Source of the DNA: Corallococcus praedator
GTDB taxonomy: Bacteria > Myxococcota > Myxococcia > Myxococcales > Myxococcaceae
Length of the DNA: 35,565 nt
Direction: 5' to 3'
Assembly: GCF_003612125.1 (NCBI RefSeq)
Contig: NZ_RAWI01000052.1
Location: 1 to 35,565 of the forward strand
Numbering within the stretch: position 1 is the first letter of the stretch; each line of letters starts with the position of its first letter. Position numbers and translations under genes: made by a program. Below are positions 1-35,565 of this stretch, piece after piece. A model generated the notes under the pieces. The model was not told where the DNA came from and made no database searches. It saw only the letters and a program-made list of their open reading frames with translations.

Positions 1-1260
1 GCCCATCACCACCACCGCCTCCGCCCCCCGGCGCATCGCCACCATGCCGATGTCCGGGTTGTCCGTGGCGCGCGCGAGCACCTCCGGATACCGCGCCAGC
101 AGCTCGCGGGCCTCCAGCGGCGCGGGACGACCGCTCAGGTAGATGTGCGCGAAGTTGCCGGCCTCCACCACCACGGGGGTGAAGGGCTCGCGAGCAGACG
201 TGTCCGGCGTGGGCGGCTCGCGCCCGTCCAGCAGGCCGCGCTGGACGTCGTCGCGCAGGGGCGGCGTGGGGCCCTCGAAGAGCACCGCTTCCAGCCGCCG
301 TCCCTGGCGCTGCTCCAGGGGCAGGCTGTCCACGTGGCCGTGGTCCGACAGGAGGATGACGTCGTAGGGCTCCGGCGCCGCGCGGGCCACGGCGAACAGC
401 TCCGCCAGGGACGCGTCGACACGGTGCAGCTCCTGCATCGCCAGCTCCGAGCGCGGGCCGCGCCGGTGGGCGACCTCGTCGTAGTTGCCGTACACCAGGT
501 AGATGAGCGGCACGCCGCGCACCATGTCCACCAGGGACTTGGTGTACGCGAAGCTCCAGCCCAACCGCTGGAGGAGGATGCGGCTCAAGAGGAAGCCCTG
601 CTCGTGGCGCCAGTCGTTGACGGCGCGGGCCCACTGACGGACCTCGCGCACGGCCTGCAGGGACTCCATCCCGAACGAGCGCAAGAAGTCCCACGCCCCC
701 CGGGTGCGCGCCGCGCCCAGGCCCTGCATCTCATACGCGAACGAGCGCGCCATCAGCTTGAAGCTGGACAGCGTGCTCATGCACATGCGGTTGGTGGCGC
801 CCGCGTGGAAGAGCGAGAAGTAGGTGTGCCCGCCATGCTCCAACAGGCTCGTGCGGCCGTGGCCCCGCAGGCGCGCGTCAATGGCCATCGCGTCGCCCGG
901 GGTGTTCATCTGCACCTTGCGGCGAAGCGCCCGGTCGAACCAGCTGTAACCGGGCAGGTTCGGATGCTGGAGCCCGTAGAGCAAACCCGCCTGGAAGAAC
1001 GGTGTAGAAGTGGGTGCGCCCCAGAAGGCGTTCTCCAGGTGATACGCGCCCGAGCGCACCAGGTGTCCGACGAAGGGCATACGGCCAGAGACAATCGCCT
1101 CGTCCAGCAGGGCCTTGGGCACTCCATCCAGATGCACCAACAGCACGTTGCGTGCACGACGTGCCGCCACGGGCGGAACTTTCGAGCCGATGCGCCGAAC
1201 GACGCTATTCGCCCAATTCCGTGAATTCTCGCTGACGAGTTCGCTCAGACTTTCGCGCAC
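1..1260 (-). CDS. Alkaline-phosphatase superfamily / type I phosphodiesterase, 3' end outside window
   Basis: The frame is open from a GTG at 1260 to the window edge (420 residues, C terminus missing), so this is a partial gene. The N-terminal strand VLLVHLDGVPKA supplies the first metal ligand (D45). A nucleophile loop APTSTPFFQAGLLYG follows (T84 or T86), then DEVAH (D261, H265) and LLSDHGHVD (D306, H307). This order of Asp, Thr, DxxxH and DH is that of the type I phosphodiesterase/nucleotide pyrophosphatase branch of the alkaline phosphatase superfamily, which binds two metal ions. No signal peptide is seen. The GTG start is chosen because a GGGGGAG element lies 7 bases upstream and no ATG occurs before the in-frame stop near 1360. 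The gene is divergent from the outer-membrane protein at 1414. The substrate cannot be told from sequence. Confidence 0.85.
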   Translation of the reverse strand, partial: MRESLSELVSENSRNWANSVVRRIGSKVPPVAARRARNVLLVHLDGVPKALLDEAIVSGRMPFVGHLVRSGAYHLENAFWGAPTSTPFFQAGLLYGLQHPNLPGYSWFDRALRRKVQMNTPGDAMAIDARLRGHGRTSLLEHGGHTYFSLFHAGATNRMCMSTLSSFKLMARSFAYEMQGLGAARTRGAWDFLRSFGMESLQAVREVRQWARAVNDWRHEQGFLLSRILLQRLGWSFAYTKSLVDMVRGVPLIYLVYGNYDEVAHRRGPRSELAMQELHRVDASLAELFAVARAAPEPYDVILLSDHGHVDSLPLEQRQGRRLEAVLFEGPTPPLRDDVQRGLLDGREPPTPDTSAREPFTPVVVEAGNFAHIYLSGRPAPLEARELLARYPEVLARATDNPDIGMVAMRRGAEAVVVMG

Positions 1261-1413
1261 GTTGACGGCTCCCCCATCCCGCGAGGCAAAATGGGCATTC
1301 AGGGGGACAGGAGCTTCTGGGGCCGCGATGCTCTCTTGGAGAGCAGGCGGGCGGAGCGCTCACTGATCCCGGGCTGGAATCGATTCGCCCCCCTGGGGCT
1401 TCACGGGGTTTCG

Positions 1414-2589
1414 ATGCTGGCTCCTGTCGTCTGTCTCTTCTTTCTCCTGCTGACGCTCAGTGCCGCCGCGGCCGGTCGGTCCGCGCCCGGGCTCGTGCCC
1501 GTGAAGAAGACGCCGACGATGGACGGCATCGCGCTGCCCCTGGTGAGCTTCAGCTCCGACCAGGGCTTCGGCTACGGGGCCGTGGGCGGCATGTACCTGT
1601 ACGCGCCCGGCAAGACGCCGTACGCGCACGCCCTGTCCGCGCAGGTGTTCTTCAGCTCGCGCGGTGCCATGAATCATTACCTCCGCTATGACGGCCCGCA
1701 GTTGCTGGGGCCCCTGCGGTTGGAAGGCAGGCTGGAGTACCGCAAGGAGAAGAGCAGCCCCTTCTTCGGCGCGGGCAACCTGTCCGCCCCGGACTTCCGC
1801 GGCAACGTGGACGACCAGCGCTACAACTACAACAAGGGCTCGCCGGGCCTCTGGGTCCGCCTGCGCGGCCGGCCCTTCGGTGAGACGCACCCCTTCCAGT
1901 CCTACGTGGGCTACGGGTGGCGCAACACCAGCGTGTCACCCTACGAAACGTCCATCCTCGCGCAGGAGAAGCCCATCGGCATCGAGGGCGGAACCAGCGG
2001 ACAGATTCTGGCGGGCGCGCTCTGGGACACGCGCGACGACGAAGCGGACCCCACGTCCGGTGGCGTGGAGGAGGTGGCGCTGCGCGTGTCGGGCCTGGCC
2101 ACCTTCAGCCGCTACCAGTACGCGGGCGTGACGCTGAGCGAGCGCCGCTACATCCGGCTGTCGCCGAGGCTGGTGTTCGCGCAGCGGCTCACGCTGGACA
2201 TGCTGTTCGGCGAGGTGCCCTTCTTCGAGTGGATGACGACGGGCGGCGTCAACGTGTCCGAGGGCATTGGCGGCATGAGCAGCGTGCGCGGCATCGAGCG
2301 CAACCGCTTCGCCGGCAACGTGAAGGCCTTCAGCAATTCGGAGCTGCGCTTCCAGGCGGCGAAGATGTCCTTCTTCGGCCAGCCGCTCGCGCTGGGCGCG
2401 GTGGTGTTCCTGGACCTGGGCCGCGTGTGGCACCCGGGCGTGACGGATGGCAAGTGGCATGAGTGGCACCCGGGCATCGGCGGCGGTCTGCGCTTCTCTC
2501 GCCGCGCGGCCGTGGTGCGCATGGACTACGCGCGCTCCACCGAGACGGGCCGCCAGCGCTTCTACATCACGTTCGGTCACATGTTCTAA
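1414..2589 (+). CDS. Omp85/BamA-type outer-membrane beta-barrel protein without POTRA domains
   Basis: The 391-residue product starts with a signal peptide (MLAPVVCLFFLLLTLSAAAAG). The same frame extends upstream to an ATG at 1291, but that would bury the signal peptide 41 residues in, so 1414 is preferred. The rest is a barrel rich in alternating aromatic residues. It contains the Omp85 loop-6 signature SSVRGIERNRF (VRG at 291-293), then NSELRFQ, and ends in a C-terminal phenylalanine (TFGHMF), the usual recognition signal for barrel assembly. It matches the bacterial surface antigen (D15) domain. The length leaves room only for the barrel, with no periplasmic POTRA repeats, unlike BamA or TamA. 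It may insert or translocate a partner, or be a simple porin-like barrel. It is convergent with the mevalonate operon. Confidence 0.85.
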   Translation: MLAPVVCLFFLLLTLSAAAAGRSAPGLVPVKKTPTMDGIALPLVSFSSDQGFGYGAVGGMYLYAPGKTPYAHALSAQVFFSSRGAMNHYLRYDGPQLLGPLRLEGRLEYRKEKSSPFFGAGNLSAPDFRGNVDDQRYNYNKGSPGLWVRLRGRPFGETHPFQSYVGYGWRNTSVSPYETSILAQEKPIGIEGGTSGQILAGALWDTRDDEADPTSGGVEEVALRVSGLATFSRYQYAGVTLSERRYIRLSPRLVFAQRLTLDMLFGEVPFFEWMTTGGVNVSEGIGGMSSVRGIERNRFAGNVKAFSNSELRFQAAKMSFFGQPLALGAVVFLDLGRVWHPGVTDGKWHEWHPGIGGGLRFSRRAAVVRMDYARSTETGRQRFYITFGHMF

Positions 2590-2619
2590 CGGCCGGGCCG
2601 GACGCGCGCAGCACCGTCT

Positions 2620-3699
2620 TCAGACGAGCGCGTCCACCCAGCCGCGAAGCCGTGGATCCGCCTGCGCTTCCCCGCGCACGCCGGGCTCCACGTCCAGCGT
2701 CAGCGTGAGGAAGCCGCGCGACTCCAGGCCCTGGCGCAGCTCCTCGCGCGCCTGCGCGTCCGGGGCGAAGAGGATGCACCCGTCCCCGCCGCCCGCGCCG
2801 GACAGCTTGCCCGCGCAGCCGTAGGACGCGGCGATGGCCAGCACCCGGCGCATGCCTTCGGTCTCCAGCGGGCCCAGCTCCAGGAGCAGCGCGTGCTGGG
2901 CCTTCACCGCGTCCGTGAAGGCGCGGAAGTCCCCGCCACCCAGACCGCCTTCAATCGCGTGGCCCAGCGCGTCCGAGCGCTCCACGAAGGACTGGCGGCC
3001 CGCTTCCGCGAGCTTCGCCTCCACCTGGGCGATGAGCAGCTTCGTGGACGCGCTCTCCCCGGTGAAGGCGTAGAGCATGGCCACGCGGGGCGCGGGCATG
3101 CGCCACAGGTCCACCGGCGGCGACTCCGCGAGCGCCGCGTGGAAGCGTCCGGTGTTGGCGGCCTCCGTCAGCGCCGTCACGTCGTAGCGCCGGTAGCGCA
3201 CGAGGCCCCCCGCGAAGCTGGACGCCACGTCGCCGCCGCTGCCCTTGCCGCCCTGCCCCAGCGTGTGCGCGACGAGCGCGAGCTTCAGCACGTCGAACTT
3301 CTCTTCCAGGATGAAGCGGGCCGCCTCCGCCGCGAGCACCGTCGCGGAGGCACTGCCGCCAATGCCCAGCTTGTGTCCGCCCGGGCCCAACGCGCCCGGC
3401 GCCACCGCGACATCGAAGCCCACGCTGGGCCGTCCGTGCGCGCGCAGGGCTTCGTCCAGCGTGCGCGCGACGAAGGAGAAGCCCGCCGGCACGTCGCGCT
3501 CCCACTTCACGCCCCGGGGCGTGGTGAGGCCCTGGAGCGTCCCCTCCTCCAGGCAGATGTGCACGCGCGAGTCCTGCCGCCTGCGCACGTAGGCGGCCGT
3601 GCGGGGCGCCACCGCGGCCACGCGCGAGACGCCTCCCCACAGCACGGCGTATTCGCCGGAGACGAACAGCTTGCCGGGTGCGGAGAGGGCGCGCTCCAT
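2620..3699 (-). CDS. mvaK2: Phosphomevalonate kinase (GHMP family)
   Basis: This 359-residue GHMP kinase is inferred to phosphorylate 5-phosphomevalonate to the diphosphate. It has the three family motifs: SAPGKLFVSGEYAVL (residues 6-20), the ATP loop KLGIGGSASATV (110-121, a GGSAS variant of GLGSSA), and the C-terminal KLSGAGGGDGCILF. The stretch GDVASSFAGGLVRYRRY resembles the substrate loop of bacterial phosphomevalonate kinases more than that of mevalonate kinases. The ATG at 3699 shares its A with the TGA of mvaD (TGATG), so the two are almost certainly translationally coupled. It is the last gene of the operon. The substrate assignment also rests on context: the other two GHMP enzymes next to it are clearly mevalonate kinase and the decarboxylase. 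Confidence 0.85.
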   Translation of the reverse strand: MERALSAPGKLFVSGEYAVLWGGVSRVAAVAPRTAAYVRRRQDSRVHICLEEGTLQGLTTPRGVKWERDVPAGFSFVARTLDEALRAHGRPSVGFDVAVAPGALGPGGHKLGIGGSASATVLAAEAARFILEEKFDVLKLALVAHTLGQGGKGSGGDVASSFAGGLVRYRRYDVTALTEAANTGRFHAALAESPPVDLWRMPAPRVAMLYAFTGESASTKLLIAQVEAKLAEAGRQSFVERSDALGHAIEGGLGGGDFRAFTDAVKAQHALLLELGPLETEGMRRVLAIAASYGCAGKLSGAGGGDGCILFAPDAQAREELRQGLESRGFLTLTLDVEPGVRGEAQADPRLRGWVDALV

Positions 3700-4685
3700 C
3701 AGAACAGGTGCTCCGTCAGCAGCGTCGCGTCCCCGCCGGGCACGCAGCGCACCACGTCCACCGCGCCGCACGCGCGGGCCACGGCCTCCGCCGCCACCTC
3801 GTGCGCCGCGTCCGTCAGCAGCACCGGGTTGGGCCCGGCGTCGAGCGTGAACCACACCGGCACGCCCTTCTTGCGCTGCTCGCGCAGGTTCTGGATGAGG
3901 CCCAGCGTGGCCGGGCTCAGGTAGCAGAGCGGCGGATCCGCCGCGAGCGACGTGCTGTGCATGCGCCACGCGTTGCGCTCGCACAGCTCCCCCAGCGCCT
4001 CCAGGTCCTTCTTCGCGATGAGCTCGCGGGCGCGGGGCACCTCCGCCTCCGCGTCCTTCACCCACGCCGGGTAGTAGGGGCTCGTCTCCACCGTGCCCTT
4101 CATGCCGTCGCGCGACTTCACTTCCTTCTCGCCGCGGTCGACGATGGCCACCACCATGCGCAGGTCCGACCAGTGCCCCGCGTCGAAGCGCTGCACGGCG
4201 TAGCTGTCCTCGCCGTCCGCGCGCTCACCGCGCATCCACTCGCAGAAGCCGCCCTGCACGCTGCGGCACGCGGAGCCGCTGCCCCGCCGCGCCAGGATGC
4301 TGGAGGCGCGGGTGTCCTCCGGAAGGCCCGCCGCCGCGCGCCCCGCCACCGCCAGCGCCGCGAAGCCCGCCGCGCTGCTCGCGAGTCCCGCCGCCATCGG
4401 GAAGTCGCCGCGCGACACCACCTTCGCGGGGCCCAGGTCGCGGCCCGCCTGCACGCGCACCGCGTCCAGCAGGCGCAGCACGCGGTCGCGCTCGCTGCCC
4501 TTGGCCGCGTGGCCGTGCAGCTCCACCTGGTCGGACCCGGCGCCGAACTCCACCGTGGTCGTCACGTGGATGGGCGCCAGCGTGAGCGACAGGCTGGACT
4601 GGTGCGGGAGGATGAGCGCCTCGTCGCGCTTTCCCCAGTACTTCACGAGGGCGATGTTGGGATGCGCCCGGACGGTTGCTTTCAT
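3699..4685 (-). CDS. mvaD: Diphosphomevalonate decarboxylase
   Basis: The 328-residue enzyme catalyses ATP-dependent decarboxylation of 5-diphosphomevalonate to isopentenyl diphosphate. The start MKATVRAHPNIALVKYWGKR (1-20) is the family hallmark. MAAGLASSAAGFAALA is the phosphate-binding loop. GSGSACRSVQGGFCEW carries the conserved serines and arginine, and FTLDAGPNP holds the catalytic aspartate. The ATG at 4685 overlaps the TGA of mevalonate kinase by four bases (ATGA), and the stop overlaps the next start by one base. The frame continues far upstream inside the mevalonate kinase gene, but that extension is a shadow. The classical signature argues against a phosphomevalonate decarboxylase of an alternative mevalonate pathway. 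Confidence 0.94.
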   Translation of the reverse strand: MKATVRAHPNIALVKYWGKRDEALILPHQSSLSLTLAPIHVTTTVEFGAGSDQVELHGHAAKGSERDRVLRLLDAVRVQAGRDLGPAKVVSRGDFPMAAGLASSAAGFAALAVAGRAAAGLPEDTRASSILARRGSGSACRSVQGGFCEWMRGERADGEDSYAVQRFDAGHWSDLRMVVAIVDRGEKEVKSRDGMKGTVETSPYYPAWVKDAEAEVPRARELIAKKDLEALGELCERNAWRMHSTSLAADPPLCYLSPATLGLIQNLREQRKKGVPVWFTLDAGPNPVLLTDAAHEVAAEAVARACGAVDVVRCVPGGDATLLTEHLF

Positions 4686-5632
4686 GAACGGTCTCCGTGG
4701 GGCCGCGGTCCCGCCAGCTGGCTGGCGAAGCAGCGCACGCCGTCGCGCGTCAGTTTCGCGACCACGGGCCCGGGTTCGAGGAAGAGGCCGATGACGGCAC
4801 CGCCGTCCCCCCCTGCCCCGGTGAATTTGGCGCCCAGCGCGCCCATGCCGCGCAGCCGGTACACCATGTCTTCCAGCGCCGGAGACGACAGGCCCAGCGC
4901 GCCCAGCAGGCCCTGGTTGACGTTCATCGCGTCCCCCAGTCCTTCCAGGTCGCCGGCCTCCACCGCCTTCGACGCCTCGGTGACGAGCCTTCCCACCTGC
5001 GCGAACAGCCGGCGGTAGCGCTCCGGCCACCGCGCCTGCCGCTCGCGCAGCGCGCCCACCGTCACCTTCGTGGGACTGCGCGCTCCCGCCAGCGCCACCA
5101 CCACCGACAACGCGCGCGGACTCTTCACCTCGCGCGCCCGGCCGACGACGCCCGACGGCCCCTGCACCCGGCGGTAGAGGATGAGCTTCTCCTCCGCGCT
5201 GGTGGTGTGGTCCACGCCCGACGGCGTGCCGTGGAACTCCTGCTCCATCTCCCACGCGAGCTGGGCCGTCGCCTTCGGCGTGGGCAGCTGTCCCGCGGCC
5301 TGGAGCAGCACGCGCGACAGGGCCACCGCCAGCGCCGCCGAGCTGCCCAGCCCCGCGGACAGGGGCAGCTGCGGCTCCAGCGTCACCTTCACCTTGGGCT
5401 CACCCACCAGGCGCGCCGCTCGGGTGAACGCCTTGCGCATCAGCCGCTTCTGCGCGGCGTCCGCCGTCACCGGCACGTCGAGCTGACACGAGCGCGCGGG
5501 CACGCCGCGCGCCGTCACGCCGAAGCTCAGGGGTCCGGCGAGCGCGGGGTAGCCGTACACCACGCTGTGCTCGCCCAGCAGGATGACCTTGCCGGCACCG
5601 AAGGCGACCAGGGGATTCGTCGAGGCAGTCAT
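4682..5632 (-). CDS. mvaK1: Mevalonate kinase
   Basis: The 316-residue GHMP kinase phosphorylates mevalonate at O5. Motif 1 is FGAGKVILLGEHSVVYGYPA (11-30). Motif 2 is SAGLGSSAALAVALS, the ATP phosphate loop. TPSGVDHTTS carries the catalytic aspartate, and TGAGGDGGAVIG is motif 3. I chose the ATG at 5632 because it places motif 1 about 11 residues from the N terminus, as is usual. A GTG at 5668 in the same frame would add a 12-residue proline-rich leader. Neither start has a clear Shine-Dalgarno sequence. The gene lies 90 bases after the HMG-CoA reductase stop and overlaps mvaD by four bases. Confidence 0.92.
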   Translation of the reverse strand: MTASTNPLVAFGAGKVILLGEHSVVYGYPALAGPLSFGVTARGVPARSCQLDVPVTADAAQKRLMRKAFTRAARLVGEPKVKVTLEPQLPLSAGLGSSAALAVALSRVLLQAAGQLPTPKATAQLAWEMEQEFHGTPSGVDHTTSAEEKLILYRRVQGPSGVVGRAREVKSPRALSVVVALAGARSPTKVTVGALRERQARWPERYRRLFAQVGRLVTEASKAVEAGDLEGLGDAMNVNQGLLGALGLSSPALEDMVYRLRGMGALGAKFTGAGGDGGAVIGLFLEPGPVVAKLTRDGVRCFASQLAGPRPHGDRS

Positions 5633-5722
5633 GGCACCGGGCACTGGACAAGGAAGAGGGGCGGGCACTTTACCAAGCGCACCGCCCCGCCAGGGTCCCC
5701 GCGAACAGGCGCGGGGGAGGAA

Positions 5723-7054
5723 TCAGCCGTTGGTGATGGTGACCGCGACGCCGGGCTTTTCCAGAATCAGGCTCGCCAGGATCTCCTTCGCCTTCTCCAC
5801 CTTCACGTGGCCGGCCTTCACCAGGAGGTTCGCGACCTTCTCCACGTCGCCGCCGCGCGCCCCCGCCGTCACCGCGACGCTGCGGGCGTGCATGGCCATG
5901 TGGCCCTTCTGGATGCCCACCGAACCCAGGGCCCGGAGCGCCGCGAAGTTCTGCGCGAGCCCCACCGCCGCGAACACCATGGACAGCTCGCGCACGCCCG
6001 ACACGCGCAGCAGCTTGAGCGCCACCTGCACGCCCGGGTGCACCTTGATGGGACCGCCCACCGTGCCCAGCGCGAGCGGCAATTCGATGCGGCCCACGAG
6101 GTGCCCCTCCTCCAGGTACCAGGTGGACAGCGGCCGGTACTGGCCCCCGCGGCAGGCGAACGCGTGCGCGCCCGCTTCGATGGAGCGCCAGTCCTGACCG
6201 GTGGCGATGGCCACCGCGTCGATGCCGTTCATCACGCCCTTGTTGTGCGTGGCGGCGCGGTACGGATCCGCTTCCGCGAAGCGGCTCGCCTGGGCGATGC
6301 CCTCCGCGATGGTCTCCCCCGGCAGGTCGAAGTCCGCCAGCATCGACAGCGGGATGCGGCAGGTGGCGCGCGCGAGCCTCTTGTCCGACAGGTTGGACAG
6401 GATGCGCAGGTACACCCGGCCGCCCGTCACCTGTTCAATCAGCGGCGCCACGCCCTCGGCGACGGTGTTGATGAGGTTCGCGCCCATCGCCTCCTGCGTG
6501 TCGATGAGGATGTGGACGATGAGCAGCGGCTCGCCGCGCGGGCCCTCCGGCGCGGGCAACAGGCGCACCTCCACGTCCCGGGCGCCACCGCCACGGGCGA
6601 CCATCGCCGGGTGGAAGCTGTTCGCCAGGGCGAGGATCTCCTCCTTCGCGTCCAGGATGCGCTCGGAGGCCAGGGTGGGGTCGCCGTAGTTCGACACCTG
6701 CACCTGGCCGATCATCATCGACTCGTCGGCCTCCGCGACGAAGCCGCCGGACTCGCGGACGATCTTCGACGCGAACGACACCGCCGCCACGACGGAGGGC
6801 TCCTCCACCGCCATGGGCACGATGTAGTCGCGCCCGTTGACGTTGAGGTTGAGTCCCAGTCCCAGCGGCAGGGAGAAGATGCCCACCGCGTTTTCAATCA
6901 TCTGGTTGGCGAGGACCGGCTCCAGCGTGCCCACACCGCGGAGCTGCTCCAGCTCCTCGTCCGACAACCGGAACATGCGTCCGATCTGAGCGAGGCGCTC
7001 TTCCATCGGCAGCTTGTGGAATCCGGAGAGCCGGGACGTGACGGTGTCAGACAT
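5723..7054 (-). CDS. mvaA: Class II hydroxymethylglutaryl-CoA reductase
   Basis: The 443-residue enzyme reduces HMG-CoA to mevalonate. It is the class II (Pseudomonas mevalonii-like) form: soluble, with no membrane anchor. Visible active-site elements are ENAVG (54-58), VEEPSVVAA with the catalytic glutamate near 84-85, DTQEAMGANLINT (185-197), THNKGVMNGIDAV with K272 and D279, and the C-terminal KGHMAMHARSVA with the catalytic histidine (H385 or H389). The ATG at 7054 follows AAGGAAC; the frame extends nine codons further upstream without a better start. It is the second gene of the operon, 33 bases after the isomerase. NADH versus NADPH use was not determined. Confidence 0.95.
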   Translation of the reverse strand: MSDTVTSRLSGFHKLPMEERLAQIGRMFRLSDEELEQLRGVGTLEPVLANQMIENAVGIFSLPLGLGLNLNVNGRDYIVPMAVEEPSVVAAVSFASKIVRESGGFVAEADESMMIGQVQVSNYGDPTLASERILDAKEEILALANSFHPAMVARGGGARDVEVRLLPAPEGPRGEPLLIVHILIDTQEAMGANLINTVAEGVAPLIEQVTGGRVYLRILSNLSDKRLARATCRIPLSMLADFDLPGETIAEGIAQASRFAEADPYRAATHNKGVMNGIDAVAIATGQDWRSIEAGAHAFACRGGQYRPLSTWYLEEGHLVGRIELPLALGTVGGPIKVHPGVQVALKLLRVSGVRELSMVFAAVGLAQNFAALRALGSVGIQKGHMAMHARSVAVTAGARGGDVEKVANLLVKAGHVKVEKAKEILASLILEKPGVAVTITNG

Positions 7055-7087
7055 GTTGTTCCTTCCCAACCTGGGAGCCACCCTGCG

Positions 7088-8146
7088 TCACAGGGCCGCC
7101 AACCAATCCTTCAGAGCTCCGGACACCACGCGCGGACGCTGCCGCAACTGCGCGACGTTCCGACTTCCCGTCAGCACCAGCGCCTGTCGCAGGGCCGTCA
7201 GGATGACCTTCAACGCCTCTTCCGCACCCGCCAGGCCGCCCTGCTGCTGGGCCCGGAACAACGGAAGCGCCATGCCCGCCAGGTCCGCGCCCAGGGCGAG
7301 CACCTTCGCGCACTCCAGCCCGCCCCGCACGCCGCCGCTGGCGACGAGCCGCACCTCGGGGCCCACCGCCCCGCGCACGCTGGCGATGGCCGCCGCGGTG
7401 GGGATGCCCCAGCCGCTGAACTCCGCGCCCACCTGCGCCTGCGGCCCTTTCGCGCGAAGCTGCTCCACGCGCACCCACGACGTGCCGCCCAGCCCGGAGA
7501 CATCCACGTTGCGCACGCCCAGCTCCACCAGCCGCCGCGCCACGTCCGGGCCAATGCCGCACCCGGTCTCCTTCACCAGCAGCCGGTCGCCGAAGGCCCG
7601 CGCCAGTTCCTCCACCACGCGGTAGCCGCCCCGGAAGTCGCGGTCACCCTCGGGCTGCGTCAGCTCCTGGCCCGCGTTCAGGTGCAGCGCCATGCCGTCC
7701 GCGCCAATGGCGTCCGACAGCCGCCGCACGCCGTCCACGCCCAGGCCAATGGCCTGGTACAGCCCGATGTTGCCGATGAGCGCCACCGTGGGCGCTACGT
7801 CGCGCACCGCGTAGGAGGCCGTGCGCGAGGTGTCCTCCGCCATCGCGCGCTGGCTGCCGACCCCGAAGGCCAGCCCGTGCCGCTCGGCGAGCAGCGCCAG
7901 GTCGCGGTTGACGACCCCCGCGCGCTCGGTGCCACCCGTCATGCCGGTGACGAGCAGGGGCGCCCGCAGCGACTTGCCCATGAACGGCGTGGACAGCTCG
8001 ACCTCGTCCGCCGCCATCTCCGGCATGGCGCAGTGGATGAGGTGGACGTGCTCCAGCAGCGTCGAGTTCTGGGCGGGCTCCACGTCGCCGGTGGCGCACA
8101 GGTCGAGGTGGGCATCCTTGCGCCTGGCTGTCGTCTCGTCGCCCAT
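7088..8146 (-). CDS. fni: Type 2 isopentenyl-diphosphate delta-isomerase (FMN-dependent)
   Basis: This 352-residue TIM-barrel flavoprotein interconverts IPP and DMAPP. The type 2 isomerase signature is complete: RRKDAHLDL (8-16), TGMTGGTERAG (68-77), GSQRAM, the substrate residues HLNAGQE (155-161), VKETGCGIG (191-199), DVSGLGGTSW (215-224) and the FMN phosphate site ASGGVRGGLE. It needs FMN, a reductant and Mg2+. The frame stays open to 8665, but the upstream part has no family similarity and overlaps a plus-strand gene, so the ATG at 8146 is used. It is the first gene of the mevalonate operon, with the likely promoter in 8147-8288. Confidence 0.95.
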   Translation of the reverse strand: MGDETTARRKDAHLDLCATGDVEPAQNSTLLEHVHLIHCAMPEMAADEVELSTPFMGKSLRAPLLVTGMTGGTERAGVVNRDLALLAERHGLAFGVGSQRAMAEDTSRTASYAVRDVAPTVALIGNIGLYQAIGLGVDGVRRLSDAIGADGMALHLNAGQELTQPEGDRDFRGGYRVVEELARAFGDRLLVKETGCGIGPDVARRLVELGVRNVDVSGLGGTSWVRVEQLRAKGPQAQVGAEFSGWGIPTAAAIASVRGAVGPEVRLVASGGVRGGLECAKVLALGADLAGMALPLFRAQQQGGLAGAEEALKVILTALRQALVLTGSRNVAQLRQRPRVVSGALKDWLAAL

Positions 8147-8159
8147 GTCCCGGAAGGCC

Positions 8160-8210
8160 GCCGCTCTGTCGTTGCAAAAAACGTGTAATTCCGTTGGATT
8201 CCTAGCAAGT
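8160..8210. promoter_or_regulatory. AT-rich divergent promoter region of the mevalonate operon
   Basis: This is the only A/T-rich island between the divergent fni and DsrE-like genes. It contains a run of six A and two GGAAT elements on the minus strand. A TTGCTA (8208 down to 8203) could serve as a -35 box toward fni, but no convincing -10 box lies at the right distance. No exact promoter is claimed. Confidence 0.3.
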
Positions 8211-8288
8211 GGCGGGGCCGGGGTGCAAGCCAAAGGGCCCGGGCGGTCGCACTCGGGGCGCGGATGGACGGCACGGCTTCTGGACGGT

Positions 8289-8708
8289 ATGAGCCCGTGC
8301 GTGAGCGCGCCGGAGAACAGGGTCGTCGTCTTCCTGCACAGCGGCGAATACGACCGCGTGCACCAGGGCCTGTCCATCGCCGCGGCGGCGGTGGCGTCCG
8401 GGCGGCGCGCGGAGGTGTACCTGTTCTGGTGGGCACTGGAGCGTTTCCTGATGGACCGCCTGGACGAGCCGGACTTCACCGGCCGGGACGACATCAGCGA
8501 CCGCTTCGAAACGCGCCGCATGCCCACGCTGCGCGCCCTCCTGGAGCACATCCGGGAGACGGGGCTCGCGACGGTGGCCGGCTGCACGGGCTCGCTCGGT
8601 GCCCTGGGGGGCGAGCCGAAGGCGGGCGACAGTGGCATCGACGTGTGGCTGGGCTGGAGCGCCATCCTCCAGCGTACGGCGGGCGTGACGGATCGTTTCT
8701 ACCTGTGA
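8289..8708 (+). CDS. DsrE/DsrF-like small protein
   Basis: The 139-residue cytosolic protein has a Rossmann-like pattern. It opens with strand VVVFLHSGEYDRVHQGLSIAAAA, followed by a second strand EVYLFWWALERFL and a late segment ATVAGCTGSLGALGG with a single Cys. This resembles the DsrE-like fold found in sulfur-relay and peroxiredoxin-like proteins, although the conserved catalytic cysteine of TusD/DsrE cannot be placed with certainty. The ATG at 8289 is chosen because the upstream extension overlaps fni and lacks structure; a GGACGG lies just before it. It is divergent from the mevalonate operon and 131 bases upstream of the protease gene. The function is unknown. Confidence 0.6.
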   Translation: MSPCVSAPENRVVVFLHSGEYDRVHQGLSIAAAAVASGRRAEVYLFWWALERFLMDRLDEPDFTGRDDISDRFETRRMPTLRALLEHIRETGLATVAGCTGSLGALGGEPKAGDSGIDVWLGWSAILQRTAGVTDRFYL

Positions 8709-8762
8709 GGAAATCCAGCCAGTGAGGCCGCAGGGACGCCGGGGCAGCCCGGACCCGCTTCA

Positions 8763-8790
8763 TTGACGGCCCCTCCCGCCTGCTTACGTT
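8763..8790 (+). promoter_or_regulatory. Possible sigma70-type promoter for the M48 protease gene
   Basis: TTGACG (8763-8768) and TACGTT (8785-8790) are separated by 16 bases, about 50 bases before the ATG at 8840. The -35 is a good match and the -10 matches only 3 of 6 positions. Confidence 0.35.
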
Positions 8791-8839
8791 TCGTGGGTCC
8801 CCTTCGGTTGACCGGGACGAAAGGCACGGAACGAGGACC

Positions 8840-9817
8840 ATGGCGCAGCGTGACCCCCACATGACATCCCGAGGACCGGCCGCACCGGCGCTCAAGGGCG
8901 GCGGGTGGCACCGGCTGGGCAACGCCTTGAAGACGACCGTCCTCCTGGCCGGCTTGACGGCGTTGGTGCTCGTCATCGGCCAGCGGCTGGGCGGCGCGCA
9001 GGGGCTCGCGATGGCGGGCTTCTTCGCGGTGGTGATGAACTTTGGTTCGTACTGGTTCAGCGACCGCATCGCGCTGGCCATCCACGGCGCGCAGCCGCTT
9101 CCCTACGAGCAGGCGCCGTGGCTGCACGAGATGGTGGAGCGCCTGTCCGCCCGGGCGGGCATGCCGAAGCCGAAGGTGTACCTGCTGCCCACGCGGCAGC
9201 CCAACGCGTTCGCCACGGGCCGAAACCCCAGCCACGCGGCCGTGGCGGTGACGGCGGGCATCGTGGACATCCTGGACCGGCGCGAGCTGGAGGGCGTGCT
9301 GGCGCACGAGATTGGCCACGTGCGCAACCGGGACACGCTCATCGGCACGGTGGCGGCGACGCTCGCGGGCATCATCAGCTACGCGGCGCAGATGCTCTTC
9401 TGGTTCGGCGGCAGCATGCTCAGCCGCGGCGACGACGAGGAAGGCGGCGGCGTGGCCGGGGCGCTGTCCAACCTGGGCCTGCTGCTGGTCGCGCCCATCG
9501 CGGCCACGCTGTTGCAGTTGGCGGTGAGCCGCTCGCGCGAGTACGGAGCGGACGCCACGGGCGCGGAGCTGTGCGGGGACCCGGATGCGCTGGCGAGCGC
9601 GCTCTTGAAGATGGAGCGCGCCGCGGAGGCCATGCCCTACGACAGGGCCCCCGCCACCTCGCACCTGTTCATCGTCAACCCGCTGCACCACGGCGGGGTG
9701 ATGTCGCTGTTCTCCACACACCCGCCCATCCCGGAGCGCGTGCGCCGGCTGCGTGAGATGAGCGCGCGTCGGGGCGGTGGGGCGCGGGCGCGCGGCGGCT
9801 GGGAGTACGCCTACTAG
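8840..9817 (+). CDS. htpX: HtpX-like membrane zinc metalloprotease (M48B)
   Basis: The 325-residue inner-membrane endopeptidase is expected to degrade misfolded membrane proteins. Two N-terminal membrane segments lie at about 32-49 and 56-74. The zinc motif HEIGH is at 156-160, two further hydrophobic segments are near 165-190 and 208-230, and SREYGADATG provides the third zinc ligand (E234). This layout and length match HtpX. The ATG at 8840 follows GAGGA. The C-terminal end is rich in Arg and Gly. It ends two bases from the convergent SnoaL-like gene. Confidence 0.92.
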   Translation: MAQRDPHMTSRGPAAPALKGGGWHRLGNALKTTVLLAGLTALVLVIGQRLGGAQGLAMAGFFAVVMNFGSYWFSDRIALAIHGAQPLPYEQAPWLHEMVERLSARAGMPKPKVYLLPTRQPNAFATGRNPSHAAVAVTAGIVDILDRRELEGVLAHEIGHVRNRDTLIGTVAATLAGIISYAAQMLFWFGGSMLSRGDDEEGGGVAGALSNLGLLLVAPIAATLLQLAVSRSREYGADATGAELCGDPDALASALLKMERAAEAMPYDRAPATSHLFIVNPLHHGGVMSLFSTHPPIPERVRRLREMSARRGGGARARGGWEYAY

Positions 9818-9819
9818 CG

Positions 9820-10218
9820 TCAGAAGGGTTCGAAGCAGTCGTAGTTGTGCTGGGTGGCGATGCGGCCGTCGCGGAAGGTGAGGAACACCCCGAGCGACGC
9901 CCGCATCGTCCCGCCCGCTGGCAGGGAGCCCACGGGCACCGCCAGCGTCGCGCTCCAGTCCACCTCCAACGCCACTCGCTCGCCGTCACAGAGGGCGGAG
10001 CGCACGTCGTAGCGCTGGGACACCACCACCTTGCTGCCCCGCGCGGAAGCGTCCAGCAGGGCCTGGAGGTCGCGCGTCGCGCCCCGCGGCGTGAGCCGGT
10101 TCGGGTACTCGCGCTGGCGCACCTCCGGGTGGAAGAAGCCGGCGAGCTCCTCGGGCGGCGCTCCGGCTTCGATGGCCTGGAAGTAGCGCCGGGTGAACTC
10201 CAGCGGGGACTCGGACAT
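9820..10218 (-). CDS. SnoaL-like / NTF2-fold protein
   Basis: The 132-residue protein has the order typical of NTF2-like small proteins. It begins with helix PLEFTRRYFQAIEAGAPPEELAG, then FFHPEVRQREYP, and strands VALEVDWSATLAVPV, RASLGVFLTFRDGRIA and THNYDCFEPF. Such proteins act as isomerases, cyclases or hydrolases, or just bind small ligands; the ligand here is unknown. The ATG at 10218 follows AAGGAG at good spacing, which settles the start against an extension to 10320. It is divergent from a MarR gene with three operator-like boxes between them, so it is probably the regulator's main target. Confidence 0.8.
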   Translation of the reverse strand: MSESPLEFTRRYFQAIEAGAPPEELAGFFHPEVRQREYPNRLTPRGATRDLQALLDASARGSKVVVSQRYDVRSALCDGERVALEVDWSATLAVPVGSLPAGGTMRASLGVFLTFRDGRIATQHNYDCFEPF

Positions 10219-10252
10219 GGGGTGCTCCTTGGCACGGTCGGGAGGGATATCC

Positions 10253-10294
10253 ACAACCATGATTGTACAACGGTGATTGCACAACCGTGGTTGT
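10253..10294. promoter_or_regulatory. Three abutting 14-bp operator-like boxes between SnoaL-like gene and marR
   Basis: Three 14-bp units sit end to end: ACAACCATGATTGT (10253-10266), ACAACGGTGATTGC (10267-10280) and ACAACCGTGGTTGT (10281-10294). Each is close to the palindrome ACAACCATGGTTGT. MarR-family dimers bind palindromes of this size, often in their own promoter. The block lies 34 bases from the SnoaL-like start and 19 from the marR start, in a position to control both. Confidence 0.75.
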
Positions 10295-10313
10295 GGGTGC
10301 AAGACGTGGGGCC

Positions 10314-10808
10314 ATGGCACGTCGACCGCGCGTGGGAAATCCGGAGCTGGAGTCCCTGGACCTGGGCTACCTGGCGCTCTTCGTCGGCATGCGGGTGAAC
10401 GCGCTGGTGTTGGAGGAGGTGCACGCGGCGGGCTTCCCCGGCCTGCGGGAAGGACACGGCTACGTGGTGCAGCACCTGCTGGGCGGCCCCCGGTCCATCA
10501 GCGAGCTGGCGGACCTGCTGGAGGTGACGCAGCAGGCGGCATCCAAGACGGTGGCGGAGCTGCGGAAGCTGGGCATCGTGGAGGCCGCGCCTTCCGAGGA
10601 CGCGCGGATCCGACGCGTGCGGCTGTCCGAACGCGGGCGCGCCGCCGTCGACACGACCCGTGCGGCGCGGGCGACCTTCGAGGCCCGCTTCCGCCGCGCC
10701 CAGGGCGTCCGCGCGGTCGAGGAGACCCGCAGGGTGCTGAGCGCCGTGCTGGAGTCGCTGGGGGGCGCGGAGGCGGTGCGGCGCCGACGGGTGCGCGAGC
10801 CCCGGTAG
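10314..10808 (+). CDS. MarR-family transcriptional regulator
   Basis: The 164-residue protein has a winged-helix core. Helices ISELADLLEVTQQAASKTVAEL form the helix-turn-helix, with recognition helix around QQAASKTVAELRKLG. The wing IVEAAPSEDARIRRVRLSERG includes the typical DxRxxRxxLxxxG pattern. N- and C-terminal helices would form the dimer interface. The ATG at 10314 was chosen over 10263 because the latter lies inside the operator boxes. It probably represses itself and the divergent SnoaL-like gene. No sensing cysteine is evident, so the signal is unknown. It ends six bases from the convergent acyltransferase gene. Confidence 0.88.
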   Translation: MARRPRVGNPELESLDLGYLALFVGMRVNALVLEEVHAAGFPGLREGHGYVVQHLLGGPRSISELADLLEVTQQAASKTVAELRKLGIVEAAPSEDARIRRVRLSERGRAAVDTTRAARATFEARFRRAQGVRAVEETRRVLSAVLESLGGAEAVRRRRVREPR

Positions 10809-10814
10809 GCCGCC

Positions 10815-11663
10815 CTACTCCGTCCGCGTCACGCCCGGCGGCGCGTCGAAGAACTCCGCCGGGTGCTCCAACAGCTCGCGCAGCGTGTTGGCGATGACGC
10901 CCGCGTGGTAGCCGTCGATGAAGCGGTGGTCGAAGGACGCGTTGATGCTCATGACCCGGCCGGGCACCACCCTGCCCTCCTCCACCACCGCCACCTCCCG
11001 CACCGCGCCGGGCGCGATGAAGATGGGCACGCGGGTGAAGGGCGCGAGCGGCAGGTAGGCCGTGTCCAGCCCCAGCGTGCCCGCGTCCACGACCACCGCG
11101 GAGCCGAACGGATCCCTGGGCAGCCCCAGCCAGGTCGGATCCACGTTCAGCGTGTACGACAGGAACGACATCAGCCGGGTGAACCCGTGGAGCAGGAGCG
11201 GCGGGACGCGCTTCAGGAGCCCCCGGCCCTTCTCCAGCGCGGCGTCGCGGCCTTCGCGCGCCCGCGCCACCGCGGCCTCCATCTCCTGCGCGACCGTGAG
11301 CAGGTCCTTCTGGTCCACGTCCTCGATGCGCGCGGGCCTGAGCCCTGGCCGGACGGGGTCCGCGTCGGGCACCAGCGCGCACAGGGTGACGCGCTGGCGC
11401 AGGTAGATGCGCTGGAAGCGCAGCAGCGCGTTGGCATCCGGGCAGCGGCGCAGCCCTTCGCCCAGGGCCTTGAGGACCAGGTGCATGGGGGTGAGCCGGA
11501 CCCCGGTGCGCTGGTGGTGTGCCTCCAGGTACGCGAGCGCCGCGTCCATGCGCACCGTCAGCGTGCCGTAGACGGTCGGATCGTACGCGGTGGTCCAGCT
11601 TCCAATGGCGAGCTTGCGGAAGCTCGACACGTCCCGCTTCGGCTTCAGCTCCAGGTGCGCCAT
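10815..11663 (-). CDS. Stand-alone 2-oxoacid dehydrogenase E2 acyltransferase catalytic domain
   Basis: The 282-residue protein corresponds to the catalytic domain of dihydrolipoamide acyltransferases (CAT-like fold). The active-site motif NASFDHRFIDGYHAG is intact, with H246 and D250 in DHRxxDG. It lacks a lipoyl domain and a peripheral-subunit-binding domain, so it cannot act as a normal E2 by itself. Residues 115-170 form an extra charged then hydrophobic helical insertion (ALEKGRGLLKRVPPLLLHGF) not found in canonical E2 domains. No E1 or E3 gene lies nearby. It may acylate another substrate or be a relict scaffold. The start ATG at 11663 is the first in frame. Confidence 0.85.
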   Translation of the reverse strand: MAHLELKPKRDVSSFRKLAIGSWTTAYDPTVYGTLTVRMDAALAYLEAHHQRTGVRLTPMHLVLKALGEGLRRCPDANALLRFQRIYLRQRVTLCALVPDADPVRPGLRPARIEDVDQKDLLTVAQEMEAAVARAREGRDAALEKGRGLLKRVPPLLLHGFTRLMSFLSYTLNVDPTWLGLPRDPFGSAVVVDAGTLGLDTAYLPLAPFTRVPIFIAPGAVREVAVVEEGRVVPGRVMSINASFDHRFIDGYHAGVIANTLRELLEHPAEFFDAPPGVTRTE

Positions 11664-11824
11664 GGGCTTGCTTGGACTCCGTTGAAGTTCCGGTGACGAC
11701 GCGTGCGAAGCCCCTGTCTACGGACTCGCCAGGGCGCGCGCCAGGACCGGCGACGCGAGGCAGGCGGGGCTTCGAGGCCCGGCCGGTGTGGTTGGAGCCC
11801 GGGGGTTTGTCTGCCAGTGAAGCC

Positions 11825-11852
11825 TTGACGCGCCATGTCCCAGCGGTAGGCT
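11825..11852 (+). promoter_or_regulatory. Possible sigma70-type promoter for the membrane coiled-coil gene
   Basis: TTGACG (11825-11830) and TAGGCT (11847-11852) have a 16-base spacer and lie about 40 bases before the TTG start. A run of T follows. The -10 box is weak. Confidence 0.35.
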
Positions 11853-11876
11853 GCCCCGTTTTTTGCATCCTTCTGT

Positions 11877-11892
11877 GGAGGTTGTTCCCTTG
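11877..11892 (+). promoter_or_regulatory. Shine-Dalgarno site selecting a TTG start
   Basis: GGAGG at 11877-11881 is followed after eight bases by TTG at 11890. This spacing identifies TTG as the start and excludes an upstream TTG at 11863, which would place the GGAGG inside the coding region. Confidence 0.6.
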
Positions 11893-12963
11893 GTCGTTGC
11901 TCTCATCCTGGTATCGATCGGTTTCGCCATCACGCTCGGCATGCTGCTCTTCGGCGGCAAGAGCGGCACGGACGGCACCGCGAACCGTTCATCGGTCTCA
12001 TCGCCCTCGTTCCGTGGGGAGCTGGAGTCGGAGACCAAGGCTCGCGCCAAGGCGGAGTCGGAGGTCCAGCGCAAGCAGAAGGAGCTGGACGAACAGCGCG
12101 CGCAGCTCCAGGAGGTCAAGGAGCAGCTCAAGCAGACCAAGCGCAAGCTCTTCGACCAGAAGGAAGGCGACAAGGGCGCGCAGGACCTGGTCAAGGCCCG
12201 CGCCGAGGTGGAGCGCAACGCCAGCATCCAGCTCGCGCAGACGCGTGAGGAGCTGTCGCACGCCCTGACGGAGAACGCCAAGCTGCGCGCCGAGGCCGAC
12301 TCGCGCGGTGGCAACCGCCGCCGTGAAGCCCCCGCCCCCGTGCAGGCCGTGACGCCCGCGCCCGCGCCGGTCGCGGCCGCCCCCGCTTCGACGGACCTCA
12401 TCGCCGCGCCCGCGAGCGAGCCCGTGGTGAGCGCGGCGGTGTCGGTGCCGTCCACTCCGGTGGCCCCGGCCGAGCCCGTGCGCCGCTACCGCGAGCTGAA
12501 CGACGCGGACCGCGAGAAGATGGACCGGCTGGAGACCGCGGCGAACAAGGACCGCGCGCGCGCCGTGGAGCTGGAGAAGGAGCTGCGCCGCATCAAGGGC
12601 CGCGCCGACACCCAGGCCCGCATCCTGGCCGTGACGAAGTCCGAGGCCGACCTGGGCAAGGACAAGTACAAGGCCCTGGAGAAGCGCCTGAACCGCACGC
12701 TCTTGGAGCGCGACCTGCTTCGCCGGGCCATCAAGGACCTGGAGAAGAAGACGGGCATGCTGGCCGACCGCACGGAGCTGACGCCGGACGAGGTCGCCGC
12801 CAGCGACCAGCGCAGCGACGAGGTCGCCCGCGCCCGCGCCGAAGCGGAGGCCCGCGCCGCCGCCCCGGCCACGCCGACCGAGGCCGCTCCCGTGGAGACC
12901 GCCGCGCCGGCTTCCACCGAGGGCGAGGCGAAGCCTTCCGAGGCTCCGTCGTCCAACGCCTGA
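11890..12963 (+). CDS. Membrane-anchored coiled-coil protein with Ala/Pro-rich linker
   Basis: No family was recognised. The 357-residue product begins with one membrane helix (VVALILVSIGFAITLGMLLFGG, residues 2-23) lacking a cleavage site, so it is probably anchored at the inner membrane. Residues about 40-140 are a charged coiled coil (KAESEVQRKQKELDEQRAQL). A Pro/Ala-rich linker spans about 145-205, with a second coiled coil at about 206-300 (RAVELEKELRRIKGRADTQA). The tail is acidic and Ala/Pro/Glu-rich. The start is TTG with a strong GGAGG eight bases upstream. A hairpin terminator follows the stop. It is divergent from the acyltransferase gene. Confidence 0.8.
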   Translation: MVVALILVSIGFAITLGMLLFGGKSGTDGTANRSSVSSPSFRGELESETKARAKAESEVQRKQKELDEQRAQLQEVKEQLKQTKRKLFDQKEGDKGAQDLVKARAEVERNASIQLAQTREELSHALTENAKLRAEADSRGGNRRREAPAPVQAVTPAPAPVAAAPASTDLIAAPASEPVVSAAVSVPSTPVAPAEPVRRYRELNDADREKMDRLETAANKDRARAVELEKELRRIKGRADTQARILAVTKSEADLGKDKYKALEKRLNRTLLERDLLRRAIKDLEKKTGMLADRTELTPDEVAASDQRSDEVARARAEAEARAAAPATPTEAAPVETAAPASTEGEAKPSEAPSSNA

Positions 12964-12987
12964 GCGAAGTAGAGGCTTGAAGCACCG

Positions 12988-13028
12988 AGGCCCCGCCTCC
13001 CTTCACCGGGACGCGGGGCCTTCGTGTT
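12988..13028 (+). terminator. Intrinsic terminator between convergent genes
   Basis: A perfect nine-base stem AGGCCCCGC (12988-12996) / GCGGGGCCT (13013-13021) is followed by TTCGTGTTT. It sits 24 bases after the stop at 12963 and just before the convergent stop at 13029, so it may serve both directions. Confidence 0.75.
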
Positions 13029-13523
13029 TCAGCGGAACGCGTCCACGATGTAGACGCCTGCGCTCGAGAACTCGAGGACAGCCGTTCCCGGCTTGGAGTC
13101 GGGTCGTTTCCGGAGCTGGCCCTTTGACAGCCGGGCCACCGCGCAGAGGGGAATCCTCTCTCCCCCATCCGGTGGCTGAGCCTCGTAGTACCGGATGACC
13201 ACCTGCGGGCCCCCCGTCCATACCCGACCATAGAGCCGCGTGGGCCCCCCGAGAGGCCCCAGGTCGGTATTCAGGACGCTCTCCACGGGCCCATCGTAGA
13301 GCGTGATGGGACTCATATCGTCCTGATTGAAGTCGAGTTCTACCTGCGCGCTATCCCCGACGTTCAAGCGAAGCAGTCGCATCACTCGCAGCGTGGCCTC
13401 CGGGCAGTCCTCGTACTCCGGCGTGCCATCCGCGCGCAGCCCCACACCCCGTCGAGTCGTGGTGCAGCCCAGCGCCAGGGCCAGCACAAGGATAACGGAG
13501 GACCACGGGCGCGGTGCATTCAT
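13029..13523 (-). CDS. Small secreted lipoprotein, downstream partner of DUF2381 gene
   Basis: The 164-residue product has a lipoprotein signal peptide with lipobox LALGC (WSSVILVLALALGCTTTRR), cysteine at about residue 20. The mature part is mostly beta: VELDFNQDDMSPITLYDGPV, then VIRYYEAQ, then VLEFSSAGVYIVDAF. No family was recognised beyond its resemblance to lipoproteins paired with DUF2381 genes in myxobacteria. It starts 11 bases after the DUF2381 stop and is clearly co-transcribed. GC content is lower than in most of the window, with A/T-ending codons. The ATG at 13523 places the signal peptide at the N terminus; an upstream extension to 13556 would overlap the DUF2381 gene. Confidence 0.75.
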   Translation of the reverse strand: MNAPRPWSSVILVLALALGCTTTRRGVGLRADGTPEYEDCPEATLRVMRLLRLNVGDSAQVELDFNQDDMSPITLYDGPVESVLNTDLGPLGGPTRLYGRVWTGGPQVVIRYYEAQPPDGGERIPLCAVARLSKGQLRKRPDSKPGTAVLEFSSAGVYIVDAFR

Positions 13524-13534
13524 GTCAGAGCGAC

Positions 13535-14455
13535 TTACTCCTTGAAGAGGCGCCATTCCAGGACGAGGTAGGCCTGCGACAGGCCGTCGGATCGGAACAG
13601 TTCCAGCGCCAGTTGTTCCAAGCCTTGAGGTGATTGGAAGACGCTGTCGTCCGCGACGACGGCGATGCGGCCCGTCGCACCTGGAGCGATTTCATCGTGC
13701 TGCACGCGCAAGGCGAACGGGCGTGACTTCCCACCCGAAACCGTGGACAGCCGAGCTTCCATCAGGCTCCAGGGATTTTTTGCATCGTGATTGGTGAGAG
13801 AGAACAGCACCGCAACCTTCGGAACTGTTTTGCTCGTGAGTACCTCGACCACGATATTCGCGCCCTCTTCCCTGAGTGCCCAGCGCCGTCGATTCGTGAA
13901 GGGGGTGTGCTTGAAGTCACCATTGGCTAGGAGCGTGGCGAGCGCGTGATCCGTAGAGTGTTCTTCCTGGCGAAGTCGCGCGTTCTCTTCCTTCAGGACA
14001 CGCTGCTGTTTGAGCGAATCCATCAGCGTCGAGTACATGGCCTCGTAGCGCTGACGGTCCTCGAACACGTTCACCTGCTGATCCAGTTCAGCCCGTCGGC
14101 CCTGGCCAGGAGGCCTCAGGAGGAGAGGAATTTCCCTTCCGTTCGTGAGCGTCACGAGCAGGGGCACGCCTTCATCCTCCGCCAGGTCCCGAAGCGGCTC
14201 CACGACCACCTTGCGGCCACCGACCAACAGCGGCTCGAACCGGCCCTCCCAGGCCAGCATCCGGGTCTTCGAAGCATCCACGGGGGCCTCGAAGCGCAGG
14301 ACGGTGGAGACCGCGCCCTTCACATAGACGCTCGGCGTGGAGTCCTCGGGGTGCTCCGACAGCAGCACCGTGCGGACCGCGGGCTCCCGCGCTTCCACCG
14401 CCGCGCTCAGCAGGAGCACGGCCAGGGCAAACCGGGCAGGTAGGCAGGTCACCAT
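13535..14455 (-). CDS. DUF2381 family protein (myxobacterial paralogous family)
   Basis: The 306-residue protein has a cleavable signal peptide (FALAVLLLSAAVEAREP, cleavage near 22-24). The N-terminal half contains RTVLLSEHPEDSTPSVYVKG and STVLRFEAPVDASKTRML, then a short helical segment (LKQQRVLKEENARLRQEE). A C-terminal beta domain ends in QAYLVLEWRLFKE. These features match DUF2381, a secreted family expanded in Myxococcus and relatives, often next to Ser/Thr kinase genes, with no known function. Base composition is distinctly lower in GC than the neighbours, as expected for a fast-evolving or acquired gene. It forms a two-gene unit with the lipoprotein that follows. Confidence 0.85.
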   Translation of the reverse strand: MVTCLPARFALAVLLLSAAVEAREPAVRTVLLSEHPEDSTPSVYVKGAVSTVLRFEAPVDASKTRMLAWEGRFEPLLVGGRKVVVEPLRDLAEDEGVPLLVTLTNGREIPLLLRPPGQGRRAELDQQVNVFEDRQRYEAMYSTLMDSLKQQRVLKEENARLRQEEHSTDHALATLLANGDFKHTPFTNRRRWALREEGANIVVEVLTSKTVPKVAVLFSLTNHDAKNPWSLMEARLSTVSGGKSRPFALRVQHDEIAPGATGRIAVVADDSVFQSPQGLEQLALELFRSDGLSQAYLVLEWRLFKE

Positions 14456-14495
14456 AGGACCTGGACGCTAACAGCCCACCCGGAGGGTGCCCACT

Positions 14496-16010
14496 TCAGT
14501 CGCGCGGAGGCGGCATCACGACCAGGGCTTCGATGGGCGCCCGGGGCTCACCGGTGCTGTCGTCCACGCCGCCCACCACGAGCACCGACCCATCCGCGAG
14601 CGCCGTGCACGTGTGCCACACGCGCGGCTGCGGCAACAACGACAGGCCCAGCACGCTGGGTTGGGCATCCTTCGCCGGGATGATCAGCTCCGCCCACGCC
14701 GTCGCGCGCGCAATGCCGGAGTCGGCCCCCCGTCCGCCCACCACCACCACCCGTCCGTCCTGAAGCGACACCGCGCACGCGTTGCTCCGGGGCAACAACG
14801 CCGGTCCATCGCTCACCCGGATCGGGCTCTCCAATACCTCGGACGCCCCCACGGCTCGCGCTCCGTTCAGCGGATCCACACCATCGAAGCCGCCCATCAG
14901 CAACGGGCGGGGGCCGTCCTCCGCCCGCCCCAGCATCGCCACGGAAGCGCCCACCCTGGGAACCCGGAGCCGGGGTGGCACCGGCAACAACCACCCGAAC
15001 GTGTCTCCGTCGAACCCGGCGGACAGGACCTCCGCCTCAAGCCGCAGCGCATCCGAGCCCCCCGCGACCAGGATCGTATGCCCGTCCTCCAGCACCGTCA
15101 GCGTCGCGTCCACGCGATGCAATTCGCCCATCCCGTTGAAGAAGCGCCCGGAGGCCGCATCGAAGCCCTCCAACGTGAACGCCCCACTTCCATCCGCCGC
15201 ACGCCCACCCACCAGCAGCACATGCCCGTCAACATCCACCGCCGCGGCGTGCTGGTAGCGCGCGACCTTCGGCTCCAACGTGCTCGCCACACCCTCGGCC
15301 ACGTCCACGACGCGCGCCGTGCGCTGCAACGAGACCTGGTCCAGCGTCTCCGCGCCCCCCACGAGCAGCACCTTCCCGTCCGGCAGCGGCGACGCCGTGT
15401 GGAAGGCCCGTGCGCCCACGTCCGGCCCGGGGCTGAACGTTCCAGCCACCGGGTCGAACACCTCCGTCGTCCCCGACACCGGCCGCGTTCCATCCCTCCC
15501 GGGCGCATAGCCTCCCGCGAACAGCACCCGTCCATCCGCCAGCAGCGTCGCGGTGTGCCCGGCCCGCGTTTCACCCGGCACCGCGCACGTGTCGGGACTC
15601 GCGGCCTGGTTCACCGGCGCGAACTCGCCCAGCCGCCGCAGGAACACCCGCGCCGACGCCGCCTGCCCTTGCGCGACGTCGAAGGGCGCCGTCCGCCCCA
15701 GCGACCGCAACTGGCCACCCTGGTCCGGAGCCCCCGCGTACGCCCGCACCTCCAGCACCCGCGCGCTGCCTGGCGGAATCGCCGGGACGTCCGCGGGCGT
15801 CCACCGCACCGTCGACACCCGCTCCCGGGGCGTGTCGAGTCCGGGCCCGCTGACGCGGAAGCGCAGGTGCGTCACCCCTTCCAAGGGCGGCGTGCCGGCA
15901 CAGGAGGCGGAGATGAGGTCCAGGGAGGGGGTGACCTCCTTCTCGCCACAGCCGGCGGACAGGGCCAGCAGGGCGGCCAGGAGCGTGGAGCGGACGGAGC
16001 GCGCGGACAT
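14496..16010 (-). CDS. Kelch-repeat lipoprotein, seven-bladed propeller
   Basis: The 504-residue lipoprotein has signal peptide STLLAALLALSAGC (lipid-modified C21, +2 Gly). Residues 25-150 hold a beta domain. Seven kelch-like blades follow, each marked by a DG-x-V-L-x-GG pattern: DGRVLFAGG, DGKVLLVGG, DGHVLLVGG, DGHTILVAGG, PLLMGG, DGRVVVVGG and DGSVLVVGG. Seven units fit a closed galactose-oxidase-like propeller, but no catalytic Tyr/Cys pair is apparent, so it probably binds rather than catalyses. The start at 16010 is fixed by the signal peptide; the frame stays open far upstream inside the kinase gene. It is divergent from the histidine kinase. Confidence 0.88.
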   Translation of the reverse strand: MSARSVRSTLLAALLALSAGCGEKEVTPSLDLISASCAGTPPLEGVTHLRFRVSGPGLDTPRERVSTVRWTPADVPAIPPGSARVLEVRAYAGAPDQGGQLRSLGRTAPFDVAQGQAASARVFLRRLGEFAPVNQAASPDTCAVPGETRAGHTATLLADGRVLFAGGYAPGRDGTRPVSGTTEVFDPVAGTFSPGPDVGARAFHTASPLPDGKVLLVGGAETLDQVSLQRTARVVDVAEGVASTLEPKVARYQHAAAVDVDGHVLLVGGRAADGSGAFTLEGFDAASGRFFNGMGELHRVDATLTVLEDGHTILVAGGSDALRLEAEVLSAGFDGDTFGWLLPVPPRLRVPRVGASVAMLGRAEDGPRPLLMGGFDGVDPLNGARAVGASEVLESPIRVSDGPALLPRSNACAVSLQDGRVVVVGGRGADSGIARATAWAELIIPAKDAQPSVLGLSLLPQPRVWHTCTALADGSVLVVGGVDDSTGEPRAPIEALVVMPPPRD

Positions 16011-16119
16011 GCGCCGGACGCTACCAGCCCGCTTCGTCTCCGGCGGGACGAAGTCTGGACGCCCGGGAAGGGCGGAAGCAGGCGGGCCGCCGGGGATTGC
16101 GCTGTAATGCGCCCGCCCC

Positions 16120-16133
16120 AGGACGTATGTCCT
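16120..16133. promoter_or_regulatory. Short inverted repeat before the histidine kinase gene
   Basis: AGGAC (16120-16124) and GTCCT (16129-16133) form a perfect five-base inverted repeat with a GTAT spacer, 12 bases before the kinase ATG. It could be an operator, or a leader hairpin that limits translation; no Shine-Dalgarno is seen here. Confidence 0.25.
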
Positions 16134-16145
16134 GTCCCCTCCTCC

Positions 16146-17687
16146 ATGAAGCTCTCGCTCGCCACCCGCATCTTCCTGGGCTACGCGCTGGTGCTGCTGA
16201 CGTTCGGGACGGTGTCCCTCTTCAGCGTGGCGGAGCTGCACCGCAACCGGTTGGAGATCCGCCTCGTCAGCCAGGGCTACCTCCAGCTGTCCCAGGACGC
16301 CGCCGCGCTGGAGACCTTCCAGACCAGCCAGGAGAAGGACACCGAGCGCGTGCTGGAGCAGAACAGCGTGGAGACGCGCCGCGCGCTCATCCGGCTCGCG
16401 AGCCTCTACTACTCGCCCCAGATGGCCCAGCGCCTGGAGGCCGCCCGCGCCAAGGCCCGCGAGGTGCTCACCTTCGCCCCCGAGGGAGAGGTCCCCTTCG
16501 TCATGGAGCTGGACGCCCGCTTCGGCGAGCTGTCGAAGAACTCGCAGGCCTACGGCCACGCGGTGGAGGCCGTGTTCGCCGCGCTCGCGTCCGAGTCCCC
16601 CCGGGGCGACGAGGTGGCCCGCGCCACCGCCGAACTGCGCCAGTTGGAGGCCGCCATCGGCCGTGAGCTGCGCGTGCTGCGCGCCACGCTGGGCAACCGC
16701 ATCCGCGAGCGCGTGGACGGCGCGGAGGAGCGCGAGCGCCGCACCGGCCTCACCATCATCGCGCTGTCCATCATGGCCATTGGCGTGGGCGTGGGCGTCA
16801 CCGCGTGGTCCGCGCGCACGCTGCGCCCGGTGCGCACCCTCATCGAGGGCGTGTCGCGCATCGGCAAGGGCGACTACTCCGCCCAGCTGGGCGTGCGCGG
16901 CGACGACGAGGTGGCGCTGCTCGCGCGCGAGTTCGACCAGATGGCCCGCTCGCTCCAGGCCCGCGAAGCGCAGCTCAAGTCCCAGGCCGAGGCGCTGATG
17001 CGCGCCGAACAGCTGGCCGCCGTGGGCCGCATCTCCGCGCAGATCGTCCACGAGGTGCGAAACCCGCTGTCCTCCATCGGCCTCAATGTGGAGCTGCTCC
17101 AGGACGCGGTGGACACCGCCCGGTTCGACTCCGCCGACACCGCCGTGGAGGCGCGCGAGCTGCTCTCCGCCGTCACCCATGAGGTGGACCGCCTCACCGA
17201 CGTCACCGAACAGTACCTGCGCATGGCCCGCCCCGCCCGGCCGGACCTGGAGCCGGAGGACATCATCGCGGTGCTCGACGGCGTGCTCGACTTCACCCGC
17301 GAGGAGCTGGTGCGCGCGGGCGTGGAGGTGGTGCGCGACTTCGCCCCCGGCACCCCCCGGGTGCTCGCGGACCAGGGGCAATTACGCCAGGTGTTCCTGA
17401 ACCTCCTGCGCAACAGCCGCGAGGCCATGCCCTCCGGGGGCCGGCTCACGGTGGCCACCCTGCCGCGCGAGGGCGACGTGGAGGTGTCCGTGCGCGACAC
17501 CGGCAATGGCATGACGGAGGAGGTGCGCCGCCACCTCTTCGAGCCCTTCTTCACCACGAAGGAGGGGGGCACCGGCCTGGGTCTGGCGGTGAGCCAACAG
17601 ATCCTCCAGGCCCACGGGGGCTCGCTCTCCTGCCAGAGTATTCCCGGCCAGGGGACGACCTTCGTGTTAAGGCTTCCCTGCGCATGA
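16146..17687 (+). CDS. Membrane sensor histidine kinase (HAMP, HisKA, HATPase_c)
   Basis: The 513-residue kinase has membrane segments at about 8-30 and 201-222 enclosing a mostly helical periplasmic sensor domain. A HAMP linker follows at about 223-275 (RTLRPVRTLIEGVSRIGKGD). The dimerisation helix has the phosphorylated H302 in QIVHEVRNPLSSIG. The ATPase boxes are N (NLLRNSREAMPSGG), G1 (DTGNGM), F (FEPFFTTKEGG) and G2 (GTGLGL). All catalytic residues look intact. No response regulator is adjacent, so it is an orphan kinase here. Its TGA overlaps the ATG of the M16 peptidase (ATGA), a sign of translational coupling. The ATG at 16146 fits the first membrane helix although no clear ribosome site precedes it. 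Confidence 0.93.
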   Translation: MKLSLATRIFLGYALVLLTFGTVSLFSVAELHRNRLEIRLVSQGYLQLSQDAAALETFQTSQEKDTERVLEQNSVETRRALIRLASLYYSPQMAQRLEAARAKAREVLTFAPEGEVPFVMELDARFGELSKNSQAYGHAVEAVFAALASESPRGDEVARATAELRQLEAAIGRELRVLRATLGNRIRERVDGAEERERRTGLTIIALSIMAIGVGVGVTAWSARTLRPVRTLIEGVSRIGKGDYSAQLGVRGDDEVALLAREFDQMARSLQAREAQLKSQAEALMRAEQLAAVGRISAQIVHEVRNPLSSIGLNVELLQDAVDTARFDSADTAVEARELLSAVTHEVDRLTDVTEQYLRMARPARPDLEPEDIIAVLDGVLDFTREELVRAGVEVVRDFAPGTPRVLADQGQLRQVFLNLLRNSREAMPSGGRLTVATLPREGDVEVSVRDTGNGMTEEVRRHLFEPFFTTKEGGTGLGLAVSQQILQAHGGSLSCQSIPGQGTTFVLRLPCA

Positions 17688-18994
17688 GCTTTAAACCGTT
17701 CCGGGACGTGCTGCCCTCCGGGCTGCGCGTCGTCACCGTCGAGACGCCGCACCTGCACACCGCCCTGCTGGCCGTCTACGTGCGGACCGGCAGCCGTCAC
17801 GAGACGCCCGGGAACAACGGCGTCAGCCACTTCCTGGAGCACCTCTTCTTCCGGGGCAGCGAGGGCTGGCCGGACACCGTGAAGATGAACGCCGCCGTGG
17901 AGGAAGTGGGCGGCAACCTCAACGGCGCCACCACCCGCGACCACGGCTACTACTACACGCCGCTGCACCCGTCGCACCTGCGCGTGGGCATGGACGTCAT
18001 CGGGGACATGCTCACCCGCCCCCGCCTCACCGACATGGAGGTGGAGCGGCAGATCATCCTGGAGGAGATGCTGGATGAGGTGGATGAGAAGGGCCGCGAC
18101 ATCGACCTGGACAACCTGTCCAAGCGGCTCCTGTTTCCGGACCACCCGCTGTCGCTGAAGATCGCCGGCACCCGCGACTCCGTGAAGGCCCTCACCCACG
18201 CCCAGGTGCGGGAGCACTTCGCGCGCCACTACGTGGCCGGCAACCTGGTCGTCACCGCCGCGGGCCGCGTGAGCCACCCGGAGGTGATGGCGCTGGCCGA
18301 GCGCGCCTTCGCCCACCTGCCCCGGGGCGAGGCCTCCACCGAAGCGCCGCCGCCCCTCATCGGGCCCGGGCCGCACTTCCACTTCGTCACGCACGACGAG
18401 TCGCAGACGGAGTTCAAGCTCACCTTCCGCGTCGTGCCGGAGCAGCACGAGGACTACCCCGCGCTCCAGATTCTCCGGCGCCTGCTGGACGACGGCCTGT
18501 CGTCGCGGCTGCCGTTTGAAATCGTGGAGAAGCGCGGCCTTGCGTACTCGGTGAGCGCCGGGCTGGACACGTACCACGACACCGGCCTGTTCGAGATTGA
18601 AGCCGCCAGCGCGCCGGAGAAGGCGTCCCAGGTGGTGGCCGAGTCCCTGCGGGTGCTCGCAGCGCTGTGCGACGAGGAGGTGGGCGCGGAGGAGCTGAAC
18701 CGCGCCAAGCGCCGCCACCGCATGCTGCTGGAGTTCTCCCAGGACTCACCGGGCGAGCTGGCCGGGTGGTTCGGCGGCACGGAGCTGTTCCGCACGCCGG
18801 AGACCTTCAGCCACCGCGCGGACCTGGTGGACCGCCAGACGGCCGCGCAGGTGCGCGACACGGCCCGGCGCTACTTCACCCGCGAGAACCTGCTGGTCGT
18901 CGCGGTGGGCCAGAAGAAGGGCCAGAAGGCGCTGGAGAAGGTGGTCGCGGAAGCCGCGCTCCCCTCCTCCGTCAGCGCCGTCCCCCGCGGATGA
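17684..18994 (+). CDS. M16 family zinc peptidase
   Basis: The 436-residue peptidase is of the pitrilysin/processing-peptidase family. It has the inverted zinc motif HxxEH as HFLEH (H49, E52, H53), with the third ligand near E127/E128 or E132 (IILEEMLDEVDE). GGNLNGATTRDHGYYY and the C-terminal M16 half (KRGLAYSVSAGLDTY) are typical. No signal peptide is seen, so it is probably cytoplasmic. It overlaps the kinase stop by four bases and its own 3' end overlaps the convergent TPR gene by 23 bases. The length corresponds to a single two-domain M16B subunit, which usually works as a dimer. Confidence 0.93.
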   Translation: MSFKPFRDVLPSGLRVVTVETPHLHTALLAVYVRTGSRHETPGNNGVSHFLEHLFFRGSEGWPDTVKMNAAVEEVGGNLNGATTRDHGYYYTPLHPSHLRVGMDVIGDMLTRPRLTDMEVERQIILEEMLDEVDEKGRDIDLDNLSKRLLFPDHPLSLKIAGTRDSVKALTHAQVREHFARHYVAGNLVVTAAGRVSHPEVMALAERAFAHLPRGEASTEAPPPLIGPGPHFHFVTHDESQTEFKLTFRVVPEQHEDYPALQILRRLLDDGLSSRLPFEIVEKRGLAYSVSAGLDTYHDTGLFEIEAASAPEKASQVVAESLRVLAALCDEEVGAEELNRAKRRHRMLLEFSQDSPGELAGWFGGTELFRTPETFSHRADLVDRQTAAQVRDTARRYFTRENLLVVAVGQKKGQKALEKVVAEAALPSSVSAVPRG

Positions 18995-20303
18995 TGATGG
19001 GGCCGGAGGAGGCGCCCTTCTTCCTGGGGGTGGCCTTCTCGATGGCCTTGCGGATGCGCAGGTACTCGGGGTTCTGCGGCTCGCGCTGCAGGGCCTCGTC
19101 GATGAGCTTCTTGCCGCGCGGCAGCTGCGTCTGGAACTGCGCGTAGAGGCCCGCGAGCGCGGCCTTCTCCTCCACCGACGCCTCGCCCAGCCCCACCAGT
19201 CGCTCCAGCGTGGCCTGGGCCTCCGGCTTCTTGCCGGCCTTCAGGTACAGCCGCCAGATGCGCGAGAGCGCGGGGCCGAAGGCGGGCTCCGTCTTGAGGG
19301 CGAAGCGGTAGCTGTCCTCGGCGGCGCGCACATCCTCCTGGTCCTCCTGCACCCGGCCGCGCACGTACAGGCCCCGGGCCAGCCGGGGGCGCAGTTGCAG
19401 GGCCCGGTCCACCGACTGCTGCGCGTCCGTCAGGCGCCCCTGGGCCCGGACGATGTCCGCCAGCCACGCGAGCGCCTCCGCGTTGTCCGCGTCGTCCTCC
19501 AGCAGCAGCTTGAGCGCGGCCTCCGCCTCCGCCGGGCGGCCCAGCGCCATCAGCACGCGGGCCTTCATGGCCACGACGTCCGTGGTCGCCGCGTCCGCGG
19601 GTGGCACGGACTGGAGGTCGGCCTCCGCCAGGTCGGAGAAGCCGCTCATCAGGAAGTAGCGCGCGCGCAGGAGCCGGGCCGCCGTGAAGCTGGGCGAGTT
19701 CTGGAGCACGCGGTCCATCAGGTTCGCCGCGAGCAGCTCCTCGCCCTTCATGAGGAGGATCTCCGCCTCCACCGTCTTCGTCGCGGCGTCGTCCGGGTTC
19801 TCCCGGAGGGTGCGCTCCAGCGTGGTGAAGGCCTCCTCGGCGTGGCCCTGCCGGGCCTGGAGGCGCGCCAGGGCCAGGATGTCGTCGGGGGTCAGCTTGC
19901 CCTCGTCCCGCAGGGCCACGAGCGTGGTGATGGCCAGGGGCGCCTGGCCCTCCCGCAGGTACAGGTCCGACAGCTGCTTCTGGATGACGGGGTCGCTTCC
20001 AGGCAACAGGCCTTCCGCCTGCTTGAGCGTCAGGATGGAGGCGCCCGAGTTGCCGCTCAGCCGGTGGGCCTCCGCCAGCAGCAGCAGCGGCTCCACGCTC
20101 TCCGGGGCCGAATTGGAGGCCTTCTGGAGCGCGGCGATGGCGCGGCCGTAGTTGCCCTTCGTGAGGGCCTCGCGACCTTCGGACAGGGAGGACTGGACCT
20201 GGGTGGCCTGCTTCTGGGCGGCTGCCGTCTCCGGGTCCTTGCAGGCAAGCGGAAGGAGCAGGACGAGCGTCCAGGGACGGGGGAAAAATCGCTGAGGCAT
20301 CAC
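18972..20303 (-). CDS. TPR-repeat lipoprotein
   Basis: The 443-residue protein starts with a lipoprotein signal peptide (PRPWTLVLLLPLAC, C21 in the lipobox). About ten tetratricopeptide repeats fill the rest, with clear units such as ALTKGNYGRAIAALQKA, AEAHRLSGNSGASILTLKQA and RVLMALGRPAEAEAALKLLL. The C-terminal end is basic. TPR lipoproteins act as periplasmic scaffolds for protein complexes; the partner here is unknown. It is convergent with, and overlaps, the M16 peptidase gene. Only 37 bases separate its start from the divergent 20341 gene, so the promoters must overlap. Start is ATG at 20303 or the adjacent ATG at 20300. Confidence 0.88.
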   Translation of the reverse strand: MMPQRFFPRPWTLVLLLPLACKDPETAAAQKQATQVQSSLSEGREALTKGNYGRAIAALQKASNSAPESVEPLLLLAEAHRLSGNSGASILTLKQAEGLLPGSDPVIQKQLSDLYLREGQAPLAITTLVALRDEGKLTPDDILALARLQARQGHAEEAFTTLERTLRENPDDAATKTVEAEILLMKGEELLAANLMDRVLQNSPSFTAARLLRARYFLMSGFSDLAEADLQSVPPADAATTDVVAMKARVLMALGRPAEAEAALKLLLEDDADNAEALAWLADIVRAQGRLTDAQQSVDRALQLRPRLARGLYVRGRVQEDQEDVRAAEDSYRFALKTEPAFGPALSRIWRLYLKAGKKPEAQATLERLVGLGEASVEEKAALAGLYAQFQTQLPRGKKLIDEALQREPQNPEYLRIRKAIEKATPRKKGASSGPIIIRGGRR

Positions 20304-20340
20304 TGAGCGACAGGGTAGCGGATGTTATCCTCCTCCGTCG

Positions 20341-20685
20341 ATGGACCCCTTCGTGCGCCGCCTCGTCGAGAGGCTTCATGACCCCGGCCGTCCGCTGTCG
20401 CGAAACCGGCACTTCCACACGTTCGACACCCCCGAGGGTCGCACGGCGCTGAAGGTGTTCCGCCGTCTGCGCAGCCTCCAGCAGGACATCCTCGCCTGCC
20501 AGGCCGAAGGCCGCAGGGCCCGCATCTTCCGGCAGGTCAATCCGGCCGGGGAGCACCGCATCGAAATCTGGATGGAGCGCGTGGCCGGCCGCCGCGTGTC
20601 GATGATCCAGCCCGCGGAGTACGAGCTGCTCGTCCGGCTTCCGGGCATCCGCGACGCCCTGGAAGTGCGCGAGGAAGCCGCCTGA
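20341..20685 (+). CDS. Small conserved protein of unknown function
   Basis: I do not recognise this 114-residue protein. It has no signal peptide or membrane helix. The N-terminal half is rich in Arg and His (RNRHFHTFDTPEG, then helix LKVFRRLRSLQQDILACQAE). The second half has strands ARIFRQVN and HRIEIWMERVAGRRVSMI and a final acidic helix. It is divergent from the TPR lipoprotein with a very short intergenic gap. Coding-type GC3 bias and the closely packed neighbours support a real gene. Confidence 0.65.
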   Translation: MDPFVRRLVERLHDPGRPLSRNRHFHTFDTPEGRTALKVFRRLRSLQQDILACQAEGRRARIFRQVNPAGEHRIEIWMERVAGRRVSMIQPAEYELLVRLPGIRDALEVREEAA

Positions 20686-20703
20686 GCTGACGGCAGGCCA
20701 GCG

Positions 20704-21303
20704 CTAGAACACCCAGGGCCCCAGGCCCGTGGGCGCCCCGTCACACGCCGCTCGCAGCCGCGCCTGCGCGTCCTCGTAGGACAGCCGGGCCGCATCCGCC
20801 TTCAGCTCCGGGGAGGCCCAGTCCCGCCACGAGCGCAGCACCGCGACATGGTGGCCGTCCTCCTCCTGCGCTTCGGAGAAGTGGACCAGCAGGCGCTCCT
20901 CCAGCGCTTCGCGCGCCTTGGTCCAGGGGCCTTCCTTGTCCAGCCGCACGCGCCCATCCCGCTCCACGGTGGAGAGCAGCGAGCGGGCCTCCAAGGACAG
21001 GCCCTGGAGCGAGGGCCGGCGGCGCGCGGGCTCCATCGCGACGCGGTAGACGGAGGCCCACAGCGTGGGGTCCACGAAGGCCACCTTGCCCTCCACCAGG
21101 CGAACGGCGAGCACGTCCGGTGACGCGCGCAGCTGGCGTCCCAGCCGGTACGCGAGCCGCCCCTTCGCATGTTCGCGCCAGCTTCCGGCGGGGCGTCCGC
21201 CCATGACCTGTTCGACGAGGGACGTGGGCCCGTGGGTGGGCACCTCGGTGATGACGTGGCGCGTGCGCACCAGCTCCTCCGCGTCCCTCAGCGTCTTGAT
21301 CAT
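20704..21303 (-). CDS. Conserved protein of unknown function, possible winged-helix type
   Basis: The 199-residue cytosolic protein has the central block GSWREHAKGRLAYRLGRQL, then SPDVLAVRLVEGKVAFVDP and LWASVYRVAME. From memory this resembles a widespread uncharacterised bacterial family loosely connected with AlkZ/YcaQ winged-helix proteins, but the glycosylase active-site motif is absent. The C-terminal half is charged and helical. The ATG at 21303 follows AGGAG at about 12 bases. It lies downstream of the AraC gene on the same strand, 81 bases away. Its role is unknown. Confidence 0.7.
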   Translation of the reverse strand: MIKTLRDAEELVRTRHVITEVPTHGPTSLVEQVMGGRPAGSWREHAKGRLAYRLGRQLRASPDVLAVRLVEGKVAFVDPTLWASVYRVAMEPARRRPSLQGLSLEARSLLSTVERDGRVRLDKEGPWTKAREALEERLLVHFSEAQEEDGHHVAVLRSWRDWASPELKADAARLSYEDAQARLRAACDGAPTGLGPWVF

Positions 21304-21327
21304 CCGTGTGCCCCTCTCCTGGGCGCG

Positions 21328-21344
21328 ACGGGTGCCGCACCCGT
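21328..21344. repeat. Seven-base inverted repeat between AraC and the 199-residue protein gene
   Basis: ACGGGTG and CACCCGT are separated by CCG. There is no T-tract on the minus strand, so it is not a standard terminator for the AraC gene; it may be an operator or mRNA hairpin. Confidence 0.3.
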
Positions 21345-21384
21345 GGGAAAAACATTCCGCGCGCGGGACGGATTCCAGGGGGAC

Positions 21385-22422
21385 CTACGCGGATCCGTCC
21401 CTGGCGCCCCGCGCCTGCTGCCAGTGGCCCGGCGTCGTCCCGCTCCAGCGGCGGAACGCGCGGGTGAAGGCGCTGGGGTCGCTGAAGCCCAGGAGGAAGG
21501 CGATTTCAAAGTGGGGCAGCACCCCGTCGCGCAGGAACTGGAAGGCGCGGTCGCGGCGCACGGCGTCCTCCAGGCCCGCGAACGTGACGCCCTCCTCCCG
21601 CAGGCGGCGCTGGAGCGTGCGCTCACTCACCGCGAGCCGCGTCGCGACATCCGCGGGCACCAGGTCCCCCGTGCGGGGCTGCGCCGCGAGCACCTCCTCC
21701 ACCTGTTCGCGCCAGGAGCGGGTCTCGTGGATCCGCAGCTGCGCGAGCTCCGCTTCGGCGCGCGCGTGGAGCAGGTTGCCCAGCTCGATGTCGGCGTGAC
21801 GGATGGGGAGCCGTGCGGCGGCCGCGTCTCCTTCCACGAGGTAGGCGCTCGCGTCGTATTCGGCGGCGACGCCCAGGAAGTCCTCCACGGCGGAGGAGGC
21901 CGCGTGGCGCGGGTGCGCGAAGCAGATGCGCGTGGGGCTCCAGTCCTCGCCGCTGAGCAGGCGGGCGCTGGACACCAGCGTCACCAGCAACCCTTCCGGT
22001 GGGTGCTGGAGGCGCGGGGCCCAGGCATCCAGCGGATCCAGGTGCAGCTCCACGCGCAGCGCGCGGTCCGTGTGGAGGACGCGCCACCGCGTGCGCGGGT
22101 CGAGCAGCGCGTTGATGCGGCAGTAGCGCTGCAGGGACGTGCCCAGGTCCGGACTGTTGACGAGCACATAGCCGACGAGCCCCACGTGCGTGGGCTCCAC
22201 CGCCTGCGCGAGCCGCACGGCCAGGGGTTCCTTGCCGCCCTCCCGCACGAGCAGGGCCCACAGGCGTTCCAGCGCTGTGTAGGGTACCCGCACGTCCGGC
22301 CGCGCCAGCCGGGCCTCCTCCTCGCCCACGGCTTCCAGCAGGAGCGCGCGCGGGATTCCCAGTGACTCACCGACGTGGAACAGCGGACGGAAGAGGGAGG
22401 ACAGGAGCGCCTGGGGACGCAT
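21385..22422 (-). CDS. AraC-family regulator with Arabinose_bd-type N-terminal domain
   Basis: The 345-residue protein has an N-terminal ligand-sensing domain (about 20-210) of the type found in OruR/ArgR-like AraC proteins. The C-terminal double helix-turn-helix (about 245-335) includes LVPADVATRLAVSERTLQRR and the second HTH FEIAFLLGFSDPSAFTRAFR with WSGTTPGHWQQ. It starts at ATG 22422, with a GTG directly before it. It is divergent from a cytochrome P450, and a 21-bp direct repeat in the shared promoter is the expected kind of AraC site. It probably activates the P450 in response to a ligand, perhaps the P450 substrate. Confidence 0.9.
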   Translation of the reverse strand: MRPQALLSSLFRPLFHVGESLGIPRALLLEAVGEEEARLARPDVRVPYTALERLWALLVREGGKEPLAVRLAQAVEPTHVGLVGYVLVNSPDLGTSLQRYCRINALLDPRTRWRVLHTDRALRVELHLDPLDAWAPRLQHPPEGLLVTLVSSARLLSGEDWSPTRICFAHPRHAASSAVEDFLGVAAEYDASAYLVEGDAAAARLPIRHADIELGNLLHARAEAELAQLRIHETRSWREQVEEVLAAQPRTGDLVPADVATRLAVSERTLQRRLREEGVTFAGLEDAVRRDRAFQFLRDGVLPHFEIAFLLGFSDPSAFTRAFRRWSGTTPGHWQQARGARDGSA

Positions 22423-22467
22423 CACCCGTCAGCATGGCCCAGCCGCCCCTCGCGTCGCAACGCGCGG

Positions 22468-22509
22468 TGGCGCCCGGGGACAATGCGTTGGCGTCCGGGG
22501 ACCATGCGC
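22468..22509. promoter_or_regulatory. 21-bp direct repeat, likely AraC-family operator
   Basis: Two tandem 21-bp units, 22468-22488 and 22489-22509, match at 18 of 21 positions (core CCGGGGAC then ATGCG). AraC-family proteins bind direct repeats spaced by two helical turns (21 bp), placing two HTH units on one face. The block lies 46 bases upstream of both genes it separates. Confidence 0.65.
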
Positions 22510-22554
22510 GCGGGCTCGCGGAGCGCGATACCTCCCGGCAGGAGGAGTCACCCG

Positions 22555-23934
22555 ATGACCACCGCCACTGCTGCCCGCATTCCCACCGGCCCCCGGGGCC
22601 ACCTGCTGATGGGCGTGCTGCCCCAGGTGCGCCGCGACATCCTGGGCTTCCTGTCGGACATCCATCGCGAGTACGGGGACGTGGTGCGCTACCGCCTGGG
22701 CCCCTTGAAGTCGCACCTCATCGCCCACCCGGACGGGGTGCGTCACGTGTTGCAGGACCACGTGAAGAACTACACGAAGGACCACCTCTCGTACCGCATG
22801 GGGGCGTGGATCACCGGCAACGGACTCCTGACCAGCCAGGGGGACTTCTGGCTCCGGCAGCGGCGGCTGGCGCAACCCGCGTTCCACCGGCAGCGCATCG
22901 CCGGCATGGCGACGCAGATGATCCACTCCACGGAAGCGATGCTCCAGCGCTGGGAGGCCTCCGCCGCGCAGGGCACACCCGTGGGCGTCACGGAGGAGAT
23001 GATGCGGCTGTCGCTGGGCATCGTCGGAGAGGCGCTCTTCGGGACGTCCGTGGAGGACCAGACCGCGCGGGTGGGCGCGGCCTTCAACGAGCTGAGCCGG
23101 CAGATCGCTGAACGCTTCCGGTCCTTCAACATGCTGCCGCCCGTGCTGCCCACGCGGAACGACCGGGCCTTCCGCGCCGCGCGCACCACGCTGCGGGAGA
23201 CGGTGCAGGGCATCATCGCCACGCGCAGGCAGCGCCCGGAGGACACCGGCGACCTGCTCTCCATGTTGATGGCCGCGCGTGACGAGGACACGGGAACGGG
23301 CATGACGGACGCGCAGTTGGGGGACGAAGTGTTGACGATGCTCCTCGCGGGCCACGAGACGACGGCCACGACGCTGAGCTGGGTCTTTGGACTGCTGGCG
23401 ACCCACCCGGAGGTCGAGGCGCGTCTGCACGCGGAGGTGGATGCCGTCCTGGCGGGCCGGGTGCCCACGGTGGAGGATGTGCCGAAGCTCGGCTACACGC
23501 GGCAGGTGGTGGAGGAGGCGATGCGGCTGTACCCGGCGGCGGTCATCTTCAGCCGCACCGTGGTGGAGGACGACGTCATCGGCGGCTTCAAGATTCCGAA
23601 GGGCAGCGCGGTGGACGTGAGCCCCTACGTCACGCACCGCCATCCGGACTTCTGGGAGGAGCCCAACGCCTTCCGCCCGGAGCGCTTCGCTCCGGAGGCC
23701 GCTGCCAGGCGACACCGCTTCGCGTGGTTCCCGTTCAGCGGCGGGCCGCGCCAGTGCATCGGCAACAGCTTCGCGATGATGGAGTCACAGCTCGTGCTGG
23801 CCACCGTCGCGCAGCGCTACCGGCTGCGTGAGGCGCCCGGCTTCTCGTTGCAGCCCGAGTCACACCTGTCGCTGCGGCCCTACGGCGGACTGCCCATGCA
23901 CCTGGAGCGCCGGAGTCCCGTGGCCCGCTCCTGA
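22555..23934 (+). CDS. Cytochrome P450
   Basis: The 459-residue heme monooxygenase has all hallmark motifs. The I-helix is AGHETTATTLSW with E268, the ExxR of the K-helix lies in EEAMRLYP, PERF is in NAFRPERFAPE, and the heme loop FSGGPRQCIG carries C401 as thiolate ligand. No membrane anchor is present, so it is a soluble bacterial P450 needing separate redox partners, none of which is in the window. The ATG at 22555 is chosen because GGAGGAG precedes it; an open frame back to 22375 overlaps the AraC gene. Regulation by the divergent AraC protein is likely. The substrate is unknown (fatty acid, terpenoid or secondary metabolite). Confidence 0.95.
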   Translation: MTTATAARIPTGPRGHLLMGVLPQVRRDILGFLSDIHREYGDVVRYRLGPLKSHLIAHPDGVRHVLQDHVKNYTKDHLSYRMGAWITGNGLLTSQGDFWLRQRRLAQPAFHRQRIAGMATQMIHSTEAMLQRWEASAAQGTPVGVTEEMMRLSLGIVGEALFGTSVEDQTARVGAAFNELSRQIAERFRSFNMLPPVLPTRNDRAFRAARTTLRETVQGIIATRRQRPEDTGDLLSMLMAARDEDTGTGMTDAQLGDEVLTMLLAGHETTATTLSWVFGLLATHPEVEARLHAEVDAVLAGRVPTVEDVPKLGYTRQVVEEAMRLYPAAVIFSRTVVEDDVIGGFKIPKGSAVDVSPYVTHRHPDFWEEPNAFRPERFAPEAAARRHRFAWFPFSGGPRQCIGNSFAMMESQLVLATVAQRYRLREAPGFSLQPESHLSLRPYGGLPMHLERRSPVARS

Positions 23935-23938
23935 GGAT

Positions 23939-25438
23939 TCAGGGAGGTACGACGGCCGCGCGCTGCACCTGGGACACCCCGGGCAGCGTGGGCGCGGGGT
24001 TGAGCGCTTGAATCAGCATCGCGCGCAGGGCCTGCGTGAGGTCCTCGCCCGGAGCGATCGCTCCAGCGGGCGCGCCCAGCAGCGGCGAGGGCACCTCCGT
24101 GCCCACCACCACGATGGGAATGCGGACCTCCCACGCCAGGTAGTGCGCCAGCTTCACCGCTGGCTCCGAGGAGTCCATCAACAACGCACCGATGGCGCCC
24201 GCGCTGAACGGACGCCACAAGGGACGCGCGGCCTCCGCGGGCGGCAGCACGCAGAAGTCCACGTTCAACACATCGCTGAGCTCCAGCCGCCCCAGCGTCC
24301 CGAAGCCGCTCTTCACCGCCGTCGGATCCGCTGACAGCGCCTCCAGCCCCGGCACCCTCGCCAGGATGCGCCGCGCCGCGGAAGAGCCGCTGCCGCACAC
24401 GAACACCTTCGCCGTGGCCACCCGCGCGGGGGCCCGCGTGCGCAACAGGCGGCCTCGCAACGCGTGCACCTCCGCCGCGCCAATGAGGTCGCCCGCGCCC
24501 AGGTTCTGGCCTTCGCTCTCCGTCGGCCGCGCCACGCCCTTCTGGAGCAGCGTGGACAGCACGCCCAGCACCTCCATGTCCGTGGCGGGCGCCAGGTCCA
24601 GCACCTCGCCCAGGGCACGCGGCTGGCGCAGCAGCTCCATCACCTGCGCCGTCACCGGGTGCTGCGCTTCGGAAAGGTCCACCTCCGGCGCGAGCATCAG
24701 CCGCGTGTGACGCGGCGGCAGGTTCGGCAACAGCCGGTTCACCTCGTCCGACTGCCGCATGCCTTCAAGCAGCGCGTCGTCCATCGCGCGGTTGATGCGC
24801 GGCCGGGCCGCGTTCATGCCGGGCGTGAACGTGAAGTTGCCCTCCGTCCACGACAACAGCCGGAACAGCGCCTTCTCCCCTTCCACCCTCCCCAGCCGCG
24901 CGTTCACCGTGCGGCCATCAGAGACGGTGATCTCCCCGCGCTCCGAACCGCGCTCCAGCGACAGCCGGCCGTTGCGCTTGTTCATGCCCAATATCTGCAT
25001 GAGGTCCGGGATGCTGAGCTGGCTGAGCGACCCTTCGATTTCCTGCTGCTCGCTCTTGAGGTCCTTGGCCGCTTCATTGCGCCGGAAGATGTGCTCGATG
25101 CGGCTGAGCACCTCGTCCAGGTTGAAGGGCTTGCGCAGCATGCCGTCGCGCGGGCCCCGCGCCCGGTCCGTGTCCATGCTGGACGTGGTGAGCACCACCG
25201 GGATGTCTTCGGTGCGCGGGTTGGTGCGAAGAATCTGCACGAACGTGCGCGCGTCCAGCAGCCGGCATGCCTCGTCGAAGAGCGTCAGGTCCGGATGCCG
25301 GAGCACCGCGACCTCCAGCGCCCGCGAGCCGTCCGGCGCGTAGTGCACCTGGTAGCCCTTGGTCCTGAGCGCCCGCGACAGCGCGCGCACGGAGTCGAGG
25401 TCGGGGTCTGCGATGAGGATCTTCCGCACCTGGGCCAC
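23939..25438 (-). CDS. Receiver-PATAN (DUF4388) protein with degenerate GTPase-like C terminus
   Basis: The 499-residue cytosolic signalling protein has a receiver domain at 1-118 with acidic pocket (D11, D13), D55 in LTLFDEACRLLDA and K103 in LRKPF. D55 is present, but the usual MP after it is replaced. A PATAN/DUF4388 domain (about 134-240, GSLSQLSIPDLMQILGMNK) follows. The C-terminal part (about 340-490) begins VFVCGSGSSAARRIL, which resembles a P-loop but has no Lys, and ends in a strand IPIVVVGTE. It starts with GTG at 25438 (GGAG eight bases upstream), 18 bases after the preceding gene, as last gene of the dapF operon. A signalling adaptor role is inferred. Confidence 0.82.
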   Translation of the reverse strand: MAQVRKILIADPDLDSVRALSRALRTKGYQVHYAPDGSRALEVAVLRHPDLTLFDEACRLLDARTFVQILRTNPRTEDIPVVLTTSSMDTDRARGPRDGMLRKPFNLDEVLSRIEHIFRRNEAAKDLKSEQQEIEGSLSQLSIPDLMQILGMNKRNGRLSLERGSERGEITVSDGRTVNARLGRVEGEKALFRLLSWTEGNFTFTPGMNAARPRINRAMDDALLEGMRQSDEVNRLLPNLPPRHTRLMLAPEVDLSEAQHPVTAQVMELLRQPRALGEVLDLAPATDMEVLGVLSTLLQKGVARPTESEGQNLGAGDLIGAAEVHALRGRLLRTRAPARVATAKVFVCGSGSSAARRILARVPGLEALSADPTAVKSGFGTLGRLELSDVLNVDFCVLPPAEAARPLWRPFSAGAIGALLMDSSEPAVKLAHYLAWEVRIPIVVVGTEVPSPLLGAPAGAIAPGEDLTQALRAMLIQALNPAPTLPGVSQVQRAAVVPP

Positions 25439-25456
25439 GCTCTGGGCTCCGCTTCG

Positions 25457-27307
25457 TCAGTAGGGCTGCAGGTCGTATTCGGCCTGCAGCTTGGAGATGA
25501 GCCCGTCCACCACCGCGGTGTCCGAGGTGTGGAACCCCCACGTCGCGCCACGCCCGCGCCGCTGGATGAGCGCGTACGACGCACTCTCCGACAGCCAGAG
25601 GATGAACTCGTGGCGCGACACCCGCTCGTCGCCCTCCAGGAACACCGGCGTGAGCGCGGGATGTGACTCCAAATCCACGCGCCGGCCCAACAGGTAGATG
25701 CGCGACGACAGGTCCGGCGGCGCCTGCTCCAGGCCCACAGCCAACGGCAGGTCCGCGCGGATCTCCGGACCGCCCACGTAGAGCAGTCCGCGCGAGCCCG
25801 GGTCGCGCACCAGCTCGCGGGCAATCTCCACCTGGAGCTCGTCGAAGAGCACGTCCGCCACCTTGCCCCGACGGCTGGGTTCGGCCCGGTCGTCCGTGGG
25901 CAGGCGCGGGCTGTTGGGCGTGCCCAGCAGCAGGTCCACCTCGTCCCAGAACGGCAGCCCGTCCAGCATCAGCCGGCGCTGGAGCGACGCGCGGCGCTCG
26001 TCCATCCGGCGGCGGCAGCGGTGCACCAGCTCGTCGAAGTCCTCGCCGTCCTTGGGGAAGGTGCTCGCTCCGCCCACCAGCGCCAGGGGCAGGCGCTGCT
26101 CCACGTCCTGCACCTCCGGCTCGTCGCGCACCGCCGCCACGGCGCGGCGCACGAACATCATCGCGCCGAAGAAGTCCGTCTCCGGCAGGAGCAGGTAGAA
26201 CTCCTGGTCGCTCGCCTTCGCGATGACGTCCGAGTCGCGGATGATCTTGCTGAGCGCCTTGATGATGCCGCGCACCGCCTTCTTCGCCTCCGACGCCCCC
26301 AGCCGCACGCGCACCAGCGGCAGGTTGTCGATGCTGAAGGTGAGCAGCGAGAACGTGCGCCCGTACCGCCGCGCCTTGTAGATCTCCTTGGACGCGTAGT
26401 CGGTGAAGTAGCTCAGGTTGTACGCGGCGGTGTCGCGGTCGCGCAGGCCCAGGCGCTGGAGCGCGAGCAGCTTGCGGCCGTTCTTCACCCCCACCGCGGC
26501 GAAGTCCGCCAGCACCTTCGCGTCGCGCGTGTGCTCCGCGCGGAAGTCCCCGGTGAGCGGATCCGACAACTGCGCCAGGCCCATCACCTCGCCCGCGGCC
26601 ACCAGCGGCACGTAGAGCACCGTGGAGCGCTCGTCGCGCGCGAGCCACGGCAGGGCTTCTCGCAGTCGCAGGGACAGCGGCCCCTCCGGGCTCATCTTCT
26701 CCGGCAGGAACTGCTTGTCGAGCAGCCCCCGGTACGAGCGCAGCCCCAGGTCCCCCCGGTCGTCCACCACCCACAGCGCGGCGCTCTGCGCGTCGCACAC
26801 CGAACCCAGGTCCGCGATGACGCGCTCCTGGAGCCATTCCAAATCCGGATGGGACAACAGCTCCAGGCACCGCTGCTGGAGGTTGTGGAAGCGGGCGAAC
26901 TCCAGGTTTTCATCCTGGAGCCGCGAGCGTTCGTGCCGCAGTTGGGCGCGCTCCATGGCGCGGTCCACCGCGAGCAGCAGGTCCGCCTCTTCGATGGGCT
27001 TGGTGAGGCAGTCCGCCACGCCCAGGCGCAGCGCGACCTCCGAGCCCTGCACGTCGGTGCGGTGGCTGACGAGGATGACCTCCTGCTCCGGATCGCGTTC
27101 CCGCAGGCGGGACGTGAGCGCGAAGCCGTCCACGCCGGGCATCACCACGTCGGTGAGGACCAGGTCGAACGTGGCCCGGGCCACCTCCTCCAGCGCGAGG
27201 GTGGCGTTCTCCACGGCGACCACGCGGTGCCCGCGCTGCGACAGCAGGTCCGTGGCGAGTTGTCGGAAGAACAGGTCGTCGTCGACGACGAGGATGGGAC
27301 CAGCCAC
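25457..27307 (-). CDS. Receiver-GAF-degenerate GGDEF response regulator
   Basis: The 616-residue protein has a well-conserved receiver domain at 1-120 (D9-D11, phosphoacceptor D53 in LTDVVMPG, K103 in LTKP). A coiled linker follows, then a GAF domain (about 150-285) and a GGDEF-like domain (about 290-430), where the active-site loop reads SDQEF (366-370) instead of GGDEF. The loss of both glycines predicts no diguanylate cyclase activity. An unassigned C-terminal domain fills 470-616 (IYLLGRRVDLESHPALTPVF). The GTG start at 27307 is the only start before the receiver strand. It is third in the operon, 33 bases after dapF. It may bind c-di-GMP or act purely by protein contact. Confidence 0.88.
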   Translation of the reverse strand: MAGPILVVDDDLFFRQLATDLLSQRGHRVVAVENATLALEEVARATFDLVLTDVVMPGVDGFALTSRLRERDPEQEVILVSHRTDVQGSEVALRLGVADCLTKPIEEADLLLAVDRAMERAQLRHERSRLQDENLEFARFHNLQQRCLELLSHPDLEWLQERVIADLGSVCDAQSAALWVVDDRGDLGLRSYRGLLDKQFLPEKMSPEGPLSLRLREALPWLARDERSTVLYVPLVAAGEVMGLAQLSDPLTGDFRAEHTRDAKVLADFAAVGVKNGRKLLALQRLGLRDRDTAAYNLSYFTDYASKEIYKARRYGRTFSLLTFSIDNLPLVRVRLGASEAKKAVRGIIKALSKIIRDSDVIAKASDQEFYLLLPETDFFGAMMFVRRAVAAVRDEPEVQDVEQRLPLALVGGASTFPKDGEDFDELVHRCRRRMDERRASLQRRLMLDGLPFWDEVDLLLGTPNSPRLPTDDRAEPSRRGKVADVLFDELQVEIARELVRDPGSRGLLYVGGPEIRADLPLAVGLEQAPPDLSSRIYLLGRRVDLESHPALTPVFLEGDERVSRHEFILWLSESASYALIQRRGRGATWGFHTSDTAVVDGLISKLQAEYDLQPY

Positions 27308-27340
27308 GGCGCTCGGGGGAGAAGGGAGGAAACGCGAAGG

Positions 27341-28192
27341 TTATCGGGCCCTTGGAAGGGCTACAACGCCTTCGAAGACGAAGGCGACCGGACCGCGCAG
27401 TCGGATGTCGGACAGGTCGTCCGGAACACGGATGCGCAGATCGCCGCCCGGCAGGGTGACGCGCAGCCAGGCATTGCCCGGCAGGCGCTTCGCCAGCACC
27501 GCCGCCACCGCGGAGGCGCACGCGCCCGTGCCGCAGGCCTGGGTGAGGCCACAGCCCCGCTCCCAGACGACGACGGTGAGACCGTCCTCGTCCACGCGCA
27601 CGAACTCCACGTTGGTGCGGTCCGGGAAGGCCGGGTGCCGCTCCAGGCCCGGCCCCAGGCGCTCGGCGTCCTCCAGGGGCTGATCCAGGAGCACCAGGTG
27701 CGGGTTGCCCATGTTCACGGCGGTGCCACGCAGCTCCGGGTGTCCGGGCACGGGCGCGGCCACGAAGGGCTGCCCCGTCGTCCCCGAGGGCAGGTTCGCG
27801 GCCACCAGCCGCGCCGGGCCCATGGAGATGTCCACGCCCACCACGCCGCCGTCGCCGTAGCCGGGCTCGCAGGTGAGCACGCCCGCCCCCGTCTCCACGT
27901 CGAGCAGCGCGGGGTGTTCTCCGGATTGATCCACCAGATACTTCACCGCACAGCGCAGGCCGTTGCCGCACATCTCCGCGATGCTGCCGTCGGCGTTGTG
28001 GACGACCATGCGCGCCATCCCCCGGGTGGAGGGGAGGAGGGCCAGCACGCCGTCCGCGCCGATGCCCCGGCGCCGGTCGCACAGCCAGCGCGACTGTTCA
28101 GCGGTGATGTCCACGCCCGTGCGACGGCGGTCCAGGACGACGAAGTCGTTGCCCAGGCCGTGGTACTTGAAGATGCGTTCGCGTGCGTCCAC
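27341..28192 (-). CDS. dapF: Diaminopimelate epimerase
   Basis: The 283-residue enzyme converts LL- to meso-diaminopimelate for lysine and peptidoglycan synthesis. Both catalytic cysteines are present: C75 in MCGNGLRC and C220 in ACGTGACAS. The substrate motifs KYHGLGNDFVV (9-19), GADG, NMGNPH (160-165) and ERGCGLTQ are intact. It uses a GTG start at 28192 with no clear Shine-Dalgarno, 24 bases after the giant coiled-coil gene, so it is probably translated from the same mRNA. It is the only metabolic enzyme in the four-gene operon. No other lysine gene is nearby. Confidence 0.95.
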   Translation of the reverse strand: MDARERIFKYHGLGNDFVVLDRRRTGVDITAEQSRWLCDRRRGIGADGVLALLPSTRGMARMVVHNADGSIAEMCGNGLRCAVKYLVDQSGEHPALLDVETGAGVLTCEPGYGDGGVVGVDISMGPARLVAANLPSGTTGQPFVAAPVPGHPELRGTAVNMGNPHLVLLDQPLEDAERLGPGLERHPAFPDRTNVEFVRVDEDGLTVVVWERGCGLTQACGTGACASAVAAVLAKRLPGNAWLRVTLPGGDLRIRVPDDLSDIRLRGPVAFVFEGVVALPRAR

Positions 28193-28216
28193 GGGACCAA
28201 GTGTAGACGGCCGGCG

Positions 28217-31200
28217 TTATTCGCGCTCGCCGACCTTCTTGGGCGGGGTCGGAAGGTCCAGCGCGGGCATGGACCTGCGCGAGGGCGTGGGGGCGGCGGG
28301 CCCGCTGGCGCGGCGCAGCTCGGCCAGCTCCGCCTCCCGGGCGGCCAGCTGGTCCTGCATGGTCTCCACGTGGGCCTGGAGGACCTCCATCTCGGCGGCC
28401 ATCTCCAGCACGGCCTCGGGGGGCTGTCCGGACGAGGAAGCCTTCGACTCCTCCAGCGCCTGGACCAGCGTCTCGCGCTCCGTCTCCAGGGCTTCCAGCC
28501 GGGCCTGCTGTTCGCGGATCCGGGCGGTGAGCTGGTCGCGTTCGGCGCGCTCGGCGTCCAGGATGCGCGCGGCGTCCAGGGCCGCTGTCTCCAGCGAGGT
28601 GGCGCGGCCCTCCAGGCGGACGCGGGCGGCCCGGGCGACCGTCAGGTCAGACTGGATGCGTTCGCGTTCGGAGGCCATGGCGGTGCGCTCGGTGTCGGCG
28701 CGGCGGGCCTGGGCCTCGGCGTCGGCGGCGGCCTGGGACAGGGCGGCCACGCGCGACTCCAGCGCGGCCTGTTCGGAGCGAGCGTCCGCGAGCGCCGTGG
28801 AGAGACGGGCCTCCAGGGCGGAGAGGGCTTCGCGCGTCTGGTCGCCGGCCTGCGCGAGGCGGGCTTCCAGTTCGGCTTGATGCGTCTGGGCGCGGGCCAG
28901 CGCTTCCGCGAGCCGGGCCTCGTGTTCCGCCCTTCCCGCCTCCGCCTGCGTGGTGAGGTCCGCGAGCCGGGCTTCCAGCTCCGCCCTCTCCGTGCCGGCC
29001 TGCGAGGTGACTTCGGAGAGACGCACCTCCAGCTCCGCCTTGTCGGAGCCGGCGCTGGCGAGGCGCGCTTCCAGGTCGGTCTTCTCCTGCTCCGCGCGGG
29101 CGGAAATATCCGCGAGCCGGGCCTCGAACACGGCCTGTTCTTCCTGGGTGCGCGCGGCGACGGCGGCGAGCTCTGCCTCCAGTCGGACCTGCTCGGTGCT
29201 CGCGAGCGAGAGCGCGTCCTGGGCCCCGCGAGCCTGGGCCGCGACCTCGGCTTCGCGTTCCTCCAGGGCCCGGGCGAGCTGCTGCTCCAGGGTGGAGGCG
29301 CGCGCGTTCTCGTTCCGCGCGGTCTCCGTGAGCCGGGCCGCGTCGGCGCGGGCGGTCTCCAGTTCGGCGCGCAGGGCTTCGAGGGCGGTCCGCTCCGCTT
29401 CGAGCGAGGACTCCAGGTTCGTGGCCTTGCCCGCGAAGCGCCGCGCGGTTTCCAGCTGCACCACGAGCAGCTCCGCGTGTTCGCGCGTGGCGGCGAGCCG
29501 GTCACTGGCGTCCGTCAACTCCGCTTCCAGCCGGCCGACCTGCTGTCCTCGTTCGTGCAGCGCGCCGTGGGCGCGTTGCAGCTCGGAGCCCAGGCGCATG
29601 AGTTCCTTTTGCGCGGCGCCCAGCTGCGCGGTGTCCCCGCGCACGGTCGCCAGTTCCTGTTCCCTCAGTGCGAGCTGTTCGCGCACCTCGTCCAGGTCCT
29701 GCTGCTGACGCTCGGCCCGGGAGAGCGCGCCTTCCATCTGCGCTTCCATGGACACGCGCAGGGCACCGGCCTCGCGCAACTCCTGCTCGCGCGTGGACAG
29801 CGTTTCCATGAGGCGCGTTGCCCTGGCTTCGGCCTCGCGCGCTGCTTCCTGCGACTGAGCGCCTTCCTCGAACCGGGCCTCGGCGCTGCGACGGGCGGCC
29901 TCCGCCTGCGCGAGCGAATCCTCCAACGCCCCCAGGTTGGCGGTTTCGGCGGCGAGCCGGAACTCCACTTCCGTCAGCGAAGCTTCCAGTTCGGCGCGGC
30001 GCGCGGTCTCGGAGGCGGACCGCTTCTCCGCTGCCGCCAGCGCCTGCTCCAACGTGGAGAGTCGAGCGACCTCCGAGGCATACCGCGTCTCCGCATCCGC
30101 CAGCGCCTGCTCCAACGTGGAGAGTCGCGCGGTCTCGGAGCCCTGGCGGGCTTCAGCGTCCGTCAACGACGCTTCAAGCTCGGCGCGGCGCGCGGCCTCT
30201 TCGGCATGGCGGGCTTCGGCGTCCGTCAACGACGCTTCAAGCTCGGCACGACGCGCGGCCTCCTCGGCGTGGCGCGCTTCGGCTTCCGTCAACGACGCTT
30301 CAAGCTCGGCACGACGCGCGGCCTCCTGCGCCTGTCGTGATTCTGCTTCCGCGAGCGACTGCTCCAACGAAGCGAGCCGCGTGGTTTCGGAGGCAAGCCG
30401 GGCCTCCGCGTCCGCGAGGGCCTGCTGCATCTCGGACAGGCGCGCGGCTTCGGCGGCGTATCGCGACCCGGTGTCCGACAGCGACGCTTCCAGTTCGGCA
30501 CGGAGCGCGGTCTCGGTGGCCTGACGGGCCTCGGCTTCCGCCAGGCGCGCGCGCAGGGCTTGAGCCTCGACGCGCTCCTGTGTGAGCGACTGCTCCGCTT
30601 CGGACAAGCGCTCACGCTGCGCCGTGGACTCCCCGCGCAGGGTCTCCAGCTCCGCGCGAAGTGCGGCCACGGCCTCGCGTGCCTCCACGAGCGCGGCCTC
30701 GTCCTTCGTACGCGCCTCGCGTTCGCGGGCCTCCTGCGTGCGGGCGTCGTCCAGCGAGGACAGCGCCTCCACTTCGGACCGTCGCGCCTCGGTGAGTTCC
30801 GCGCGCAGCTCCCGCAGCGCCATGTCCTGGGCCGCCTGCGCCTGCTTCGCCTCCGCCAGCGCGGCGCGGGCCTCCACCAGGGCCTGCGCGCTCGCCTGGG
30901 CTTCTTCCGAAGCGGTCGCCAGGGCCTTCTCGTGCGACTGACGCAGGTCCAGCAGCGCGGCTTCGTTCGCACGCTGCGACTCGGTGAACGCGGCCTGGAC
31001 CTCCGTCAGCGTCTGACGCGTGTGCTCGAACGCGGCCTCGGTGGACAGCCGCGCGGCGCGGGTCGTCGCCAGGTCCGCTTCCAGCTCACTCCGAGCTTCG
31101 AGGGTCGAGGCCAGCGACACCTCGACACGGGCCAGCACGGCACGCTCCTCATCGAGCGAGGCCTGAACCGAGGCGAGGGTCGCCCCGGCCTTCGTGCGCA

Positions 31201-34200
31201 GGGACCGCTCTTCCTCGATCGCCGTCGCGGACTCTTCCTTGAAGCGGGCGAGCGACTCCTCCAGGCGGACACGCTGCGCGCGCTCCTCCTCCAGGACCGT
31301 GCGAGCGACGCCCAGCGCGGCATCCAGCCGGAGCCGGTCCGCTTCCAGCGCGCTCTGCGCCTCGGACCACGAGGACTCCGACCCTTCCAGGCGCGTGCGG
31401 AGGGCGCGCTCGGCGTCCAGCGACTCCTGCACGCTCGCGAGGGCCACCTGCGCGCGGGCCTGCTGCTCGCGCTCCGACAGCAACTGGGCCTGGGTGTCGG
31501 CGAGCGCCGCTTCCCAACGGGCGCCCCGCTCCTGTTCGGCGGTCAGCGACTCCCGCACCTGCGCCAGGGCCTGCCGCGCCGAACGCAGTTCATCCTGGGC
31601 GGAGCCCAGCGCCGTCTCCACCTCTTGCCGCTGGGCGCGCTCCGTCGCGAGCGACTGTTCCACCGCGTCCAGCTTCGCCTGCGTGGCGTCGAGCGAGGCC
31701 TGCATCGAGGCCCGGGCCTGCTGCTCCCGCGCGAGGTCGTCCTGGATCAGCTTCGACAGGGCCTCCGCGTCGGACAGCTCCTGACGCACGGTCCGGAGGG
31801 CAGCCTCCAGCTCCGCGTTGCGACCCACGGCGTCTTCACGGGCCTGATTCGATTCCGCGAGCCGGGCACCGTGTTCCCACACCTCGCGGGCCAGGGCATC
31901 ACGGGCCTCGGAGAGGGCCAGTCGCAGGGTCTCGCCTTCGGAGCGAGCCGCCTGGAGTTCCTGCGTGGCACGCGCCTCCGCTTCGGCGAGCGTGCGTTCC
32001 GCTTCGGCACGCGCATCCTGGAGTCCCTGCGCGAGCCGGGCGGCGGCCTCGGCGCGAACATCCGAGAGCACCTGCTCCGTCTGGCCGCTCGACTCGGCGC
32101 GGGCCTCCGCGAGCACCTGGGCCACCCGAGCATCCGCATCAGCACGGACCGCGGCCAGGGCCTGGGCCGCGCGGGCCTCCGCCTCCTCAAGGGAACGGGC
32201 CTGCTGGGCCTCCGTCTCCGCACGTACTTCCGCAACCGCACGGGCCTGCTCGGCCTCCGCCTCCGCACGCACTTCCGCGAGCGCACGTGATTGCTGCGCC
32301 TCCGCGTCCGCGAGCACCTGGGCCACGCGGGCCTCAAGTGCACGAACCTGGGCCTCCGCCTCCGCACGCACTTGCGCGAGAGCACGGACCGCACGGGCCT
32401 CTGCCTCCTCAAGAGCCTGGGCCTGCTGGACCTCCGCCTCCGCGAGCGCTTCCGCGAGGGCACGGGCCGCGCGGGCCTCGACCTCCTCGATCTTCAGCCC
32501 TTCGAGAATCTCCGCGTCCGCAAGCGCCCGGGCTGACTCCGCCTGGGCCTCGGCCAGGGCCTGCGTCCACCGGGCCTCCGCGTCGGCGAGCGCCGCATCC
32601 CGCCCAGCCTGCGTCTCGGTCAGGGCGCTCGCACGTTGGGCCTCCGCTTCCGCCAGCGCACGCGAAAGCCGGGCCTCCGCGTCGGCCTGGGCCTCGGTGA
32701 GCACGCGCTGGCGCTCCGCCTCCGCTTCCTCCAACGCCCGCTCGACCGCCGCGGCCTCCTCCGCCCGGGCCCGCGCGAGGGCCTCCGTCAGCTCGGACTC
32801 CGCCGCCGCCAACGCCCGCGCGAGCCGCGCCTCCTCCTGCTCGCGGGCCTCCGCCAGCGCGCGTTCCTGCCGCCCATCCGCATCCGAGTGCGCGGCGGCC
32901 AGGGCGTTCGTCACCCGTTCGTTGGCCTCGGCGCGAGCCTCCGCCAGCGCATCCTCCAACCGCGCCTGCGCCTGGGCCCGCTCCGCGTCGATGGCCTGCA
33001 CGAGCGCGGCCTCCACCCGGACGCGCTCCGTCTCCGCCGCCGCCAGCCGCTGCCCCGCCACATGCTGCGCGGACTCGACGCGCTTCTGCTCCGCCTCCAG
33101 CGTCTCCAGCCGCTGCTGCGCCGCGTGGAGCGCCTCTTCCAGGCGGGCCGCCAGCGCGCGCGCCGCCGCCTCGGACTGGGCCTGTCCTTCCAGGTCGCGC
33201 CGCAGCCGGCCTTCCGACTCGCGCGCGGAGATCAGCTCCGTCTCCAGCCCCCGCAGCGCGGCCTCGCGCTCCAACAGCCGCGCCTCCGCGTCCTTGCGAG
33301 CCCCGTCCGCCGAGTGCATCCGCTGCTGGGCATCCGCGAGCTCCCGCCGCGCCCGCGCCAGCTCCGCTTCCCTCACCGGCACCGAGTCGCCCGCCGCCCG
33401 CGCCTGGTCCTGCGCGCGCGCCAGCTCCGACTTCAGGTGCTCCACCGCCGCCAGCGCCGTGGAGTACTGCTCCGCGATGCGCAGCTCCCGCTCGCGCGCC
33501 GCCTCCGCCTGCCTGCGCCGGTCGTCGGCCCCGTCCTGCGCGCGCTCCGCCGCCAGCCGGTCGCGCTCCCGGTCGATGCGCAGCGCCCCCAGCTCGTCCT
33601 GGAGCGTGCGCAGCTCCGTGTACGCCTGCGTCAGCCGCTCGCGAGCCTCATCCAGCGAGGCCGCCGTCTCCTCGCGCCGCGCGCGCTCCAGCCGCAGCGT
33701 CTCCTGCGCCGCCAGCGCCTGCACGCCCGCGTCCGCCTGCGCGCGCTGCGCGGCCTCCACCTCCAGCCGCTGCGCCGTCAGCCGCCGGTCCGCGTCCGCG
33801 ATGCGCTCCGTCGCGACCTGCAACTCCAGCTCGCGCCGCCGCAGCCGGCTGCTCAGGTCGTCCCGCTCGCGCGCGGACTCCACCGTGCCCCGAGCGGTCT
33901 CCAGTTGCGCCGTCAGCCGCGCCATGTCCTGACGCGCGCCCTCCAGCGCCGGCTTGAGCGCGACGACCTCCGCCTCCCGGTCGCCCACCTCCGCGCGCAG
34001 CTTGGACACCGCGTCCTTCAACCTTCCGGCGCGCTCCTCCCACGTCTTCGCCCGGACGGCGATCTCATCCAGCTTGCCGCGCGTGAAGGCCAGCGGCTCC
34101 GGGGGCAGCTGCACCCACGTGGGGTCCACCACCCGCGCCGGCTCCAGGCCCGCCATCACCACGAAGTACGCCGCCTCGCTGTGCCGCACGAGCGAGCCGT

Positions 34201-34735
34201 CCACCTGCAACCCGTCCCCGCGCTCGAACGCGAGCTGGTAGCCCAGCACCGGCGACTGCGTGGCCACCTCCACATGCGGGAAGTGCGCCTTGAGCGCATC
34301 CAGGAGCTGCCCGTACATGGGCGGCACGTCCTCTTCCGGCTCCATCAACTGCGGCAGCGCAAGTCCCGCGATGTTGCGCAGGCCCCCCACCAGGAACCCC
34401 TGCCGCGCCACCAGCCGCGCCAGCTCCGCCAGCAACTGGGGCGCGCGCACGTAGGGCGCCAGGTCCGTCACCAGCACCAGGTCGAAGCTCGCCGGCTCCA
34501 GGTCGTCGTAGAGGTTCGCGCGGAACCTCAGCTGCGGGTGCGCATGGGCCTTCTGCGCCGCCTCCACCGCCGCCACGTCCGCGTCGCACGCGACCACCGT
34601 GCGAGCCCCCCGCTCCACCAGGAAACGCGCGCTCTCGCCCCCGGTGGAGGCCACGGCATCGACCTCCAGCACGCGACGGCGCGCGAACAGGCTCTCCGCG
34701 AAGATGTAGCGGGGCAGCAGCTCGCTGGGCCCCAT
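28217..34735 (-). CDS. Giant coiled-coil protein with N-terminal methyltransferase-like domain
   Basis: The 2172-residue protein has an N-terminal Rossmann/SAM-methyltransferase-like domain (1-200). The motif I region RVLEVDAVASTGGESARF (21-38) lacks the usual GxGxG but has TGG, and the second strand ends in acidic D51 (VVACDAD). From about residue 219 to 2130 it is an almost unbroken coiled coil, rich in Ala, Glu, Arg and Leu, with internal repeats of different periods. The tail is short, Pro-rich and basic (PKKVGERE). No signal peptide or membrane helix is present, so it is cytoplasmic. The ATG at 34735 is preferred; a TTG at 34756 would add seven residues. It is first in an operon with dapF and two regulators. 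A scaffold role is inferred by analogy with myxobacterial coiled-coil polarity proteins. Confidence 0.85.
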   Translation of the reverse strand: MGPSELLPRYIFAESLFARRRVLEVDAVASTGGESARFLVERGARTVVACDADVAAVEAAQKAHAHPQLRFRANLYDDLEPASFDLVLVTDLAPYVRAPQLLAELARLVARQGFLVGGLRNIAGLALPQLMEPEEDVPPMYGQLLDALKAHFPHVEVATQSPVLGYQLAFERGDGLQVDGSLVRHSEAAYFVVMAGLEPARVVDPTWVQLPPEPLAFTRGKLDEIAVRAKTWEERAGRLKDAVSKLRAEVGDREAEVVALKPALEGARQDMARLTAQLETARGTVESARERDDLSSRLRRRELELQVATERIADADRRLTAQRLEVEAAQRAQADAGVQALAAQETLRLERARREETAASLDEARERLTQAYTELRTLQDELGALRIDRERDRLAAERAQDGADDRRRQAEAARERELRIAEQYSTALAAVEHLKSELARAQDQARAAGDSVPVREAELARARRELADAQQRMHSADGARKDAEARLLEREAALRGLETELISARESEGRLRRDLEGQAQSEAAARALAARLEEALHAAQQRLETLEAEQKRVESAQHVAGQRLAAAETERVRVEAALVQAIDAERAQAQARLEDALAEARAEANERVTNALAAAHSDADGRQERALAEAREQEEARLARALAAAESELTEALARARAEEAAAVERALEEAEAERQRVLTEAQADAEARLSRALAEAEAQRASALTETQAGRDAALADAEARWTQALAEAQAESARALADAEILEGLKIEEVEARAARALAEALAEAEVQQAQALEEAEARAVRALAQVRAEAEAQVRALEARVAQVLADAEAQQSRALAEVRAEAEAEQARAVAEVRAETEAQQARSLEEAEARAAQALAAVRADADARVAQVLAEARAESSGQTEQVLSDVRAEAAARLAQGLQDARAEAERTLAEAEARATQELQAARSEGETLRLALSEARDALAREVWEHGARLAESNQAREDAVGRNAELEAALRTVRQELSDAEALSKLIQDDLAREQQARASMQASLDATQAKLDAVEQSLATERAQRQEVETALGSAQDELRSARQALAQVRESLTAEQERGARWEAALADTQAQLLSEREQQARAQVALASVQESLDAERALRTRLEGSESSWSEAQSALEADRLRLDAALGVARTVLEEERAQRVRLEESLARFKEESATAIEEERSLRTKAGATLASVQASLDEERAVLARVEVSLASTLEARSELEADLATTRAARLSTEAAFEHTRQTLTEVQAAFTESQRANEAALLDLRQSHEKALATASEEAQASAQALVEARAALAEAKQAQAAQDMALRELRAELTEARRSEVEALSSLDDARTQEAREREARTKDEAALVEAREAVAALRAELETLRGESTAQRERLSEAEQSLTQERVEAQALRARLAEAEARQATETALRAELEASLSDTGSRYAAEAARLSEMQQALADAEARLASETTRLASLEQSLAEAESRQAQEAARRAELEASLTEAEARHAEEAARRAELEASLTDAEARHAEEAARRAELEASLTDAEARQGSETARLSTLEQALADAETRYASEVARLSTLEQALAAAEKRSASETARRAELEASLTEVEFRLAAETANLGALEDSLAQAEAARRSAEARFEEGAQSQEAAREAEARATRLMETLSTREQELREAGALRVSMEAQMEGALSRAERQQQDLDEVREQLALREQELATVRGDTAQLGAAQKELMRLGSELQRAHGALHERGQQVGRLEAELTDASDRLAATREHAELLVVQLETARRFAGKATNLESSLEAERTALEALRAELETARADAARLTETARNENARASTLEQQLARALEEREAEVAAQARGAQDALSLASTEQVRLEAELAAVAARTQEEQAVFEARLADISARAEQEKTDLEARLASAGSDKAELEVRLSEVTSQAGTERAELEARLADLTTQAEAGRAEHEARLAEALARAQTHQAELEARLAQAGDQTREALSALEARLSTALADARSEQAALESRVAALSQAAADAEAQARRADTERTAMASERERIQSDLTVARAARVRLEGRATSLETAALDAARILDAERAERDQLTARIREQQARLEALETERETLVQALEESKASSSGQPPEAVLEMAAEMEVLQAHVETMQDQLAAREAELAELRRASGPAAPTPSRRSMPALDLPTPPKKVGERE
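29876..30568 (-). repeat. Eleven 63-bp tandem repeats (21-residue units) in the giant coiled-coil gene
   Basis: The segment codes residues 1390-1620 as eleven 21-residue units of the form RRAELEASLTDAEARHAEEAA. Twenty-one is three heptads, so the coil register is kept. At the DNA level the copies beginning at 30161, 30224 and 30287 are nearly identical: the first two match at 57 of 63 bases and the second and third share their first 41 bases. This suggests recent tandem duplication. Confidence 0.9.
31928..32995 (-). repeat. Mixed 33-bp and 45-bp coding repeats (11- and 15-residue coil units)
   Basis: Residues 581-936 divide without remainder into 28 units beginning mostly A/V-L-x-E/D-A/V: twelve of 15 residues (such as ALAEVRAEAEAEQAR) and sixteen of 11 residues (such as ALADAEARWTQ), total 356. 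These are hendecad and pentadecad periodicities, not heptads. Confidence 0.85.
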
Positions 34736-34761
34736 CCGACGAAAGGTAGATTGCAAATGAT

Positions 34762-34844
34762 GTTCCCGGGGGGCGGGAACTGTAGCCTCTGAGGCAGGGC
34801 CGTCCCAATTTCAGGGCGCTTACAAGCACGGGCGAAGTGCCCGT
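34762..34844. promoter_or_regulatory. Divergent promoter region with three inverted repeats
   Basis: Between the giant coiled-coil gene and the divergent membrane protein gene lie three inverted repeats: GTTCCCG/CGGGAAC (34762-34780), GCCTC/GAGGC (34785-34795) and ACGGGC/GCCCGT (34828-34844). They could be operators or leader hairpins. No good -35/-10 pair was found. Confidence 0.4.
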
Positions 34845-34864
34845 CCGACCGGAGGGCAGGCGAC

Positions 34865-35565
34865 ATGACCACGAATTCACCCCAGGGTTTCGGTTACCGG
34901 GCACGCCGCACCTTCACCCGCCTGCTCGTCTTCCTCGTCATCCTGGGCCTGGGCGGCGGCGTCGTCTTCCTCCTGGGCCAGCTCAACTCGCGCACCTTCA
35001 CCCTGGTCCAGGAGAACGGCGAGCTGGTCGTCATGAAGGGCCGCGCCCTGCCCACCGGAGCCGCCGCCTACCGCCCCGGCGACCCGCGCCTCGCGGACGC
35101 CTATGCCCCGCTCCCGCTGGAAGGCCAGGACGTCACCCTGCTGTCACAGCAGAAGTTCACCGACCGCGACGACCTGGACCGCGCCCTGTTCCCCCTCCTG
35201 GAGACCCTGGCCCGCCCGCGCATCGCGTCCGGAGAGCCCCCGAAGGTGGAGCGCGGCCTCTACTACCTGCGCCGCGCGGAGAAGCTCTCCGGCATCACGG
35301 AGGAGCAGCGCCGCAGCCTCCAGTCCATGCTCACCGACGTCGCCTTCTACCAGGCCCGCCAGAAGCTGGAGGACGCCCGCCGGCTCGTCTCCGAGGGCCT
35401 CGCCCAGCTCAAGCTCGCCTCCGAAACGGAGAACCGCCACGCCCGCAGCGCCAACCAGATGCTGTCCACCGTGGGCCCCGCCGCCCGCGACCTGGAGGAG
35501 GCCCTGCGCCGCGCCGTCCATACCCAGAGCGGCCCGGACAACAGCCCTGTAGCACCGCCCCCCTG
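34865..35565 (+). CDS. Single-pass membrane protein, 3' end outside window
   Basis: The first 233 residues are visible and the frame is open at the window edge. One membrane helix (LLVFLVILGLGGGVVFLLGQL, about 20-40) follows a short basic cytoplasmic N terminus, so the bulk is periplasmic. A short beta segment (FTLVQENGELVVMKGRALP) precedes an alpha-helical region (about 95-220) with LDRALFPLLETLARP, RGLYYLRRAEKLSGI and ARQKLEDARRLVSEGLAQL, which looks TPR-like or coiled. A Pro-rich stretch begins at the edge. GGAGGGCAGG precedes the ATG at 34865. No family was recognised. It is divergent from the giant coiled-coil gene, with which it may share regulation. Confidence 0.8.
   Translation, partial: MTTNSPQGFGYRARRTFTRLLVFLVILGLGGGVVFLLGQLNSRTFTLVQENGELVVMKGRALPTGAAAYRPGDPRLADAYAPLPLEGQDVTLLSQQKFTDRDDLDRALFPLLETLARPRIASGEPPKVERGLYYLRRAEKLSGITEEQRRSLQSMLTDVAFYQARQKLEDARRLVSEGLAQLKLASETENRHARSANQMLSTVGPAARDLEEALRRAVHTQSGPDNSPVAPPP

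Follow-up and report, generated by a model that had tools for sequence, protein, structure and literature searches.

A methyltransferase-like domain joined to a giant coiled coil in Corallococcus praedator and across the Myxococcota: a candidate cytoplasmic tether

The known proteins closest in plan to the one analysed here include FrzS and AglZ of Myxococcus xanthus, in which a degenerate head derived from a signalling fold is followed by a coil and by a C-terminal tail that matters. FrzS has a receiver-fold head without phosphorylation, a 258-residue coil and a required C-terminal tail (PMC1974792). A methyltransferase has likewise been found joined to a coil: WbdD of Escherichia coli O9a is a methyltransferase-kinase of 708 residues with a C-terminal coil and a role in O-antigen formation (PMC3482155). 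The window analysed in this study, 35,565 nucleotides from contig NZ_RAWI01000052.1 of Corallococcus praedator (assembly GCF_003612125.1, genome of 10.5 Mb), encodes a protein that has the overall plan of FrzS and AglZ but carries a methyltransferase-like head in place of the receiver fold. As an earlier note on this DNA had proposed, the head is of a fold family other than the pseudo-receiver, with no Response_reg match in the head or in the whole protein at E up to 1. Lacking an N-terminal (pseudo-)receiver domain, the protein is not a member of the AglZ/FrzS group, and by its plan FrzS, which is no relative, would be its best functional analogue.

Like WbdD, the protein has a class I methyltransferase-like part at its N terminus and a coil toward its C-terminal end, but WbdD has a kinase and an O-antigen role, whereas the present protein has no kinase family in Pfam and a coil of up to about 1900 residues. 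No O-antigen or glycan gene was recognised among the neighbours read, and membership of the WbdD group was ruled out by the missing kinase and O-antigen cluster. SMC proteins resemble it weakly and in the coil only (TIGR02168, 65.4 bits against a cut-off of 567); no ATPase family was found in the window protein with Pfam, and SMC membership was also ruled out. The CheR methyltransferases were set aside since Pfam gave no CheR match in the protein. The open-licence literature, searched through titles and the beginnings of abstracts, yielded no description of the head-coil protein. The earlier statement that no described protein of this architecture is known is thus kept for this family, but not for methyltransferase-plus-coil arrangements in general, which are known from WbdD and from methyltransferase-coil-glycosyltransferase proteins.

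A single gene with a methyltransferase-like head

The head-coil gene lies on the minus strand (28217..34756, stop codon at 28217-28219) as a single open frame without breaks in the frame list and translation of the window. This frame had been read in the earlier note as one protein of 2172 residues starting at the ATG at 34735; the unbroken frame stands, but the start has to be moved. In all 24 Corallococcus-group loci (L003-L017 and L032-L040, two sets in which certain species are both present; L denotes a locus) a TTG is found at the position of 34756, and the Myxococcus, Pyxidicoccus, Citreicoccus, Hyalangium and Archangium loci have an ATG (MHxxFRR...) at that start position, while the internal methionine encoded at 34735 is replaced by leucine in part of the orthologues. 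Because the orthologues keep TTG or ATG at this place and do not all keep the internal methionine, the TTG start is favoured and the product is likely 2179 aa long; residues are numbered from it below unless stated. GC content by codon position (0.83/0.51/0.88) has the pattern of a coding frame, and a chance open frame was rejected since the frame is kept by orthologues throughout the phylum. The nearest named records, Myxococcaceae MAG PMG_225 and Corallococcus species, share 93-99% identity with the head. Neither a signal peptide nor a membrane span was seen by eye in the protein.

The head (residues 1-225; 34082..34756, minus strand) ends at a conserved VQLP-type junction and was studied with Pfam, a 38-member alignment, a PDB profile search and dN/dS. 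The window head matches Pfam Methyltransf_11 (PF08241) with 35.5 bits against a cut-off of 21.2. Used as a lone query, it gave no hit in the PDB (E up to 1), but profile A2, made from 38 heads sampled over the phylum, retrieved 157 different sequences from the PDB (E up to 0.1), the best being 2avn_A (E 4.5e-13); the best 60 of these 157 matches are either methyltransferases by name or proteins whose names are uninformative. Concomitantly, 32 of the 38 heads match Methyltransf_11 and 32 match Methyltransf_25 at E up to 0.01, and nothing was found for the head in PHROGs at E up to 0.01. Judged by these profile matches, residues 1 to about 225 belong to the class I SAM-methyltransferase superfamily, in line with what had been suggested from the window alone.

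The glycine loop of motif I is degenerate, again as first described. Residues 31-40 (EVDAVASTGG; 34637..34666, minus strand) carry a 3-residue insertion and an aspartate in place of the first glycine; the motif reads VLEVDAVASTGG, the same text as given before, and the intact GxGxG associated with SAM binding and an active enzyme is not present in the window head. Every one of the 17 heads sampled from the window's class has the insertion; on a head tree built without the loop columns it amounts to one change that marks a 17-head clade (branch support 98/97). By comparison, at least five changes on the head tree are needed to explain the acid that follows beta-2. Full GxGxG is retained in 4 of the 38 heads, namely in three of the eight from family f11 and in the one f13 head (f stands for family, g for genus and G for genome), and several heads keep the beta-2 acid. 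The earlier proposal that the head is a binding module rather than an enzyme therefore agrees with the altered loop of the window's lineage, but depends on the lineage, as certain heads of another family keep the intact motif; in view of these heads and of the family profile, which still matches active enzymes, catalysis may persist within the family.

The next-best A2 matches below the family include proteins in which a methyltransferase is followed by a short coil and a double glycosyltransferase (L107:8816-12181, L149:2260-5652, L150:4525-8157 and L151:993-5159), which are among the nearest paralogues of the head. In these proteins the coil lies directly behind the methyltransferase, as it does in the head-coil family, but they continue into two glycosyltransferase domains where the head-coil family ends in coil; the model used to place the coil in the L107-type proteins had L107 among its training rows, while A2 had not. 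These matches suggest that the family may descend from a methyltransferase-coil-glycosyltransferase enzyme that lost its transferases and whose coil lengthened.

Constraint at both ends of a variable coil

The description of the tail as a long, nearly uninterrupted coil holds. Proline is absent from residues 461-2111 (1651 aa), where the 6.2% rate of ten other genes of the window would predict about 103. A heptad-like hydrophobic period of about 3.5 was observed over residues of about 236-540 and 956-1796 in a scan limited to 3.3-3.9, and between them lies an alanine-rich, hendecad-like stretch (about residues 536-975; 31832..33151, minus strand) with a period of 3.68-3.72 and up to 35% alanine. 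In a wider period scan, the coil segments 1201-1350 and 1401-1550 (numbered from the ATG) peak at 2.64 and 4.20. The DNA of the coil-coding region also contains tandem repeats with periods of 45-78 bp. As one continuous helix, about 1900 residues at 0.15 nm each would reach about 0.28 µm, a figure obtained by arithmetic and not a measurement.

In order to follow conservation along the protein, we used an alignment of 26 full-length proteins (the window protein, nine of the Corallococcus group and 16 others) with full lengths of 1136-2293 aa. Compared with the window protein, the 16 non-Corallococcus orthologues have a mean identity of 76-89% in the head and 54-81% in the proximal coil (residues 241-540; 33137..34036, minus strand), which is heptad-like, gapless within the Corallococcus group and almost gapless in these 16 orthologues. 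The middle coil (residues 541-2040; 28637..33136, minus strand), in which tandem repeats occur, is variable in sequence and length, with 0-40% identity in 60-residue bins, a single bin at 61%, and gaps of up to 100% in these orthologues. Identity rises again to 48-55% in the last 140 or so residues, the conserved C-terminus (residues 2041-2179; 28220..28636, minus strand), a proline-containing tail whose motif PALD[LVM]P is present in Corallococcus and most Myxococcus-type proteins. In seven pairs, dN/dS was 0.08-0.22 for the head, 0.11-0.45 for the proximal coil, 0.25-0.62 for the middle and 0.23-0.45 for the C-terminus, the values and identities of the middle resting on an uncertain alignment of a repetitive region. 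The head has the lowest dN/dS in 7/7 pairs and is the most constrained part of the protein.

A motif at the C-terminal tip (ERI.RL type), chosen after the protein ends had been viewed, was also compared between families. Its mean score over 548 between-family pairs was 28.4, against 27.6 for random inner coil, and the scores exceeded the random 99th percentile in 11% of the pairs; the signal lies between f5, f9, f11, f13, f17 and f24. No pair involving f1, the family to which the window belongs, is conspicuous. With a score hardly above that of random coil, the tip motif was discarded as a family-wide trait and kept as a lead. A strict molecular ruler was likewise ruled out, since the length of the coil is not conserved.

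Distribution and neighbouring genes

A single-sequence search matched 33 of 39 relatives and, across the phylum, 146 of 195 genomes (E up to 0.001). Profile A2 reached 184/195 genomes at E up to 1e-8, a count that includes other methyltransferases, and gave a strong match (E up to 1e-45) in 137/195, of which 120 have an open frame of at least 700 aa. The other 17 frames are in part cut by contig ends (e.g. G024, G069, G073 and G188) and in part truly short, as in G027 (f6) and in G035 (f9), where 547 aa end in a stop. None of the 12 genomes of f7 has an A2 match at E up to 1e-45. Members with short tails, about 360-580 aa in total, occur in f6, f9 g21, f3 g17 and f28, those of f3 g17 and f28 being weak head matches recognised by their position beside the neighbouring gene c3 (see below); a giant rod is thus not needed everywhere. 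The head was found in 40/40 fetched loci, after profile iteration on those very loci, and the tails behind it contain 0-3.1% proline except for L107 (5.8%), which is the methyltransferase-glycosyltransferase protein mentioned above and was excluded as a family member. L089 runs to a contig edge and the tail of L100 is only 184 aa long. The tree of the 38 heads agrees with the family codes, i.e. with taxonomy: the gene is inherited like a core gene, phylum-wide, and so is no peculiarity of the window genome.

Frame length rises with genome size, with a Spearman coefficient of 0.71 over 50 genera (0.70 over 49 without g85 of f27, which runs off its contig), 0.74 over 15 families and 0.44 (p 0.06) within f1, all with kinship ignored. 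Per genus a selection of genomes was used rather than every one, and g3, g4, g6, g10, g33, g34, g38, g46, g49 and g60 were left out because their frames appeared contig-cut. Among close relatives, 26 of 27 loci came from records titled as myxobacteria and one from a record titled Comamonas. The latter (L045, BNCN01000006.1, Comamonas sp. KCTC 72670) holds a Myxococcus-like orthologue and gene order, and its title or culture is probably wrong. The orthologue of M. xanthus AM003 (L046) has 1871 aa and neighbours as in the window. Two head matches within one genome, possibly gene copies, were noticed in G185 (C22 and C92), G024 (C201 and C182), G121 (C661 and C899) and G114 (C66 and C27).

Upstream of the head-coil gene lies its divergent neighbour c3 (34865..35563, plus strand), which is cut by the contig end, has one hydrophobic span by eye and belongs to no known family. 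Against Pfam, nine families were each matched weakly by one of 19 c3 members (best E 0.0068), none of them convincingly, and no relative was found in the PDB (best E 0.053). Of the 36 f1 loci examined, 35 carry c3 in divergent orientation next to the head gene, a count in which certain species appear twice, from two collections; the one miss has just 170 nt of flank. In the 31 other first-round loci, c3 stands upstream on the same strand in 10, at 15-1909 nt from the head match, and no c3 was seen next to the head in the remaining 21, of which L107 is no family member and L096 has only 260 nt of flank. Conversely, 4 of 20 loci fetched around c3 genes, mostly picked where no strong head was known nearby, have the head beside c3 (L140, L141, L146 and L147). 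Adjacency extends over eight families (f1, f3, f5, f6, f9, f27, f28 and f31), that of f9 being deduced from where the genes lie in G035 and G087; in f11, c3 lies on contigs other than that of the head gene. As c3 is present in 157/195 genomes, including some where a strong head is absent, and was not seen beside many heads, the pairing may be partly an inherited neighbourhood. In several loci c3 adjoins hpt-like genes. At the place that c3 has in f1, f11 loci (L095, L097, L098, L102 and L123-L126) carry a divergent gene, c9, for a coiled-coil protein with a signal-peptide-like start.

Directly downstream of the head-coil gene, Pfam and synteny identify dapF, coding for diaminopimelate epimerase (PF01678; 27341..28192, minus strand), followed on the same strand by genes for a 616-aa response regulator with a GAF and a degenerate GGDEF domain (25457..27307) and for a response regulator with DUF4388 (23939..25438). 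The GGDEF motif of the former reads ASDQEF, so that it is probably no diguanylate cyclase. Most f1 loci with sufficient flanking sequence keep this order, as does, at 37-43% identity, L096 (f10, another family of the class); in L100 (f6) both regulators are near the head, and in the loci of other families they were mostly not found beside it. Further conserved neighbours, which from reading their sequences we take to be housekeeping genes, namely a hypoxanthine phosphoribosyltransferase-like gene, PRPP synthetase, thymidine kinase, ribonucleotide reductase, SpoVG and ribosomal L25, were also seen. Elsewhere in the window (4682-8665, minus strand) is a mevalonate-type cluster with a GHMP kinase, an HMG-CoA reductase and an FMN_dh protein, the last possibly an isopentenyl diphosphate isomerase. 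From its locus tag, its length of 617 aa and its being a response regulator, we presume that MXAN_5053 is probably the RR-GGDEF orthologue of M. xanthus DK1622; the coil gene should then adjoin it, and MXAN_5054-5056 is our guess for its tag. MXAN_5053 is listed as a 617-aa protein in a set of GGDEF/EAL/HD-GYP deletions (PMC4877007) and named as a response regulator (PMC4671073).

A proposed tether with a docking head and its alternatives

We propose, with a probability of roughly one half, that the head-coil protein is a cytoplasmic tether or scaffold whose head is mainly a docking module derived from a former SAM-methyltransferase. Conserved ends around a free middle are in keeping with a tether or scaffold, and a head that stays strongly constrained with its cofactor loop decayed is in keeping with docking. 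The head would dock a partner and might sense SAM or a ligand; in the window's lineage its catalysis would have been lost. The coil would dimerise or otherwise oligomerise into a rod of adjustable length, with the conserved C-terminus holding a second partner or the next copy, and the rod would keep whatever is bound at the head at a distance from whatever is bound at the tip. The recurring membrane neighbour c3 points to a possible membrane placement: if c3 binds the protein, it would be the likely partner at one end and would bring that end of the rod to the cell membrane.

The main competitor is an active methyltransferase whose coil just oligomerises or positions the enzyme near its substrate, as in WbdD. 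The Methyltransf_11 and Methyltransf_25 matches of most heads (32 of 38 for each), the GxGxG of the three f11 heads and the f13 head with the beta-2 acid kept in several, and the proximity of the methyltransferase-short coil-glycosyltransferase proteins in the A2 search all speak for such an enzyme, and WbdD provides the precedent of a methyltransferase-kinase with a C-terminal coil (PMC3482155). However, the loop of the window's lineage has the insertion and an aspartate for the first glycine, the beta-2 acid has changed repeatedly on the tree, and there is no kinase in the protein nor any glycan gene recognised beside its gene, so we regard this reading as rather unlikely.

The length of the coil with its heptad- and hendecad-like stretches, the core-gene distribution and, in the window's class, the adjacency to dapF, a cell-wall precursor gene, would also suit a cytoskeletal element that forms filaments and gives the cell its shape or stiffness or organises its growth, likened in behaviour to the filament formers crescentin, FilP and Scy. 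As the strongest constraint falls on the globular head and not on the coil, and the tail has only a few hundred residues in certain families, we hold this to be quite unlikely. A polarity or motility scaffold in the manner of AglZ and FrzS, the comparison drawn in the earlier note, might be tied to the two neighbouring response regulators. The plan of degenerate head, coil and C-terminal tail is the same, and the RR-GGDEF and RR-DUF4388 genes are downstream in most f1 loci with flank and in L096, and nearby in L100. But the protein has no receiver domain, the two regulators are mostly not found beside the gene in other families, and its recurrent neighbours comprise dapF, genes for response regulators and for a membrane protein, and genes of hpt type, with no known motility gene recognised among them; the suggestion of such a role thus found no backing here, and we consider it distinctly improbable.

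Returning to the tether, a more far-reaching version may be put forward tentatively, as possible yet doubtful: a phylum-wide cytoplasmic rod of the Myxococcota, with a retired methyltransferase as its docking head and with c3 as its anchor in the inner membrane, its coil having grown from a few hundred to about 2000 residues along with the genome, would then be an undescribed core element of cell architecture. The soil-dwelling myxobacteria serve as a model of polarity, gliding and multicellular development in bacteria, and a giant, widespread coil protein that lacks a description and is repeatedly encoded beside a membrane protein may be a core component of their cell architecture that has perhaps been missed. 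If an enzyme fold has indeed turned into a docking head, the intact and the decayed stages of the SAM loop would both be visible in living lineages.
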